NCBI GenBank assembly: GCA_029194535.1
Contig: JARFXR010000002.1
Coordinates: 1-64,000 of the forward strand
Source of the DNA: Nitrospira sp.
GTDB taxonomy: Bacteria; Nitrospirota; Nitrospiria; Nitrospirales; Nitrospiraceae
Reading direction: 5' to 3'
DNA length: 64,000 bases
The position numbers and the translations under genes are program-made. Under the pieces are notes generated by a model. The model worked only from the letters and a program-made list of their open reading frames with translations. It did no database searches and was not told where the DNA came from. Position 1 is the stretch's first letter; the number at the start of each line of letters is the position of its first letter. This document shows, in pieces, positions 1 to 64,000 of the stretch.

Positions 1-786
1 ATCCTGTTTGCTCCCCACGCTTTCGAGCCTCAGCGTCAGAAATGTTCCAGAGCGCCGCCTTCGCCACCGGCCTTCCTCCCGATCTCTACGCATTTCACCG
101 CTACACCGGGAATTCCGCGCTCCTCTCCCATCCTCTAGCTGAACAGTCCCCTCTGCACTTTCCAGGTTAAGCCTGGAGATTTCACGGAGGGCTTATCCAA
201 CCGCCTACGCTCCCTGTACGCCCAGTAAATCCGAACAACGCTTGCCACCTTCGTATTACCGCGGCTGCTGGCACGAAGTTAGCCGTGGCTGCTTCTGGAG
301 GTACCGTCCGAATGGGTTACCCCATCCCATCTTCCCTCCCGAAAGGGGTTTACAATCCGAAGACCTTCATCCCCCACGCGGCGTCGCTGCGTCAGGCTTT
401 CGCCCATTGCGCAATATTCCTTACTGCTGCCTCCCGTAGGAGTCTGGCCCGTGTCGCAGTGCCAGTGTGGCTGATCATCCTCTCAGATCAGCTACCCGTC
501 GATGCCTTGGTGAGCCGTTACCTCACCAACAAGCTGATAGGGCATGAGCCCATCCAAGAGCGCGATACCCACGGTATCGCTTTCCCTCCCGAACCGCAGT
601 CCGGGAGGCGTACGCGGTATTAGCTAACCTTTCGGCTAGTTATTCCCCACTCGAGGGTAGGTTACCCATGTATTCCTCACCCGTTCGCCACTGTACATGT
701 GTATTGCTACACATTCTCGTTCGACTTGCATGTATTAGGCGCGCCGCCAGCGTTCGTTCTGAGCCAGGATCAAACTCTCATATAGG
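1..786 (-). rRNA. rrs: 16S ribosomal RNA, 5' half (cut by window edge)
   Basis: On the minus strand the gene begins near 786 with the universal AGAGTTTGATCCTGGCTCAG segment (complement of 761-780 region) and runs off the left edge. Conserved landmarks are all present: ACTCCTACGGGAGGCAGCAG (near 427-446), GTGCCAGCAGCCGCGGTAA (near 257-275) and a stretch ending around E. coli position 780. About the first 780 bases are therefore in view and the 3' half is missing. The sequence around the 400-450 and 570-700 regions resembles Nitrospira 16S as I know it; this assignment is from memory, not from a search. Small reading frames inside this stretch are not genes. Confidence 0.97.
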
Positions 787-858
787 TGTTGTTTTCAAAT
801 TGGACCAAGGGCCACCACTTCAATACACCTTACACCTTTGCTCATCGTCCTCTATTCA

Positions 859-871
859 GTTGTCAAAGAAC
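859..871 (-). promoter_or_regulatory. boxA-like antitermination element in rRNA leader
   Basis: The minus strand reads GTTCTTTGACAAC about 75 bases upstream of the mature 16S start and downstream of both promoters. This resembles the boxA element of rRNA leaders (E. coli TGCTCTTTAACA), the nut-like site bound by NusB/S10 for antitermination. The position in the leader fits. The TTGACA inside it is not a good -35 because no -10 follows at the right distance. Confidence 0.6.
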
Positions 872-897
872 ATCCGCGCTCATCACGCGGGCCGTGC

Positions 898-926
898 ACT
901 ATACATCGTGCACAGTCACGTGTCAA
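898..926 (-). promoter_or_regulatory. rRNA operon promoter P2 (proximal)
   Basis: Minus-strand TTGACA (complement of 921-926) and TATAGT (complement of 898-903) are separated by exactly 17 bases. This is a near-consensus sigma70-type promoter about 110 bases upstream of the mature 16S start. Transcription would start near 890 and pass through the boxA-like element. Confidence 0.85.
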
Positions 927-1029
927 GGGACGTGCTCGGAGCTTTTGGCTTCGGGTAGTTTCCCTTTGGAACCGCACCGTGACTCGCCGTCAGGCGCGGT
1001 CAACAGGCAGGAGCACAAAACGCTCGTGG

Positions 1030-1058
1030 AAGATAACAGGACTTTCTCAGAGAGTCAA
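1030..1058 (-). promoter_or_regulatory. rRNA operon promoter P1 (distal)
   Basis: Minus-strand TTGACT (complement of 1053-1058) and TATCTT (complement of 1030-1035) are 17 bases apart. This gives a second promoter about 130 bases upstream of the first, as in the tandem P1-P2 arrangement known from many rRNA operons. The stretch 787-1218 has no gene; beyond these sites I see only short AT-rich runs upstream of P1 (near 1070-1095) that could serve as an UP element. Confidence 0.7.
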
Positions 1059-1218
1059 GACGCTCACGCTCAAAAAAATCACCCGACAAAAAACATCACC
1101 CGAGCAGCCTTTCTAGGCACGACGACGTCGGTGATCGCAAGTATTCCGCATGCTCGTCGATTCTGAAACTATCAAATGGTTACGATCTATTCTTGATCTC
1201 AGGTTGTTTGGATGAACG

Positions 1219-2301
1219 TCAGTGCTGATCGGCCGGCACGAAATAGAACATGAGGGCGAAGATCATATAGATCGTGATCAATTGGACGCCCTTGAACCAA
1301 TTGGACTGACCGTCCCCACACACGATCGCGCCGACAAGCACTCCGAGAAACAGCGCCCACCCTTCCACTTGACTGAACGACAAGTCGAGCGGATGCGGCG
1401 CGATGAAGTGACTCGCGAGCACCAATACCGGCGCAACAAACAGCGCGATCTGCATGGAACTGCCCATGGAAATACCGACGGACAAGTCCATACGGTTCTT
1501 CCGCGCCATGGCAATGGCCGCTCCGATCTCCGCGGCGCCGCCGACGACGGCGATGAAGATGATACCGATGAACATCTGCGACATGCCGAGGGTTGTTCCG
1601 GTACCCTCCGCGGCCCCGACAAGCATCTCGCTCATCCAGGCGGCGAGGACCGAGGTCCCGATCAGGCTTGCGAGCGCCCGCGGGACACTCCATCCTCGTC
1701 CTTGATGCTCCGCCTCCTTCCCTGCTTCTACGCTGGCGAATGAACCAGGGTGTGTTTTCAACGAGAACACAAGGTACAGGACGTACGCGAGCAGTAAGAC
1801 GCCGGCGATTGCGATGTTCAGAAGGTGCTCCTTCGCCGCTCCGCTCTCCGCCGCGAAATGACGATTGAACGCGCTCGGCACCATCATGCTGACAGCTGCC
1901 AGCAACATCATCGTGCCGTTCATTCGGGCCGCGACGGGATTGTACTTCTGCTCGTGATGTCGGGCGCCGCCCAGGAGAAAGGCTGTGCCCATGGCGAGGA
2001 GAAGATTTGCGAGAATGCCTCCGACGATGGAAGCCCGCACCATATCCCCATAGCCTGCCCTGAGAGCCGCGAACGAGATGATCAGTTCTGGCATGTTGCC
2101 GAACGTCGCGTTGAGCAATCCACCGATCGCGTCGCCCGTGCGCGCAGCCAAATGTTCGGTGGAATGCACGATCAACGCCGCAAGCGGGACAATCGCCAGC
2201 GCCGCACACGCGAAGATGACCGGCGTCGGCGCCGAACCCGCGTGCTCGAGAACAATCGTCGTCGGTAGAAAGATCAGCAACCACTGGGTGGAAGGCTTCA
2301 T
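1219..2301 (-). CDS. cax: Calcium/proton exchanger (CaCA superfamily, Cax type)
   Basis: A 360-residue integral membrane protein of the cation/H+ antiporter family, expected to export Ca2+ (or a similar divalent cation) in exchange for protons at the inner membrane. The two conserved alpha repeats are visible: GGLLNATFGNMPELIIS in the N-terminal half and a second repeat with GGAAEIGAAIAMARKN in the C-terminal half. About ten hydrophobic segments are spread along the chain, with a charged loop in the middle. The start at MKPSTQW is preferred over an upstream in-frame start because AGAGG lies eight bases before it. A channel-like gene ends 44 bases upstream on the same strand, so the two may be co-transcribed. 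Confidence 0.9.
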   Translation of the reverse strand: MKPSTQWLLIFLPTTIVLEHAGSAPTPVIFACAALAIVPLAALIVHSTEHLAARTGDAIGGLLNATFGNMPELIISFAALRAGYGDMVRASIVGGILANLLLAMGTAFLLGGARHHEQKYNPVAARMNGTMMLLAAVSMMVPSAFNRHFAAESGAAKEHLLNIAIAGVLLLAYVLYLVFSLKTHPGSFASVEAGKEAEHQGRGWSVPRALASLIGTSVLAAWMSEMLVGAAEGTGTTLGMSQMFIGIIFIAVVGGAAEIGAAIAMARKNRMDLSVGISMGSSMQIALFVAPVLVLASHFIAPHPLDLSFSQVEGWALFLGVLVGAIVCGDGQSNWFKGVQLITIYMIFALMFYFVPADQH

Positions 2302-2345
2302 GAGCTGAGCCTCTACTTGAACGCGGGCGCCTGTTCGCCTCTTCC

Positions 2346-2753
2346 TCACGGAATCGATTCCGTGGTGGGCGGTGATTGTGTGCGTCTCCGCGCTTTACGC
2401 TCGGCCAGTTTCTTGAAGAGTTCTTCGTACGACTGGACCATGGTCTTACCAGCTTCGAGAACAAAGAGAAGGAAGAGCCCCACGCTAAGGAAGAGATAGA
2501 TGATGTTGAAGAGGATGCCGCCGGTCGTCTGGGGACCCCAACCGATCCCATACGGAGAATTCATCGCCATCGTCGCCGCCGAATAGGCCAGGGCATGGAG
2601 AAAGGTTTGGCCTTCGGCCAACCAGAAGAACAGTGTGCCGACCAAAAGCATCGTCAGGAGGGCGCTGCCAAGAGCCCTGAAATAGGCGTCATGGATCAAC
2701 CGTTTGACAAGGTCGTATCCGAACTTGAACAGAAGCAAGAGCGACGTCAGCAT
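2346..2753 (-). CDS. Ion-channel-like small membrane protein with non-canonical filter
   Basis: A 135-residue protein with two or three hydrophobic segments. The layout is helix, short re-entrant loop, helix, as in two-TM potassium channels (Ion_trans_2 type): a segment near residues 28-45, a pore-helix-like stretch ending NSPYGIGWG (about 64-72), then a second membrane helix near 78-97 and a basic, soluble C-terminal tail. The usual TVGYG filter is absent; only the spacing and a GIG tripeptide resemble it. An AAGGTGA ribosome site lies before the ATG. It sits directly upstream of the calcium exchanger on the same strand, so a role in ion homeostasis is plausible, but ion selectivity cannot be inferred. 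Confidence 0.6.
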   Translation of the reverse strand: MLTSLLLLFKFGYDLVKRLIHDAYFRALGSALLTMLLVGTLFFWLAEGQTFLHALAYSAATMAMNSPYGIGWGPQTTGGILFNIIYLFLSVGLFLLFVLEAGKTMVQSYEELFKKLAERKARRRTQSPPTTESIP

Positions 2754-2868
2754 ACATCACCTTATGATAAGTTCAGTCTGGCCGCCTCTTCGGCCTTCAT
2801 CCCTATTCCGAATCTGTCGCTGCCAACGCTTGGCCCGGCCTTACGTTCTGTCGCCTATCTCGCACCGT

Positions 2869-4407
2869 TCAATGCGTGGTGTTCGAGACTCGTCTACTCA
2901 CACGCGGGTCGGGCAGATTGTTTTCCGGATGATCCGCCACCGACCAGCCCCCGCCCAGCGCCGTATAGAGCTGGACCACGGACACCAGTTGCGTCTGCAG
3001 CGTGCGCGCCAAGGCCAATTCCGCTTCGAACAAACTTCGTTGGCTCGTGAGCACGTCGAGATAGCTCGCCCGCCCTCCTTGATACCGCTGATCGGCGAAC
3101 TTGAGGGCCGATTGCAGCGCGGCCACCTGCTGCTCCTGAGCCTCCCGCTGCTCCCGCGTTTTTTGCACCGCGATCAACGCATCCTCGACTTCTTTGAACG
3201 CGTTCACGACGGCCTTTTCATATTGCAGCGACGCCTGCCGTGCTTTCATTTCGTTGACGCTCACCTGATACCCCAACGCGGTGGCGTTGAGTAATGGACC
3301 GCTCAACGCCGCCGCGGCGTTTTGGATGAACAGCGGTCCGATCGAGGTCCCGCCGAGATTCGCGTTGGCGCCTCCGACGGCGCCCGTCAAGGCGAGTTGC
3401 GGAAAGCGCTGCGCCTGTGCGACGCCGATGTTGGCGGTTGCGGCGGCGAGCGTCTGTTCCGCTTGCAGCAGGTCCGGCCGCCGCTGCAACAGCTCCGACG
3501 GGAGCCCCGCCGGCACGGCCGGCGGCATAGGTTGCTCCGTCAACGGCAAGCCGCGCGTGATGGCCGCAGGCTTGCGGCCCATGAGCGCGTTGAGCTGATT
3601 TTCCTTCTGAACGACCTGCCTTTCGAGATCGGCAAGTTTCGCCGCAGTGCCTGCTCGTTCCGCTTCGAACCGATCGAGATCCAGCTTCGGAATGTAGCCC
3701 TGCTTGTAGCGAAGCTGAGAGAGCCGGACGGATTCTTCCCAGGACTTGAGCGTGCGTTTGGTGATATCGACCTGAAGGTCCAGCGATCGCAGCGCGAAAT
3801 AGGCCTCGCCGACGCTGCCGACGAGACTCAGAATCACCGCCCGCTGGTTCTCCTCCTGGGCGAACATCTGCGCCTCGGACGACTCGACGGCGCGCCGCAG
3901 CCGTCCCCACACATCGAGTTCCCACTTCAAACTGCCGAACCCGATCGTATTCGAAAAAGTCGTACTGTCCTGTCCTCCCTGTCCGGGAAGAACGATCGCG
4001 CCGCCGCCGCCCGGGATGGTCGTCGCGTCGCCTCCCGACGTGTGATACACAAAGGCCGAGGCTCCGTAGGACAGCGAAGGCGCCAAATCCCATTTGGTCA
4101 TGACGAGTTGCGCGCGGTATTGATCGACAGAGGCCACGGCGGTCCGGACGTCTTGATTTTCGGTGAGCGCAACGTGGATCAGATTTTGTAGCTCCTGGTC
4201 CTTGAGGAGTTCCCACCAGGACAGATTCGCGATCGATTCAGAGGTCGCCGGCGCCATTCTCCACGACTCCGCGGGCGGCATGTCGGGGCGCGCATAGTCC
4301 GGCCCCATCTTGCACGCTGGCAGCAACGCCGCGAGAAACGCGAGAGTTGCGCGAAAAGCGAGACCGGCAAGATCGGTCTTCGGAGAAGCCAAGCTCCGGC
4401 AATGCAT
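2869..4407 (-). CDS. RND efflux outer-membrane factor lipoprotein (NodT/OprM family)
   Basis: A 512-residue TolC-like outer-membrane channel. A signal peptide ends in the lipobox LLPAC near residue 32, so the mature protein is probably lipid-anchored. It then shows the two OEP repeats of long alpha-helices: QYRAQLVMTKWDLAPS in the first half and the classic LLQRRPDLLQAEQTLAAATANIG motif region in the second (residues about 335-360), followed by helical C-terminal hairpins. The start MHCRSL begins two bases after the stop of the preceding pump gene, which shows tight operon coupling. It is the last gene of the adaptor-pump-pump-channel operon and would form the exit duct of the tripartite pump. 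Confidence 0.92.
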   Translation of the reverse strand: MHCRSLASPKTDLAGLAFRATLAFLAALLPACKMGPDYARPDMPPAESWRMAPATSESIANLSWWELLKDQELQNLIHVALTENQDVRTAVASVDQYRAQLVMTKWDLAPSLSYGASAFVYHTSGGDATTIPGGGGAIVLPGQGGQDSTTFSNTIGFGSLKWELDVWGRLRRAVESSEAQMFAQEENQRAVILSLVGSVGEAYFALRSLDLQVDITKRTLKSWEESVRLSQLRYKQGYIPKLDLDRFEAERAGTAAKLADLERQVVQKENQLNALMGRKPAAITRGLPLTEQPMPPAVPAGLPSELLQRRPDLLQAEQTLAAATANIGVAQAQRFPQLALTGAVGGANANLGGTSIGPLFIQNAAAALSGPLLNATALGYQVSVNEMKARQASLQYEKAVVNAFKEVEDALIAVQKTREQREAQEQQVAALQSALKFADQRYQGGRASYLDVLTSQRSLFEAELALARTLQTQLVSVVQLYTALGGGWSVADHPENNLPDPRVSRRVSNTTH

Positions 4408-4409
4408 GT

Positions 4410-7400
4410 TCAGTGTCCTCCCTTCACGGGTTCTGCAATGACGACAGGCATAATCGTCGAGGCGCCCACCCTGCGCCCCGCTGCATATCGTTCGACCATG
4501 TAATACAACACAGGAATAACCAAGATCGCGAGCAGGCTGGCGGCCAGCATTCCGCCAAGAACCGTGAACCCCAAGATCACCCTGGCATGGGCGCCGGCTC
4601 CGGAAGCCAATACGAGCGGCAAGACGCCGAGGATGAAGGCGAAGGCCGTCATGAGGATCGGCCTCAGCCTGAGACGCGCCCCGGCCAGGGCCGCCTCGAC
4701 GATGGAACGCCCTTTTTCGACCTCCATCTTGGCGAACTCCACGATCAGAATCGCATTCTTCGCGCTGAGGCCGATGAGCATGACCAGCCCGATCTGAGAG
4801 TACACGTCGTTCTCCAAACCGATTGCCCACAGAGCGGCGAAGGCGCCGAAGACGGAGATCGGCGTCGCCAGGAGCACGCTGATCGGCAGGGCCCAGCTTT
4901 CGTATTGCGCCGCGAGAATAAGGAAGACGAACAGCAACGAGAAGCCGAAGATCACCGCGGCCGGCACGCTTTCTGCCGCGACCTTTTCCTGATAGGACAT
5001 GCCCATATAATCGAAGCCCATTTCCTTGGGCATGGTTTCGCGGAACACCGTTTCGAGGGCGGCCATCACCTCTCTCGTGCTGTACCCCGGCGCCGGCATC
5101 GCGTTGATCTGCGCCGACCGATATTCGTTGTAGCGCATCGTGAACTCCGGTCCATTGATCGGTCGCATCGTCACCAACGTCGAGAGCGGCACCATCTGGC
5201 CCTGGTTGTTTTGCACGTAAAACTGACCGACCTGTTCGGCCTTGGTCCGATATTCCGACTCCGCTTCGACGTAGACTTGCCAGAGACGGCCGAACCGGTT
5301 GAAGTAGTTCACCAGTGCGCCGCCCATGAAGGCCTGCAGCGTCTGGTAGACGTCGCCCAACGCCACGCCCTGCTTGAGCGCCTTATCGCGATCCACCTCG
5401 GCAAACCACTGCGGCGTCCCGGCAATCAACGTGGTCACCACCCTGGCCATCTCGGGCCGCTTCGATGCCGCGTCCAAGAACCGCTCGGTCTGGGCGGCAA
5501 GCAATTCGAACGTCCCGCCGGAGCGGTCCTCCAAGATGAACGTCACGCCTCCGGAATTGCCGACGCCTGGGATGGCCGGAGGAGGAAAGGCGAAGGCGAT
5601 GGCCTCGGGCATCCGGCTCAATCGTGTGTTCAATCCGACGAGAATCGCCCGGTACTTTTGCTCGGCGGTTTTCCGGTCTTCCCACGGCTTCAAGGCCACG
5701 AACACGACGGCATTATAGGTCGTGAAGGTCTGGCTCAGCACGCCGTAGCCCGCGACGGTCGTGTAGAATTCGACACCGGGAGTCTCGGCCAGCACCGCAT
5801 CGACCTTTTTCATGACCGCGTCCGTCCGTTGAAGAGACGCGGCGGCGGGCAATTGGACATTGAGCAGGAAGTAACCGGTATCTTCCAACGGAATGAACCC
5901 GCCGGGCAGGCGGGCGCCGAGCAGCCCGGCCACCACGGTCACCACCGCCAAGCCCAGCAGCGTCCGCCCCGCCTTCTGCATCAACCCCCCGCACCACCCC
6001 ACATACCGATCCGTCAGCCGCGCGAACGCCCCGTTGAACCATCCAAAGAACCGGCCCAGCAAGCCCCCCATCGGCACCTTCGGCTTCAGCAACAATGCCG
6101 CCAGCGCCGGACTCAACGTCAACGCATTCACCGCCGACAGCAGCACCGACACCGCAATCGTCACCGCAAACTGCTGGTACAGCCGCCCCGTAATCCCCGG
6201 AATAAACGCCGTCGGCACAAACACCGCCGCCAAGATCAACGCAATCGCCACCACCGGCCCCGCCACCTCCTCCATCGCCTTCAGCGTCGCCTCCCGCGGC
6301 CCCATCCCCTGTTCAATATGATGCTCCACCGCCTCCACCACCACGATCGCATCATCCACCACCAAGCCGATCGCCAGCACCAGGCCGAATAACGAAAGCG
6401 TATTAATGGAGAAGCCCAGCAGCGGAAAGATCGCAAACGTCCCGATCAGCGACACCGGCACCGCCAAGAGCGGGATCAGCGTCGCCCGCCAGCTCTGCAA
6501 AAACAGAAACACCACCAGGATCACTAACACGATCGCTTCCCACAGCGTCGTGAAGATCTCGTGCAGCCCTTCCGTCACCGCCAACGTCGTGTCCAGCGAC
6601 ACCACGTAGTCCAGATCGTCCGGAAACCGCCCCTTCATCTCGTCCATTTTGCGCTTCAGTCGGTCCACCGTCTCGATCGCATTGGAGCCCGGCAGCTGAT
6701 AGACCGCAATCACCGCCGTCGGTTTTCCGTTCAAGCGCGACACAAAGTTATAGAGCTGCGCGCCCAGTTCGGCGCGACCGACATCACGCAGCCGGACGAA
6801 CGAGCCGTCGCTGTTGGCCCTGATGATGATATTCGCGAACTCCTCTTCGCTGACCAGGCGGCCGTCGGTGCGGACGGTGTACGTGAATTCCTGGCCCTCG
6901 GGAACCGGCTCCGCTCCGATCTGGCCGAGCGGGGTCACGACATTTTGCTGTTTCAACGCCTGCAAGATGTCTTTGACCGTCACGCCCATCTTGGCCAATA
7001 GGTCCGGATGCACCCACAGGCGCATCGCATACTGGCCCGCGCCGAAGATCGTGATCTGTCCGACGCCGGGATCGCGCGCCAGCGGATCGGACAGGTTGAT
7101 ATAGGCGTAGTTCGCCAAAAACCGGGCGTCATAGGTGTCGCGGGGCGAGTGGAGCGCGAACAGCACGAGCGGGATGCCGAACGACTTGCGGATCGTGACC
7201 CCGTACTTGCGGACTTCCTGCGGCAATTGCGGTTCCGCCTGCGCGTAGCGCATGTGGGCCAGCAACTGGTCGACATTGGGTTCCGTGGCGACGTCGAAAT
7301 CCACCCTGAGGGTCGTCTGTCCGTTGCTGCCGTTGATCGAATACATGTAGAGCATGCGATCGACCCCGCTCATCTGCTGTTCGAGCGGCGTGGCTACCGA

Positions 7401-7577
7401 CTGTTCGACTGTGATGGCATCGGCGCCGACGTAGGTGCCCTGCAGCATCACTTCCGGGGGCGCGATTTTAGGGAACTGCGCGACTGGCAGCCTGAAAATC
7501 GAGATCCCGCCCAGCAAGACCAGAAGGATCGAGATGACGATCGCCACGATCGGACGGTCGATGAAGAATCTCGTCAT
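4410..7577 (-). CDS. RND multidrug efflux inner-membrane pump, copy 1 (HAE1 family)
   Basis: A 1055-residue AcrB/MexB-like proton-driven pump of the inner membrane. It starts MTRFFIDRPI, the usual HAE1 N-terminus. The proton-relay aspartate pair is in GLVVDDAIVVVE (TM4) and the lysine in GLSAKNAILIVEFA (TM10). Two large periplasmic loops carry the porter and docking domains. It follows the second pump gene by 24 bases and precedes the outer-membrane factor by two. Residues 311-561 are encoded by DNA identical to the same part of copy 2, whereas the flanks have clearly diverged. Two tandem pump genes under one adaptor recall MdtBC or MuxBC heteromeric pumps; whether these two mix in one trimer is inference. 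Confidence 0.95.
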   Translation of the reverse strand: MTRFFIDRPIVAIVISILLVLLGGISIFRLPVAQFPKIAPPEVMLQGTYVGADAITVEQSVATPLEQQMSGVDRMLYMYSINGSNGQTTLRVDFDVATEPNVDQLLAHMRYAQAEPQLPQEVRKYGVTIRKSFGIPLVLFALHSPRDTYDARFLANYAYINLSDPLARDPGVGQITIFGAGQYAMRLWVHPDLLAKMGVTVKDILQALKQQNVVTPLGQIGAEPVPEGQEFTYTVRTDGRLVSEEEFANIIIRANSDGSFVRLRDVGRAELGAQLYNFVSRLNGKPTAVIAVYQLPGSNAIETVDRLKRKMDEMKGRFPDDLDYVVSLDTTLAVTEGLHEIFTTLWEAIVLVILVVFLFLQSWRATLIPLLAVPVSLIGTFAIFPLLGFSINTLSLFGLVLAIGLVVDDAIVVVEAVEHHIEQGMGPREATLKAMEEVAGPVVAIALILAAVFVPTAFIPGITGRLYQQFAVTIAVSVLLSAVNALTLSPALAALLLKPKVPMGGLLGRFFGWFNGAFARLTDRYVGWCGGLMQKAGRTLLGLAVVTVVAGLLGARLPGGFIPLEDTGYFLLNVQLPAAASLQRTDAVMKKVDAVLAETPGVEFYTTVAGYGVLSQTFTTYNAVVFVALKPWEDRKTAEQKYRAILVGLNTRLSRMPEAIAFAFPPPAIPGVGNSGGVTFILEDRSGGTFELLAAQTERFLDAASKRPEMARVVTTLIAGTPQWFAEVDRDKALKQGVALGDVYQTLQAFMGGALVNYFNRFGRLWQVYVEAESEYRTKAEQVGQFYVQNNQGQMVPLSTLVTMRPINGPEFTMRYNEYRSAQINAMPAPGYSTREVMAALETVFRETMPKEMGFDYMGMSYQEKVAAESVPAAVIFGFSLLFVFLILAAQYESWALPISVLLATPISVFGAFAALWAIGLENDVYSQIGLVMLIGLSAKNAILIVEFAKMEVEKGRSIVEAALAGARLRLRPILMTAFAFILGVLPLVLASGAGAHARVILGFTVLGGMLAASLLAILVIPVLYYMVERYAAGRRVGASTIMPVVIAEPVKGGH
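5895..6647. repeat. 753-bp identical tract, copy in pump 1
   Basis: Partner of 9093-9845, in direct orientation and same reading frame. It encodes TM2 to TM6 and the start of the second periplasmic loop of the pump. Direct repeats of this length can recombine to delete one pump gene, leaving a single hybrid pump. Confidence 0.92.
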
Positions 7578-7601
7578 GGTCGAGTTTCGTCCTTCAGCGG
7601 C

Positions 7602-10600
7602 TCACGTCTGCTCCGGTAGATGGCCGACCGGTACCGGCGAGACAGGGGGCGTCGTCGCGGCGACCACGCGATTCCGGCCGGCCAGTTTTTCGACGACATA
7701 GAATGAAACGGGGATCAGAAAGATAGCCAGTACGCTGGCCGCCAGCATGCCGCCGATCACCGCACTGCCCAGGACGATTCTGGACTGCGCCCCCGCCCCC
7801 GATGCCAGGGCCAGCGGCATGACGCCGAGAATGAACGCGAACGCCGTCATCAGAATCGGACGCAGACGGAGACGGGCCCCGGCCAGCGCCGCGTCCCAGG
7901 GAGATCGTCCCTGCTCGACTTCCATCTTGGCGAACTCGACGATGAGGATCGCGTTCTTCGCGCCCAAGCCGATCAGCATGACCAGGCCGATCTGGCTGTA
8001 CACGTCGTTTTCGATGCCCCGAATCCACAGCGCGACAAAGGCGCCGAAGACCGAGATCGGCGTGGCCAACAAGACGCTGAACGGCAAGGCCCAGCTTTCG
8101 TATTGCGCCGCGAGAATGAGAAAGACGAACAGGAGCGAGAACCCGAAAATGATCCCCGGCGAGACGCCCTGCGCCGCCGTCTTCTCCTGGTACGACATGC
8201 CCATATAGTCGAAGCCCATCTCGCCCGGCATCGTCGCGGCAAACACGTCCTCCAGCGCCCGCATGGCCTGCCCGGAACTATATCCGGGCGCCGGAACCGC
8301 GTTGATCTGCGCTGCACGATATTCGTTGAACCGGATCGTGAATTCCGGCCCGGAAGTAGGCTGTATGCTCACCAGGGTGGAGAGCGGCACCATCTGGCCT
8401 TCATTGTTGCGAACGTAGAACTGGCCGATGTTTTCCGCGCGGGCCCGATATTCTCCCTCCGCCAACAGGTAGACCTGCCATTGCCGCCCGAAGCGGTTAA
8501 AGTAATTCACGAACGGCCCGCCCATGAACGCCTGAAGGGTCTGATAGATGTCGGCGAGGGCCACACCCTGCTTCAACGCCTTGGCCTGGTCGATCCGCGC
8601 AAAGAGTTGCGGCACGTTCGGAAGCAGGGTCGTGGTCACGCTGGCCAATTCCGGACGCTGCCGCGCCGCGGCGAGGAATCGCTTCGTCTGCTCGGCCAGG
8701 AACTCGACGCCGCGCCCGACGCGATCTTCGAGCATCATCGTCGTTCCCCCGGCTGTGCCGATGCCTGGGATCGGCGGGGGAGAAAACGCGAAGGCTTCCG
8801 CCTCAGGAAGTTTGGCCAACTCCCCGTTCACGTGCGCCAGGATTGCTTCGTACTGTTCTTCACGGCTTCTTCGTTCGTGCCACGGTTTGAGATTGACCGA
8901 AAAGTAGGCGTTGTAAGTCGTGCTGACCTGGCTCAGGAAGCTGTACCCGACCGTCACGGTAAAGGAGGCGACCCCCGGCGTGTCATGGAGAATCTGTTCG
9001 ACCTTCCGGGACACGCGGTCTGTCCGCTGCAACGAGGCCGCCTCCGGCAGCTGCACGTTCACATACAAAAATCCTTGATCTTCGGAGGGCACGAACCCGC
9101 CGGGCAGGCGGGCGCCGAGCAGCCCGGCCACCACGGTCACCACCGCCAAGCCCAGCAGCGTCCGCCCCGCCTTCTGCATCAACCCCCCGCACCACCCCAC
9201 ATACCGATCCGTCAGCCGCGCGAACGCCCCGTTGAACCATCCAAAGAACCGGCCCAGCAAGCCCCCCATCGGCACCTTCGGCTTCAGCAACAATGCCGCC
9301 AGCGCCGGACTCAACGTCAACGCATTCACCGCCGACAGCAGCACCGACACCGCAATCGTCACCGCAAACTGCTGGTACAGCCGCCCCGTAATCCCCGGAA
9401 TAAACGCCGTCGGCACAAACACCGCCGCCAAGATCAACGCAATCGCCACCACCGGCCCCGCCACCTCCTCCATCGCCTTCAGCGTCGCCTCCCGCGGCCC
9501 CATCCCCTGTTCAATATGATGCTCCACCGCCTCCACCACCACGATCGCATCATCCACCACCAAGCCGATCGCCAGCACCAGGCCGAATAACGAAAGCGTA
9601 TTAATGGAGAAGCCCAGCAGCGGAAAGATCGCAAACGTCCCGATCAGCGACACCGGCACCGCCAAGAGCGGGATCAGCGTCGCCCGCCAGCTCTGCAAAA
9701 ACAGAAACACCACCAGGATCACTAACACGATCGCTTCCCACAGCGTCGTGAAGATCTCGTGCAGCCCTTCCGTCACCGCCAACGTCGTGTCCAGCGACAC
9801 CACGTAGTCCAGATCGTCCGGAAACCGCCCCTTCATCTCGTCCATCAGCGAGCGCAACCGCTTGACCGTGTCGATCGCGTTGGAACCCGGCAATTGGTAC
9901 ACCGCAATAACCGCGGCGGGCGCCCCGTCCAATCGACCCAACACGTTGTAGATCTGGGCGCCTAACTCTGCCCGAGCCACGTCGCGCAACCGGACGAACG
10001 AGCCGTCCTGATTGGCACGCACCACGATGTTGCCGAACTCTTCTTCGGTGACGAGACGTCCCTGGGCTCGAATGGTGTACGTAAACTCTTGACCGGCCGG
10101 GACCGGCTCGGCTCCCACCTGACCAGCCGGGTTGACCGTATTCTGCTGGTTGATGGCGTTGACCAGATCCGTCACGGTCAGTTCGAGCTTGGCGAGTTGA
10201 TCCGGTTTCAACCACAGCCTCATGGCGTACTGACCCGCGCCGAACAATTGGACCTGGCCGACTCCCGGAACGCGCGTCAGAGGATCATTGATGTTGATGA
10301 AGGCGTAGTTGGCGAGAAACGTCGCGTCGTAGGTTCCCTTGGGTGAATAGAGCGAGAGCATCATCAAGGGACTGCTGAGGGCTTTCGGATTCGTGATGCC
10401 GTACTGCTGGACGGCCTCCGGGAGCTGCGGGACGGCGATGGTCTGCCGCATTTGCGTCAGCACCTGGTCGGTATTCGGGTCCGTATCGAGGTCGAAAGCC
10501 ACACGGAGGGTCATCTGTCCGCTGCCGGCGCTCGTGGAATACATGTAGAGCATGTGGTCCACGCCGTTGATCTGTTGTTCCAGCGGCGTGGCGACCGCCT

Positions 10601-10775
10601 GCTCGACCGACAGCGCATCGGCGCCCAGATAGGTCGTTTGGACTTGAATTTCCGGCGGAACCAGATTGGGAAATTGCGCGACGGGGAGGCGGAACACCGA
10701 GACGATCCCCACGAGCACCGTGATGATCGCGATCACCATGGCCACGATGGGCCGATGGATGAAGAACCTGACCAT
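7602..10775 (-). CDS. RND multidrug efflux inner-membrane pump, copy 2 (HAE1 family)
   Basis: A 1057-residue paralogue of the downstream pump with the same architecture: MVRFFIHRPI start, TM4 aspartate pair in GLVVDDAIVVVE, TM10 lysine in GLGAKNAILIVEFA, and two periplasmic porter loops. Its start codon directly abuts the stop codon of the adaptor gene (10,776), so translation is probably coupled. The periplasmic loops differ from copy 1 at many positions, which would alter the substrate pocket, while the TM2-TM6 block (residues 311-561) is identical even at the DNA level. Substrate is unknown; HAE1 pumps usually export hydrophobic or amphiphilic compounds. Confidence 0.95.
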   Translation of the reverse strand: MVRFFIHRPIVAMVIAIITVLVGIVSVFRLPVAQFPNLVPPEIQVQTTYLGADALSVEQAVATPLEQQINGVDHMLYMYSTSAGSGQMTLRVAFDLDTDPNTDQVLTQMRQTIAVPQLPEAVQQYGITNPKALSSPLMMLSLYSPKGTYDATFLANYAFININDPLTRVPGVGQVQLFGAGQYAMRLWLKPDQLAKLELTVTDLVNAINQQNTVNPAGQVGAEPVPAGQEFTYTIRAQGRLVTEEEFGNIVVRANQDGSFVRLRDVARAELGAQIYNVLGRLDGAPAAVIAVYQLPGSNAIDTVKRLRSLMDEMKGRFPDDLDYVVSLDTTLAVTEGLHEIFTTLWEAIVLVILVVFLFLQSWRATLIPLLAVPVSLIGTFAIFPLLGFSINTLSLFGLVLAIGLVVDDAIVVVEAVEHHIEQGMGPREATLKAMEEVAGPVVAIALILAAVFVPTAFIPGITGRLYQQFAVTIAVSVLLSAVNALTLSPALAALLLKPKVPMGGLLGRFFGWFNGAFARLTDRYVGWCGGLMQKAGRTLLGLAVVTVVAGLLGARLPGGFVPSEDQGFLYVNVQLPEAASLQRTDRVSRKVEQILHDTPGVASFTVTVGYSFLSQVSTTYNAYFSVNLKPWHERRSREEQYEAILAHVNGELAKLPEAEAFAFSPPPIPGIGTAGGTTMMLEDRVGRGVEFLAEQTKRFLAAARQRPELASVTTTLLPNVPQLFARIDQAKALKQGVALADIYQTLQAFMGGPFVNYFNRFGRQWQVYLLAEGEYRARAENIGQFYVRNNEGQMVPLSTLVSIQPTSGPEFTIRFNEYRAAQINAVPAPGYSSGQAMRALEDVFAATMPGEMGFDYMGMSYQEKTAAQGVSPGIIFGFSLLFVFLILAAQYESWALPFSVLLATPISVFGAFVALWIRGIENDVYSQIGLVMLIGLGAKNAILIVEFAKMEVEQGRSPWDAALAGARLRLRPILMTAFAFILGVMPLALASGAGAQSRIVLGSAVIGGMLAASVLAIFLIPVSFYVVEKLAGRNRVVAATTPPVSPVPVGHLPEQT
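9093..9845. repeat. 753-bp identical tract, copy in pump 2
   Basis: This stretch matches 5895-6647 base for base as far as I can read (constant offset 3198), and the match stops abruptly on both sides. The boundaries fall at codons 311 and 561 of both pump genes, in the same register. Synonymous positions differ freely outside the tract, so the identity points to recent homogenisation rather than selection on protein sequence. Confidence 0.92.
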
Positions 10776-12002
10776 TTAGGTACCGGCGGGCGGCGGCGTA
10801 AGCGGCCGGTCCGGATCGGTGGAAGCCGGTTCGGCGGGAACCGGTTTGGGCGAGACGACGACCCCACTGCGGACCTTCTGCAGTCCCTCGACGACGACCT
10901 GTTCTCCCTGGTTCAGACCGGACGTGATCACCCACTGATTCCCGACCCTCGCCCCGGGCTTGACCGTGCGGACGGCGATTTTGTTTTCCGCATCGACGAC
11001 CGCCACGTGATACGTCCCCTGGAGTTCCTGAACCGCGCGCTGCGGCACGAGAAGCGCTCCCGGAAGATTCTCGATGATCGCGCGCACCTTCGCATACTGA
11101 CCGGGCCGCAACACATTGCCCGGGTTTGGGAAATAGCCGACGATGGTAATGGTGCCGGTCTTGATGTCGACCTGACGATCCGGAAGCGCCGCCTTCCCCT
11201 TGTGCGGGTACAGAGTTCCGTCCGCCAGGATCAATTCCAGCTGAGGTCGATCCGGATGGTCCCCAGCCGGCTGGGCCACGGCGCGTTGTATCCGTTCGGC
11301 GAAGCGGAGATACATTTTCTCGCTGATCGGAAAGAGCACTTTGATGGGATCGACCTGCGAGACCGTCGTCAGAGCGGTGTTCTCCATGATCAGATCGCCG
11401 ATCTGGGCGCTGGCGATGCCGGCCACCCCGTCGACCGGCGAGGCGATGCTCGTCCAATCCAGATTCAGCTTGGCCTTCTCCAGGTTGGCTCTGGCGGCGA
11501 ATACGGAGGCCTTGTTGGCCTCGTTCGCTTGAATGGAATCGTCCAGCTCCTTCTGGCTCACCGCCCCTTGCTTCGCGAGCGGCGTATCCCGCTTCACATC
11601 CAGCTGCGTCTTCTTGTAGGCCGCTTCCGCCCTGGCCAGTTCGCCCTTCAGTTGATCGAAGGACGCCTGGTAGGGTCGCGCGTCGATCTTGAACAACAGA
11701 TCTCCGGCCTTGACGAAAGCGCCCTCGACATAGTTGCGCGAGAGCAGATAGCCCTGGACCTTGGCCCGGATCTGCGCATCGATGGTGCCGGCCGTCGTGC
11801 CGACCCCCTCGGCGTAGATCGGCACGTCCCGCCGGATCACTTCCGTGACCAGCACGTCCGGGGCCAGCGCCGAGACCGCATCCTTGCGCTCGCAGCCTGA
11901 GACCGCCAACACGGCAAGGCAAACGATCATCATGAAGCAGGCACTGGCAGGAGGGAATTCTAAGCAGTGTGAACGCGCCAAGACGGCAGGTCCCTCTCTC
12001 AT
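10776..12002 (-). CDS. RND efflux periplasmic adaptor (membrane fusion protein)
   Basis: A protein of up to 408 residues that bridges the inner-membrane pump and the outer-membrane factor in the periplasm. A short hydrophobic segment ends with the lipobox LAVSGC near residue 36, so it is probably a lipoprotein. It then shows the barrel-sandwich lipoyl half-motif (IRAKVQGYLLSRNYVEGAFV region), a helical hairpin rich in K, A and L (residues about 100-170), and the second lipoyl half (SPVDGVAGIASAQIG). A beta-barrel and a proline-rich tail follow. The start is uncertain: the ATG at 12,002 lies about 10 bases from the predicted transcription start, and ATG codons at 11,936/11,933 would give a short lipoprotein signal; neither has a strong ribosome site. 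First gene of the efflux operon. Confidence 0.92.
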   Translation of the reverse strand: MREGPAVLARSHCLEFPPASACFMMIVCLAVLAVSGCERKDAVSALAPDVLVTEVIRRDVPIYAEGVGTTAGTIDAQIRAKVQGYLLSRNYVEGAFVKAGDLLFKIDARPYQASFDQLKGELARAEAAYKKTQLDVKRDTPLAKQGAVSQKELDDSIQANEANKASVFAARANLEKAKLNLDWTSIASPVDGVAGIASAQIGDLIMENTALTTVSQVDPIKVLFPISEKMYLRFAERIQRAVAQPAGDHPDRPQLELILADGTLYPHKGKAALPDRQVDIKTGTITIVGYFPNPGNVLRPGQYAKVRAIIENLPGALLVPQRAVQELQGTYHVAVVDAENKIAVRTVKPGARVGNQWVITSGLNQGEQVVVEGLQKVRSGVVVSPKPVPAEPASTDPDRPLTPPPAGT

Positions 12003-12019
12003 TTTTGGGAAGGGCTTTA

Positions 12020-12049
12020 CTTATACAATTGCCCTAATCACACCGTCAA
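12020..12049 (-). promoter_or_regulatory. Putative promoter of the RND efflux operon
   Basis: Minus-strand TTGACG (complement of 12,044-12,049) and TATAAG (complement of 12,020-12,025) with an 18-base spacer lie just upstream of the adaptor gene. No regulator gene of the TetR or MarR type sits beside the operon and I see no obvious operator palindrome here. Confidence 0.6.
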
Positions 12050-12130
12050 GATCGGGGCTTGATCTCAAGGGTTTCCTGCCGTACTCTCTCACTCGCACCG
12101 CGCGCTCCCTAGCTGAACCTGGAGGCCCCG

Positions 12131-12841
12131 ATGCTCAGATTCTCTTCGATCCTGTTCACGGTGTTCGCGGCACTGCTGGCCGGCTGCTCGCCGACGAAGC
12201 AAGCGCGTTCCGTTGAGACGTCCGGGTTTCTCGGTCCCATCTATCCGCTGATGCACAAGGGCGAAGATGGCGAAGCGCTGCTGCTCTACAAGAATCCCAA
12301 GGTTGCGACGATCCCGCGCGGCACGTACAAGAAGATGCTGCTGGATCACGTGCAGGTCTGGGGTCCGCCGACGACGGACCCGGATCGCCAAGCCCGCGCG
12401 CAAAAGATCGCCGATCTGCTCTACACCCTAGCCTATGACGGCATGTCTCAAGACTACGAGATGGTGTCGGAGCCGGGACCGGGCACATTGCACGCCCAGG
12501 TCGCCATCACCAGGGCGGATCCGGCCTACGTGGTCCTTCGGGCGGTCTCGACGGTTCCCGCGCCGATGAACGCCTTTGCGGTGGCGTCGATGCTGAAGAA
12601 TATCGGAACCGGCAAACCGTTGTTCGTCGGCGACGCCAGTCTTGAGCTGAAGTTGTCCGACTCTCAGACCGGCGAGGTGCTGGGTGCGTCTGCCGATCGA
12701 CGCGTGGGGAAAAAACGCCTCGACGCCGACTCCTTCGACTCCTGGGACGACGTTCACAAGGCACTCGAGTATTGGGTGAAGAAGGCCAGATATCGCCTGT
12801 GCCAAGAGCGTCAGGCGCAGAATTGCCTGTCGCCGGAGTAA
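12131..12841 (+). CDS. DUF3313-type lipoprotein
   Basis: A 236-residue exported lipoprotein: a signal peptide of about 18 residues with lipobox LLAGC. The mature part is compatible with the DUF3313 family (the stretch PRGTYKKMLLDHVQVW and the later KPLFVGDASLELKLSDSQTGEVLGA are the parts I recognise), whose function is unknown. A GGAGG ribosome site lies five bases before the ATG. It is divergent from the efflux operon with a 128-base spacer. The C-terminal helix carries two cysteines (residues about 225 and 232) that might form a disulfide. Confidence 0.75.
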   Translation: MLRFSSILFTVFAALLAGCSPTKQARSVETSGFLGPIYPLMHKGEDGEALLLYKNPKVATIPRGTYKKMLLDHVQVWGPPTTDPDRQARAQKIADLLYTLAYDGMSQDYEMVSEPGPGTLHAQVAITRADPAYVVLRAVSTVPAPMNAFAVASMLKNIGTGKPLFVGDASLELKLSDSQTGEVLGASADRRVGKKRLDADSFDSWDDVHKALEYWVKKARYRLCQERQAQNCLSPE

Positions 12842-12859
12842 CAGGACTCCCGACGTCCG

Positions 12860-13192
12860 CTACGGCTTCGTGGACACGGGCGGCAACGCCGCGCGACAGC
12901 CGGACGTCAGTTCCGATTCATGCTTGCGCAGACACTTGATGATCCGCCCGCCGCCGGGCATGACTCCTTTGCAGTGGCGCTTGGCGTCCTCTGCGCAGGC
13001 GGCTCTCATTCGATTGAAATTCTCGCGACCGCCGGCCGCCTGCTCCGGTGACTGCTCACCGGCTGGCTTGGAAGCAGGCGCGGCGGGATCCGCCGCCGCA
13101 CCCACGGCGGGCAAGAGTGCAAGCGCGCACCACAACAAGCCCGCCATCAGCACGGGGCCCCGGAGTGCTCTCGGTTCGACTCGTTTGAACAT
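12860..13192 (-). CDS. Small exported cysteine-rich repeat protein
   Basis: A 110-residue protein with a signal peptide (hydrophobic core LMAGLLWCALALLPAV, cleavage near AAADP). The mature part holds one cysteine-rich unit of the GLG1/Cys-rich-repeat type: C-x5-KRHC-x-(G)-x-MPGGGRIIKCL-x4-C-like spacing with four cysteines. Such small proteins occur widely in environmental bacteria with no known role. An AGGGGAATC ribosome site precedes the ATG. It lies downstream of the cytochrome operon on the same strand, with a 151-base gap, so co-transcription is possible but not shown. Confidence 0.7.
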   Translation of the reverse strand: MFKRVEPRALRGPVLMAGLLWCALALLPAVGAAADPAAPASKPAGEQSPEQAAGGRENFNRMRAACAEDAKRHCKGVMPGGGRIIKCLRKHESELTSGCRAALPPVSTKP

Positions 13193-13343
13193 GTGATTCC
13201 CCTCTTCGTCTCGTCATCCCGCGACGTCACGATGTGTTCCTGATTCACGAGATCCGGGTCGTACGGCATGGCACAGTCCTGTATTGCACAGGGTCCGCAT
13301 TCTTCATACGGACCGGTGTCTTCAGAGTACGGCGTTGAGACCG

Positions 13344-14672
13344 CTACGCCGTCTTCCTGAGACTCAGCATGTAACTGGTGAGATCGTGGAGCTCCTGTTC
13401 CGTGAGCGGGAACTTCGGCATGATCGATCCCGGCGATACGGATTGCGGATCGTGGAAGTGTTTCAGGTGCCATGCTCGGTCAGGACGCTCGTCGCCGACG
13501 TACGACAGGTCGGGGCCGACGGCTCCGCCTGTTCCATGAATTCGGTGACATCCGGCGCAGCCGAAGTTCGCATACAGGGCTTGACCGTGCGCAACCGCCG
13601 GATCGGCCTTCTTGACTCCATAGAGATTGTTCAGCGACACCCCGAGGAGCGAAAAGACCACCAGCAAAAACAGGGCGCCGAGCGCCATGCCGACCGGTCG
13701 TGACGCCGGAGCCCGCACGGTCTTTTGCCAATCCAGAAACGGCCAGAGCAGAAGAACGAGTACGAACAGGGCGGGCAAGACCCACGTGGCAAACGGCTCC
13801 AACGGTCCGTGCACATACTTCAGCAGTTCATAATAGAAGAGGAAATACCATTCAGGGATCGGGACGAAGCTCGTATCCGACGGGTTGGCTTTGTCGGTCA
13901 GGGGAAACGGAACCAGGTACGCCAAGGCTGCCAGCGCGGCGAAGACCCCCACCATCACCACCGCATCCATGAAGACCTGCCTGGGATAAAACGTCTCGCT
14001 GCCCGCGGCGGCCTTCTTCTCGTCCCAGGGACCGGCAGGACCGACTCGTCTGAGAATGAACAGGTGCAGCATGATGCCGGTCACGATGACGGCCGGCAGA
14101 AACAACACGTGAACGGCGAAGAATCTCGAGAGTGTCAGGGCCCCCAACTGCTCTCCGCCGCGCATGACCTTCACGAGAAAATCCCCGATCAGGGGAACCG
14201 TGCCGACCATATTGATGCCTACTTGCGTCGCCCAATAGGCGGTCTGGTCCCAGGGAAGCAGGTAGCCGGTAAAGGCGAACCCCAGCACGAGGAGCAGCAG
14301 CACCACGCCGACCATCCACATCATTTCTCGGGGAGGCTTGAACGCTCCGTAGAGGAACACTTGGAGCATGTGGAGACCGACCGCCATCACCATACCGGAT
14401 GCGCCCCAGTGATGCAGTCCCCGGACGAACCAGCCGAAGGTCACCTGATTCTCGATGAACTGCACGCTGTCATAGGCATGGTCGGGCGTCGGGGCATAGT
14501 AGATCGCGAGAAACATCCCGGTGACGGCTTGCAGGACGAACAGAAACAGCGTGGCCGAGCCGAAGACGTAGATCCAGCTGGCTCCGCCCGGAATCGGTTC
14601 GTTCAGGAGCGAATGTTCAACCGCCTGTAAGTTCAGCCGGCCGTCCAGCCAGGCATAGATGCGGGAGGCCAT
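13344..14672 (-). CDS. Cytochrome b fused to a C-terminal cytochrome c domain (bc complex)
   Basis: A 442-residue quinol-oxidising subunit of a cytochrome bc-type complex in the inner membrane. The N-terminal cytochrome b part has the b-heme histidines (H87/H88, H101, H188, H203) and the Qo-site motif PEWY (residues 273-276), followed by the extra C-terminal helices. Residues about 355-442 form a monoheme cytochrome c domain with CAGCH at 372-376 and a likely Met ligand at 419. The fusion supplies a c-type heme in the same chain, in place of a separate cytochrome c1. It begins 21 bases after the small cytochrome c gene and ends the Rieske-cytochrome c-cytochrome b/c operon. Confidence 0.94.
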   Translation of the reverse strand: MASRIYAWLDGRLNLQAVEHSLLNEPIPGGASWIYVFGSATLFLFVLQAVTGMFLAIYYAPTPDHAYDSVQFIENQVTFGWFVRGLHHWGASGMVMAVGLHMLQVFLYGAFKPPREMMWMVGVVLLLLVLGFAFTGYLLPWDQTAYWATQVGINMVGTVPLIGDFLVKVMRGGEQLGALTLSRFFAVHVLFLPAVIVTGIMLHLFILRRVGPAGPWDEKKAAAGSETFYPRQVFMDAVVMVGVFAALAALAYLVPFPLTDKANPSDTSFVPIPEWYFLFYYELLKYVHGPLEPFATWVLPALFVLVLLLWPFLDWQKTVRAPASRPVGMALGALFLLVVFSLLGVSLNNLYGVKKADPAVAHGQALYANFGCAGCHRIHGTGGAVGPDLSYVGDERPDRAWHLKHFHDPQSVSPGSIMPKFPLTEQELHDLTSYMLSLRKTA

Positions 14673-14693
14673 CGGTTCCCCAAAAAATCCGGA

Positions 14694-15050
14694 CTACTTT
14701 CGCAGAGCCATCACGTACGCGAGCACGTCCCTCAAATCGGATGGGGACAACAGGCCCTTCCATGGCCCCATTGCGGTGCCCGGCTTTCCGCTCTCCATCG
14801 TTCCCAGCAACTCGGCCTCGGTCTTTTTCTTACTGGCCTCGCCGGTAAAGTTTGCGGCAGGCGGCTTGATCAAGGTGCCCGTCGGTCCGTCACCCTTGCC
14901 CTGCGGCCCATGGCAGACCATGCAATGCTTCTCGTAGAGGGGTTTTCCCTTCGATGCGTCTCCAGCCGCATCGACCGGCCGCACAGGCGACAACAGCAGA
15001 GCCGACACCACGCACACGGACAGGATCGCGACAGAGCGCGCTCGTTTCAT
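14694..15050 (-). CDS. Periplasmic monoheme cytochrome c
   Basis: A 118-residue exported c-type cytochrome: signal peptide up to about residue 29 (VDAAG), heme motif CMVCH at 43-47, probable axial Met at 94 (TAMGPW). It lies between the Rieske gene and the cytochrome b/c gene on the same strand, so it is probably either a subunit of the bc complex or its direct electron acceptor. The ATG at 15,050 is preceded by AGGAG at a somewhat long distance of 10-11 bases. The upstream in-frame extension overlaps no sensible domain and was left out. Confidence 0.9.
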   Translation of the reverse strand: MKRARSVAILSVCVVSALLLSPVRPVDAAGDASKGKPLYEKHCMVCHGPQGKGDGPTGTLIKPPAANFTGEASKKKTEAELLGTMESGKPGTAMGPWKGLLSPSDLRDVLAYVMALRK

Positions 15051-15148
15051 CTGGGCATGTCTCCTCGGTGAGTCATCTTCGCGCCCATGGCTGCCGAAAC
15101 GAGATTTTCCCAAGCCGTCAGCTTTCCTCGCATCAGCGCGGCGCCGTA

Positions 15149-15697
15149 TCACAACTCGATTTTTCCCGTGATTCCGGACTTGAATTCCTTGTACATCACA
15201 AGGAGACGTCCATTCTCCGTCTTGACAGGCAAGGTATCCAGGGGTCGCGGGGCCGGTCCCGCAACCACCCGGCCGGTCACGTCGTAGACGCTCCCGTGGC
15301 AGGGACACTTGAACTTCTGTTCGCCCCCGGCCCAGTGATACCCGCACCCCAGATGGGTGCACATGGGAGAAAACACGGTCACCTGCCCGTCGGCTTGCTT
15401 CACGGCCCATACGGCCTTTTGAGTCTTCGTTTCCAGATAGCCGTCCTGCACGGTCGCCACATAGTCCACCTGCTTGGGTGTTCCGACGGAGAGTTCATCG
15501 AGCGCCGCGACATCGACCCACGACTGAGCGCGCCGCTTGAATGCAGGTGACATCACGTAGCCGACGAGGGGCACGGCAAGGCTGAGCCCGATCAGCCCGG
15601 CCGCAGCTCTGGTGGCCCACTGAAAGAACCGCCGCCGAGTCCCGGCGGGAGTGGATAATCCTGACGCCTCGAATGGTTGTGGATCGCGAGCAGACAT
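15149..15697 (-). CDS. Rieske iron-sulfur protein of the bc complex
   Basis: A 182-residue 2Fe-2S protein. The N-terminus has a Tat-like twin-arginine stretch ([10 protein letters not shown]) followed by a membrane anchor helix at about 32-50. The Rieske boxes are CTHLGC (C113, H115 ligands) and CPCHGS (C131, H134 ligands), with C118 and C133 able to form the stabilising disulfide. It is the first gene of the three-gene bc operon and transfers electrons from quinol at the Qo site to cytochrome c. The gap of 98 bases to the next gene is long but holds no other gene. Confidence 0.95.
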
Positions 15698-15846
15698 CGT
15701 GTGATCAGCGCCAACGGCACTCTAGTGAGTCCTCCGAGGTGAGTCAAGCGACTTTGTCGCCGCCTCTCTCGTTCACGGCTGCATTGCGTCGCTCTGCTTC
15801 CTGTATGATAATGCTGTATTGAGGTCCAGCGTTCTCCGGAGGCAGC

Positions 15847-16878
15847 ATGCCGTTTTCTCGTCGAACCATACTCAAGGCAGCGGGACTGGGAGCCCTCGCC
15901 GGCATGACCGGCGGCTGCGACGAAGTCGGCGGCGTTTTCGGCCGCATGTTCGCGATCCCGCCGCGCGAGACGACCTATTTCACCCCGAACGGCAAGTTCT
16001 ACGTCGTCAACTACGCCGACTCCGCGGTTTCGATGTCGAGAGAAATCAACATCGAACAATGGAAACTGACCGTCAAGGGCCAGGTCAAGACACCCCTTTC
16101 GCTCGGCTGGCGCGACATCTTGAATCGCGACTCCTACGACCAGATCTCGACGCTGATGTGCATCGACACGTTGCCGGGGGGCGACAGCATGGGCAATGCG
16201 ACATGGAGAGGGATCTCGCTCAAGAAGCTGCTGCAAGAGGCCGGCGCGGACGAAGAGACCGCGCGGGACGTCATTTTTCGCGGCATCGACGGGTACGACG
16301 ACAGCATCCCATTCACACGGGCGATGCAGGACGACACCATGCTCGCCTTTCTGATGAACGGTGAAAAGCTGCCGAAAGAGCACGGCTTTCCGCTCCGGCT
16401 GCTGGTGCCCGGTCTCTACGGGATCAAGAACGTCAAATGGATCGTGGAAATCGAAGTCTATCCGGGTGACCACCTGGGCTACTGGCAGCGGAAAGGCTGG
16501 ACCGACGACGGCACGATCAAGATTTTTTCCCGGATCGATTCACCGGGACACTACCAGACGCTTCGAGGACCGGAGCAGACATTCCGCGGGATTGCCTTTG
16601 GAGGGCCCAATTCAATCGGCAAAGTCGAGATCAGCTTCGACGCCGGTCGCACGTGGAACGACTGTCAGATCGAACCGCCGATGTCGCCCTACTCCTGGAT
16701 CATCTGGAAGTACATATGGAAGCCGACCAAACAGGGAAAATTTCAAACGGTGGTCCGAGCGACCGACACGAAAGGCCAATTGCAGATTGCAGAAATCGTC
16801 CGCCCGCAGCCGGCGGGAGCGAGTGGATTGCATACGATTATCGCCGACGTGGAAAGTGTGGACCTCCGGCGCAGTTGA
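15847..16878 (+). CDS. Tat-exported sulfite oxidase-family molybdenum oxidoreductase
   Basis: A 343-residue molybdopterin enzyme. The N-terminus SRRTILKAAG is a twin-arginine signal; a cysteine follows at residue 24 (TGGC), so lipid attachment is possible. The oxidoreductase_molybdopterin domain covers about 60-230 and C105 (LMCIDTL) is the likely molybdenum ligand. Residues about 245-340 match the sulfite-oxidase dimerisation domain (GKVEISFDAGRTW). There is no heme domain, so electrons must go to a partner cytochrome. GGAGG lies six bases before the ATG. It is transcribed divergently from the Rieske operon with a 149-base spacer, which suggests but does not prove coupling to that electron-transfer chain. 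Substrate (sulfite or another oxo compound) is not determined by the sequence. Confidence 0.88.
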   Translation: MPFSRRTILKAAGLGALAGMTGGCDEVGGVFGRMFAIPPRETTYFTPNGKFYVVNYADSAVSMSREINIEQWKLTVKGQVKTPLSLGWRDILNRDSYDQISTLMCIDTLPGGDSMGNATWRGISLKKLLQEAGADEETARDVIFRGIDGYDDSIPFTRAMQDDTMLAFLMNGEKLPKEHGFPLRLLVPGLYGIKNVKWIVEIEVYPGDHLGYWQRKGWTDDGTIKIFSRIDSPGHYQTLRGPEQTFRGIAFGGPNSIGKVEISFDAGRTWNDCQIEPPMSPYSWIIWKYIWKPTKQGKFQTVVRATDTKGQLQIAEIVRPQPAGASGLHTIIADVESVDLRRS

Positions 16879-16943
16879 GGCTTCTCATCGACTAAACCTG
16901 CTCGGCCCAACGGTCCCTGCTCTTGCTTTGTATCCACCTGCGG

Positions 16944-17402
16944 TTACACTCCTGTCAGGATGAAATATCCACTGTTGTAGAAGCAATGCAGCACGATGGA
17001 CGGATACGTGCTCTGGAAACGATCCCGCAAGAATCCAAACATCAAAGACGGAATCAGGACAGACAACGCCCAGAGGGGCGGATGAGTGAACCAATGCCCG
17101 GCCACGAACAGCACTGACGTGGCCCAGTTCGCCAACGTCACGTCATAAATCGCACGCCGCCCCCATGAACATTGGGTGAGTCGCCCCTGAATCAATCCAC
17201 GGAAGAGAAGTTCTTCAACTAACGGCAGCCAGAGCGCCACCGTCAGAAACGGCAAAGACCAGAGACGAGACCAGTGGAGGGGCTGAAGAGACGTGGTGAG
17301 GGCCAAGGCCGCCCAAACGACCGGCCCTCCAGCCGCCGCCAGCAGAAAGCCGGCGTCCCGATGAAAAGGGGGACAACGATCAAGTCCGAGAAGATTGAGC
17401 AC
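16944..17402 (-). CDS. Glutamic-type intramembrane protease, MrtJ-like (CPBP family)
   Basis: A 152-residue membrane protein of the CAAX-protease/bacteriocin-processing (CPBP) family. The catalytic motif is EELLFRG (EExxxR) in one helix, followed by GHW and, near the C-terminus, an HCFYN motif; these supply the Glu and His residues typical of the fold. The GTG start at 17,402 is chosen because AGAGAG lies just upstream; longer in-frame versions would run through the hairpin and into the protease gene. It lies 80 bases downstream of a subtilisin-like protease with a GlyGly-Cys C-terminal sorting signal, on the same strand. Such pairs are known for JDVT-CTERM proteins, whose dedicated protease is called MrtJ. 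The assignment to that exact subfamily is inference. Confidence 0.75.
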   Translation of the reverse strand: MLNLLGLDRCPPFHRDAGFLLAAAGGPVVWAALALTTSLQPLHWSRLWSLPFLTVALWLPLVEELLFRGLIQGRLTQCSWGRRAIYDVTLANWATSVLFVAGHWFTHPPLWALSVLIPSLMFGFLRDRFQSTYPSIVLHCFYNSGYFILTGV

Positions 17403-17433
17403 AACTCTCTGGGATCCTGTTTGTCGAGCGGCG

Positions 17434-17470
17434 CCAGACGTTCCTTTGGCCGGGCCAAAGGAACGTCTGG
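17434..17470. repeat. Perfect 16-bp inverted repeat between the sorting-signal protease genes
   Basis: CCAGACGTTCCTTTGG at 17,434-17,449 is repeated in inverted form at 17,455-17,470 with a five-base centre. The RNA would form a very stable hairpin in the gap between the subtilisin-like gene and the intramembrane protease gene. No T-run follows on either strand, so it is not a classical terminator; it may reduce read-through or protect the upstream message. Confidence 0.85.
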
Positions 17471-17482
17471 GCGCTCGGACAC

Positions 17483-19729
17483 TTACTTCCTGCCGGTCCT
17501 GTTCTTGAACCGTTGAGCCCAGAGACCAACAGCGAGAAGGGCCAACATCGGCAACATCATGTCCATCCTGCCGTCTGCACTCAATGTGCACCCGCCGCCC
17601 CCGCCGTCACCGGGAGGAGCGGGAGACGCTGCAGGCGCGGGAGAGACAGAAGGACCGGAAGAATCGGCTTGAACAGTAATGTTGACGGTACCCTGAGCGC
17701 TGTCGGCATCGTTGTCTCGCGCAAAATAAGCTAGGCTGTAGTTGCCGGCCGGAGTGGCTGAAGGCCAGCTGAATTGCCCTGCGGCACTCAACGTTGACCC
17801 AGCGGGCAGCGGCGGCACAGCAACGAAAGTCGGCGTATCGCCGTCGGCGTCTGTGGCACCCACCGTGAAGTCTAAGGCACTTCCTTGGGACACAGTCTGG
17901 GATCCAACCGGTGTCAGCACGGGCGGAGAGTTCACCCTCACCGTCGCGGTTGCCTGCCCGGTCAGCCCGCTGCTGTCCGTCGCGGTCAGCCGAAAGGTGA
18001 AGGTGCCGGTTGCCGGCGCCGTAAAGGACGCATTGGCGGTATTGCTGTTGGCAATGGTACCGACCGAGCCGCCGGTCACTTGAGCCCACTGGTAAGAGGT
18101 GATGCTTTTTCCGGCAGCCGCCGTCGCCATCCCCGCCAGCGAAACCGTACCGGCCGGTGCCACAACTTGCGATGGGGTCGTGATCGTCACCGCCGGAGGC
18201 AACGCACTCGCGTTTAACTTATCCAGCGCCGCGCGCGCATCGAGGAGCCCCGCGCCGCACTTTCCGACGACGCTACCGCCTGACGCGCACGACGAGCCGG
18301 CTGGAAATGCCCGAGCGGACGATTGCAAGACCGAGAGAATCTGCGCACGAGTCAGCGAAGGTTGCACAGACCAGAGGAGCGCCGCTACCCCTGAGACGTG
18401 GGGAGTCGAGCTACTGGTTCCGGAGCCGTTAATCGACGTATCCCCCCCTGGGCTGGCCGCCGGACTCGTGGTGCCCGTGTTGTAGATGGTATAGGTGCCC
18501 AGCCCGTTGGACGTGACGAAATCCGTACAGTTGTTCCCCGTTGTCAGCTTCCCACACAATCCGCCAGGGGCAGTGATCGCCACCTGCCCGCTGACATTGG
18601 AGTAATAGGCCAGATCGCCATCGATCGCGTTCGCCGCCACGCCGATCACCCCGGCGCAGTTCGCCGGTTCATCGATCGCGGTGGCATCTCCGTTGTTCCC
18701 CGTTGCGGACACGATGATGGCCCCCGTGCTAATCACGTCCGTCACGGCGTCCTGAAGAGCCTGACTGCACGCATTGTGGTCGCTGATGCTGATATTGAGA
18801 ACCTTTGCGGGGTTCGCATTGGCGGGCACCCCGGCCACCGCCAACCCCGCCGCCCAGCGCATCCCGTCCGCCATGTCGGACGTGACGGCCCCGCATTTCC
18901 CGCTCACCCTCACCGGAAGAATCGTCACATTCGGCGCCACCCCGGTGCCGAAGAGGCCATTATTCATTTTTGCCGCGATGATCCCGGTCACGCCCGTGCC
19001 GTGCCACACCGAGTCCCTGGCGAGTGATCCCGGTCCGCATTCGTTCGCCGCGACCCAATTCCCGGCATCTTGCGGATTGCTATCGCGGCCATCCCCATCG
19101 TTGGCGCGCGCGGGATCGGTGATGAAATCATAGCCCTGCAGCAACGACGCCGGCTGATCGGCGTGCGGCACATACCCGGTATCCACCACCGCGACGACGA
19201 CGGACGCGCTGCCCTTGGTGACGTCCCAGGCCGTCGGCAGGTTGGCGCCTCCGGTGGCGTCCGCAGGCGCGAAATAGTGCCACTGACTGCCATAATTGGG
19301 ATCGGTCGGCGTCGTCTGCGGATGCATGGACCGGTCCGGCTCGACATAGTGCAGGCTTGGGTCGTTGTGCATCAGTCGCGCGGCAATGGCCCGCGCTTCG
19401 GACAGGGTCACCGACTTGTGCAGTTTGAGCACATACGCTCCCCCGGACATGCGACGGACCACGGAGAGCGGCACGCCCGCCTTTTTGGTGAGCCCGCCGG
19501 CATCGAACGCGTCCAACTCGCTCGCCACCTTCGAGCCGGCTTGTGGTTTCACGATCAGACTCGAAATCATCGTCTCGTCCGGCGGAATCGTCGCTTGATT
19601 CAAGACAGATCTCGAGGGCAATTTGGGAGGCTCCGCTGTCGTGACGGAAGCTACGACCGCGACAACAACCATACATGCGGTCATGGCCAGACCCATCCCC
19701 ACCGTCCGACGCCTCAAAGTAGCCAACAT
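17483..19729 (-). CDS. Secreted subtilisin-like (S8) protease with C-terminal sorting signal
   Basis: A 748-residue exported serine protease. Signal peptide about 1-32, an inhibitor-I9-like propeptide (about 55-132), then the S8 domain with Asp183 (VVDTG), His243 (WHGTGV), Asn345 (ATGNNG) and Ser439 (GTSSSTPH). Residues about 515-700 form two Ig/PKD- and cadherin-like beta domains. The C-terminus has a Pro/Ser-rich linker, GDGGGGGC, a short spacer, a hydrophobic helix (MMLPMLALLAVGLW) and a basic end. This tripartite tail is the layout of GlyGly- or Cys-type sorting signals such as JDVT-CTERM. AGGGGG lies before the ATG. The neighbouring intramembrane protease probably cuts the tail, leaving the enzyme attached at the cell surface. 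Confidence 0.93.
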   Translation of the reverse strand: MLATLRRRTVGMGLAMTACMVVVAVVASVTTAEPPKLPSRSVLNQATIPPDETMISSLIVKPQAGSKVASELDAFDAGGLTKKAGVPLSVVRRMSGGAYVLKLHKSVTLSEARAIAARLMHNDPSLHYVEPDRSMHPQTTPTDPNYGSQWHYFAPADATGGANLPTAWDVTKGSASVVVAVVDTGYVPHADQPASLLQGYDFITDPARANDGDGRDSNPQDAGNWVAANECGPGSLARDSVWHGTGVTGIIAAKMNNGLFGTGVAPNVTILPVRVSGKCGAVTSDMADGMRWAAGLAVAGVPANANPAKVLNISISDHNACSQALQDAVTDVISTGAIIVSATGNNGDATAIDEPANCAGVIGVAANAIDGDLAYYSNVSGQVAITAPGGLCGKLTTGNNCTDFVTSNGLGTYTIYNTGTTSPAASPGGDTSINGSGTSSSTPHVSGVAALLWSVQPSLTRAQILSVLQSSARAFPAGSSCASGGSVVGKCGAGLLDARAALDKLNASALPPAVTITTPSQVVAPAGTVSLAGMATAAAGKSITSYQWAQVTGGSVGTIANSNTANASFTAPATGTFTFRLTATDSSGLTGQATATVRVNSPPVLTPVGSQTVSQGSALDFTVGATDADGDTPTFVAVPPLPAGSTLSAAGQFSWPSATPAGNYSLAYFARDNDADSAQGTVNITVQADSSGPSVSPAPAASPAPPGDGGGGGCTLSADGRMDMMLPMLALLAVGLWAQRFKNRTGRK

Positions 19730-20189
19730 GAATACCCCCTATGCAACAATGACCAGCCTAGATGAATCACATCGTTCCCCACTCGAAGACGAGCCCCTCA
19801 CCGTGTCTACATCGAAACGGCACCCGACCCGTAAGACCGTCCTTCAACACCGAATCTAGGGTGTCAGGAGCGACGATCACAACCCCTCTTCTGCAGGGTG
19901 GCAACCTTCTGTAGATGCCCACGCCCTTCCGGACGGCGACCTCTCGCTAAAAACTCTCCAAGTACAATACTCCCTTCGCTTGCGCGTCGTGCGCCGCAGA
20001 AGCTGCCGAGCGCGCGCGCGAGGTCGGAATCACGCCGGACGGTGACGGGGTGTTTCATGTCATACAAGTAGTACAGTCGGCGGGAAAGGGCAAGGCACCG
20101 AGGTTCGTCAGAGCCGCCGGGTTTCGCTCTTGGAATTTCTCTATGCCGGGCGTACACTTCCGCTCGGCGGACAGCGGGAGGCATCATTC
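19730..20189. other. Intergenic region between divergent genes, no gene seen
   Basis: A 460-base stretch between the S8 protease (minus) and the DUF4136 lipoprotein (plus). A 107-codon frame on the minus strand (19,864-20,187) has no ribosome site, no recognisable sequence and overlaps the start of the next gene, so I do not call it. I see no strong promoter; a TTGTACTTGG stretch near 19,958-19,967 on the minus strand lacks a good partner box. Confidence 0.5.
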
Positions 20190-20747
20190 ATGTCACGTCG
20201 CACAATAGAATTGGTCGCCGTAGTCTTGGGGTTCGTGCTGTCGGCCTGCGCGCCGCGAGTGACGATCGACTACGATAGAGACGTCGACTTCACGCACTAC
20301 CGGACCTATGCCTGGGAGAAGGGCACGCCGGTGAGAAATGATTTGATGGACCGCCGCATCGTCAAGGCGATCGACGACCAGTTGACCACGAAGGGCTATC
20401 AGCGAAGCGAAGGCAATCCCGACATGTACGTCACCTATCACGCGGCGCTGAGTGAAGAAATCTACTACAACACCACGTCCATGGGAGTCGGCTACGGGCC
20501 GGGTTGGGGTCCGGGTTACGGATGGTATGGACGAGGCGCAGGCTGGGGAATGGCCTCAGGGACATCCGTGACGACCCCGAATACGGTCGTCACCGGGACA
20601 CTCAACGTCGATATTTTCGACGCGAAGAACAAGCAGATGATCTGGCGAGGCACCGGGAGCGACACGGTCAGTCAGGACCCGGTCGAGAATACCGAGAAGA
20701 TCCACGAAGCGACGGCGGCAATGTTCGAAAAGTTCCCCCCGAAGTAG
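20190..20747 (+). CDS. DUF4136-type lipoprotein
   Basis: A 185-residue exported lipoprotein with signal peptide and lipobox VLSAC (cysteine near residue 20). The mature domain fits DUF4136: DYDRDVDFTHYRTYAWE early, a central glycine/tyrosine-rich loop (YGPGWGPGYGWYGRG), and NVDIFDAKNKQMIWRGTG near the C-terminus. Function of the family is unknown. The ATG at 20,190 has GGGAGG seven bases upstream and is preferred over an in-frame upstream ATG that lacks one. It converges with the following lipoprotein gene, 22 bases apart. Confidence 0.85.
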   Translation: MSRRTIELVAVVLGFVLSACAPRVTIDYDRDVDFTHYRTYAWEKGTPVRNDLMDRRIVKAIDDQLTTKGYQRSEGNPDMYVTYHAALSEEIYYNTTSMGVGYGPGWGPGYGWYGRGAGWGMASGTSVTTPNTVVTGTLNVDIFDAKNKQMIWRGTGSDTVSQDPVENTEKIHEATAAMFEKFPPK

Positions 20748-20769
20748 GACAGCCCCGGCTTCGAATCTT

Positions 20770-21147
20770 TTAAGTTGGAGACTCGAACCCGTCTTTCACA
20801 CAGTACTCCGGCATGGTCTCGCCTCCGTGCCCCTCCGACTTGTGCGTCCAATCCCTCAGAATCCCCTGCTTGTCGAAGGTCAACACGTACTCGTCGCACC
20901 AGGCTCCCGGCGTACCCCACTGGTTGTTGACGCCGGTGTCGACCCACATGACCTGATAGACCCAAATAGGTTTGCCGTCTTCCGTCGTCGCGGTATATTT
21001 CGGTTCGCCGAGACGCGTGTGTACTTGTTCTTGTGTGGCATGGTCCTTCGCGGCCTTGAGGTATCGGGTCTCCTTGGAGACTAAGACAGTGCAGGCGGAT
21101 CCCAAACACATCAGCCCGGCAAGCACGACGACGATCGTGGTCTTCAT
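20770..21147 (-). CDS. Small SmpA/OmlA-like lipoprotein
   Basis: A 125-residue lipoprotein: signal peptide with lipobox LGSAC, then a single small domain. The segment ATQEQVHTRLGEPK followed by beta strands (PIWVYQVMW) is the pattern of BamE/SmpA/OmlA-type domains, in which a short helix and a LGxP turn lead into a small beta-sheet. The C-terminal CDEYVLTFDKQGIL strand fits the same fold. AGGTGA lies before the ATG at 21,147. A role in the outer-membrane envelope is likely, but nothing ties it to the BAM complex specifically. Confidence 0.65.
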   Translation of the reverse strand: MKTTIVVVLAGLMCLGSACTVLVSKETRYLKAAKDHATQEQVHTRLGEPKYTATTEDGKPIWVYQVMWVDTGVNNQWGTPGAWCDEYVLTFDKQGILRDWTHKSEGHGGETMPEYCVKDGFESPT

Positions 21148-21194
21148 GGGAATCACCTCACCTCTGAGCGGCGGCCATGGACCGGCGCTCGCAG

Positions 21195-21221
21195 TATGAC
21201 CGACCGAATATGACCGACCGA
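21195..21221. repeat. Tandem 13-bp direct repeat upstream of divergent genes
   Basis: TATGACCGACCGA occurs at 21,195-21,207 and again at 21,209-21,221, a 14-base period. It lies in the 304-base gap (21,148-21,451) between the SmpA-like lipoprotein and the TPR/channel-like gene. Two sites on nearly one and a half helix turns could bind a regulator; nothing else is seen in this gap. Confidence 0.6.
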
Positions 21222-21451
21222 CAATGTGCGCTGGGTAGTACGGCCTGAGATCTCGGGCGGTAGTGTAGTCCAGGATTCGATACACCTTCAAGCGACATCC
21301 CAAAACACTCATTGTGGCAAGCGGATTCCAGTGCGCCTGCCGCTGGATTGCTTGGGCCCGCTACCGTCCTGTCATCACCACTCACCGGCGCACCGGCCCT
21401 TTCCCTGTTACCCGACAGTGCGGTACGATAGCGCGCCGCCGGAGCATCCTC

Positions 21452-22276
21452 ATGAGCCAGGTCAGATTCACCGATCCCGCTGCACAGGAATTTTACAGGC
21501 AGGGCGAGAGCGAGCTCGAAGCCGCGCAGTCGGCCGATGCCGTCCTGCGGAAAGCGGAAGACTTCGGCAGGAGGGATGCGCGGGCCGAGGTGATGCAATC
21601 GGCCTTTTATTTCCTGGCAGCCGCGCACTTTCTGGAAGACCGGGATCCGGCGAAGGCCGCCCAGGCCTATCATCAGGCCGGCGCGCAACTACACCGGCTG
21701 GAACAGTTCTCCCAGGCGGCACGCGCCTACTCCAATGCCGGTCGATTGGGCGAACGGGCCGCGCAGACGGCGGACGGCGCTCCGGCCAAACACGACTTGC
21801 AGCATTTCGCGGTACGGTCTTATTCGCGCGCGAACCACTGTTTCGCGGAAGTCGGCGAGCTGGAATGGTCGGAAGCGGAATATCTGAACGAACGCAACGC
21901 CCGTGTCGCCTGGGCGAAGATGCAGGGAAAACACCCTTGGGCTCAGCTGGCCTGGAAAGCCACGAGCAACTACGGGACCAGCTTTTCCCGCTGGGGGCTG
22001 TGGGTGGTCGGCACCCTCGGTCTGTTCGGCCTTCTCTATGAAATCTTCTACCAGATCCGCTGGCTCCAGCCGATGGACAACATGAACACCGCCGCGTGGA
22101 TTCCCTTCTGGTCCGGCTTCTACTACTCCGTCAACGTCACCGCCGCCTTGGGGCTCGTCGACTACCAACCGGCGAACGTGATCAGCCAGGGCGTGGTCAT
22201 CGTGAATGTGCTGATCGGCTACATTCTCCTCGGGATCGGTATCGGCATCATCGGTCGCATGATCAAGTATCGATAA
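21452..22276 (+). CDS. Helical-repeat protein with C-terminal channel-like membrane domain
   Basis: A 274-residue protein. Residues about 1-165 form amphipathic helices of TPR or SNAP-like type (repeated A-x-x-Y-x-x-A-G patterns such as AAQAYHQAGAQLHR and AARAYSNAGRLGE). Two membrane helices follow, near 185-205 and 245-270, enclosing a re-entrant-like stretch FYYSVNVTAALGLVDYQP. That layout copies the pore loop of Ion_trans_2 channels, but the TVGYG filter is replaced by TAALGL. The start MSQVRFTD with GGAG upstream is used; the longer frame begins in a stretch without a ribosome site. Function unknown; a soluble sensor-plus-channel arrangement is inference. Confidence 0.6.
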   Translation: MSQVRFTDPAAQEFYRQGESELEAAQSADAVLRKAEDFGRRDARAEVMQSAFYFLAAAHFLEDRDPAKAAQAYHQAGAQLHRLEQFSQAARAYSNAGRLGERAAQTADGAPAKHDLQHFAVRSYSRANHCFAEVGELEWSEAEYLNERNARVAWAKMQGKHPWAQLAWKATSNYGTSFSRWGLWVVGTLGLFGLLYEIFYQIRWLQPMDNMNTAAWIPFWSGFYYSVNVTAALGLVDYQPANVISQGVVIVNVLIGYILLGIGIGIIGRMIKYR

Positions 22277-22294
22277 TCCGTCCCTCTTGCTCCA

Positions 22295-23887
22295 TCAATC
22301 GGACCCTGCTCCCTTCGCACGGCGCAGCAGCAGCCGCAATTCGTTCAGCACCGTCCCGGCGGCCAATGCATTCCCGGCGGCGTTCCAATGGATATCGTTA
22401 TCGACATAGAGGCGGCGGCCGGTGACTTCGGCGGCGAAGGCAGCCGTGAGATCGATGACCGCCAGTCCTTTTTCGCCGGCCCATGCCGACAGCAGCCGCT
22501 GCGGCTTCGTAAAATCATATTCCGTCGAAGCGACACCGCTTGTGTCGACATACAGCCGCTGCAACCGAGGATCGACCTGCTCCTCGGCGGGCAGCAGCAC
22601 CAACACCCAGGGAACAGCGCGTGCTCGAAGCAGTCCGTCGATCTGTTCGAGCGCCGCCTTGGTCTCGTTCCAGCGCGCGAGGAAGAGGGGACTGTCGGCC
22701 TTGAGATACTGGTCCCGCATCCCCTGAATCATGCGCACGTACCGGGGACTCCAGCCGGCAAAGGCCTGTGGCCCATCGGAGGCGGCAGGGACGGGATCGG
22801 AGGCAAACATTCCCAGGTCGGGCTCGCTCTGTATCCGTCTGAGCCATGCCTCGCCCAACACACGGATGTAGGCCAGGTCGTGCGACAGATACCAATGGTC
22901 CCAGGAGAGTCGGTCATGAAACCAGTTGCCGTTGACATGCACCCGGTGTCGGAGACCCGCGACGACCATTTGCGCGCCTTGCGCCGGCATGAAGTCGTTG
23001 CCGATGAAAAAGTTCACGAGCACGACGTCGGGTCCGTAGACTATGCCATGGTCCTTGAGCAGCGCGTAATATTCTTCCGGCTGATAGCCCACCATGCCGA
23101 GATTGATCACTTCCACACCGGGCCCTTCTCCGGCCAGCGCCCGTTCCACCACCGTCAGGTACGCCTCGTCGTAGCGTGCGCCGGCTCCCCACGTAAATGA
23201 GTCGCCGATCGCGACGACGCGCCAGGCAGAAGACTTCCGTTCGATCGTTCGCTCTCGGTCTCGAAATCCGAGCGAGTTCGTTTTCATGCCGGATCGGTCC
23301 GTGACCTGGTGAGGAATCCCCCCTCCGGGCGTGTCGTGGTCGGAACCGAACAGGCCGCTCCGCGCCAGCAAGGGATCGGCCACCCGCAGGCTGGCCTCGG
23401 CGACGAGCAAGAAGACCACCGCATTGACCATGACGACTCGTAACCAGCGGTAGACACCGGTTCGGAGCATCCATTCGAGACTGGCCGGATGAACGCACCG
23501 CCAGGCGGCCCACGCGAGGAGCAGACCGACGGCCAGCACGAATTTGTCGATATGATGGTTGAAGTACGGAATCGGGTAGTAGACGAGGACGCTCAGGAGG
23601 ACCGGCGTCAGCCAAAGCAGCCCAGACGATAGGGACCAGTCTTCAGCGATCGTCCAGCGGCGAGAGTGGTGGCGAAACAGGCTCATGGCGTTGGCGGCCC
23701 AGAATCCGGCAGCCAACAGACAGAGCGCCGCGATCCATCCCAATTTCGCCGGCTCCCATGTGCCCGACATGCCGGTGCGCGGAGAGGACGGCAGCACGAA
23801 GGTGAGCAGGTCGACCCCGATGACGGCGAGACCACCGGCGACGACGAGGAACAGCATGCCGAGCGCTGTCCCTCGACGATCAGCCAT
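22295..23887 (-). CDS. Membrane-anchored SGNH-hydrolase-like protein
   Basis: A 530-residue protein with five or so N-terminal membrane helices (about 10-30, 48-66, 88-104, 115-132, 148-166) and a large extracytoplasmic SGNH/GDSL-like domain. The catalytic residues are readable: Ser230 in GDSFTWG, Asn in FFIGND, and the Asp-x-x-His pair in NDIHWN near the C-terminus. Similar proteins modify exported polysaccharides by adding or removing acyl groups; AlgX/AlgJ-like enzymes share this motif set. The start MADRRG overlaps the end of the upstream pseudouridine synthase gene by eight bases, suggesting coupling. Substrate is unknown, since no polysaccharide genes lie nearby. Confidence 0.75.
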   Translation of the reverse strand: MADRRGTALGMLFLVVAGGLAVIGVDLLTFVLPSSPRTGMSGTWEPAKLGWIAALCLLAAGFWAANAMSLFRHHSRRWTIAEDWSLSSGLLWLTPVLLSVLVYYPIPYFNHHIDKFVLAVGLLLAWAAWRCVHPASLEWMLRTGVYRWLRVVMVNAVVFLLVAEASLRVADPLLARSGLFGSDHDTPGGGIPHQVTDRSGMKTNSLGFRDRERTIERKSSAWRVVAIGDSFTWGAGARYDEAYLTVVERALAGEGPGVEVINLGMVGYQPEEYYALLKDHGIVYGPDVVLVNFFIGNDFMPAQGAQMVVAGLRHRVHVNGNWFHDRLSWDHWYLSHDLAYIRVLGEAWLRRIQSEPDLGMFASDPVPAASDGPQAFAGWSPRYVRMIQGMRDQYLKADSPLFLARWNETKAALEQIDGLLRARAVPWVLVLLPAEEQVDPRLQRLYVDTSGVASTEYDFTKPQRLLSAWAGEKGLAVIDLTAAFAAEVTGRRLYVDNDIHWNAAGNALAAGTVLNELRLLLRRAKGAGSD

Positions 23888-24521
23888 GCGGATTCCGTCG
23901 GAAATCGCCGGGGCGACGCTCGTCGAAGACCGGCTGCCGGAGCGCCGTCGATTCTTCCGGCGAGAGGCTCCGCCACTGGCCGGGCTGCAAACCGTCGAGC
24001 GAGATCGGGCCGATCGCAACCCGCACCAGTCGCAAGGTGGGATGCCCGACCGCGGCGGTCATGCGCCGGATCTGCCGATTCATCCCCTCCCGGAGCGTCA
24101 ATTCCAGCCATGCGGTCGGGACATGCTTTCTGTAGCGGATCGGCACAGGCCGTTCCGGCAACGCCGGCGCCTCCGGCAGAAGGCGAGCCAAGGCCGGTCT
24201 GGTCCGCTTCTCACCGAGCCGTAGACCTCGTCGGAGCCTCTCCAATGCCGCCTCCTCGGGAATCCGTTCGACCTGGACCAGATACACCTTCGGCAACTTC
24301 GCCGTCGGATCGGTAATGCGATGGGCAAGTCCACCATCCGACGTCAGGATCATGAGGCCTTCACTGTCCTTATCCAGTCGACCCGCGGCGTACACGCCGG
24401 GAATCTGAATGAAGTCTCCCAGCGTAGGTCTATGTTCCGGATCGGTGAAGCAGGGCAGCACGCCGTACGGCTTGTGGAAGGCAAGCGTCTGCGGGGCATC
24501 GCGTGACGCCCCGATACTCAT
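23880..24521 (-). CDS. rluE: Ribosomal RNA pseudouridine synthase (RluE-like)
   Basis: A 213-residue RsuA/RluB/RluE-family enzyme that converts a uridine in ribosomal RNA to pseudouridine. It begins close to the family's first strand (TLAFHKPYGVLPCF), with the catalytic Asp in GRLDKDSEGLMILT and the later REGMNRQIRRM motif. There is no S4 domain, which fits RluE rather than RluB or RsuA. The start is uncertain: ATG at 24,521 is used, and a GTG at 24,563 would add 14 residues; neither shows a good ribosome site. The 3' end overlaps the SGNH gene. Confidence 0.85.
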   Translation of the reverse strand: MSIGASRDAPQTLAFHKPYGVLPCFTDPEHRPTLGDFIQIPGVYAAGRLDKDSEGLMILTSDGGLAHRITDPTAKLPKVYLVQVERIPEEAALERLRRGLRLGEKRTRPALARLLPEAPALPERPVPIRYRKHVPTAWLELTLREGMNRQIRRMTAAVGHPTLRLVRVAIGPISLDGLQPGQWRSLSPEESTALRQPVFDERRPGDFRRNPHG

Positions 24522-24587
24522 GCGACAAGATAAGGAGACTGGGGGCAGACCGGATGCGCCCACTGTGGCTGGAATCGGATGATTGTA

Positions 24588-25016
24588 CTACTTTGCGTCG
24601 GCCACCAGAATCAACTCCGGATGTTCCTGAACGATCGCCCTCATGGAGCTCAAGAGATCCTCAGGCGAAGTCTTGGGAGACTCGACCTCGGTATAGCGGG
24701 CCTGCGCGAGAAGCCCGAATTCTTGGCTTCGGCTCGCGGCCACACCGAGCAACGTGCCGAGGGAGGCCAGATGTTCACCCTGTCCCCTGGCAATATCCCG
24801 TTTCACGCTGTCGTAGTTGTGGGTGGCGAAAACGATCTGCCGGTGTTCGGCCCGAAGCAATCCGTCCTTGGACCATGCCCCCGGCGTCGTGCTGGAAATA
24901 AAGTCGGATATATCACCGAGTGTTCCCTTAACCGACTCCGTAACGGTACAGGCGCCGGATAGGAGCGCACAAGTGACGACGGCGATACCCAACAGTCTGG
25001 TTCCACGCACAGCCAT
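24588..25016 (-). CDS. DUF3015-like lipoprotein
   Basis: A 142-residue exported protein with lipobox LLSGAC. The mature region matches my memory of DUF3015-type proteins that are frequent in Nitrospira: SSTTPGAWSKDGLL, HNYDSVKRDIARGQGEHLASLGTLLGV, then a helical C-terminus with EDLLSSMRAI. Function unknown. AGGAGGTGG lies six bases before the ATG at 25,016, so the start is firm. It is monocistronic as far as can be seen. Confidence 0.75.
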   Translation of the reverse strand: MAVRGTRLLGIAVVTCALLSGACTVTESVKGTLGDISDFISSTTPGAWSKDGLLRAEHRQIVFATHNYDSVKRDIARGQGEHLASLGTLLGVAASRSQEFGLLAQARYTEVESPKTSPEDLLSSMRAIVQEHPELILVADAK

Positions 25017-25140
25017 GGTCCACCTCCTTGATCCAATCCATTCGCAACCGACGCCAGTATAGTCACTGTCCCACACCTTGGCAATATACGGGCCGGCGGC
25101 CGCCCCAGGCAGGTGCACCGTGGACCAGATTGCCTTCAGA

Positions 25141-25270
25141 AGCACTGACGTTGGTCATTCCCGCGGAAGCGGGAATCCAGTCAAGGCTTTCGGGTCAGGA
25201 TGCAGGCTTGATCGGGGATCTGGCTGCCCGCCTTCGCGGGTATGACGCAAGAGAAAGCTGACCCACGACC
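25141..25270. repeat. Dispersed MITE-like element, copy A (left end lost)
   Basis: The first ~45 bases (with the palindrome ATTCCCGCGGAAGCGGGAAT at 25,157-25,176) and the last ~45 bases (TGCCCGCCTTCGCGGGTA hairpin, then ATGACGCAAGAG and GCTGACCCACGACC) match copy B at 34,354-34,482, while the middle ~35 bases differ. The left terminal inverted repeat seen in copy B is absent here. It fills most of the 319-base gap between the DUF3015 gene and the metallopeptidase gene; nothing else is seen in that gap. Confidence 0.8.
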
Positions 25271-25335
25271 GCAGGTGTTGATCCTTCCCTATCAGATGTG
25301 ATTCCATGACGACCAAGAATCTGTCGGAGAGACCC

Positions 25336-26205
25336 ATGCGCTGGGAAGGTCAACAGGAAAGCCACAACGTCGAAGACCGTCGTCGCATGGGACCGGCGCG
25401 CGTGGGCGGCGTCGGAGGGCTCGGACTCGGCGGGATCGTCCTCGTGTTGGCAGTCAGCTACTTTACCGGAACCAATCCACTCGCACTTCTGGAAATGCTC
25501 GGCGGAGTCCAAAGCATGTCGCCGGAATTGACTCAAGAATCGGCGCCGACCGGACCTCCGTCCGATGAATTGGGAAAATTCGCTTCCGTCGTGCTGGCGG
25601 ATACTGAACGGACCTGGGGCCAACTCCTGCCGGCGCTCGGGGGCCCCTATGAAGAACCGCGACTGGTGCTGTTCACCGGCGCGGTGCAATCCGCTTGCGG
25701 CACTGCGTCGTCCGCCGTCGGCCCCTTCTATTGCCCCGGCGATCACAAGGTCTACCTCGACTTGTCGTTCTTCAACGAACTGTCTCACCGCCTCGGCGCG
25801 CCGGGCGATTTTGCCCAGGCCTACGTGATCGCCCATGAGGTCGGCCATCACGTGCAAAATCTTGTGGGCACGGCCGAGCGAGTCAACAGGCTGCAGCGCC
25901 GGACGTCGGAAACCGAGGGCAACGCCCTGTCCGTCCGGATGGAACTCCAGGCCGACTGTTACGCCGGTGTCTGGGGTCACCACGCCAAGCGCGAACGCAA
26001 TCTCATCGAGCCGGGAGACTTCGAGGAAGGTCTGCGCGCCGCGGCGGCCATCGGAGACGATCAATTGCAGAGAACGTCCCAAGGCTACGTCCGACCGGAA
26101 AGCTGGACCCACGGCTCCTCGGAGCAACGGATGACCTGGCTCCGCCGAGGGCTGGAGTCGGGCGATCCACGAACGTGCGACACTTTTTCCGGTAAGGGCT
26201 TGTGA
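25336..26205 (+). CDS. ypfJ: YpfJ-type membrane-anchored zinc metallopeptidase
   Basis: A 289-residue protein of the YpfJ/KPN_02809 family of putative neutral zinc metallopeptidases. A membrane segment lies near residues 24-43 (GGLGLGGIVLVLAV) after a short basic N-terminus; the rest is extracytoplasmic. The zinc motif HEVGHH is at 167-172 and the third ligand region is probably in ELQADCYAGVW downstream. The start MRWEGQ is chosen because GGAGAG lies just before it and the family begins with MRW. The stop overlaps the GTG start of the FUN14 gene, so the two are translationally coupled. Physiological substrate unknown. Confidence 0.9.
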   Translation: MRWEGQQESHNVEDRRRMGPARVGGVGGLGLGGIVLVLAVSYFTGTNPLALLEMLGGVQSMSPELTQESAPTGPPSDELGKFASVVLADTERTWGQLLPALGGPYEEPRLVLFTGAVQSACGTASSAVGPFYCPGDHKVYLDLSFFNELSHRLGAPGDFAQAYVIAHEVGHHVQNLVGTAERVNRLQRRTSETEGNALSVRMELQADCYAGVWGHHAKRERNLIEPGDFEEGLRAAAAIGDDQLQRTSQGYVRPESWTHGSSEQRMTWLRRGLESGDPRTCDTFSGKGL

Positions 26206-26657
26206 AGGAGCCGCTCGACGACGACCCGGGAGGATCCTCACCTGCGCCGCGGGGATTCTTCGAGACGCTGATGGCGGATGGGCCATGGACGGCCAAGTCG
26301 TTTGTGGCGGTGTCGGTCGCCACGGTCGGCGCCCTGATCGCTTGGGTCACGAACTTCGCCTCGCCGGATGCCGCCCGGTTCGGCGGCAGTTACTTGGGTG
26401 GGTACTTCATCGGTTGGGCCTTCCGTCGATTCGTGCGAATCGCAGCGCTGATCGTCGGCGGCACCCTCGCCTCCATCACCCTCTTGAAACACTCGGGCTG
26501 GATCGATCTGGACTGGGGATCCGTGGAAACCCAGGTCGGCCAGGCTGCCGCTTCCATCCAGCAAGGGGCTCAAGGGTTGAGACAGACTCTGTCCGGATAC
26601 TTGCCATCCGCCGGCGCCGGGGCCGTGGGAGCGTTTTTCGGGTTTCGGAAAAAATAG
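26202..26657 (+). CDS. FUN14-domain small membrane protein
   Basis: A 151-residue membrane protein. It has the FUN14 pattern: glycine-rich membrane segments (GGSYLGGYFIGWAFRRFVRI, then AALIVGGTLASITLL), a polar linker with WDSVE-like acidic residues, and a final glycine-rich helix ending GAFFGFRKK. Bacterial FUN14 proteins are widespread and of unknown role (eukaryotic FUNDC1 acts in mitophagy). GTG start overlaps the upstream stop codon as GTGA. GGTAAGGGC lies before it. Confidence 0.8.
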   Translation: MKEPLDDDPGGSSPAPRGFFETLMADGPWTAKSFVAVSVATVGALIAWVTNFASPDAARFGGSYLGGYFIGWAFRRFVRIAALIVGGTLASITLLKHSGWIDLDWGSVETQVGQAAASIQQGAQGLRQTLSGYLPSAGAGAVGAFFGFRKK

Positions 26658-26710
26658 CGGCGTCAACAGGCGCACGCGCGATGCACAAATGTTGAAGGAG
26701 GTGTCTTCAC

Positions 26711-27715
26711 GTGATGTTGTGGCGTCTTCAAGTAGTAGCAGCCTGTGTCATGATTGTCGGGCTGCCTACTCCATCGTCGGCAGGCACATTTGACCAAACG
26801 GCCGTTCTCGAGCAGGCCAAACGCGCCACTGTCGGCGTGTTAGAAGATACGCAAGACCCCCGCACCCCAGAAAAACCCGGACGAATCGCCGTCCGAGGCA
26901 CCGGGTTCCATCTGCGCGACGGCTACATCGTCACCGCCCGTCACGCAGTCGAAAAGAATGGTCCGTCAGGGCCGACTATTGCCAAAATCATCCACGTCCT
27001 GACATCCGACCTGCACGAGCTCGTCGCTCAATTGGTCGGCGACAGCGCCTATCTGGACGTTGTCGTCTATCGGCTGAACGAAAAGGACCGGCCCACGCTC
27101 GCCGCCTCGGCTCCCTTCGCTACCGGCGAAGCCGGACCAGGCACGGATGTGTTTACCGTCGGCTATCCGCTGGGCTGGGGACCGACGATGGCGTTCGGAC
27201 GGATCGGCAACGCCAATACCTTTCTCCAGACGGTCGATACACGCCTCATGCAGACCGACCTGTCTGTCTGCAGCGGTAATTCAGGCGGAGCGCTCTTCAA
27301 CGCCGCGGGCGAAGTCGTCGGGGTGATGCACGCCATCATCCAGACGGAAAAAGACGAGCTCCAGGGTCATTGCAGCCGCCTCGCATTCGCCATTCCGACG
27401 ACGCTGGCGGAGCGCATGGTCAACGCCGCGCTGAGCGGCAAGCCCTTGGCGTTCTCGAAGCTCGGCATCCACATGACGACCGTGAAGGACGGCACCAAAT
27501 GGCGGATTGCGGTCAAGGATGTGGGAGAGCCGGCCAAATCGGCCGGCATCCAGAAGCATGATTTATTGATCGCGATCGAAGAGACCGAAATTCTGGATGC
27601 GGCTCAGCTGAAGAACTATCTGATCGAACGGACATCGCCAGGGCAGCGCGTCTCGGTAAAAATCCGCCGCATCGACGCGGACCTCACCTTCCACGTCGTG
27701 TTGGGAGGCGGATAA
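26711..27715 (+). CDS. Periplasmic trypsin-like serine protease with one PDZ domain (Deg-like)
   Basis: A 334-residue exported protease. Signal peptide about 1-24 (cleavage near SSAGT), then an S1C-like domain with His78 (TARHAV), Asp116 (AYLDVVVYR) and Ser191 (CSGNSGGAL), then one PDZ domain from about 245 to 330 (KSAGIQKHDLLIAIEETEI). The layout is that of DegS/HtrA proteins but with a longer loop in the protease domain. A strong AGGAGGTG site lies upstream; GTG at 26,711 (7 bases) or ATG at 26,714 (10 bases) could start. It probably degrades or clips misfolded envelope proteins. Confidence 0.85.
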   Translation: MMLWRLQVVAACVMIVGLPTPSSAGTFDQTAVLEQAKRATVGVLEDTQDPRTPEKPGRIAVRGTGFHLRDGYIVTARHAVEKNGPSGPTIAKIIHVLTSDLHELVAQLVGDSAYLDVVVYRLNEKDRPTLAASAPFATGEAGPGTDVFTVGYPLGWGPTMAFGRIGNANTFLQTVDTRLMQTDLSVCSGNSGGALFNAAGEVVGVMHAIIQTEKDELQGHCSRLAFAIPTTLAERMVNAALSGKPLAFSKLGIHMTTVKDGTKWRIAVKDVGEPAKSAGIQKHDLLIAIEETEILDAAQLKNYLIERTSPGQRVSVKIRRIDADLTFHVVLGGG

Positions 27716-27736
27716 GGCCAGGGGGGAAGTCCTTTC

Positions 27737-28012
27737 TCACGAGCCCTTTGGCCAACCCCGCTGCGCACTGATCCGAAGCGCCTCTCGTTCCGACACTCCG
27801 CGCGGCCGATTCACCCGTGCCGCCCACTTGCGTGGCCGGTCAATCGGCCAGGCGCTGGGCCAGGTGGTGAACGTGCGCCCGTAGGCCTCGGCTGAAATCT
27901 TCTCACACGCAGCAGAGTCGGCGGACTTCTCAAACAACGGCGGTCGACCGACGTGAGGATTCAACACATGACAGCCGAGACCACCGAGAGCCAGCGGTGG
28001 ACGACGAAGCAT
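27737..28012 (-). pseudogene. Internally deleted REP-associated tyrosine transposase (RAYT)
   Basis: A 91-codon frame keeps the N-terminal end of a RAYT (RRPPLALGGLGCHVLN, then LFEK and AYGRT) and the C-terminal end (WPIDRPRKWAARVNRP ... ALRISAQRGWPKGS). The centre, which should carry the HUH metal motif (MPNHWH-like) and the catalytic Tyr, is gone; the family is roughly 220-240 residues long. The join lies near codon 50. A GACTCCCGACCCC-type REP repeat starts 11 bases upstream of the ATG (28,023-28,068), as expected for a RAYT locus. It cannot be an active transposase. The family identification is from memory of RAYT sequences. Confidence 0.7.
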
Positions 28013-28022
28013 GACGTCTTCC

Positions 28023-28068
28023 AGCGTAGTCCGCGGACGGTATCAAACAAAGACTCCCGACCCCTTTT
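28023..28068. repeat. REP-like unit next to the RAYT remnant
   Basis: CAGCGTAGTCCGCGGACGG followed by GACTCCCGACCCCTTTT. The same ~45-base unit occurs at 30,644-30,690 with two or three differences. The remaining sequence to 28,310 is AT-richer and holds no gene that I can support. Confidence 0.8.
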
Positions 28069-28310
28069 AGTTCCTTCATATGAATGCCATACTTTGGGAG
28101 GATGATTGGCATCCTATTGGTTCCAGTGGTGCTCACCGATTCGGACGGCGTTCAGCACAAATTTAGCACAGGGCTCTACAGAATATGCCATGATTGGCCA
28201 ACAACCCATGAGTATTGAGAAGTCGATGTCTTTAGTGCTTTGGCGCAACCTGCGAATTGTTCAAAAACAAATGATTGCGGTTGCCCACTGATTAACAAGG
28301 AGGCGTAGGG

Positions 28311-28517
28311 ATGCAAATTGATCTTTATACAAAAGTGGTCTTAACAATCATAGCGCTTTCGTTGTTTGCCCTTGTGATGAAACCGACCACCATGCCGGTC
28401 ACTGCCGGCGCCCAACCGCTGAGTGTGATGGATATCCAAATAAGGGGTATAGAGAAAGCCCCTGCCTTGCATTGGGAACCCATTCATGTGATCTGTGATA
28501 ACTGTGTCCCTCGGTGA
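28311..28517 (+). CDS. Small exported or membrane-anchored protein of unknown function
   Basis: A 68-residue protein with an N-terminal hydrophobic segment (TKVVLTIIALSLFALVM) and a short polar tail that ends HVICDNCVPR, a CxxC motif. AAGGAGGCG lies seven bases before the ATG, which is the main support for it being a gene. The base composition is lower in GC than the neighbours. It converges with the sulfatase gene 15 bases away. No function can be given; the CxxC could bind metal or be redox active. Confidence 0.65.
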   Translation: MQIDLYTKVVLTIIALSLFALVMKPTTMPVTAGAQPLSVMDIQIRGIEKAPALHWEPIHVICDNCVPR

Positions 28518-28532
28518 AGGTATGGAGACACC

Positions 28533-30329
28533 TTACGGGGCCATCGTCTCCGGCGTCACTTCCCATCCCGCTTCCACTCCTCCGGGGAGCATCTGTCCTC
28601 GGTCCTCACCGACCTCCGCGTCGATGTGTCGATTGAGTTTCTCGTTCATGGCCACGACCAGCTCGTGATGCTGCTTGCCACTCATGGCAAGGTTGTTCAT
28701 CTCTAAGGGATCTGATTGGAGATCGTACAGCTCGACATCATTGAACCGGTAGAGATCTTCCAGACTCGTCGGCCTATTATGCTGCTTCGGTGAGAAATAC
28801 CGCGCAAACATATACCGTCCATCATAGATAGAGCGTACCGCGCCTCGTTTTGTCATGTCTGGCACGATGCCTGCTGCCTTCAACTCGGCGGGTTTCCCCC
28901 CCTGATGGATGTACTCAACAGCCTTGTAGAGAAAATCGCCGTCGAGGTAGGCGAGCATGTTGTAGTTGAAGAGCGCGGCCTCCCGGACGGTGTGCACGTC
29001 GGCGCGTTCAGGATCAGCGAGTAAGACAGACAAATCTTTGCCCGGGAGATCTTTCGCAATCTTCACCCGGCGGTCTTCGGGTATGCCTGTAAATCGAAGC
29101 AACGTCGGGGCCAAATCGAGATGCGATGTGACGGCAGGGCATCGCGTGCCGCCCGCATAAGCCGGGTGACAGATAATCAGCGGTACATGGTTTTGTTCCC
29201 GATATGACGCTGCCCCTTTGGCATGGAGCTGGTGCGCGCCATCAAGGTCCCCGTGGTCTGCGGTGAGGATGATAATCGTCCGGTTTGCGAGTCCTGATGC
29301 ATCGAGCTCGGACAGCACGGTCGCAATGTTCCGGTCCACATCGCGAAGACAATTGAGATAGTAGTTATGCCGTCTCCGCCAGCGAGCTTCTTCGTTCGGG
29401 ATCGGCGCGACCAGGGCATCATGTGAACGGAGGAAATCCCGGTGTGCGGGCGGGCGGCCCGACGCATCCAGCGGCTGCGCATGATTTGGCGGAAGCGTGA
29501 AGTTCCACTGCTTCGCATATAAAGGATCGGCCGGATCACGCGCCACATGCGTCAGGCCTCGTTTCGCTTGGACGGGAGAGCCAGGCGCATCAGTGTCATA
29601 AAACATCACGTCGTGGGGATTCACGAAGTTGACCGCGAGGAACCAGGGCTTCCCTTCCGCAGCCAACTCTCGTCCCTTCCCCCGCAGCCAACTGCCGCCC
29701 ATCGCCGCAAAGATACCGTCATGGAGGTATCCGCCTTGCGTATGCGCAATGATGTCGCCCACCCCGAAGTAGTCGGAAAAGCCATAGGCCTCCATCTCCT
29801 GGGTAAAAATCTTTGTCGGTGCGCTCAGCTTGTTGACGGTCTCAAATTCCTTGGTCAAATGCCACTTGCCTTTATAGGCGGTGTAGTACCCCGCATCCCG
29901 AAGCATGTGGCCCACAGTCCGGACATCGGTTGACAGACTGCTGATCCACGGGAAATTGGTATTATCGAACATGCGGGTATGTTGGATGTGCTGCCCCGTG
30001 TAGAGCACGGATCGCGAGGGGGTACAGACACAGGAATTGATTCGATGATTCAGGAACGTCGTGCCTTGTTTCATCAACCGCTCATGGGCGGGCAATCGGT
30101 AGCCGCTCGGGAGTTCTCCGGCGCGGAAAAATCGCTCTTGGTCGGTCAGAAGGAAAAGAATGTTGTATGGGCCCGAGCTGCTTCTGGGGCTGTGGACGGC
30201 GCGGCGCGAAGAAGCCAGGCTCTGTGCAACAGAGCCCAAGCCCAGACTAAGTCCTATCGCTCCGAAGCCGCTCATCCGCAGCAAATCGCGACGCGATATG
30301 GAAGCAACTTGGTCCGTATCTCTTTTCAT
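28533..30329 (-). CDS. Tat-exported arylsulfatase-family enzyme
   Basis: A 598-residue sulfatase of the alkaline-phosphatase superfamily. The N-terminus has a twin-arginine signal (SRRDLLRMSGFG) and hydrophobic stretch. Metal and active-site residues are readable: LLTDQE near residue 61, the formylglycine motif CTPSRSVLYTG with Cys102, KWHL near 153, and TADHGDLDGAH near 350. Cys-type sulfatases need a formylglycine-generating enzyme (FGE or anSME), and none is in this window. It lies back-to-back with a second sulfatase across a repeat-rich spacer. Substrate unknown. Confidence 0.92.
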   Translation of the reverse strand: MKRDTDQVASISRRDLLRMSGFGAIGLSLGLGSVAQSLASSRRAVHSPRSSSGPYNILFLLTDQERFFRAGELPSGYRLPAHERLMKQGTTFLNHRINSCVCTPSRSVLYTGQHIQHTRMFDNTNFPWISSLSTDVRTVGHMLRDAGYYTAYKGKWHLTKEFETVNKLSAPTKIFTQEMEAYGFSDYFGVGDIIAHTQGGYLHDGIFAAMGGSWLRGKGRELAAEGKPWFLAVNFVNPHDVMFYDTDAPGSPVQAKRGLTHVARDPADPLYAKQWNFTLPPNHAQPLDASGRPPAHRDFLRSHDALVAPIPNEEARWRRRHNYYLNCLRDVDRNIATVLSELDASGLANRTIIILTADHGDLDGAHQLHAKGAASYREQNHVPLIICHPAYAGGTRCPAVTSHLDLAPTLLRFTGIPEDRRVKIAKDLPGKDLSVLLADPERADVHTVREAALFNYNMLAYLDGDFLYKAVEYIHQGGKPAELKAAGIVPDMTKRGAVRSIYDGRYMFARYFSPKQHNRPTSLEDLYRFNDVELYDLQSDPLEMNNLAMSGKQHHELVVAMNEKLNRHIDAEVGEDRGQMLPGGVEAGWEVTPETMAP

Positions 30330-30543
30330 CTCTTTCTCCTCTGTGGTTATCCCAGCTCGGCAAATACGGTTCTTGGGTTGTTTGCCGGATTGATATGCCG
30401 AATTTCAGAGGAAATCAATAGCGTCTGAAGCCCTCCGCGGTCCACGGAGAGTCAGCATAAAACTTTCAGTCTGAGTAACTCGAGGGGGGGGACTGTGGCC
30501 GAGTCCCCTTGATAGGTCGGGCATGCTGAAGTGCATTGGACAC

Positions 30544-30735
30544 AGGAAAGGGGTCGGGAGTCTTAATTGCCATCCGATCATCGAAACGATTCCCGACCCC
30601 TTTGTTTTACGACCCCTTTGTTTTATCCGCCATTTGTTTTATCGCAGCGTAGTCCGCGGACGGTGTCAAATAAAGACTCCCGACCCCTTTTTCACCCCCG
30701 CAAACAAAGACTCCCGACCCCTTTTTTCCCCCGGC
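30544..30735. repeat. REP-like repeat cluster between divergent sulfatases
   Basis: AAAGGGGTCGGGAGTC at 30,547-30,562 pairs with GATTCCCGACCCCTTT at 30,588-30,603 (one mismatch, 25-base loop). Further copies in the same orientation follow: a partial CGACCCCTTT near 30,610, a full GACTCCCGACCCCTTT near 30,675-30,690 within a ~45-base unit shared with 28,023-28,068, and another near 30,709-30,724. The whole 499-base spacer (30,330-30,828) holds these repeats, the 5' leaders of both sulfatases and no gene. Confidence 0.85.
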
Positions 30736-30828
30736 ATGTCGATAGGAGTACTGTAGATATTGACGGTTGTTATTCTCATCTTTTTGGGGCAGACTCGCCT
30801 CCTCTCGGGATGAGGTGAGGAGGACACG

Positions 30829-32271
30829 ATGGGAAAGTTCAAACAGTTTATGTTCTGTCTTGTATCGGCTGCAACGTGGGCACTGCCCCCGGCCACATTT
30901 GCGGCCGATAAGCCCAACATCGTCTTCATCTTGGTCGACAACGTCGGCTGGGGTGATTTCGGCGTCTACGGCGGAACCACCCCCACTCCCCGCATCAACA
31001 AGCTGGCAAGCGAAGGTATCCGCTTCAACAACTACAACGTCGAGGCGCAATGCACACCATCACGGGCCGCCATCATGACCGGACGCTACTCGGTCCGATC
31101 TGGCACGTACACCGTGCCCTTGCCTGGACAGGGCCACTATGGCCTAGCTCCCTGGGAATTTACCACCGCCGAGCTGTTGTCTCAGGCCGGCTATACCACC
31201 GCCCTGTACGGCAAGTGGCATCTCGGTAACGCCCCAGGCCGGCTGCCGAACGATCAAGGGTTCGATGAGTGGTGGGGCGTGCAGGATAGTTGGGATGAAG
31301 CCGGGTACACGAGCTACCCGCTCTTCAAGGAATCGGGCATGAAGCCACCCATGATCTGGGAAGGCAAGAAGGGTCAGCCTTCCACTCCGGTCATGCCGCT
31401 TGATTTGAACGTGCGGCCCGTCGTGGACGAGAAATACCTCGTTCCAAAGACGATTGACTTCATCAAGCGGGAGGCTGCCGCAAAGAAGCCGTTCTTCGTC
31501 TATGTTGGGTATTCGGAGTTGCATCCGCCCTTCATGGTGAACCCGAACTTTGTGGGCAAATCGGCGCAGCGCGGCGGAGTCTATTCTGACCTTCTTGGTG
31601 AGATGGACTTTCGCATCGGGCAAATCCTTGATGCCATCAAGGAAGCGGGCATCGACGATAACACGCTTGTGGTGCTCACCAGCGACAACGGCAACGGCGC
31701 GTCCCTGGTGGCCAGCCAGGGAGGATCCAGCGGGCCTTGGCGAGGGGACTTCTTCAATGTGCCGTTTGAAGGGAGCTACCGGACTGCGGGGATAGTTCGA
31801 TGGCCCGGGAAGGTGCCGGCGGGGGTCGTCACCGAAGAAATGCTCGCCGCAGCTGACTGGCTGCCCACCTTTGCTGGACTAGTCGGTGCCTCGGACCTGG
31901 TGCCAATGGACCGCCCGATTGACGGCATTGATGCCTCCGCCTTCCTGCTGGGCAAGGCCCCGGCCACGGGTCGAGACTCCTACATGCTCTTCGGCCCTGA
32001 CGGTGAGCTGATGTCCGTCAAGTGGAAGATTTACAAGATGATCCTGCGCTACTCCGAAGGAGTGGACAAGCCCATCGTCAAGCCGCAGTTCCCGTTAACC
32101 TACGACCTGAGCAGTGATCCGCACGAGGACTGGAACCTCTTCAGCACACAGTTGACCCATGGCTGGATCTTTGCGCCGATCTTCCGGGAGGTCATGAAGT
32201 ACCAGATGGGACTGCAGAAATACCCGAACACAAAACCTGGAGAAGAGTTCAAGGGCTATTCTCTAAAGTGA
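30829..32271 (+). CDS. Secreted arylsulfatase-family enzyme
   Basis: A 480-residue sulfatase with a Sec signal peptide (cleavage near TFAAD, residues 23-27). Active-site landmarks are ILVDNVGWGDFG near 34-45, the formylglycine motif CTPSRAAIMTGR with Cys75, KWHLG near 126, and TSDNGNG near 284. It is much closer to the canonical arylsulfatase A type than the divergent neighbour, so the pair is not a recent duplication. GAGGAGG lies eight bases before the ATG. Its stop overlaps the GTG start of the outer-membrane protein gene, which suggests a sulfatase-porin transcription unit. Confidence 0.93.
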   Translation: MGKFKQFMFCLVSAATWALPPATFAADKPNIVFILVDNVGWGDFGVYGGTTPTPRINKLASEGIRFNNYNVEAQCTPSRAAIMTGRYSVRSGTYTVPLPGQGHYGLAPWEFTTAELLSQAGYTTALYGKWHLGNAPGRLPNDQGFDEWWGVQDSWDEAGYTSYPLFKESGMKPPMIWEGKKGQPSTPVMPLDLNVRPVVDEKYLVPKTIDFIKREAAAKKPFFVYVGYSELHPPFMVNPNFVGKSAQRGGVYSDLLGEMDFRIGQILDAIKEAGIDDNTLVVLTSDNGNGASLVASQGGSSGPWRGDFFNVPFEGSYRTAGIVRWPGKVPAGVVTEEMLAAADWLPTFAGLVGASDLVPMDRPIDGIDASAFLLGKAPATGRDSYMLFGPDGELMSVKWKIYKMILRYSEGVDKPIVKPQFPLTYDLSSDPHEDWNLFSTQLTHGWIFAPIFREVMKYQMGLQKYPNTKPGEEFKGYSLK

Positions 32272-33359
32272 GGGATCTTAGGAGGATGCATCAGCACACT
32301 ATGGGTAGTATGAACTCATTTTTCCGCGACATAGGCGGTCAGACCAATTCACCCGACAACGCGTTTCAGAAGGGCACGTGCGGCAGGACTCATGCCCATC
32401 TACTCTTCAAGGGTTTAGTAATCGTCTCCATGATTTGGGCGTGGGCGGAGATCCAGACGGCTCACGCAGCCGAAGGCGCGAGCAGCAACTATTTTCCAGG
32501 CACGTATGGCGATGTGCTCGTGGCTGTGCAACCCAAACCTAGCTCGTTTCAGCTGGTCAACTATGCGGGCTATGTCTCTAGCAAGATAGACAGAGCCGTA
32601 ATTAACAACCAGGCGCTCGTAGACGTGAACGTTCAGCAAGGTTTTGTGGCGCCGTTGGGCCTCTACACTTTCAAGAAACCAGTTCTGGGCGATGCCACCT
32701 TTTCCATCGGTGGTTTTTTCTCTGTCGCCGCGGCCTCCTTACAATCGACGCTCACCACTCCGAACCGATCACCACAGTCCGCAGCCAGCAATTCCGGATT
32801 CGGTACGTCTGGCCTCATTCCGGCGTATTTTGTCTGGAAATTAAGTGACGATTTCTCCTTGGCCACCTTCGAATTGATCTATATGCCAACCGGTGGGTGG
32901 GACTCGAACAGCCCCTTGAACCTCAACCGGGGTTACTGGAGTTTCGACACAAATCTGGCGCTCACCTTTTTTCACGAAAAATCGGGGACGGAGTTGTCCG
33001 TGACGGGAGGTCTGATGGCCAACACAACCAACTCGCATACCGATTACTGGACCGCTCCTGAATTCCACCTTGAGTACGTAGCCAACCAATTTGTGACGAG
33101 TTTCCTGTCCATCGGTCTGCATGGTTACTTTTACTCGCAAGTCGCCAATGACCACCCAGGTCCCACAGCAGCCGCCGCTCTCAACTTGCTGAATCTCAAC
33201 ACCAGCGCCGTAAGGAGCCAGTCATACGGTCTCGGCCCTCAAATCAACTAGGTGGCGAAGGAGGACCTGACGTTCGCATTTTCGTGGCTCCATGATCTTT
33301 ACGATCACTATCGCATGCCATCAAACTACTTCTACCTCAATACTTACGTCACGTTTTAA
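32268..33359 (+). pseudogene. Outer-membrane beta-barrel protein (SphA / phenol MetA-type) with amber stop
   Basis: The frame encodes 327 residues with an N-terminal hydrophobic segment ending QTAHAAEG and beta-strands typical of the COG4313-like transporter family. It stops at TAG (33,249-33,251), right after GLGPQIN. The same frame stays open for 35 codons beyond, giving strands SWLHDLYDH and NYFYLNTYVTF, then TAA at 33,357-33,359. That ends in Phe, as outer-membrane barrels do, so the TAG probably replaces a Tyr codon. Without the last strand the barrel should not be assembled well. Start codon is unclear: GTG at 32,268 overlaps the sulfatase stop; ATG at 32,301 and 32,310 are alternatives. 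Confidence 0.75.
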
Positions 33360-33403
33360 AAGTGACCACGGAACCTGTTGAGATACAACTTTACTCCTGG
33401 GTC

Positions 33404-33430
33404 ACGAAAAGGGCTCGGGAGTCTTAAATG
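33404..33430. repeat. Single degenerate REP-like unit
   Basis: AAAAGGGCTCGGGAGTCTTAAATG matches the AAAGGGGTCGGGAGTCTTAATT copy near 30,547 with one changed base in the core. It lies between the broken outer-membrane protein gene and the HigA remnant. The rest of 33,360-33,542 holds nothing that I recognise. Confidence 0.7.
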
Positions 33431-33542
33431 CCCACGAGGCGTCTAGAAAGACACCCGTCCCTGCTGTTCCGTCGCGCGCGGTGATGCACGAAGCAAGACC
33501 CCCATTGCGTCGTGCTCGCAGCGGGCCGGGTAGCGCAAGGGG

Positions 33543-33670
33543 TCATGTCGCCGTGAGTTTGACTCTGCCGACATTACCGAGCTTCACACGTTGCCTTGCC
33601 TGCCAAAGATCATAGTTGTATTGCATCGCAAGCCAGCTTTCGGGCGAGCGGCCAAGGGCCTTCGAAAGAG
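33543..33670 (-). pseudogene. C-terminal remnant of a HigA-type antitoxin
   Basis: The minus strand encodes SKALGRSPESWLAMQYNYDL and then WQARQRVKLGNVGRVKL, which is the C-terminal end of HigA-family antitoxins (the last helix-turn-helix segment and the LW-Q motif). The N-terminal half of HigA is absent: upstream the sequence turns directly into the DUF5615 toxin gene, whose stop codon at 33,673-33,675 marks the join. It has no start of its own. Confidence 0.75.
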
Positions 33671-33672
33671 GC

Positions 33673-34002
33673 TTAGACCACCTCGATAAGTGTCTCGCCA
33701 GCGGCAAGGCGTTGCAGGATATCCGGAAGCAGCGGTTCCAACCAATTCCGAAGAGCAGTATTCGTGGCATTGCCCAATCGCAACCAGACTACGGATGCTG
33801 GACCATCGACAAGTGTGGCCAGCGTGGCAAAGTCCTCGTCCTTTGTCATGATGATATAGTCGTTTCGGCGGGCGAATTCGAAGACCGCGCGATCGTCGAA
33901 AGTCAAACCAGGCTGATCACAAACGTGAATCGATTCTTGTGCGTGCTCGCAGAGCCAAGTCGCAAGGCCGGGTGGGAGATTCGCGTCAACGAGGAACTTC
34001 AT
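33673..34002 (-). CDS. DUF5615 PIN-like toxin
   Basis: A 109-residue protein of the DUF5615 family, PIN-like nucleases usually paired with DUF433 antitoxins. The first acidic residue is in MKFLVDANLPP (Asp6), the second in DDRAVFEFA, and the third in MTKDEDFATL (residues about 52-60), which together would hold the catalytic metal. The start ATG overlaps the stop of the DUF433 gene by four bases. Length is normal for the family. The stop codon abuts a HigA remnant, so its 3' border may have been set by recombination. Confidence 0.85.
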   Translation of the reverse strand: MKFLVDANLPPGLATWLCEHAQESIHVCDQPGLTFDDRAVFEFARRNDYIIMTKDEDFATLATLVDGPASVVWLRLGNATNTALRNWLEPLLPDILQRLAAGETLIEVV

Positions 34003-34247
34003 CCAGACCGTGCGGGCACGATACTATGGTTCAAATACGCGGCGGCATAGGCCATGGCTGCGCGGATATCGTCGCGCTCCAAGTAGGGATAGTCATGCAG
34101 GATCTCTTCCTCGGAGGTACCAGCCGCCAGCATATCGAGGATGTCCTGCACGCGGATACGCAAGCCGCGGATACAAGGACGCCCGCCGCATTTCCCAGGC
34201 TCAATGGTGATACGTTGCAGAAGGGGTGTCTTCATCGATGACGACAT
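33999..34247 (-). CDS. DUF433 antitoxin
   Basis: An 82-residue protein with the DUF433 signature: ITIEPGKCGGRPCIRGLRIRVQ followed by VQDILDMLAAGTSEEEIL and a helix with LERDDIRAAMAYAAAYL. These form a winged-helix DNA-binding antitoxin. The start at 34,247 is preferred over ATG at 34,235 because GGAG lies nine bases upstream. The antitoxin precedes the toxin and overlaps it by four bases, the usual order for type II modules. Autoregulation is expected but no operator is visible. Confidence 0.85.
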   Translation of the reverse strand: MSSSMKTPLLQRITIEPGKCGGRPCIRGLRIRVQDILDMLAAGTSEEEILHDYPYLERDDIRAAMAYAAAYLNHSIVPARSG

Positions 34248-34325
34248 GCCAATGGACTCCATCTGCTGTAAAACCAGCGGCACTATAACATCAGGTTAGG
34301 GTTCGATCAACAACGGAGGCCTCTT

Positions 34326-34482
34326 GGTAGTGAGTCAGTTAGTCATCCATAAAAGCACTGAAGTTTGTCATTCCCGCGGAAGCGGGAATCCAGTCAAGGC
34401 ATTCTCCTCAGCATGGAGTCTCGCTCTCGGAGTGGATGCCCGCCTTCGCGGGCATGACGCAAGAGGAAACTGACCCACTACC
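34326..34482. repeat. MITE-like element, copy B, with terminal inverted repeats
   Basis: GGTAGTGAGTCAGTT at 34,326-34,340 is repeated inverted at 34,468-34,482 with one mismatch. Inside lie two hairpins, ATTCCCGCGGAAGCGGGAAT (34,370-34,389) and TGCCCGCCTTCGCGGGCA (34,437-34,454). It is 157 bases long, has no coding capacity, and shares its ends with copy A at 25,141-25,270. The ATTCCC-N8-GGGAAT core resembles the dRS3 repeat of Neisseria. Confidence 0.8.
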
Positions 34483-34566
34483 GGCCGCTGCTTCTCGTAC
34501 TGTACGTTCCTCGAAACGAGCGCTTTGAATGATGTTTACAGAGGAACAGAAAAGCGATTGGCCCAA

Positions 34567-34629
34567 GGGGTCAGGAACCATTTGCGCACAGCGCCCGGCG
34601 GGTCGTTCCGACAAATGGTTCCTGACCCC
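34567..34629. repeat. REP-like hairpin, 18-bp perfect stem
   Basis: GGGGTCAGGAACCATTTG at 34,567-34,584 is repeated inverted at 34,612-34,629 with a 27-base loop. It belongs to the GGGGTCAGGAACC class of palindromes, related in style to the GGGGTCGGGAGTC repeats at 30,547. It sits 40 bases beyond the end of the ABC ATPase gene. The 422-base gap 34,248-34,669 holds only this hairpin and the MITE-like element. Confidence 0.85.
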
Positions 34630-34669
34630 GTCCTCCGCGTCCTCCGGAGCCAGTCCCTGACGGGTCGTT

Positions 34670-35476
34670 TCAACGTCCTGGGAAAGCCTGGTACCAGCCG
34701 TTGGCGCGGGCGAGCGTCACGGGACAGTCAAATAGCTCGGACAGGTTCCGATCCGTCAGCACCTCCCGCTTCTCTCCGTCCTGAAGAATCTTGCCCCGCT
34801 TCAGCAGCACCACCCGGTTGATCTCCGGCGGGATTTCATGGATATGGTGCGTGACGAGCAGCACGGTTTTTCCATGCCGCATGTGCCGCCGGATCAGATC
34901 CAGGTAGTGAAACGTGGCGGTCAAATCGAGACCACTGGTCGGCTCGTCCAGCACGAGCGCGGGCGGATCATGCACCAGCGCCCGGCCGAGCAAACAGCGG
35001 CGCTGCTCTCCCGTGGACATCTCGCCGAACGGCTTGTCTCTGAGTCCCTGTGCGCCCAGATCCGCGAGGATCTCGTCGGCCCGGGCCAGCTGGCCGTAGT
35101 TGAAGCCCTGCCGCTCATAGATGCCGATGCTGGCGTAAAAACCCGACAGGACGACTTTCAGCCCGGTGACTTCGTCCAAGTACCGGTGCTGTAGATCGTG
35201 CGAGACCATCCCGAGCCGTTTGCGCACGTCCCACACGCTCCACTGAGCCTCTCCGAACACGCGGATCGACAGGCGGTCGTCCGCGACCGGATGCACTTCG
35301 CCGGCCAGCAGCTTGAGGATGGTGGACTTGCCGGCGCCGTTTGGCCCGAGAATGGCCGTGTGCCGGTCTTCTTCCAGTGAGAAGGTAAGATCGTCGAAGA
35401 CGCAGGTGTCCCCGCGATAGACGGTGGCGTTGCGGATGTCGAGGATTGGACCTTCGTAGGCAGAGAATGACGGCAT
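34670..35476 (-). CDS. ABC transporter ATP-binding protein (COG1119/ModF-like)
   Basis: A 268-residue single ATPase domain. Walker A GPNGAGKST near residue 45, signature MSTGEQRRCLLGR near 153, Walker B ALVLDEPTSGLD near 175 and the H-loop LLVTHHIHEIP near 208 are all intact. The overall sequence resembles ModF/YlmA-type stand-alone ATPases. No permease or binding protein is encoded nearby, so the transported molecule, if any, is unknown. It starts 15 bases after the end of aroC and is the last gene of an aspS-aroC-ABC unit. Confidence 0.88.
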   Translation of the reverse strand: MPSFSAYEGPILDIRNATVYRGDTCVFDDLTFSLEEDRHTAILGPNGAGKSTILKLLAGEVHPVADDRLSIRVFGEAQWSVWDVRKRLGMVSHDLQHRYLDEVTGLKVVLSGFYASIGIYERQGFNYGQLARADEILADLGAQGLRDKPFGEMSTGEQRRCLLGRALVHDPPALVLDEPTSGLDLTATFHYLDLIRRHMRHGKTVLLVTHHIHEIPPEINRVVLLKRGKILQDGEKREVLTDRNLSELFDCPVTLARANGWYQAFPGR

Positions 35477-35491
35477 GCCTGAATCGAGGGG

Positions 35492-36655
35492 TTACGCTTC
35501 GTAGGGTTCCGGATTCAGCTTTGCGGTAGGTTTGCTCGTACTTGGCGCGCTCGGATTCTCGACGGATCCGGCAATTTTCGGGGTCGGCGTCCTGACGTCC
35601 GCGTTTTGCGCGCGATGAAGGAGCGCATGATCCATCAAGACCAGCGCCAGCATCGCTTCCGCGACCGGCGTGGCGCGCAGCCCGACGCAGGGATCGTGGC
35701 GTCCGTTGGTTTCAACCGTCACGGCGTTGCCCTGCTTGTCGATGGACCGCCGGGGCAGCCGGATGCTGGACGTGGGCTTAATCCCGATGCTGACCACGAT
35801 GTCTTGGCCGGTCGAAATGCCCCCGAGAATCCCTCCGGCATGGTTGGTGGCGAATCCCTCAGGGGTCAACTCGTCGCCGTGTTCTGAGCCACGCTGAGCC
35901 ACCGAGGCGAACCCCGCGCCGATCTCCACCGCCTTCACCGCGTTGATGCTCATCATGGCCGCGGCCAGATCGGCGTCCAATTTCGCGTAGACCGGCGCGC
36001 CCCATCCGACCGGCACATGCTCGGCCGCGGTGGTGATCCGCGCGCCGACGGAATCGCCGGACTTGCGCAGCTCGTCCATAAAGCATTCGAGCTTGTCCAC
36101 CATGCCGGGATCCGCCGCGAAGAACGGATTCGCTCCCACCGCCTCCCAACTCTTGAACGGAATGGATAATGGCCCGAGTTGGCTCAGATATCCCCGGATG
36201 ACGACACCGTACTTCTCGTTGAGCCATTTTCGTGCGATCGCGCCGGCCGCGACCCGTACCGCCGTTTCCCTGGCCGAAGCCCGCCCGCCACCGCGGTGAT
36301 CGCGGATGCCATACTTCTGCCAATAGGTATAGTCGGCATGGCCGGGACGGAAGGTGTCGACGAGGTTGCCGTAGTCCCTGCCGCGGGCGTCCTGGTTTCG
36401 GATCAGCAGGGCGATCGGCGTACCGGTCGTCTTCCCCTCAAACAGACCGGAGAGAATCTCCACGGCATCGGTTTCTTGCCGTTGCGTCACATGACGGGAG
36501 GTGCCCGGCTTGCGCCGGTCGAGGTCCTTCTGGATGTCCTCGGTGGCAAGAGCCAGGCCCGGAGGACAGCCGTCGACGACGCAGCCGATCGCAGGCCCGT
36601 GACTTTCGCCGAACGACGTCACGGTAAAGATACGGCCGAACGTATTGGCAGGCAT
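35492..36655 (-). CDS. aroC: Chorismate synthase
   Basis: A 387-residue enzyme that converts 5-enolpyruvylshikimate-3-phosphate to chorismate, the last step of the shikimate pathway, using reduced FMN. Family signatures are [18 protein letters not shown] at the N-terminus, [19 protein letters not shown] near residue 118, and [17 protein letters not shown] near 325. Full length, with a slightly extended Pro/Ser-rich C-terminus. ATG at 36,655 is 35 bases after aspS ends. A shared transcript with aspS is likely. Confidence 0.98.
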
Positions 36656-36690
36656 CGGTTGAGAGGCTCCTCGCTAACAGTGCGACAGGG

Positions 36691-38454
36691 CTACTCGACG
36701 AGATCGAGCTTGATCCGCAGCTCTTTCAACTGCTCGGCACTGACGGCAGACGGTGCGTCGGTCAACGGACATTGGGCACGCTGGGTCTTGGGGAATGCGA
36801 TCACGTCGCGAATCGAATCGGCGCCGCCCAGCAGCATGATGAGCCGGTCCAGGCCGAAGGCAATGCCACCGTGGGGCGGTGCGCCGTAGTCGAGAGCCTC
36901 AAGCAGAAATCCGAACTTCGCCTGGGCCTGGTCCTTGCCGATGCCCAGCAGATCCAGAATCCGCAGCTGCACTTCGCTGCGGTGGTTGCGGATACTGCCG
37001 CCGCCGATCTCGTTGCCGTTAAGCACCATGTCGTAGGCCTTAGCCCTGACTTTGACCGGCTCGCTGTCGAGCAGCTGCACATCCTCGTCCATCGGCGCGG
37101 CGAACGGATTGTGCATGAAGATGTACCGCTTCTCTTCCGGCGAATAGTCGAGCAAGGGGAATTCCGTCACCCACAGAGGTTTCCAGGCGGTCTTGTCGAT
37201 CAGGCCCAATTCTTCGCCCAACGCGAGCCGGATGCGTCCGAGCACGTCATGAACGATGGCAGGCTTGTCGGCGCCGAACAGCACCAGGTCTCCCGGTTTC
37301 GCGTCCGGCAGTGCGGTGCCGAAGGCCTTGGGGTCGAGAAACTTGGCGATCACAGATTCCAACTGGCCCTCGGCGGTGATCTTCAGCCAGGCAAGCCCTT
37401 TCGCCCCGAAGCTCTTGGCGGACTCCCCCAATGCGTCGATGCGGCTTCGAGGCATCGTCGCCGCACCCTTGACGATCAGCGCCTTGACGATCCCGCCCTT
37501 CGTCGCCGCCTCTTTGAACACTTTGAATTCACTGCCCACGCCGAACGTCGTGACATCATACAGCGGCATCTCGAACCGGAGATCGGGTTTGTCGGATCCG
37601 TAACGGCCGATCGCATCGGCATAGGTCATTCGCGGAAAGGGGGTCGGCAGCCGCACGCCGCCCGCGTCCGCAAACACCGCGACGATCATGCGCTCCATCA
37701 GGCTCATGACCTGCTCACGATCGACGAACGACATTTCCACATCGACCTGCGTGAATTCCGGCTGGCGGTCGTTGCGGAGATCCTCGTCCCGAAAACAGCG
37801 GGCGATCTGGTAGTAGCGGTCCACACCGCTGACCATCAGGACCTGCTTGAACAGCTGCGGGGATTGAGGCAGGGCGAAAAACTGTCCGGCATTCACACGG
37901 CTTGGAACGAGGTAGTCCCGCGCTCCTTCCGGCGTGCTCTTGGTGAGAATGGGCGTCTCCACTTCGAGAAACGACTCGGCGTTCAGGAACGCCCTCACGG
38001 CCTGCGCGATGCCGTGGCGCAGGCTCAACAGCCGCTGCATCTTCGGCCGGCGCAAATCCAGATAACGGTACTTGAGCCGGATCGACTCCGTGACGTCGGC
38101 CTCGTCTTCGATGAGAAACGGCGGCGTCTTGGCCTCGTTCAAAATCTCGACGGCGTCGACGAACACCTCCACGTCGCCCGTCGGCAGGTTAGGATTCTTT
38201 GATTCCGCCGGTCTGGCCATGACCTGACCGGTCACCGAGACCACACATTCGCTCCGCAACGTATGGGCGGCTTTATGCACCGCTTCGTTGCGCTCGGCGT
38301 TGAACACCACCTGCGTGATGCCGGTACGGTCGCGTAAGTCGATGAACATCACGGTCCCGTGATCTCGGCGCCGCTGGACCCAGCCGTTCAAGACGACCGA
38401 CCGGCCCACATGGGAACCGTTCAACTCACCGCAACGATGTGTCCGGATTTTCAT
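36691..38454 (-). CDS. aspS: Aspartyl-tRNA synthetase (bacterial type)
   Basis: A 587-residue class II synthetase that charges tRNA-Asp (and possibly tRNA-Asn if non-discriminating). It has the N-terminal OB-fold anticodon-binding domain (residues 1-105), motif 2 ([25 protein letters not shown] region), the bacterial GAD insertion domain (about 280-410) and motif 3 ([15 protein letters not shown]). Length and order are standard for the bacterial enzyme. Whether AsnRS exists elsewhere cannot be told here. First gene of the aspS-aroC-ABC unit. Confidence 0.98.
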
Positions 38455-38484
38455 GCTGATCGCGCCTTCCTTATCAGACGATAT

Positions 38485-38605
38485 CAGACGATGAAAAAGT
38501 CCTCCAGCTTCGTTCTCGCATCGCTTAGAGGCTTAACGTACGGCCCAAAGTACGCTTCGCCTCTGTGCTCGCTGCGGCCTTGCTGGAAGACCTTTTTGAT
38601 CGTCT
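38485..38605. repeat. Structured intergenic element upstream of aspS, probably dispersed
   Basis: The 165-base gap 38,455-38,619 holds AAAAAGTCCTCCAGCTTCG, a near-palindrome around GTACGGCCCAAAGTAC (38,540-38,555), then TCGCTGCGGCCTTGCTGG and a T-run (CTTTTTGATCG). I recall close relatives of this sequence between genes in other Nitrospira genomes, but only one copy is in this window. It may act as a terminator for rluB, which lies 15 bases further along on the opposite side. Confidence 0.45.
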
Positions 38606-38619
38606 TCAAATATTAAAGA

Positions 38620-39456
38620 TCATGCGGCCCGGCCGCGACTCTTCTTCGCTCTCTTCGGACGGGCCCAGCCTTCACGTTTGGCCGGCCTCTGACGGCGCGG
38701 CGCAAGAGACTCCTGTCCTTCATCGGACGTCAGTCGCCTCTCGACCAACTCGCGCAGAGCGTTCGCCTCCCGGTCGGTCAGAAACCGAAACTCGCCGGGG
38801 GCGAGGTTGCCGAGCGTCAGCGGCCCCATCTTGACCCGCACGAGCTTGATCACCGGATGGCCGACCGCCTCCAGCATCCGTCTCACTTGGTGTTTGCGTC
38901 CCTCCCGGATGGTGACCTCCAACCAGGAATTCTGCTCGGCTTTTTTGATCTTTTTGACCGTCGCCGGGCCGGTCATGCCGTCTTCGAGTTTCACGCCGCG
39001 CTCCAATTGACGGATCTCTTCGTCCGTCGCCACACCCTTGACCTTGATAAGGTAGGTTTTGGGCACATGGTAGCGGGGATGCAACAGCGCTTGGGCCAGA
39101 TCGCCATTGTTCGTGAGCAGCATCAGCCCTTCGCTGTCGAAATCCAGACGGCCCACCGGAAACACTCGAACCGAGACTCCGCGCAGGTAGTCCTTCACCG
39201 TCGTCCGGCCGCCCGGGTCGTCCAGGGTAGACATGACGTTCTTGGGCTTGTGCAGCAACAGATAAACGAACGGCTGCGCCGCGCTGAGATGCTTGCCGTC
39301 CACCTTGACGTGGTCGCGGCTCGGATCGACTTTGGTGCCGAGTTCCGTGACGACCTTGCCGTTGACGGTCACCCGGCCCGCCGAGATCAGCGCCTCTGCC
39401 TTCCGCCGGGACGCGAGACCGGTCCCGGCAATCAGTTTTTGTAGCCGAACTTCCAT
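38620..39456 (-). CDS. rluB: 23S rRNA pseudouridine synthase (RluB-like)
   Basis: A 278-residue enzyme with an N-terminal S4 RNA-binding domain (RLQKLIAGTGLASRRKAEAL, residues 4-23 onwards), the catalytic Asp in PVGRLDFDSEGLMLLTNNGD, and REGRKHQVRRMLEAVGHPV near 200. The C-terminal tail is basic and rich in Arg/Lys, which suits RNA binding. The family modifies a uridine in 23S rRNA (U2605 in E. coli for RluB). ATG at 39,456 begins the S4 domain directly; the upstream extension crosses a repeat and is unlikely to be coding. Confidence 0.9.
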   Translation of the reverse strand: MEVRLQKLIAGTGLASRRKAEALISAGRVTVNGKVVTELGTKVDPSRDHVKVDGKHLSAAQPFVYLLLHKPKNVMSTLDDPGGRTTVKDYLRGVSVRVFPVGRLDFDSEGLMLLTNNGDLAQALLHPRYHVPKTYLIKVKGVATDEEIRQLERGVKLEDGMTGPATVKKIKKAEQNSWLEVTIREGRKHQVRRMLEAVGHPVIKLVRVKMGPLTLGNLAPGEFRFLTDREANALRELVERRLTSDEGQESLAPRRQRPAKREGWARPKRAKKSRGRAA

Positions 39457-39464
39457 ATGGCTGC

Positions 39465-39526
39465 GAAGGTTAAGGTTGAGGCTGAGGGCATTACCCCACT
39501 TAACCTTCACCTCGACCTTAGCCTTC
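39465..39526. repeat. Imperfect inverted repeat between guaA and rluB
   Basis: GAAGGTTAAGGTTGAGG at 39,465-39,481 and CCTCGACCTTAGCCTTC at 39,510-39,526 pair at 15 of 17 positions, with a 28-base loop. It fills the 72-base gap after guaA. On the minus strand it could slow transcription leaving guaA, but there is no T-run. Confidence 0.7.
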
Positions 39527-39528
39527 CG

Positions 39529-41085
<1,557 letters not shown>

Positions 41086-41101
41086 GGAGCGTCATTCGTG
41101 A

Positions 41102-41179
41102 CGCGTGAAGCGTCGTTCGTTTAGTAAGGGGAGCTGAATCTTGATTGCGAGAGACGCTTCACGAAGGACGATTCACGCG
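41102..41179. repeat. Imperfect inverted repeat between guaB and guaA
   Basis: CGCGTGAAGCGTCGTTCGT at 41,102-41,120 pairs with ACGAAGGACGATTCACGCG at 41,161-41,179 (17 of 19), leaving a 40-base loop. A third related word, GCGTCATTCGTGACGC, lies just before it. The structure occupies nearly the whole guaB-guaA gap and may attenuate or process the joint message. Confidence 0.7.
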
Positions 41180-41182
41180 GGG

Positions 41183-42649
41183 CTATTCCCAATCCATTCG
41201 GTAGTTCGGCGCTTCTTTCGTGATGATCACGTCGTGCACATGGCTCTCGCGCAGGCCTGCCACCGTCTGCCTGATGAAAGCCGCCTTCCGCTGCAGCTCC
41301 GGAATCGTCTTGCATCCGCAGTAACCCATTCCCGATTTCACTCCCCCGACCAACTGATACATCACGGCGGAGATGGGACCTTTGTAAGGCACCCGTCCTT
41401 CGATGCCTTCCGGCACCAATTTCTGCGCCGGGCGCCCGCTCTGACCATAGCGATCTCCACCCCCGCGCTCCATCGCCCCGATGGAGCCCATCCCGCGATA
41501 GACCTTGTAGGTCCTCGCTTGGTACAGGACCGTTTCGCCGGGCGATTCCTCCGTGCCGGCCAGCAAGCCGCCGAGCATGACAGTCGAAGCCCCCGCCGCC
41601 AGCGCCTTGGAGATGTCGCCTGAGAACTTGATGCCCCCGTCAGCGACGATCGGCACGCCGCTGCCGGCGAGCGCCTTGGCGCAATCGGCGATCGCCGTCA
41701 ATTGAGGCATGCCGGAACCGGACACGATCCGGGTGGTACAGATGGACCCGGGGCCCACCCCCACCTTCACGGCGTCGACCCCGGCCTTGAGGAGATCCTT
41801 GGCGGCTTCGGCGGTCGCGATATTGCCGGCGATGATTTCCAAGGTCGGGTGCTGCTTCTTGATCAGCTTCACCACGTCCAGCACCGCCTGAGAATGGCCG
41901 TGCGCCGTATCGACGACCACCAGGTCCACTCCGGCGCGCTTCACCTGGGCGACACGATCCTCCGTGTCCGGACCGACCCCCACGGCCGCCCCGACGCGAA
42001 GCCGCCCGTGTGTGTCCTTGCAGGCGTTGGGATACTTGATGCGTTTTTCGATGTCCTTGATCGTGATCAAGCCCTTCAGGTCTCCCTGCTTGTTCACGAC
42101 CGGCAGTTTTTCGATGCGATGCTCGTGCAGGATCTCGCGCGCCTTCTCCAGGCTGGTCCCTTCCGGCGCGGTGACGAGCTTATCCCGCTTCATAACTTGC
42201 GACACCTTGAGTTCCAGTCGGGTTTCGAACCGGAGATCGCGGTTGGTCAAGATGCCGACAAGCTTCTTGTTCTTGGTCACGGGAATGCCGGAGATGCGGT
42301 ATTTTGCCATCAGTTGGTGAGCATCGCGGATTGTTTCGTCCGGAGAAATGGTGACGGGATCGAGAATCATACCGCTTTCGGACTTCTTCACCCGATCGAC
42401 CTCGGCGGCTTGATCGGCGGGAGAGAGCACGCGATGAATGATCCCGAGCCCTCCTTCCCTCGCCATGGCGATCGCCATGCGGGATTCCGTCACGGTATCC
42501 ATCGCCGAACTGATGATAGGCACGTTGATCTGGATGTTACGGGTCAGTTGCGTCCGAACGTCGACTTCGCTCGGCAGCACCGCCGACTTGGCGGGCACGA
42601 GAATCACGTCGTCGTAGGTCAGGCCCAGACGCGGTTCCTTATCCAGCAT
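41183..42649 (-). CDS. guaB: IMP dehydrogenase
   Basis: A 488-residue enzyme that oxidises IMP to XMP with NAD, the first step towards GMP. The barrel holds the catalytic cysteine in [15 protein letters not shown] (residues about 299-313); the flap is [19 protein letters not shown], and a CBS-domain pair is inserted near 93-205. The C-terminal [10 protein letters not shown]-like end is typical. GAGGGGACG lies before the ATG. It is followed by guaA and preceded on the same strand, 57 bases away, by the NHL-repeat gene. Confidence 0.98.
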
Positions 42650-42706
42650 ACGTCCCCTCGACTACCCTCTGAGGTACCCGCCCGTATGGGTTCAACTCGG
42701 GCAAGC

Positions 42707-45673
42707 CTAGGCGCTCGTCGCGCCTTGCGCCTTCGCAATTTCTGCCGCCGCCTCGGATTCCTCCTGCAGCCGCTCGCTGCCTTCGTCGGCGGGCATGAAC
42801 TGCTGCACACGTGTGTTGCCGCTGTCGACCACGAACACGCTGCCTTTCGCATCGACCGCGATCCCGTACGGGAAATTGAACTGCCCGTCTCCGTTGCCGT
42901 ACCCGCCCCACTGGGTGATGAAATTACCTTCCCTGTCGAACTTTTCGACCCGGTGGTTGCCCGTATCGGTGACGTACACGTCGCCCGCTCCGTCGACGGC
43001 CACGCCCCACGGCGAACGCAATTGTCCCGCTTCCTGGGCCAACTGGCTGCTGGCGTGCCCTGGCTCCGAACTGCCGCCCCACTTGGTGAGCAATTGCGGC
43101 AGGACGTTGGTGCTGGTGTCGAACTTCTGCACGCGGTGGTTGCCCATGTCGACGACATAGACCGAGCCGTCCGACTGATCGACCGCCACGCCTCTCGGGA
43201 AGTAGAACTGTCCGTCGGCGTTGCCGAAGCTCCCCCACGACATGACGAATTCTCCGGTCATGTCGAATTTCTGCACGCGGAAATTGGCGCTGTCCACGAC
43301 ATACACATAGCCTCGCACCCGGTCGACCGCGATCCCCCAGGGCGAATTGAACTGCCCCTCGCCGTTCCCCCTGGAGCCGAACTTCAGAACGTAGCCGCCG
43401 AGTTTGCCGTCGAACTTCTGCACCCGATGATTGTTGGTGTCCACGGACCAGACATCTCCTTTGCCGTCGCAGGCGATGCCGGTGGGATTGTGGAAATTCG
43501 CGTTAGCCGAGCCGAAATTTCCCCAGAGGATGATGAAGTTGCCAGCGTTGTCGAATTTCTGGATGCGGTTGTTCCCGTTGTCGACCACGAACAGGGACCC
43601 CTGCTGGTCCACCGAAAGGCCGTACATCGGAGCCATGAATTCGCCGCCGTGGAGCAGCGAGGCGCCGCGGCCCGGACGGCCCCATTTGGCGACGCAGAGG
43701 TAGCCCGACGTGTTGACCAGAATGCCGGCCGCGGCCGGCGTGGACACGTTGCCGCCGATATCCTTGAACCAGACGTAGACCGTCTTCGGGCCGTCGCCTA
43801 ACGAGAGAATGAAGGGAATCGTCGCACCGAACTTGAGCGCCGGCGTCACGTCGACCCATCCGGGCGTGCCCGCCATGGGGGTCAGCGGCGCTTCGGAAAT
43901 GAAATACGCTCCGACGCCCGTGTCGACGTCGTTGGCGGAAATCGTCACCACCACTTCCGGCGAATTCGTCATGAATGCGCCGTGGTTGATGACGGCGTAG
44001 GCGTTCTGCGGAGCCGTCACGTCGATGAGCACCGGCATCGCGGTGACCTCGGCCGACAATTCGCTTTCGGTCCCACTCTCGAAGACGGCCGCGACTGCAT
44101 AAAAGTAGGGGGTGTCGTTGGTCAAGCCCGTGTGGGTGAATGGATTGGTCACACCTTCGATCTTCGTTCCGGTCGGTTTAGTCAGGCCCTGGGAAGTATT
44201 GAAGTAGAGGTTGTAGGACACGGCGCCCGGCACCTCCATCCAGCTGACGAAGATCTCCGTGTCACCGGCCTTGACCACGACACTGTGCGGCGCCGGAGCC
44301 TCGGTCGGCTCCTGCGCGGCGGCGGCCTCGTGGCCCCGGCTGAGTTCCTCCTCGGTCGGAACATACTTGAGCACCCGGTTGTTGCCGCTGTCGACGACGT
44401 AGACGCACCCTTCCTTGTCGACAGCGATCCCGTAGGGAAAATTGAGCTGCCCCTCCGTCTTGCCTCGGTTGCCCCACGCGCACAAGAAGGTCCCGTTGCC
44501 GTCGAACTTTTGGATCCGATGGTTTCCAGTGTCGACGACGTAGACGTTGCCGACCGCGTCACAGGCGACGCCCCACGGTGCCTTGAATTGTCCCGGCCCG
44601 GAGCCCTCGCGGCCCCACTTGGACAGGAAGCTGCCCCGAGCATCGAACTTCTGGATACGATTGTTACTCTCGTCGGCGACGAAGATGTTGCCGACGAAAT
44701 CGACCGCCACCCCGCGAGGAAAGAAAAACGCTCCGTCGAAGCTGCCGTCCCGTCCCCATTTCAGCAGGGGCGATCCGTCGGCCTTGAACTTCTGAATTCT
44801 GGAATTGCTCGTGTCCGAAACGTAGAGATTGCCCTCCTGGTCCGTCGCCACACCCCAGGGCACGTCGAAGACGCCCATTTCAGCACCGCGCCAAGCAAAG
44901 CCGAACTTGCCCCAGGCCTGCATGACGTTGCCCTCGAGATCGAACTTTTGCACCCGGTTGTTGCCGCTGTCGGACACATACAGGGTGTCGTTCGCGCCGA
45001 CTGCGAGACCGCGCGGATAGTAAAAACTCCCCTCCTGGGACGAGGGCTCTCCGCCCCAGCGCGCGAGGAACTTTCCGGATTTGTCGAATTTCTGGATCGA
45101 GTGGTTATCGGTATCCGCGACGTAGATATTTCCCTCTTTGTCCAGCGCAATCCCGGTAGGCGAGCTGAACTCTCCGTCATCCACCCCTTCCGAGCCGAGG
45201 TTCATGGCCAGCAGGTAGGGCGAGGGGATCGCCATGACTTCCTGCGACTCTTGACTTTCTCCCTTCGGGGTCACCACCGTCACGACGTAGTGGTAGCAGG
45301 TGCCGTTGGCCAGGTCGTCGTGCACGAACGGCGACTGCGCGCCTTCAAGACAGGTCGCCTTGTCCTTCTTCACGCCGATGACGGCCTTGAAATCGGCCGC
45401 CCCGGCAATCGGCCTGGTGAGCTCCGAAAACTTGATCTGGACGCCCTTGGTCGTTTGAAAATATAAGTTGTAGTACATGGCATCCGGCACGGGATCCCAT
45501 GTGATCGTGATACGGCCGTTTCCGCACTTGGCCGCGACGTTGGCCGGCGCCGGAGGTAACTCTTCTTCTTCGGCGATCGAATCACCGGCGCCCCATTCGC
45601 CCGGGTTTCCCTCCGCCCACAGCGGCGCGCGATCGAACCGAAACATCTCATCCATGAGCCATGCGTTGATCAT
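42707..45673 (-). CDS. Large NHL-repeat / fibronectin type III protein
   Basis: A 988-residue protein without a signal peptide or membrane segment. Order: acidic N-terminus (1-37), fibronectin III domain 1 (about 38-150), a six-blade NHL set (about 155-455) with the repeated pattern P-x-G-x-A-V-D-x-x-G-N-x-Y-V-x-D-(T/S)-x-N-x-R-(I/V)-Q-K-F, fibronectin III domain 2 (about 465-550), a linking Ig-like domain (about 555-655), and a second six-blade NHL set (about 660-965). Two six-bladed propellers are therefore predicted. Such propellers bind proteins or polysaccharides; the role here is unknown. GAGG lies about nine bases before the ATG. Confidence 0.88.
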   Translation of the reverse strand: MINAWLMDEMFRFDRAPLWAEGNPGEWGAGDSIAEEEELPPAPANVAAKCGNGRITITWDPVPDAMYYNLYFQTTKGVQIKFSELTRPIAGAADFKAVIGVKKDKATCLEGAQSPFVHDDLANGTCYHYVVTVVTPKGESQESQEVMAIPSPYLLAMNLGSEGVDDGEFSSPTGIALDKEGNIYVADTDNHSIQKFDKSGKFLARWGGEPSSQEGSFYYPRGLAVGANDTLYVSDSGNNRVQKFDLEGNVMQAWGKFGFAWRGAEMGVFDVPWGVATDQEGNLYVSDTSNSRIQKFKADGSPLLKWGRDGSFDGAFFFPRGVAVDFVGNIFVADESNNRIQKFDARGSFLSKWGREGSGPGQFKAPWGVACDAVGNVYVVDTGNHRIQKFDGNGTFLCAWGNRGKTEGQLNFPYGIAVDKEGCVYVVDSGNNRVLKYVPTEEELSRGHEAAAAQEPTEAPAPHSVVVKAGDTEIFVSWMEVPGAVSYNLYFNTSQGLTKPTGTKIEGVTNPFTHTGLTNDTPYFYAVAAVFESGTESELSAEVTAMPVLIDVTAPQNAYAVINHGAFMTNSPEVVVTISANDVDTGVGAYFISEAPLTPMAGTPGWVDVTPALKFGATIPFILSLGDGPKTVYVWFKDIGGNVSTPAAAGILVNTSGYLCVAKWGRPGRGASLLHGGEFMAPMYGLSVDQQGSLFVVDNGNNRIQKFDNAGNFIILWGNFGSANANFHNPTGIACDGKGDVWSVDTNNHRVQKFDGKLGGYVLKFGSRGNGEGQFNSPWGIAVDRVRGYVYVVDSANFRVQKFDMTGEFVMSWGSFGNADGQFYFPRGVAVDQSDGSVYVVDMGNHRVQKFDTSTNVLPQLLTKWGGSSEPGHASSQLAQEAGQLRSPWGVAVDGAGDVYVTDTGNHRVEKFDREGNFITQWGGYGNGDGQFNFPYGIAVDAKGSVFVVDSGNTRVQQFMPADEGSERLQEESEAAAEIAKAQGATSA

Positions 45674-45847
45674 AAAATATTGCCTCGTGTGACAGACATC
45701 GATGAAGCGAAGAACCAGCCTCTTTCAATAACTTAGAACAAGATTGTGGAGTCTAGCAAAGCCGCGGAAAGAGAGTCAAGGCGAGGAACGACGAGGTTGT
45801 GGGTCAGTTTCACAGATCCAACTTGCCATCTCTTGTCTGCCGCACGG

Positions 45848-46693
45848 CTAAGCGTGCTCGACCGATTCGCTGACGAACGCGGGAGCACTCCCGGCAACCA
45901 TCGCCATTTCCTCCGCCGTCTCCCCTTCTTCGGCTTGAAACGGCTCCGTGGAAGCAGAAGCCGGCTCGGACGCATCGACCGTTTCCGCTTGCTGCTCGCC
46001 GACCATCGTGACTTCTTCGATGGGCAACATAGCCTGTTCCGCCTCACCCAGTTCTTTGAACTCGCGAAGCGGAGGCAGCTGACTGAGGTCTTGCAGGCCG
46101 AAATGCTCCAGGAAATATTTGGTGGTGCCGTACATGATCGGCCGGCCCGGTACTTCCTTCCGCCCGACGATGCGGACGAGCTTTCGCTCCAACAACGTGC
46201 GAATGACGCCCGAGGTTTCCACTCCCCGGATCTCCTCGATCTCCGCACGAACCAGCGGCTGCTTGTACGCGATGATCGCCAGCGATTCCAGCGCGGATCG
46301 CGAGAGGCGCTGAGCCGCCTTGGCCTTCTCCAACCGCTTGAGCCACGGCGCGCAGTCCGCTTTCGTCGCAAGCCGATAGCCTCCGGCGACTTGAACCAGT
46401 TGGATCCCTCGGCCGTCGTGCGCCAGCTGGTCCCGAAGCCGGCCGAGTGCCTGTTGCACCTCCGCTTTGGATACGGTGCCGATGGTCGAAGCCAGTCGCG
46501 CGAGCGCAAGCGGTTCGCCGGATACGAACAGCAAGGCCTCGAGAATGGCGGTGAGTTCCATCTGTCCCGCTGCATCGCTCTCGCTCGGCCCCGCCGCACC
46601 GGCGGCATCGTCCGAGTTCTGACCGGTGTGCCCTGAAGGATCCGGCTCCGCCTGATCCATGCACCCGTTCTCCTGCAGTTCGGTCGAACTCAT
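45848..46693 (-). CDS. scpB: Segregation and condensation protein B
   Basis: A 281-residue kleisin-partner protein with the winged-helix pair of ScpB: LEALLFVSGEPLALARLA near 48, SRSALESLAIIAYKQPLVRAEIEEIRGV near 137, and GRPIMYGTTKYFLEHFGLQDLSQLP near 180. The acidic, Glu/Ala-rich N- and C-terminal tails extend beyond the family core. ATG at 46,693 has GGAGGTAAGC directly before it and lies three bases after the scpA stop. Together with ScpA it should bind SMC to form the condensin that compacts and segregates the chromosome. Confidence 0.95.
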   Translation of the reverse strand: MSSTELQENGCMDQAEPDPSGHTGQNSDDAAGAAGPSESDAAGQMELTAILEALLFVSGEPLALARLASTIGTVSKAEVQQALGRLRDQLAHDGRGIQLVQVAGGYRLATKADCAPWLKRLEKAKAAQRLSRSALESLAIIAYKQPLVRAEIEEIRGVETSGVIRTLLERKLVRIVGRKEVPGRPIMYGTTKYFLEHFGLQDLSQLPPLREFKELGEAEQAMLPIEEVTMVGEQQAETVDASEPASASTEPFQAEEGETAEEMAMVAGSAPAFVSESVEHA

Positions 46694-46695
46694 GC

Positions 46696-47490
46696 TTACC
46701 TCCATTCCGAATCGTCCAGTTCCGCCGGCTCCGGCACCAACGAAAAATTGCGCGAGACCAGGATCGGCCCGAAATTTTCCGCCTGGAACACCCGGGCCGT
46801 CCTCAACCGGATCAGTTCCAACAGCGCGAGAAACGTGACGATGACGACCAGCCGATGCGACGACGCCTCGAACAGGGCGGCGAAGCTGACCGACTCTCGT
46901 CCCTCCAGCGCTTCAAGAATCGTGTTCATGCGATCGCGAACCGTGAGGTTGTCGGGGATGATTTCCATGAGCGACTTGCCGGGATTCCGATTGAGGATTC
47001 CCTGCAGCGCGTCCACCAGATCGAACAGGCTCACATCCTCCAGCGTCTCCTCGCCCGCAGCCGCCTCTTCGCGCGGCGCCGGCGCCCTGGTATAGATTTC
47101 CCGCCACATGCGCTCCTGAGAGTCCAGCTGGCGGGCGGCGTCCTTGTAGGTCTTGTATTCGAGCAATCGGCGGACGAGTTCCTCGCGCGGGTCCGGTCCG
47201 TCTTCCTCGTCGTCCGCGGCTTCATCGACTGGAAGCAGCATTTTCGACTTAATCTGCAGCAGCGTGGACGCCATGACCAGGAACTCCCCCGCCACCGAGA
47301 GGTTCAACTCGGTCATCGTTTCGAGGTAGTCGAGGTATTGGCCGGTGATCAGGGCGATCGGAATGTCGTAGATGTTGATCTCGCTCTTCTTGATGAGATG
47401 CAGCAGAAGATCGAGCGGTCCCTCAAAATTCTCGATGCGAACCTGGTAGGGGAGTTCGGTCTGACCCACTCCGTCGAGCTGGTTATCCAC
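46696..47490 (-). CDS. scpA: Segregation and condensation protein A (kleisin)
   Basis: A 264-residue kleisin. The N-terminal SMC-binding part has the family motif FEGPLDLLLHLIKKSEINIYDIPIA near residue 22, followed by MTELNLSVAGEFLVMASTLLQIKSKMLLP, an acidic linker, and a C-terminal winged helix (RLVVIVTFLALLELIRLRTARVFQAENFG). The GTG start at 47,490 with AAGG upstream is preferred to a TTG further out. It is followed by scpB with a 2-base gap. ScpA bridges the heads of an SMC dimer. Confidence 0.95.
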   Translation of the reverse strand: MDNQLDGVGQTELPYQVRIENFEGPLDLLLHLIKKSEINIYDIPIALITGQYLDYLETMTELNLSVAGEFLVMASTLLQIKSKMLLPVDEAADDEEDGPDPREELVRRLLEYKTYKDAARQLDSQERMWREIYTRAPAPREEAAAGEETLEDVSLFDLVDALQGILNRNPGKSLMEIIPDNLTVRDRMNTILEALEGRESVSFAALFEASSHRLVVIVTFLALLELIRLRTARVFQAENFGPILVSRNFSLVPEPAELDDSEWR

Positions 47491-47565
47491 AAGGGGCCTT
47501 ATACCAGCTTTGGGAGGCCGGAGCAAGCCTCTGCCTATTACTTGTGGTCAACGAGGAATCGCCCC

Positions 47566-48627
47566 TCAGCGGGATCGGACCAGGTAGGCGATCAACAAGG
47601 CGCTCAGGACGAGCAACGCGAGGGTTACCACGTACTGCATCGGCCGGTCCTGGCCCTCCGATGCCGGCGACGGCCGGTCCCCTCGCGTGACTCTGCCGAA
47701 TCTGGAGTCCCGTTCGAACACCGCGTCGGAGAAATCATCGCGCGCCGTGAATCGTGCGTCGTCGAAATCCGCAGTCGCGTGGAAGATCGTGCGACGGAAC
47801 CGGGCGTCTCCCTCGAATCGCGTAAAGGTGAAGAACGCCCCACGTTCGAAGCTGGCGTCGGAAAAATCTGCGACGCCGTGAAAGACACCTCCGGAAAATC
47901 CGGTGCCGGATGCGAATCCCGCCCCGGAGAAGTCGGCGTCCGGATAGAACTCGACCTCCAGGAACTCCGCGAGCCCGTTGAACCGTGCGTTCCGGAACGA
48001 CGCGCGATCGTGAAATCGCGCGCGATGAAATCTGCTGTGGGGACCGAAGGCCGTTCCCTCGGCCGTCAGGCCGTGGAGGAAGCCGGCACGAACGAAGTAG
48101 CTCTCCCGGAGAAACACGGCGCCCGAGAGCGTCACCGGCTGCAGGAACTCCGCATGAGACAGGTCGACCGGCTGCTCGAATCGCGTGCCGGTCAGGTCGA
48201 CGGCTCCCTTGACGATCAGCGCGTCCCGCTCGGCCCCATGCCGCACCGACCCGCGGACGATCGAATGCGTCACGGAAACAGAGCCGGAAATGACCCGAGC
48301 GACGCTTGCCGGAACGATCGGCTGACGTTCGCTCTCGCGAGGAAGGGCCCCGAGATGGAGCTCGTTCAACCGCAGATCGCCCTCGATCACGACTCCGTCC
48401 AGGTCAACCGATTTCCCCTGCTTGATGGCGGCCAGCACTTCGACGGCTTGGAGCTTGTACCGTTCACGGTCTTGCGCCGTACAATCGGCGCCCAGTCGCT
48501 TCTTCAGGGCCGCCGCGGCGCGTCCCGAACCGGTCTCGATCCGGCACGGTGCCGCAGATACGGGGATCGCGATACCGGCCCACAGCAGCCAGCCCGCCAG
48601 AACAACGATGTACGCGCGCACCAGCAT
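47566..48627 (-). CDS. Exported pentapeptide-repeat protein with C-terminal membrane anchor
   Basis: A 353-residue protein: signal peptide (AYIVVLAGWLLWAGIAIP, cleavage near SAAPC), an N-terminal region of about 100 residues, then roughly 30 degenerate pentapeptide repeats of the form A-(D/x)-F-x-x (for example ARFHDRASFRNARFNG and DFSGAGFASGTGFSGGVF) from about 150 to 310. A C-terminal hydrophobic helix (YVVTLALLVLSALLIAYLV) followed by RSR anchors it. The repeats form a right-handed beta-helix. Function unknown. ATG at 48,627 with AAGGGCGG before it. Confidence 0.8.
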   Translation of the reverse strand: MLVRAYIVVLAGWLLWAGIAIPVSAAPCRIETGSGRAAAALKKRLGADCTAQDRERYKLQAVEVLAAIKQGKSVDLDGVVIEGDLRLNELHLGALPRESERQPIVPASVARVISGSVSVTHSIVRGSVRHGAERDALIVKGAVDLTGTRFEQPVDLSHAEFLQPVTLSGAVFLRESYFVRAGFLHGLTAEGTAFGPHSRFHRARFHDRASFRNARFNGLAEFLEVEFYPDADFSGAGFASGTGFSGGVFHGVADFSDASFERGAFFTFTRFEGDARFRRTIFHATADFDDARFTARDDFSDAVFERDSRFGRVTRGDRPSPASEGQDRPMQYVVTLALLVLSALLIAYLVRSR

Positions 48628-48773
48628 GCCGCCCTTATACGAGATGCCCGGGGTCAAGGCAAGGCGACGATCTTCTGGCTTTACTCCCACCCGGAAATTG
48701 CTACACTCCCATGCATGGGATGCCGGAGCATGTTCCTGGACGACTCAGCCTTCCCTAGGAGTCTGTCCGAGTA

Positions 48774-49430
48774 ATGCCATTTCCGATCTCCCGGCTCGGC
48801 GTCCTCATCACGGCCGGCCTGGGCATCGTACTGATTGCACTTCCGTTTTCCTTCGCGGCCGAGCGCGTGGTCGAGCTGCCGGTGTTGGGCGCGATTCACG
48901 CCAACGACCAGGGCGTTTTCGAAGTGCTGCTCATGACGTGGGACGGCAAGAGCGAGCCTACCCCACCGCAGCTGCAATGCGTGATGGGCGGCGTGCGCTT
49001 CGGAGCGACTCAACTCGGAGCGATGGCGCAGGCATTCGCCTATGCGATCCAACGGACTCCCGGTCTCCAGCACGGGGGCACCGTGACGGTCCGAGGAGCG
49101 GCATATCGTCCGGTAGGGAACGACGGACCGAGCGGCGGGGCGGCCATGGCCGTCGGATTCATCGCTCTCTTCAAGGGAGATCGCGTTCAGCGGGGCATCG
49201 CCGTCACCGGCACGCTGGAGAGCGAGGGCCGGATCGGCGTTGTCGGCGGGATCCCCGACAAGATCCGGGCCGCAAAGCGGGAGGGGTATCACACGGTGCT
49301 GATACCAAGCGGACAGATTCACGACGCCGGCTGGAATCTCAACGAATTGGCGCTCCGGCTCAATATCGCCGTGAAGGAAGTCCACACGGTGGATGAGGCG
49401 TACCACCTCATGACCGGCAACCGTGTTTAG
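48774..49430 (+). CDS. Secreted Lon-like Ser/Lys protease domain protein
   Basis: A 218-residue exported protein with a signal peptide (about 1-28, ending SFAAE) and one Lon-type (S16) proteolytic domain. The catalytic serine is Ser120 in GNDGPSGGAA and the lysine is Lys163 in GGIPDKIRAAKREG. The spacing of 43 residues equals that of Ser679 and Lys722 in E. coli Lon. There is no ATPase domain and no membrane segment besides the signal. The surrounding strands (TVTVRGAAYRPVG, GIAVTGTLESEGRIGVVGG) fit the fold. A periplasmic substrate is likely, but none is known. It is divergent from the pentapeptide-repeat gene. Confidence 0.8.
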   Translation: MPFPISRLGVLITAGLGIVLIALPFSFAAERVVELPVLGAIHANDQGVFEVLLMTWDGKSEPTPPQLQCVMGGVRFGATQLGAMAQAFAYAIQRTPGLQHGGTVTVRGAAYRPVGNDGPSGGAAMAVGFIALFKGDRVQRGIAVTGTLESEGRIGVVGGIPDKIRAAKREGYHTVLIPSGQIHDAGWNLNELALRLNIAVKEVHTVDEAYHLMTGNRV

Positions 49431-49456
49431 GCCATCCATGGGGAGCCCAGGCGCCG

Positions 49457-49915
49457 TTACGCGCCGAGCCCGTCGGGCAATTTGCCGGCGATCGCGTCGA
49501 ACTCCGATTGGGTCACGCGATGCATTCCGAGGCTGAGCCGGCGCGCCAGTTCCGCCTGATCCGGAATCTGCAGCACCTCCAGGAGAACCGCCTGGCTCGC
49601 CGTCGAAGGCAGGGCTCGACGGCGAATGTCTTCGATCCGCACGTAGCCGAACCGCGCTTCCGCCCGTAACTCATCCTTGAGAAAGTCGTCCAGTTCGGCG
49701 AAGTCCCGCACGGGCGGCACGATCGTGAACTCGGCGCATAAGCCGATCTTCAGCGCGTAGACCAGCCCGCGAGAGTGCGGTGCAAGATAGGTCTGGAGGT
49801 TCGTCCGGATCAGCGAACTGCAGAGTCCCCAGACCCCTTTCGAGAGTTGGATCTCCGCGCTTTCCTGGGATGTTCGTTCGCGCAGGGCTCCCGCGATGAA
49901 CAGAAAATGACTCAC
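49457..49915 (-). CDS. Conserved-looking protein of unknown function
   Basis: A 152-residue soluble protein that I do not recognise. It starts at GTG 49,915 (VSHFLFIAGALRE) with GGAGACGCGAG upstream. It has one or two beta strands at the N-terminus, a hydrophobic segment too weak for a membrane helix (ALKIGLCAEFTIVPP), and a helical C-terminus with alternating Arg/Glu. It lies between the Lon-like gene (converging) and a Lys-rich protein, all in a stretch of unknown genes. No function can be given. Confidence 0.7.
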   Translation of the reverse strand: MSHFLFIAGALRERTSQESAEIQLSKGVWGLCSSLIRTNLQTYLAPHSRGLVYALKIGLCAEFTIVPPVRDFAELDDFLKDELRAEARFGYVRIEDIRRRALPSTASQAVLLEVLQIPDQAELARRLSLGMHRVTQSEFDAIAGKLPDGLGA

Positions 49916-50033
49916 CTCGCGTCTCCTCGTCTAATGACCGCCTGAGGGGAGAGACCAGGCGGGCGGCAATTAGGGCCAGCGGAGTGCGCGAGACCAGGGA
50001 GCGATCACCAAAGCCGACATGATCCGGCACCGA

Positions 50034-50468
50034 TCAATGGGTGCGGTAATCGTCGGAGTCGTCCAACAGATCTTCCGACTTCTCGAGATAATCGACCTCT
50101 TCTTCGTCATCGTCGAGCGTGAGGTCTTCTTCCATGTCCTCTTCCATCTCGCCGTCGCCGCCCATCTCCAACTCGTCGTCGCCCATGTCGTCATCGTCGA
50201 GTTCCGGTGCTTTCGGCGCGACGGCCGGCGGCACCTTCGACGACACCGGTTTTTTGATCTCCTCATCCACGCCGGGCTTAACCGGCTTCTTTGTCGGAGG
50301 CGTTGCCGGTTTGGGAGCGGGAACCGCCTTCCGTGCAGGCTTTTTACCGGACGGTTTGACTCTGGCAGAGAGCCTTTTCACGGACGATTTCTTCGCGGGT
50401 TTCTTCGCCGCGCTCTTGCCGCTTGCCTTCATTTTCTTCTTCGTCGAATGTTTTTTCGCTTTTGCCAT
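50034..50468 (-). CDS. Charge-polarised protein, basic N-terminus and acidic C-terminus
   Basis: A 144-residue protein. Residues 1-75 are almost only Lys, Ala, Pro, Ser and Arg, with repeated AKKPAKKSS-like words as in histone H1-like proteins; residues about 88-140 are almost only Asp, Glu, Met and Leu (DDDDMGDDELEMGGDGEMEE). No globular domain is visible. GGAGG lies ten bases before the ATG. A DNA- or RNA-binding role for the basic half is inference; the acidic half may mimic nucleic acid or bind cations. Confidence 0.75.
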   Translation of the reverse strand: MAKAKKHSTKKKMKASGKSAAKKPAKKSSVKRLSARVKPSGKKPARKAVPAPKPATPPTKKPVKPGVDEEIKKPVSSKVPPAVAPKAPELDDDDMGDDELEMGGDGEMEEDMEEDLTLDDDEEEVDYLEKSEDLLDDSDDYRTH

Positions 50469-50623
50469 TGAATGATTCCTCCACCCCCGCGAATGCTGAC
50501 CTGGGTTCCATCTAGCATGAACGCTCGGCGTCTTGCAACGGCCTGTTGCAGTCGTCGAGCCGGAATGACATATCACCCCTCACATGACGCCTCAGCCATA
50601 GGAAGTTCGCCCTTCCAAGCCGC

Positions 50624-51625
50624 TCACGGACCGACCCAGACGGAAGTGATGGCTGGTGCGCTTTCGGCACCCTTGACGCGGTCGGGGCCGGCCATGTCGA
50701 TCACGGTCAAAGAAAATTGGAACAGCTTGCGCTCGGAAACTTTCGGCGCCACAAAGGTCGCCTTGACCTCGTCCACGCTCGACAAGGGCACGCGCGGTCC
50801 CCTGAGCTGTCGCCATTCATATCGCAATGGATCTCCGTCTGGATCACGACTCCGTAGGCCGTCCAAGACCACCAGTTGACCGGACCGGACCTGCAATTCC
50901 CGCTCAAGCGCCGCGACTGGCGGGCGATTCGGACTGGAATCTGCGGCCACCACGACCTGGATCGTCCCCACCTTCCCTTGATTCTCGACTCTGACCTGGG
51001 CGCGTCCGTTGCCGGTCACCCTCAGAATCCCCGCGTCGTCCACGGAGACCACTTCCTCGTTCGATGACTGGAATCGACTCCCGGACGACGGCCCCGTGAG
51101 CGAGCGCGCGATCCCGTCGTCGAATTGACCGACGACTGGCACAGGAATCCGCTTCCCGATCGTGTCGAGTCGCCACGGTCGCTGGACGGAAAACTCGATG
51201 GACGTCAGCGGAACGTCGGGCTTGACCTGCACGATCACCTCGTCGAAGTCCTCAGCCGTCCCCAACCGCCCTCTGGTCACTTCGCCGATGGCCAGTAGGC
51301 GCATGGCTCCGATTGCTTCGCTTGGGATTTCAAGCTGGCCGGAAAACGGCGTACCGTCGGCCGTAGCCGTGAACCGGGCCGGAGACGCCTGGTGAGAAGC
51401 CACGGGCTCCTCGTCCAGCCGATACCAGTAATAGCGAATGGTCCGGATGCTGACATCGGTTCCGCCTTGTACGGTCACCGCCACGTTGCCGCCGGACCGA
51501 AGCACCGCATATTCCATCGGCTCCGTGAGGGTAAACGCATCGGCGATTCCCGAGGCGGCACCGAAGATCAGCACGCCGGCGAACAGCCTCACTCTCCCTG
51601 CACGATGTGCCACAGGCTGAGTCAT
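50624..51625 (-). CDS. Exported protein with bacterial Ig-like and PKD-like domains
   Basis: A 333-residue protein with a signal peptide (about 1-30, FAGVLIFGAASGIADA). Three beta domains follow: an N-terminal one (about 32-135), a BIG2-like domain (about 150-240, with SSNEEVVSVDDAGILRVTG), and a PKD-like one (about 245-330, with LVVLDGLRSRDPDGDPLRYEW). Such domains occur in surface proteins that bind other molecules. There is no catalytic motif. The ribosome site (GTGAGAA) before ATG 51,625 is weak. It lies back-to-back with the cupredoxin gene, 144 bases away. Confidence 0.75.
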   Translation of the reverse strand: MTQPVAHRAGRVRLFAGVLIFGAASGIADAFTLTEPMEYAVLRSGGNVAVTVQGGTDVSIRTIRYYWYRLDEEPVASHQASPARFTATADGTPFSGQLEIPSEAIGAMRLLAIGEVTRGRLGTAEDFDEVIVQVKPDVPLTSIEFSVQRPWRLDTIGKRIPVPVVGQFDDGIARSLTGPSSGSRFQSSNEEVVSVDDAGILRVTGNGRAQVRVENQGKVGTIQVVVAADSSPNRPPVAALERELQVRSGQLVVLDGLRSRDPDGDPLRYEWRQLRGPRVPLSSVDEVKATFVAPKVSERKLFQFSLTVIDMAGPDRVKGAESAPAITSVWVGP

Positions 51626-51718
51626 ATTGGTTCTCACGCTGTGTGTGTAGCCCTCAGGAGAATCGTATAATTGCCCGTGCGGGTCAAGACATGGGGTTCG
51701 GGCGGGATATGCCCTCCC

Positions 51719-51746
51719 TTGATCGGCATGGTACAATGGTTATACT
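51719..51746 (+). promoter_or_regulatory. Putative promoter of the cupredoxin gene
   Basis: TTGATC (51,719-51,724) and TATACT (51,741-51,746) with a 16-base spacer lie 24 bases upstream of the cupredoxin ATG. The predicted transcript start is about 51,753. Confidence 0.65.
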
Positions 51747-51769
51747 TTAGAAATGGTCGAGGCTACCGT

Positions 51770-52141
51770 ATGAGACTGCACATCTTCATCAGCTTGGTTG
51801 TGTTGGCCCTCGTGGGAGCGGGTCCGACTACGGCCACCGCCCCTTATACGTCCATCATCATCGACAACGGCTCGCCTTACTTTGTACCGAAATCCGCCAC
51901 CATCTCCAGCGGGGCTCCCGTCAGATGGGAAAACCCGACCCCGGCGGAGCATACGATCACCCATACCGGATGTATGGAGGACGGTGCGTCCTGTGCCTTC
52001 GACTCCGGTCTCGTACTCCCCAACGACAGCTTCACGATCTCAGGTCTTGCCCCAGGGAAATATCCCTACATTTGCCGCGTGCACCCGATCATGTTTGGGA
52101 TCCTGACCGTTACCGACTCACAACAGCCTTCCCACCTGTGA
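51770..52141 (+). CDS. Exported cupredoxin (type 1 copper protein)
   Basis: A 123-residue periplasmic copper protein: signal peptide about 1-24, then a plastocyanin-like fold. The copper ligands are readable as His61 (AEHTITH), Cys102, His105 and Met108 (YICRVHPIM), the full type 1 set. Cys68 and Cys75 may form a disulfide. It is expected to carry electrons in the periplasm or bind copper. GAGG lies before the ATG and a promoter is visible upstream. No partner oxidase is encoded next to it. Confidence 0.92.
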   Translation: MRLHIFISLVVLALVGAGPTTATAPYTSIIIDNGSPYFVPKSATISSGAPVRWENPTPAEHTITHTGCMEDGASCAFDSGLVLPNDSFTISGLAPGKYPYICRVHPIMFGILTVTDSQQPSHL

Positions 52142-52275
52142 ACGACTGACCGACCTCGGTCTTCCAACCGACATGGACATCCTCCGCCATCGGCAGCGGA
52201 ACCGCCTGCTGGCGCATCTTGCGGGATGCGCGCGTCCTCATGTAGGCTGCGACGCTCCAACTGGAATCCTCATCC

Positions 52276-53766
52276 ATGAAACCCGCCGTCGCCCTCCACG
52301 AACCACGTTCCCTTGATGGAGAGACCCGCGCGCTCCTGTCCTGGCACGTTCCCGACCTGGTCGCCTATCAGCACAGTGAGGACGAATGGTGGTTCGCCCC
52401 GCTCGACGACAATCTGCCGATTGTCCGGCTCAATCGCACCGGCCTTGAAATGCTCAAGTCGATGAACGGACATACCACCGTCGGCGCGCTGCTGGAGAAG
52501 TACGGCGAGAGAGTCTGCGGCCCCGACGGGGAGCCGGGCCGGTGGCACCTGGAACGCTGGTCTCTGCCCACCTATTCCTTGTGCTTCTACGGGACCGAAC
52601 CTCCGGGTGGACATCGACACAAGGCCAAATGGGATGTGCTGCTCCAGCAAATCCGAGAGGGATGGTCCGGCCAGGACGAGTTTGAAGGCGAGGAGCATCT
52701 CGAGGACTTTCACGTGCATGGGCTCAACGACGGCGGAGAGGACGACGGTCACTTCGATCTGATCGAAACGACCGTCTCCCACCTCTTCCGGGAGTCGAAC
52801 GAGACGCTGAACGGCCTTTCCTACGGGCGGCTGCTGATGCAGAAGCTGCGCCGGCTCGGCTGGTTCAGCCCCAAACCCAAGGTGCTGGTGGAGATCGGCG
52901 GCGGACTGGGCTATGTGGCGCGAGATCTGGGTAAAGAGCTTCTGCCCTTTGAGAAACAGGGCGTGAAGTACCTGTCCGTCGACATCACCAAGCCCTTTCT
53001 GAAACGACAGCTGGTCCGCGCGGCGGAAGGAGGCTGGTCCTGTACCGGCGCCCGCGCAAACGGGGAATTCCTACCGTTCAAGGATAATTCCGTCGACCTC
53101 GTCATCGACAACGAAAACATGGCGGACATGACGCCGGTCAAACTCACCAGGCAGGAATTGATATCGGGCACGGGGGAGACCGCGCAGCATCAGGAAGCGC
53201 TTGATTGGATCAGACGCGCGCGGCTTCCCATCGAAAACGATCCGCCCGATGAGGTTATCTTCAACCTCGGCCCCTTTCGGTTCGTGGCGGAACTGTGGCG
53301 TGTGCTGAAACCGGGAGGAAAGGCGTTCTTAACCGAATTCGGCATCGAAGAGGGCTGGCCGGCGCCGGTGAAACTCCCGGGCCATACCGAATACGAAGTG
53401 CAGTACGGCCACCTACGCCAAGCCGTGCGGTGGCTGGGGTTCCAGGAGCAATACCTCACGCTCCCGCAGTTCCTTTCGATCAAGCCCGATACAAAGGTGC
53501 TCTGCACCGGCGCCGCCTATACGATCCAGCGATTCTGCGGGGCGATCCATCGGCCTTTCACCGTTCGGGCCTACACCGAACGGGAACTCAAGGAGGCCTT
53601 AGGGGAGATGTTCCCGCGATTGCAGGGCCTCCACTACCACGACGTGGCCGACCCGGCCTGGTTCGGCCTCCTCGATTTCAAAGTGTTGCTGCTGGAAAAA
53701 CCCGGCGGCATGGTCAAATCAGCTTTCACCGAGCAGAAGGGATATCGCTGGTATTCACAGCGATAG
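52276..53766 (+). CDS. SAM-dependent methyltransferase with N-terminal PqqD-like domain
   Basis: A 496-residue fusion protein. Residues about 33-80 (WWFAPLDDNLPIVRLNRTG, then LEMLKSMNGHTTVGALLEKY) look like a PqqD-type RiPP recognition element: beta strands followed by helices with a hydrophobic core and the G-x-x-T-V-x-x-L pattern. After a charged linker (100-190), a class I methyltransferase domain follows with motif I VLVEIGGGLGYVA near 205 and a D-x-x near VDITKPF near 237; DNSVDLVIDNENM and VLKPGGKAFL complete the usual motifs. No radical SAM enzyme or precursor peptide is next to it. The ribosome site is weak. Fold assignments are from sequence pattern only. Confidence 0.7.
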   Translation: MKPAVALHEPRSLDGETRALLSWHVPDLVAYQHSEDEWWFAPLDDNLPIVRLNRTGLEMLKSMNGHTTVGALLEKYGERVCGPDGEPGRWHLERWSLPTYSLCFYGTEPPGGHRHKAKWDVLLQQIREGWSGQDEFEGEEHLEDFHVHGLNDGGEDDGHFDLIETTVSHLFRESNETLNGLSYGRLLMQKLRRLGWFSPKPKVLVEIGGGLGYVARDLGKELLPFEKQGVKYLSVDITKPFLKRQLVRAAEGGWSCTGARANGEFLPFKDNSVDLVIDNENMADMTPVKLTRQELISGTGETAQHQEALDWIRRARLPIENDPPDEVIFNLGPFRFVAELWRVLKPGGKAFLTEFGIEEGWPAPVKLPGHTEYEVQYGHLRQAVRWLGFQEQYLTLPQFLSIKPDTKVLCTGAAYTIQRFCGAIHRPFTVRAYTERELKEALGEMFPRLQGLHYHDVADPAWFGLLDFKVLLLEKPGGMVKSAFTEQKGYRWYSQR

Positions 53767-53936
53767 GAACGGGGCTGGTCAGGTGCAAAATCAAGCAATG
53801 CTGGAGGGTCAATCTGGTTGATGTACGGAGATTGCCTCCAAGAGATCTTTGTAGCCCCAGTCGTGAGTCTGTTCGCCATCTGCTGTCGTTACGACGACAC
53901 AGAGGGACGCACCATCTTTGCTGAGGGTAGCCTTGG

Positions 53937-54338
53937 CTAATATCGGCTGCGCTGTGGTGTCGCGTTCAGGACGAACGAGAACTCGAATCTCTTTACCAGG
54001 CTTGCAACTCTGAATTCGTGAGCAGTTCGATCTGTCTCGAAGATCGAGACCGTACTCTGGCGATTCAAATCGGCCACAACAGGTGAAATATCTTGTTGAG
54101 AATGGGCCCCTCCAGCGGGCGAGAGTCGCAGGTCATCTGAAGGAGGGACCGCTTGCCGAAGTATTTTGTGGAACAGCCACTTGGGAATGTCGCGTTTGTG
54201 CTGATGGCTGATCCGGACTCGCAGAATCGACCCATTCGGCAGGAACTTGCGCCAGGTCTCGTGTTCTCCTGAGCGGAGATGTTCGAATCCTGCGCGCGTG
54301 AGCGCGACGCGGAAATCGCTATATGTGAACGAGGCCAT
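53937..54338 (-). CDS. hicA: HicA-like mRNA interferase toxin (long form)
   Basis: A 133-residue protein. The first ~65 residues have the HicA fold pattern: SDFRVALTRAGFEHLRSGEH followed by a basic strand and HQHKRDIPKWLFHKILRQA, with the conserved His that acts in RNA cleavage. Normal HicA proteins are 60-80 residues, so the last ~65 residues (SPAGGAHSQQD...) are extra and resemble nothing. The ATG overlaps the upstream antitoxin gene by 20 bases. The order antitoxin-toxin is the reverse of the classic hicAB operon. A change of frame near codon 70 could explain the tail. Confidence 0.6.
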   Translation of the reverse strand: MASFTYSDFRVALTRAGFEHLRSGEHETWRKFLPNGSILRVRISHQHKRDIPKWLFHKILRQAVPPSDDLRLSPAGGAHSQQDISPVVADLNRQSTVSIFETDRTAHEFRVASLVKRFEFSFVLNATPQRSRY

Positions 54339-54660
54339 GCTTGATCTCGATCAAGGTCCGTAACTCCCAATCGGTCTTACAAGCGGCTATGGCCTCGACG
54401 TAGGGCACGTGGTGGGCTCGGTTAGGACTTGTGCTGTACCAATCATGCTCTCGAAGATATTCCTTTGCATAGTCCCGAATGGCCTCGATCAAATCTTTCA
54501 GTGCGGCATCGACTGTCGGTAGTTCCGTCACGAGGTCCAGCTCCGGGCACTTGGCACAATAGTGGCCGTTGTCCTTTGCAAACAAAACCGTCAGAAGGGG
54601 GTCAGCGACCATGATCCTGGGTTCCTTTGCCCGCCGACGGCCCGGCTTCGAAATTGCCAT
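54319..54660 (-). CDS. hicB: HicB-like antitoxin
   Basis: A 113-residue protein with a basic N-terminus, then the partly degenerate RNase H-like HicB core: LLTVLFAKDNGHYCAKCPEL, followed by the helix AALKDLIEAIRDYAKEYL. No clear DNA-binding helix-turn-helix is seen at the C-terminus. The start at 54,660 has GGAGGAAC upstream. It ends inside the toxin gene with a 20-base overlap, so the two are coupled. HicB binds and blocks HicA. Confidence 0.65.
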   Translation of the reverse strand: MAISKPGRRRAKEPRIMVADPLLTVLFAKDNGHYCAKCPELDLVTELPTVDAALKDLIEAIRDYAKEYLREHDWYSTSPNRAHHVPYVEAIAACKTDWELRTLIEIKHGLVHI

Positions 54661-54697
54661 AACAGTTCCTCCAATAACCGAGAGTCTAGTCCACCAG

Positions 54698-55672
54698 CTA
54701 CATGCGAGCAACTCCGGTCTGCATCTCTGTACACCGATTTCCCATCCGCCTCGCCAGATCAATCAGCACCCCTTCGCGCAATCCCAGATCGCTGACCAGG
54801 CAGCTGCCCGCCGCCAATGTGTCCATAATGGTTCGTAGCATGATCACGCCCGCGACGATGACGTCCTCGCGACCGCTCTCCAGTCCGGGAAAACCGACGC
54901 GGTCGGCCTTCCTCCTTGCGAGCAGTTGCTCCTCCAGGTCGCGGACGGCATCAAGACTGAGACGATAGTTGTGAATGCGCGCCGGCTCGTACGACGACAA
55001 TTTCTGCGCCATGGCCGCCAACGAGGTAATGGTTCCGGCCGTCCCGACGAAGATGTGCTCCGGAGATCGCGGCATGTCCGCGACCGCGGCTTCCGTCTCT
55101 GGTCTGATCCAGTCGCGCGCTTCCTGAATTTCGGCGGCGGTCGGCGGATCGTGAACGAGTACCCGCTCGGAGAGTCGCACCACGCCGATATTGATCGATC
55201 TCACGACCGGCGGCTGCCCTGGACGATCAAGAATGAATTCCGTGCTGCCGCCGCCGATGTCGAGCGCCAGCATGTCGGCAACGCCATCCGGCAAGCCCGA
55301 CCGAATGCCGAGCATCGTGCGCCGGGCTTCTTCCTCGCCGGTGATGACTTCGATGTCGAATCGCGTTTCGCGCTTCACACAATCGAGGAATTCCCGCCGA
55401 TTGGCGGCATCACGTACGGCGCTCGTTGCCACGACGGCACAGCCGTCGACCCGGTAGCTGTCGATGACGTCACGCCATTCTTTCAGACAGTGTACGACTC
55501 GCTCCATCGCGGCGTCGTTGAGCCGTTTCGATCGATCGACGCCTTCGCCGAGCCGCAGGATACGGCGTTCCGAACGCAAGTTGCTGAGCGGCCCGTGGGA
55601 CGGCAGGTCGGCGATCAGAAGGCGGCAGGTCAACGTACCGATGTCGATTCCGGCAAGACGCACCAGGCTCAT
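54698..55672 (-). CDS. ppx: Ppx/GppA family phosphatase
   Basis: A 324-residue ASKHA-fold enzyme, exopolyphosphatase or pppGpp phosphohydrolase type. Motifs: LAGIDIGTLTCRLLIADL at the N-terminus (phosphate 1), ATSAVRDAANRREF, EVITGEEEARRTMLGIRSGL, LALDIGGGSTEFIL (phosphate 2) and GTAGTITSLAAM. It lacks the long C-terminal HD domain, so it is the short form (about 310-330 residues). It overlaps the upstream coiled-coil gene by four bases and lies in the recG unit. Polyphosphate versus pppGpp cannot be decided. Confidence 0.92.
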   Translation of the reverse strand: MSLVRLAGIDIGTLTCRLLIADLPSHGPLSNLRSERRILRLGEGVDRSKRLNDAAMERVVHCLKEWRDVIDSYRVDGCAVVATSAVRDAANRREFLDCVKRETRFDIEVITGEEEARRTMLGIRSGLPDGVADMLALDIGGGSTEFILDRPGQPPVVRSINIGVVRLSERVLVHDPPTAAEIQEARDWIRPETEAAVADMPRSPEHIFVGTAGTITSLAAMAQKLSSYEPARIHNYRLSLDAVRDLEEQLLARRKADRVGFPGLESGREDVIVAGVIMLRTIMDTLAAGSCLVSDLGLREGVLIDLARRMGNRCTEMQTGVARM

Positions 55673-55992
55673 TCGGGATTTCTGATTTCACGCATGTCGG
55701 CTTCGAGCTTCCGACCGGCATGCTTGAGTTGATGGATCTCGGCCACAAGCCTGCCGACCTCCGCATCGTGCAGCACGCGCTCAGCCGGCTCGCCCGCTTC
55801 CCGAAGATCCACCGCGCGCTCGCCCAGGTCGCGATAGAACTCGGTGAGCCGTTGATCGATTTTGCGCCCTTCCAGCCGCAGCCGCAGAAGTTCGGTTTCC
55901 TCCAGCGCGCGAGTGGCGGCCTGAGCCGTTCCCAGACGCAAGGTCGCCAGACCGGCTTTCAGATCATGCCTCAACCGTTGCAACAGTCCCAT
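55669..55992 (-). CDS. Small coiled-coil protein
   Basis: A 107-residue protein that is nearly all helix: heptad-like patterns of Leu, Arg and Glu from residue 25 to 100 (TELLRLRLEGRKIDQRLTEF, then AEVGRLVAEIHQLKHAGRKLEAD). No known domain. Its stop overlaps the ppx start as ATGA, so it is part of the same message. It may be a scaffold, but no partner can be named. Confidence 0.7.
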   Translation of the reverse strand: MGLLQRLRHDLKAGLATLRLGTAQAATRALEETELLRLRLEGRKIDQRLTEFYRDLGERAVDLREAGEPAERVLHDAEVGRLVAEIHQLKHAGRKLEADMREIRNPE

Positions 55993-56076
55993 CGATTCTT
56001 CCTCTGACTACTCCTCTCCCTAGGATCCGTCTTCCACTTAAGCGGGTGACCTCGACTAGGGCAGGACCCGCGCTTC

Positions 56077-58635
56077 TCAACTCACCGATCCCAAATCCAA
56101 CTTCTTTTCCCACCTCCGCATCATCGCGTCGCGCAACATGCGATAGGCCGGGGCGGCCAATGTCCGGTCGTTCCTCAACAAGGCGAACGCTTCCTGACGG
56201 GCCTGTTGAAGCAGATCCGCATCCCGTATCAGATTGGCCACGCGAAACTCCGGCACGCCCCACTGCCGATAGCCGAAGAACTCTCCGGGTCCGCGAATCC
56301 GCAGGTCTTCTTCGGCAATGACGAATCCATCGGCCGACCGGACCAATGCTTCCAACCGCTCCCCGGCTGCGGATGAAGAAGGCGGGGTAGCGGAGTGGCG
56401 AGGCAGGGTTGCAGCGTTACCCCGTTGACCCAGCACCCCCTTACCGCGTGGTATCCCGGAGGCCATAAGCAGACAATAGGATTGGTGTTCGCCGCGCCCC
56501 ACCCGTCCCCGTAATTGATGAAGCTGCGCCAATCCGAAACGCTCGGCATGCTCGATCAGCATGACTGTGGCATTGGGGACGTCGACCCCGACTTCGACGA
56601 CGGTCGTCGAGACCAGGACTTGAACCTTGCCCTTCGTGAAGTCCTCCATCGTCCGGTCCTTGTCCGTCGATTTCATCCGGCCATGGAGAACCGCCACATG
56701 GAATTCGGACAACTCCTCCGTGCGGAGCCGATCAGCGCCTTGGATGGCCGCCTGCAGATCGACCTTCTCCGATTCCTCGACGAGCGGGTAGACCACATAG
56801 GCCTGGCGGCCCGAACGCACTTCATCCTTCAGGATCTGATAGGCGCGCCTTCGTTGCGACTCCTGATAGAGGAACGTGCGGACCGGCCTGCGACCTGGGG
56901 GCAATTGATCGATGACCGAGACGTCGAGATCTCCATAGACGGTCATGGCCAAGGTTCTCGGGATGGGAGTGGCCGTCAGGACCAGCACATCCGGAGCATA
57001 TCCCTTCTCGGCCAGGGTCTTCCGCTGCAGCACACCGAACCGGTGCTGCTCGTCGATCACCACCAACGCCAACTTGGGGAATGTGACACCTTGCTGAATC
57101 AATGCATGCGTTCCGATCGCCACCTGCACCGAACCCGACGCGACTCGTTCACGCGCAGCCTTTCGTTCGTTCGCGCGCCCGCCTCCGCTGATCAGCGCCA
57201 CCGACAACCCGACCGATTCCAGCAGGTGCTTCAGCGCCCGATAGTGTTGCTCCGCCAGAATTTCCGTGGGGACCATCAGCGCGGCCTGATATCCGGACCC
57301 GCAGGCAAGGACCATCGCGTGCAGCGCCACCATCGTCTTCCCGCATCCCACATCTCCCTGGACCAATCGGTTCATCGGCCTCGAGGACGTCATATCCGCG
57401 ACAATATCGCCGATAACCCGCTGCTGCGCCGCCGTCAGCTTGAATGGAATGCGTCGTGACAACTTGCCGAGGAGCGCCGTCTTGGAGTCACAACGCATGG
57501 GCTTGCGCTCCTCCTTGAGGGCGCCCTGTCGCACCGCAAGCGCCAACTGCAAAAGGAGGAGTTCTTCGAACGCGAGCCGGCGATGCGCGGGCGTTCGTCC
57601 CTGCTCGAGTGCGGGCAAGGGCGTGCCCGGCCTGGGGAAGTGAACCTCTTCGACCGCCTGGTCGATCGGCGGCAATCGATACCGGGCTCGCATCGCGGTC
57701 GGAAGAATATCCTGCATCCCAGCCGCATAAGCGTCGAGCAATCCTTTCGTCAACAGCCGCATTTGCCTCGACGTCCAGCCCTTCGTTTCATGGTAGATCG
57801 GCACAATCCGCCCCACATGCACCGGCGCTTCTACGTCGGACCCGACGACTTCGTATTGGGACACATCCATTCTGGTGTCCACCCAACCCCGCGCCCCCGC
57901 GACGACGCGGCCAGTCAGCAGCACCGTGACGCCCACGGCAAGAACCGGCTCCAGGAAGGGCTGGTTGAAGAACACCGCCTGCATGCGACCGGTCCGGTCT
58001 TCCACGAAAATGTCCAAAATGCTGAGTCGCCGATGCCGGGCGCGTCTGGCCTCGCTGCGCACGATGATGCCGCAAATCGAAGCGTCCATCCCGGGCGCGA
58101 GTTGCCCGATCGGTGTGATGACGGACCGATCCTCGTATCGCCAAGGAATGGTCCATAGGGCCTGCTCGACCGTTTCGATTCCAAACCGCTGGAGCAATGA
58201 GGTGCGTTTGGGACCGACCCCCTTCACGAACCGGATGGGGACAGACCACAGCGCGCCGCGCAGCCCGCCGCCCCCACCGGAAGGCGCCGTCGGGGCGATA
58301 GGCACCTCGGCGGCGGAATCCCGGTGATGCATCGCACGCAAGGTCTGCACGATCGCAGCGGCCTCACACAGCCGGCGCTGCTGGTCGGCGGTCGAGAGCT
58401 TCCGATGTTCCGTGTCGAAGATCTCCCGCAACTTCAGAAGAGAGGCTTCGACCGCTCGAGGATACGACTGCCGCGACAAGGTCCGCGAGACCTGGTCGGT
58501 CACGAAGCTGTCGAGATTCTTGATTATGGGGAGACAGGCACCGGCATCGCGGGTAGCGAACGCGATCGGACGCGCCAGCCGGTCCAGCCATCGCTGGAAG
58601 GACTCGGAAGATTCGTCCTCGGCAGAGCGCCACAT
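56077..58635 (-). CDS. recG: ATP-dependent DNA helicase RecG
   Basis: An 852-residue branch-migration helicase that rescues stalled forks. Order: non-family N-terminal extension (about 1-120), the wedge/OB domain (VGPKRTSLLQRFGIETVEQAL onward), helicase motif I GDVGCGKT, motif II DEQHR, motif VI region LHQLRGRVGRG, and the RecG C-terminal TRG motif. Between GRGEHQSYCLLM and GERLEALV it has about 25 extra residues (GIPRGKGVLGQRGNAATLPR...) that most RecG proteins lack. Start at ATG 58,635 is chosen; a TTG at 58,674 would add 13 residues, and neither has a strong ribosome site. Confidence 0.93.
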   Translation of the reverse strand: MWRSAEDESSESFQRWLDRLARPIAFATRDAGACLPIIKNLDSFVTDQVSRTLSRQSYPRAVEASLLKLREIFDTEHRKLSTADQQRRLCEAAAIVQTLRAMHHRDSAAEVPIAPTAPSGGGGGLRGALWSVPIRFVKGVGPKRTSLLQRFGIETVEQALWTIPWRYEDRSVITPIGQLAPGMDASICGIIVRSEARRARHRRLSILDIFVEDRTGRMQAVFFNQPFLEPVLAVGVTVLLTGRVVAGARGWVDTRMDVSQYEVVGSDVEAPVHVGRIVPIYHETKGWTSRQMRLLTKGLLDAYAAGMQDILPTAMRARYRLPPIDQAVEEVHFPRPGTPLPALEQGRTPAHRRLAFEELLLLQLALAVRQGALKEERKPMRCDSKTALLGKLSRRIPFKLTAAQQRVIGDIVADMTSSRPMNRLVQGDVGCGKTMVALHAMVLACGSGYQAALMVPTEILAEQHYRALKHLLESVGLSVALISGGGRANERKAARERVASGSVQVAIGTHALIQQGVTFPKLALVVIDEQHRFGVLQRKTLAEKGYAPDVLVLTATPIPRTLAMTVYGDLDVSVIDQLPPGRRPVRTFLYQESQRRRAYQILKDEVRSGRQAYVVYPLVEESEKVDLQAAIQGADRLRTEELSEFHVAVLHGRMKSTDKDRTMEDFTKGKVQVLVSTTVVEVGVDVPNATVMLIEHAERFGLAQLHQLRGRVGRGEHQSYCLLMASGIPRGKGVLGQRGNAATLPRHSATPPSSSAAGERLEALVRSADGFVIAEEDLRIRGPGEFFGYRQWGVPEFRVANLIRDADLLQQARQEAFALLRNDRTLAAPAYRMLRDAMMRRWEKKLDLGSVS

Positions 58636-58762
58636 GTCGGCGAGGATCGTATCACAGGCCCAGGGTGGGCTCAACGACGGCGGCTTGAGGATTTGCCGAC
58701 AGTTCTTTGCCGCATGATTGTCGGGTGTTAGACTCAGGGCACATCGAGAAAACCGTCAACTC

Positions 58763-60193
58763 ATGTATCGCCGAAACATCTCGCATCTACTCTATAAGGT
58801 CGCGCTCATCGTGGTCTTGATCATCCTCTACGGAGCATGGTTCAAGCCCACCTACCTGCAGCGACCGCCCAGCCAAACTCCGGATATACAAAAGGCGGAG
58901 GCGAACCCCTCGCCGGAGACCAGGCCTCCTGCCGAGCCGGTCGAACCGCCCCCCAAACAGACGCGGCTCATCGATCACAGCGTGGTTCCCCGAACCAAAC
59001 ATCAGGATATCTTGGCCGCCATCCGCGACGACCTGGAGAAGGGAGATTTCGCCGCAGCCGCGTCGAAGCTGGAGAATCTTTCCTCTTCAACCACCAACGA
59101 CCCCGGCGTCCGACCGTATGTCGCCGTCCTCTGGAACAACGTCGGAATCGAACAGGAAAAGACCGGTGGTACCAAGGAGTCTGTTCAGACGTTCAAGCGG
59201 GCCGCTTCCCTGGACCCCAAAAATCCGGTGATCCAACTGAATCTGGCCCACGCCTATTGGGAGCTGCGGGACCCGGCCATGACGATGGAGTTTCTCGACA
59301 AGCTGATCTCCCTGGCACCGGACGAACCGTTTCCCCACCTGGCCATGGCGGAACTCCTCCAGGAACGGGACCGCTTGAAGGAAGCGGCCCGGCACCTCGA
59401 CCAAGCGACGCAACGCGCCGCAAAAGATCCGGCAGTACAATCCTATCTGCGGACCGTGGCCGCCAAAGTGCGGAAGACGGACCACGCGGAGGAGCAGTTG
59501 TCCAGCCGAGAAAGCGCGCACTTCATCGTCAAGTTCGACGGGCAGGCGGATCAGGCCACGTGGACAACGGTGCAGGACATTCTCGAAGAGGCCTACCGGG
59601 AGATCGGCCAACGGCTCGGACATTTCCCGTCGAAGCCGGTCGTCGTGGTGCTGCAGACGGAGGCGGCCTTTCAAGGCGCGACCGGCAGTCCGGTATGGGC
59701 GGACGGATTGTTCGATCCGGTCTTAGGCCGAATTCAGATCCCCTCTCAAGGAGCCCTGACGGATCGAGTCTGGCTCACCAGGGTGCTCCGGCACGAGTTC
59801 GCCCATGCGGTGCTTCACGACTTACAGGGGCGCAGCGGCAGCGCCATTCCCACATGGCTGAACGAAGGACTCGCCATGCAGCTTGCCGGTGAGCAGTGGT
59901 CGGAAATTCAACCGGTGAAACACCAGGAGGTCGCCCTTATTCCGTTGACCGCGCTGGAAGGAGGCTGGGGCAATCTGCCGACCGAAACCGCGTCGGTCGC
60001 GTACCTGGAGGCAAGCTCCGCCGTCCATTACATGATCGATCGTTACGGCCTGCACGGAGTCAATCAGCTGTTGGCCCATCTCAAGGCCAGACAGACACTC
60101 AGCGCGGCCATGCAATCGCAACTGTCCCTGTCCTACGAACAGTTCCAATCACGCTGGGCCGAGCGGTTCAAAGGGGAACTCGCCAAAGGGTAG
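58763..60193 (+). CDS. Membrane-anchored TPR protein with MA-type metallopeptidase domain
   Basis: A 476-residue protein. A membrane helix lies near residues 9-26 (LLYKVALIVVLIILYG), so it is anchored with the rest outside. A Pro-rich linker follows, then three or four TPR units (about 95-225, with WNNVGIEQEKTGGTKESVQ and LAHAYWELRDPAM). The C-terminal half holds a gluzincin-like metallopeptidase domain with HEFAH at 344-348 and the downstream Glu in WLNEGLAMQLAG. It converges with the next gene (two bases apart). TPRs may present protein substrates to the peptidase. Confidence 0.85.
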   Translation: MYRRNISHLLYKVALIVVLIILYGAWFKPTYLQRPPSQTPDIQKAEANPSPETRPPAEPVEPPPKQTRLIDHSVVPRTKHQDILAAIRDDLEKGDFAAAASKLENLSSSTTNDPGVRPYVAVLWNNVGIEQEKTGGTKESVQTFKRAASLDPKNPVIQLNLAHAYWELRDPAMTMEFLDKLISLAPDEPFPHLAMAELLQERDRLKEAARHLDQATQRAAKDPAVQSYLRTVAAKVRKTDHAEEQLSSRESAHFIVKFDGQADQATWTTVQDILEEAYREIGQRLGHFPSKPVVVVLQTEAAFQGATGSPVWADGLFDPVLGRIQIPSQGALTDRVWLTRVLRHEFAHAVLHDLQGRSGSAIPTWLNEGLAMQLAGEQWSEIQPVKHQEVALIPLTALEGGWGNLPTETASVAYLEASSAVHYMIDRYGLHGVNQLLAHLKARQTLSAAMQSQLSLSYEQFQSRWAERFKGELAKG

Positions 60194-60195
60194 GA

Positions 60196-61113
60196 TCAGA
60201 TCTCTTCTCGGCTCCCGGAATCCGGGGGGCCGACAAACCACTGGGGGATGACTCCGGCCCCCTCCTCCCTCGGTTCAGCCGAGGGGCTTTCTTCAGTCGC
60301 TTCGGCGACCTGATCTTCCCAGAGCAATCGCCGCCCGGGCCCGTCGAACATTCGGATCCGAAAATCGACATCATGGAGATCGATCTGCCGCAGGCTTGAG
60401 AGGGCCCGATTGACTCGCTCCGGACGGACACCCGCGCCCTCCGTCGAGAATTGATCGAACCACATCAGCCGTCCGGTGTCCCGATCGAGCACCCGGAGCA
60501 GGAACAACGGCTGACCCGTGGGATCGCTCTTTTGAGCAACCTGAGTCACCGTCCCATGGGGTCGAACCGCGACCGCGGCCGGAACCGCTTCTCCTGCCGG
60601 TCCGCTCACATTCAAATTCAGACGGCCTTCCCAGAGAAACTTCCCGTCCGCGGCGTCATAGACGCGCAGCATGAATTCTGAAAGCCCATCGGCCCCGATT
60701 CCGACCCCTCCGGCGACGATGCGCTCCCGCGACTGTGGAGCAGTAGTCTGTCGATCTTCCTTGATGTCGAGCTCATAGGATTCATCGGAGAGGATTTCCC
60801 CGGACTCCGCATCATACGTCTTGACGGTAATCATCGACGATTCGGCCGTTTGCACCCCGAACCCGGCCGCGACGGTCTTTCTGAGTTTCGACGAGTGCGG
60901 CTCGGTACGGTCCGCACCGTCGGCCTCGAACGGCAGAGCAACCAAGAACAGAGGGAACATCACAGACAGCGTAACCAGCGTCATCAAACCCGCGCCTCGA
61001 CCTTGGGCAAGCCTGCGTCCCGTCCTCCGACAACGAGCCGGTGCCGGCACGGGAAACCTTGGCTCTGATTCCCGGAGCGACGGCACTGTGAGCGACAACC
61101 GTGTGAAGAGCAT
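60196..61113 (-). CDS. Exported protein with four tandem propeller-like repeats, function unknown
   Basis: A 305-residue protein. A long basic N-terminus precedes a hydrophobic segment (about 44-62, LMTLVTLSVMFPLFLVAL), so export may be Sec-type with a long n-region or start at Met44. The mature part has four copies of a beta-hairpin-like unit: near 94-115, 147-168, 205-224 and 251-270, each with (R)V(Y/L/F)D-x-x-(T/S)-G-(K/R)-x-(L/M)W-x-(D/E). Such D-x-x-x-G-x-x-LW units resemble blades of PQQ-type propellers, but four is too few for a full one. GGAGGATCG lies before ATG 61,113. Confidence 0.7.
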   Translation of the reverse strand: MLFTRLSLTVPSLRESEPRFPVPAPARCRRTGRRLAQGRGAGLMTLVTLSVMFPLFLVALPFEADGADRTEPHSSKLRKTVAAGFGVQTAESSMITVKTYDAESGEILSDESYELDIKEDRQTTAPQSRERIVAGGVGIGADGLSEFMLRVYDAADGKFLWEGRLNLNVSGPAGEAVPAAVAVRPHGTVTQVAQKSDPTGQPLFLLRVLDRDTGRLMWFDQFSTEGAGVRPERVNRALSSLRQIDLHDVDFRIRMFDGPGRRLLWEDQVAEATEESPSAEPREEGAGVIPQWFVGPPDSGSREEI

Positions 61114-61259
61114 GAGCTTCGATCCTCCTTGCCCGGCAGTGTCCCAGCAAGAGGCCCAAGGGTAAATTCCTCGGTATAGGCAAGCAACCCCCAAAAGGAG
61201 GGGGTATGAATTTGAACAGATGTGTACCAGTTGTTGAGACGATGCCGGGCAGGGAGCTG

Positions 61260-61679
61260 TCAGGTATGAGGGGAGGAACCCCGACGCGGCGACTGGGCCT
61301 CGCCGAAGAGTCTGTATCGGTGCCTGGCGACAATGGCATACAGCAGACGGGCGAACGGCTTGACCAGCGGCAGACGGAAGAATCCGGCCAGGAAAGGCCC
61401 ACCCTTCAAAGCGGGAAGGAACGGCAGGAAGGCATCGAGTCCTCTGGTGATCTTGCCCCTCGAATCAACAAGAAACGCGACCTCCGGACGTCCAGGCCGA
61501 TAGGCCTCGCGCAGCAGTCGCCTAGCCTCCTCGTCGTCATAGGGAACCATCCGAAGGGGCGATTCTGGCCCTCCGACCTCCAACCGTTCAAGTTGATTCT
61601 TGGCCGCAACGCAGAAACGGCAATGGCCGTCATACACCAGGGTGCAGCCGGCCAATCCGTTGCCGGTCGATCGCTTCAT
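61260..61679 (-). CDS. DCC-family thiol-disulfide oxidoreductase (DUF393)
   Basis: A 139-residue protein with the family signature YDGHCRFC near residues 16-23, a thioredoxin-fold CxxC-like site (here D-G-x-C-x-x-C). PDDEEARRLLREAY-like helix and the strands PEVAFLVDSRGKI and LLYAIVARHRYRLFG complete the family pattern. The C-terminal hydrophobic stretch (AGFFRLPLVKPF) is common in this group. GGAGGAAGG lies before ATG 61,679. Substrate unknown. Confidence 0.85.
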   Translation of the reverse strand: MKRSTGNGLAGCTLVYDGHCRFCVAAKNQLERLEVGGPESPLRMVPYDDEEARRLLREAYRPGRPEVAFLVDSRGKITRGLDAFLPFLPALKGGPFLAGFFRLPLVKPFARLLYAIVARHRYRLFGEAQSPRRGSSPHT

Positions 61680-61771
61680 ACCTTCCTTCCTCCGCACGCC
61701 ACCCTAGCAGCAGACGCACGCAAGGACAAGCGCCTGTTGCCCCTGCAAGAGGGTATGCGTATGATCGGCGT

Positions 61772-62179
61772 ATGCGTGCGGCACTGACAGCCGTCTTGGC
61801 TGGTCTGCTCCTGATCGGAATTGAAACCCGCCGTGCGATGACGGGCGCGAACCTGCTCGATCGAAGCTTCGTGCCTTGGGATCTGTTCTTGATCGTGATC
61901 CCGCCGGCCCTGATTGGCTTGGTCTGGACCAAATGGAATTGGCCTGGAATGGCTTGCGTGATCTATGGAACGGTCGGGCTTGCCCTGGACCTGGCCACCC
62001 TGACAGGATCGGCGGATTCCCAGGCTCGGTTCGCGTCATTGAACTGGTTGAGCGGTTGCTTCAACCTCTTGTTGATCGTCGCCGGCTGGCACGCGTTCGT
62101 GCGATCGCTCTGGGAACCCGGGCCTCCAAAACCCCTCCCTCCCAATCCTCCTGTGCCTTCTTCAACTTCAACAACCTGA
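61772..62179 (+). CDS. Small membrane protein of unknown function
   Basis: A 135-residue protein with three or four membrane helices: about 5-20 (LTAVLAGLLLIGI), 37-53 (DLFLIVIPPALIGLVW), 58-75 (GMACVIYGTVGLALDLATL) and 93-108 (LSGCFNLLLIVAGWHAFV), and a proline-rich tail. No known domain. It overlaps the convergent methyltransferase gene by about 119 bases at its 3' end, so one of the two C-termini may be shorter or extended by a lost stop. Confidence 0.6.
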   Translation: MRAALTAVLAGLLLIGIETRRAMTGANLLDRSFVPWDLFLIVIPPALIGLVWTKWNWPGMACVIYGTVGLALDLATLTGSADSQARFASLNWLSGCFNLLLIVAGWHAFVRSLWEPGPPKPLPPNPPVPSSTSTT

Positions 62180-63116
62180 CATCCTCGAACCCGGCTGCTT
62201 TCAACCAGGCGGTGACGTCGGCTGCGCGATAGGTATCCCCGGTTTCGGTGAACAAGAGCATGGATAGGGCGAATAGGCTGGCATCCTCGGGAAGAAGCCC
62301 TTCCCGATCATGAAGGAAGGCGTCTTGGACAAGGAGGCGACCGCCGGGATTCAACGCCGCCTTGATCCGCCGAAAGACAGCCTGGTTCTGCTCCGGAGAA
62401 TAAATGTGCACGACGTTCGAAAACCACACGACGTCGTAGCTGCGGGGAATCGGATCACTCAACAGGTCCAGCGGCAGGCATGACAGTCTTGCGCCGGACT
62501 TGTGGCTTCGGGCGATGGTCTTCGCCACTTCGAGCGCGGCGGGACGATCACAGACCGTCGCCCGCAGCCCTCGGTTTCTGGCGAGGAACGCCAACGCATA
62601 TGTCCCCGGTCCCCCGCCGAGATCCAGCAGCGATTTCGCTCCTTTGAGCGAAATACCGGCGGCTAGACGCGGTGCGAGATCCATCGTACGTTGATGCATG
62701 GCCCAGGTGAATCGTGAGCGATAGTCCGGCTCCTCGGGCTCGTCGTGGTCGACAGGTTTTCCGGTTCGCACCGACTCAGTCAAATCCGCCCAATCGCGCC
62801 ACTGATCGGCAAGCAGGTCGATATAGCTGCCTCGATAAGCGGGATGGTCGCCGTTCAACAGAGTCAGACCCAACCGGCCGCTCCGGTACCGCTCTCCCTT
62901 CTTTATGAGCAGTCCGGCCATGGCCAAATTCCGGCAGAGCATCGTCACTCCCCGTTCGCTGACCTTGAGCGATCGGGCTAATTGGGGCGGAGTCCAGGTC
63001 GAGGAGTCCATGACCGTGAAGAGTTTCAGTTCGAGGGCGGTGAGAATGATCCGCGGAAGACGATACCCGGCAAGAAGGTCGCGGAACTCGGAAAAGGTCG
63101 CCGGCGCCCTCATCAT
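62061..63116 (-). CDS. O-methyltransferase (winged-helix plus class I SAM domain)
   Basis: A 351-residue enzyme of the Methyltransf_2/hydroxyneurosporene-methyltransferase type. Residues about 1-95 form the dimerisation winged helix (LELKLFTVMDSSTWTPPQLA and GVTMLCRNLAMAGLL). The SAM domain follows with motif I LLDLGGGPGTYALAFL near 167, the acidic D in VCDRPAAL and NPGGRLLVQDAFL near 260. It overlaps the upstream gene by four bases. The C-terminal basic end (SRRRSTRG) lies inside the convergent membrane protein gene. Substrate unknown. Confidence 0.88.
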   Translation of the reverse strand: MMRAPATFSEFRDLLAGYRLPRIILTALELKLFTVMDSSTWTPPQLARSLKVSERGVTMLCRNLAMAGLLIKKGERYRSGRLGLTLLNGDHPAYRGSYIDLLADQWRDWADLTESVRTGKPVDHDEPEEPDYRSRFTWAMHQRTMDLAPRLAAGISLKGAKSLLDLGGGPGTYALAFLARNRGLRATVCDRPAALEVAKTIARSHKSGARLSCLPLDLLSDPIPRSYDVVWFSNVVHIYSPEQNQAVFRRIKAALNPGGRLLVQDAFLHDREGLLPEDASLFALSMLLFTETGDTYRAADVTAWLKAAGFEDVRLLKLKKAQEDWEGGVLEARVPRAIARTRASRRRSTRG

Positions 63117-63550
63117 GTCGCTCCGCCGATTTGCCGCCGGCACCAGCGGATCAGATCCTCCACTTTGGCAAGGTTATGAAAGTCCACCGGCCGTTCGAAC
63201 GTCACCGCCACATATTCATCATTCATCTCGGATTGCTCCGAGAATCCGGACTGTAAAAGAAGGCCCCTGAATTTCGACACCGCCGGCTGAATGAAGTATT
63301 TCGCCTGCTTGGCGATCTCGTCCGTGCCCAGATCCTCCGGAGTGCCGTCGGACATGAGGCTCATCACGTCATCCATCGCCACTCCGTACTGACAAAGCAC
63401 CTTCCCTTCCGGCTTGAGTTCCAACAGCCAGCCGTCGTCTCCCAGATCCAGCGCCAACGCACCGCCCGGCTCAAGCTCGTAGAGCTGGGGAAACGCCGCG
63501 TTCAACCTGGTCCGGGCTTCAGCCCAACCCGGCGATATCGGTTCACTCAT
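63113..63550 (-). CDS. Protein of unknown function in the methyltransferase unit
   Basis: A 145-residue acidic protein that I do not recognise. It has alternating strands and helices (ALALDLGDDGWLLEL, VLCQYGVAMDDVMSL), no signal peptide and no membrane helix. GGGGG lies before ATG 63,550. It overlaps the upstream TPR gene by eight bases and the downstream methyltransferase by four, so all three are on one message. No function can be given. Confidence 0.75.
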   Translation of the reverse strand: MSEPISPGWAEARTRLNAAFPQLYELEPGGALALDLGDDGWLLELKPEGKVLCQYGVAMDDVMSLMSDGTPEDLGTDEIAKQAKYFIQPAVSKFRGLLLQSGFSEQSEMNDEYVAVTFERPVDFHNLAKVEDLIRWCRRQIGGAT

Positions 63551-64000
63551 GTGGTCCCCCGACAATTTCCCGTTCTCGTCGCTCACGGAGATCCCGCAGC
63601 CGCTTGGTGTTCTCGTTCAATTTCGGCAGCTGATATTTCCGGTCCATTTCCACCACCCGCTCCAGCAAGGCGACCGCTTCGCCAAGACGGCCGAGTTCCT
63701 CGTAGCACTGAGCCAGCACGTAGCGAGCGCCGCCCGCGCGGAGTTCGTCATGCGCCCGTTCCGCAATGGATTGGCTGGTTTGACAGCAAGCAATCGCGTC
63801 GTCATGACGGCGCTGCATCAAGAAGGTCCGCCCCATCATGCGCCAGGCATCGGCCGCACCGCCTGGATTCTCCAATCGGCGCATCAGCAGAAGCGAACGT
63901 TCATACCATCGGATCGCCTCATCGAATTGGCCGGTCTCCCTCGCGATCAGGCCGAGATCGGAATACAGAACCGCCTTGGCCGTCTCGTCGCGTGTCTTGG
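63543..64000 (-). CDS. TPR-repeat protein, C-terminal part (cut by window edge)
   Basis: The frame is open from 63,543 to the right edge of the window, giving at least 151 residues. It shows TPR-type units (ETGQFDEAIRWYERSLLL, then RRHDDAIACCQTSQSIAER, then LGRLGEAVALLERVVEMD), each about 34-40 residues. The C-terminus is charged (RERREREI). The beginning is outside the view. It is the first visible gene of the minus-strand unit with the unknown protein and the methyltransferase. Confidence 0.85.
   Translation of the reverse strand, partial: KTRDETAKAVLYSDLGLIARETGQFDEAIRWYERSLLLMRRLENPGGAADAWRMMGRTFLMQRRHDDAIACCQTSQSIAERAHDELRAGGARYVLAQCYEELGRLGEAVALLERVVEMDRKYQLPKLNENTKRLRDLRERREREIVGGPHE

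Follow-up and report, generated by a model that had tools for sequence, protein, structure and literature searches.

A JDVT-CTERM subtilisin-like protease and its predicted MrtJ sorting enzyme encoded side by side in a Nitrospira genome

The window analysed here, a stretch of 64,000 nucleotides from a Nitrospira sp., encodes a subtilisin-like serine protease with a Cys-containing C-terminal tail, followed on the same strand, after a gap of 80 bp, by a small intramembrane protease. On sequence grounds the pair is a JDVT-CTERM substrate together with its sorting enzyme, MrtJ, and so a further member of a system that has already been described. The best explanation as a whole, to which we give a probability of roughly 85%, is that the protease is exported, lipidated on the tail Cys, cut free of its tail by MrtJ and left attached to the cell surface. 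What the analysis shows is that both proteins belong to their families, that they occur together and are encoded next to each other, that the tail and the catalytic residues are conserved and that the MrtJ model has a CPBP fold. The features concerned are as follows.

17483..19729, minus strand: S8 (subtilisin-like) serine protease, 748 residues, the predicted substrate (translation, Pfam and NCBIfam matches)
17486..17605, minus strand: JDVT-CTERM sorting tail, residues 709-748, with GGGGGC, a spacer containing an invariant Asp, a hydrophobic helix starting from LP and a basic end (NF033191 and an alignment of 42 proteins)
17588..17590, minus strand: codon of the invariant Cys714, predicted site of modification and cleavage (Cys kept in 42 of 42 tailed proteins)
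17432..17473, minus strand: long, almost perfect hairpin lying between the stop codon of the protease and the start codon of MrtJ, with no T run after it (RNA fold z = -5.4)
16944..17402, minus strand: MrtJ, glutamic-type (CPBP) intramembrane protease, 152 residues, GTG start, the predicted tail-processing enzyme (NF033192)

The original prediction had placed an S8 protease with a Gly-rich, Cys-containing tail, a helix and a basic end exactly at these coordinates, followed by a same-strand gene for a 152-residue EExxxR protease of CPBP type, and had proposed JDVT-CTERM and MrtJ as the model for the two. Translation and domain matches bear out the first gene, its motifs and a PF02517 match of 62 bits the second, and it is exactly these two curated NCBIfam models that pass their cut-offs. 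The larger protein consists of a signal-like N-terminal segment taken as a signal peptide, a prodomain region, an S8 domain at residues 176-473 (PF00082, 138 bits), two Ig/PKD-like domains (PKD-like and Big_9/He_PIG; matches PF22352 and PF17963) and the JDVT-CTERM tail. Its C-terminus reads ...PGDGGGGGCTLSADGRMDMMLPMLALLAVGLWAQRFKNRTGRK, and the letters of the tail are GDGGGGGCTLSADGRMDMMLPMLALLAVGLWAQRFKNRTGRK.

Residues 709-735 of the protease match NF033191 (JDVT-CTERM) with 31.9 bits against a curated cut-off of 27, so the objection that the tail might fit no sorting-signal model fails. The same scan gave no match at E<=10 to models of PEP-CTERM type, GlyGly-CTERM or MYXO-CTERM, and in control genomes no tail was matched at E<=0.01. 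In the window protein 34 residues lie beyond the Cys, the hydrophobic 15-mer begins 10 residues past it and the net charge after the helix is +5. An alignment of the 42 tailed proteins has a mean column identity of 27%, and in it full conservation is confined to G711, G712, G713, C714 and D723 in the numbering of the window protein, all of them in the tail. The most hydrophobic 15-residue stretch begins 8-11 residues past the Cys (10 in 34 of the 42), and the C-terminal end is net positive in every one. Peptidase_S8 is matched in at least 35 of these proteins, a lower bound because some of the sequences are partial. An InlB B-repeat domain is found in 35, and two of the 42 are glucose/sorbosone-dehydrogenase-like.

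The 152-residue protein matches NF033192 (MrtJ) with 102.7 bits, the curated cut-off being 75, and falls far below the respective cut-offs of the other myxosortase models in the NCBIfam scan. It carries the motifs EExxxR (E63, E64, R68), FxxxH (F99, H103) and HxxxN (H139, N143), all seven residues of which are invariant in an alignment of 33 MrtJ sequences. The reading frame stays open upstream as far as 17591; because the alignments of its relatives begin at about the residue encoded at 17402, the shorter start is the more likely one. The AlphaFold2 model (pLDDT 92.9) is most similar to SpdC (6u0o; Z 13.3, rmsd 3.0 over 144 residues) and MmRce1 (4cad; Z 9.2, rmsd 3.2 over 138 residues), scores that helical bundles may attain from the arrangement of helices alone, and the next structure in the comparison reached Z 4.5. 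Both top matches belong to the CPBP family, in agreement with the sequence motifs, and MrtJ as modelled has the CPBP fold. A sequence-profile search of the PDB with MrtJ returned nothing at E<=0.1.

A CPBP protein of another kind, about 500-540 residues long, occurs in most of the family and also in this genome (C2:351234, 37 bits). We rejected this protein of ~520 residues as the true partner of the tail, as most genomes have it, usually in the absence of tails, and its score lies well under the MrtJ cut-off. The common CPBP gene is a different one, and the objection that the neighbour of the protease is simply that common protein does not hold.

To place the pair in context we searched 147 genomes of the same family, probably the Nitrospiraceae, in which MrtJ passed the cut-off in 32 and a JDVT tail in 30. 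Both were present in 29 genomes, MrtJ only in three, the tail only in one and neither in 114 (Fisher p = 3e-26, uncorrected for phylogeny); the four discordant genomes possibly reflect incomplete assembly or decay. For 38 of 44 tails (43 over the cut-off and one at 26.4 bits) a MrtJ gene follows within 1 kb on the same strand. Given that the curated cut-offs are passed, that the control genomes are negative and that the gene order recurs at this frequency, we do not consider the pairing to be due to chance. Across the phylum the tail passes the cut-off in 26 of 296 genomes, mostly from this family and also from other families of the class. At four loci (L076, L078, L079 and L080) a MrtJ over the cut-off has no adjoining JDVT gene. 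The MrtJ closest to that of the window (81% over 95 residues; L094:3043-3484, G070:C9) appears split over two frames.

Tail-bearing genomes encode one to three JDVT proteins, and several depart from one-to-one pairing. Extra unlinked tails occur in G098, G089 and G134, and in G113 two tailed proteins precede a single MrtJ. Two genomes hold tandem arrays in which a tailed S8 protease and MrtJ are repeated (G092:C15:83266-104544 and G058:C14:17417-22011); in these arrays some MrtJ copies are truncated or broken by stops and the tailed proteases are still open. Such exceptions fit the use of one enzyme for multiple substrates.

The genome from which the window derives is itself a case of this kind. 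The assembly (3.98 Mb, 5 contigs, 99.88% complete) contains, over the cut-offs, one MrtJ and two JDVT tails. The second tailed protein (C1:2169809-2171902; L067:9807-11903) is unlinked to the pair and is also an S8 protease, of another subtype, with InlB-like repeats and the ending GGGGCTLNSSSTDVVLPALLMLSLAFWVRRLRPQTKK. There is no MrtJ near its gene, and no relative at E<=1e-60 was found in any of six congeners. A putative lipoprotein gene (429 residues, opposite strand) lies beside it. Because the genome has one MrtJ and a second, unlinked tailed protease, the simplest reading is that the single MrtJ probably serves both and acts also in trans. For this genome a strict one-to-one relation of enzyme and substrate is too narrow.

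We also evaluated whether the pair behaves as a unit. In the congener G001 the genes flanking the pair are neighbours separated by about 360 bp, with no trace of the pair, and the gene before it, a molybdopterin oxidoreductase, is 92% identical in the two genomes. The nearest relatives of the protease (62-65% identical) and of MrtJ (71-81%) belong to other genera and other neighbourhoods. From these comparisons the difference to G001 could be due to gain as a two-gene unit or to repeated loss, of which gain seems the more likely, and the pair is probably a movable two-gene unit that recurs in the family.

A natural fusion joins the two components in one relative. On contig C39 of G075 (L075:1184-4084), known from one metagenome bin, a JDVT-tailed glucose/sorbosone-dehydrogenase-like protein is fused in frame to MrtJ, giving 967 residues. 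The JDVT tail of the fusion scores 20.4 bits in a whole-protein scan, below the cut-off, and 27.0 bits in the genome search, over it, and the MrtJ part scores 91.8 bits. Relative to an unfused homologue in G098 (L093), a deletion of ~135 bp has taken out the stop codon, the spacer and the initial residues of MrtJ. The cytoplasmic end of the tail is thereby linked to the beginning of MrtJ, an arrangement in keeping with the expected topology. A model of the fused protein built with MrtJ rows only gave a pLDDT of about 45-67 in the tail, and because this confidence is low we draw no conclusion from the position of the Cys in it. When the fused tail was aligned together with MrtJ and substrate tails, the helices came out misaligned, and these alignments were dropped. 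We consider it an even bet that in this family MrtJ is a mobile sorting enzyme acting in trans, such that one enzyme would serve several unlinked surface proteases, the two genes would move together as a cassette, MrtJ copies would degenerate within arrays whose tailed proteases are retained, and the enzyme would have been joined to its own substrate in one lineage.

The hairpin between the two genes (17432-17473) has perfect arms that occur nowhere else in the genome, which rules it out as a mobile repeat. It may tune the relative amounts of the two gene products or stabilise the upstream mRNA.

These data allow us to propose how the protease may be processed. Export would proceed by Sec, directed by the signal peptide at the N-terminus, and the C-terminal helix would keep the protein in the inner membrane with its basic end facing the cytoplasm. 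Cys714, which would sit at the periplasmic edge, would probably be lipidated, Lgt being the leading candidate, and MrtJ would then cut on the helix side of Cys714 and leave the protease attached through its lipid. A type II secretion system would most likely bring the folded protease to the cell surface, and the second, unlinked S8 protease would probably be processed by the same MrtJ. Lipidation, cut site, the type II step and surface location are proposed by analogy with the MYXO-CTERM/MrtX system, and we infer them from there. TraA of Myxococcus xanthus is cleaved at its MYXO-CTERM by MrtX, for which conserved Cys residues of the tail are required, and an mrtX mutant is defective in surface display, which is reduced (PMC11980579). 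Lipidation by an Lgt-like enzyme is, for MYXO-CTERM too, a hypothesis, put forward by the same authors (PMC11980579).

Lgt is encoded in the genome; the favoured model needs it, and its presence proves nothing. A GspD-type secretin is also encoded; its score, like those of almost all family members, stays under the strict cut-off of its model. A strong secretin match is found in 30 of 30 JDVT genomes versus 55 of 117 others, an association that is weak evidence for type II secretion, as it runs along genus boundaries and may be phylogenetic.

Cleavage could also take place without prior lipidation, so that MrtJ would release a soluble extracellular protease and the tail would serve for release rather than anchoring. 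MrtX was able to cleave its substrate in E. coli, in the absence of the cognate system, and its authors mention cleavage of an unmodified tail, which they think unlikely; VesB from V. cholerae is released in part once another rhomboid has processed it (PMC11980579). Against this stand the invariant residues, which are restricted to the tail (GGG, Cys and Asp), and the lowered surface display upon mrtX deletion in M. xanthus (PMC11980579). As a membrane-adjacent Cys is so strictly kept, a chemical role for it is the best explanation, and we regard lipid-free release as unlikely.

Processing by another sorting enzyme of the genome is far less probable. An EpsH-type exosortase is encoded, as is a rhomboid protein that stays below the rhombosortase cut-off (best score in the genome 36.2 bits, cut-off 84). 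Since the tail models of exosortase and rhombosortase are unmatched at E<=10, we rejected both as the processing enzyme, and it is MrtJ that tracks the tail across genomes; the objection that such an enzyme recognises this tail fails accordingly. Least credible of all is a plain membrane anchor beside an unrelated CPBP gene, which takes some credit from processing in this organism being argued by analogy, and is contradicted by paired curated models whose cut-offs both proteins pass, by adjacency that persists despite sporadic distribution and differing surroundings, by co-occurrence and by the natural fusion.

Sorting by MrtJ with lipid attachment, our preferred reading, would make the pair a compact, naturally isolated version of a Cys-dependent CPBP sorting pathway with one enzyme and one or two substrates. 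The natural fusion, together with substrates that have nothing but GGGC and D in common, should ease testing of the Cys-modifying enzyme and the cut position. A further outcome is a set of likely surface proteases for Nitrospira-type bacteria.

The pair resembles the known JDVT-CTERM/MrtJ system (NF033191/NF033192) in passing both cut-offs and in the gene order, with the substrate preceding MrtJ on one strand. That system was described as a conserved neighbourhood of MrtJ and one JDVT-CTERM protein, sporadic in beta- and gamma-proteobacteria (PMC11980579); the Nitrospira-type occurrence falls outside the groups named there, and in contrast to the two-gene form there is a second, unlinked substrate here, with arrays and a fusion in relatives. 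MrtX with the MYXO-CTERM of TraA, the experimental model for the mechanism, shares a CPBP protease with EExxxR and HxxxN and a tail with an invariant Cys, helix and basic end, whereas the MrtJ of the window scores 44.5 against the MrtX cut-off of 180, and the 35 MYXO-CTERM proteins of M. xanthus (PMC11980579) contrast with the one to three JDVT proteins per genome here. MmRce1 and SpdC align with the predicted MrtJ fold over 138-144 residues but at 15% identity, MrtJ being shorter (152 versus about 250 residues), and SpdC acts as the partner of SagB and is not a sorting enzyme. Rhombosortase and the GlyGly-CTERM of VesB from Vibrio cholerae offer a parallel in a surface serine protease with a Gly-rich, tripartite C-terminal tail that an intramembrane protease removes, although the enzyme family is unrelated and the tail of the window protease is marked by its invariant Cys.
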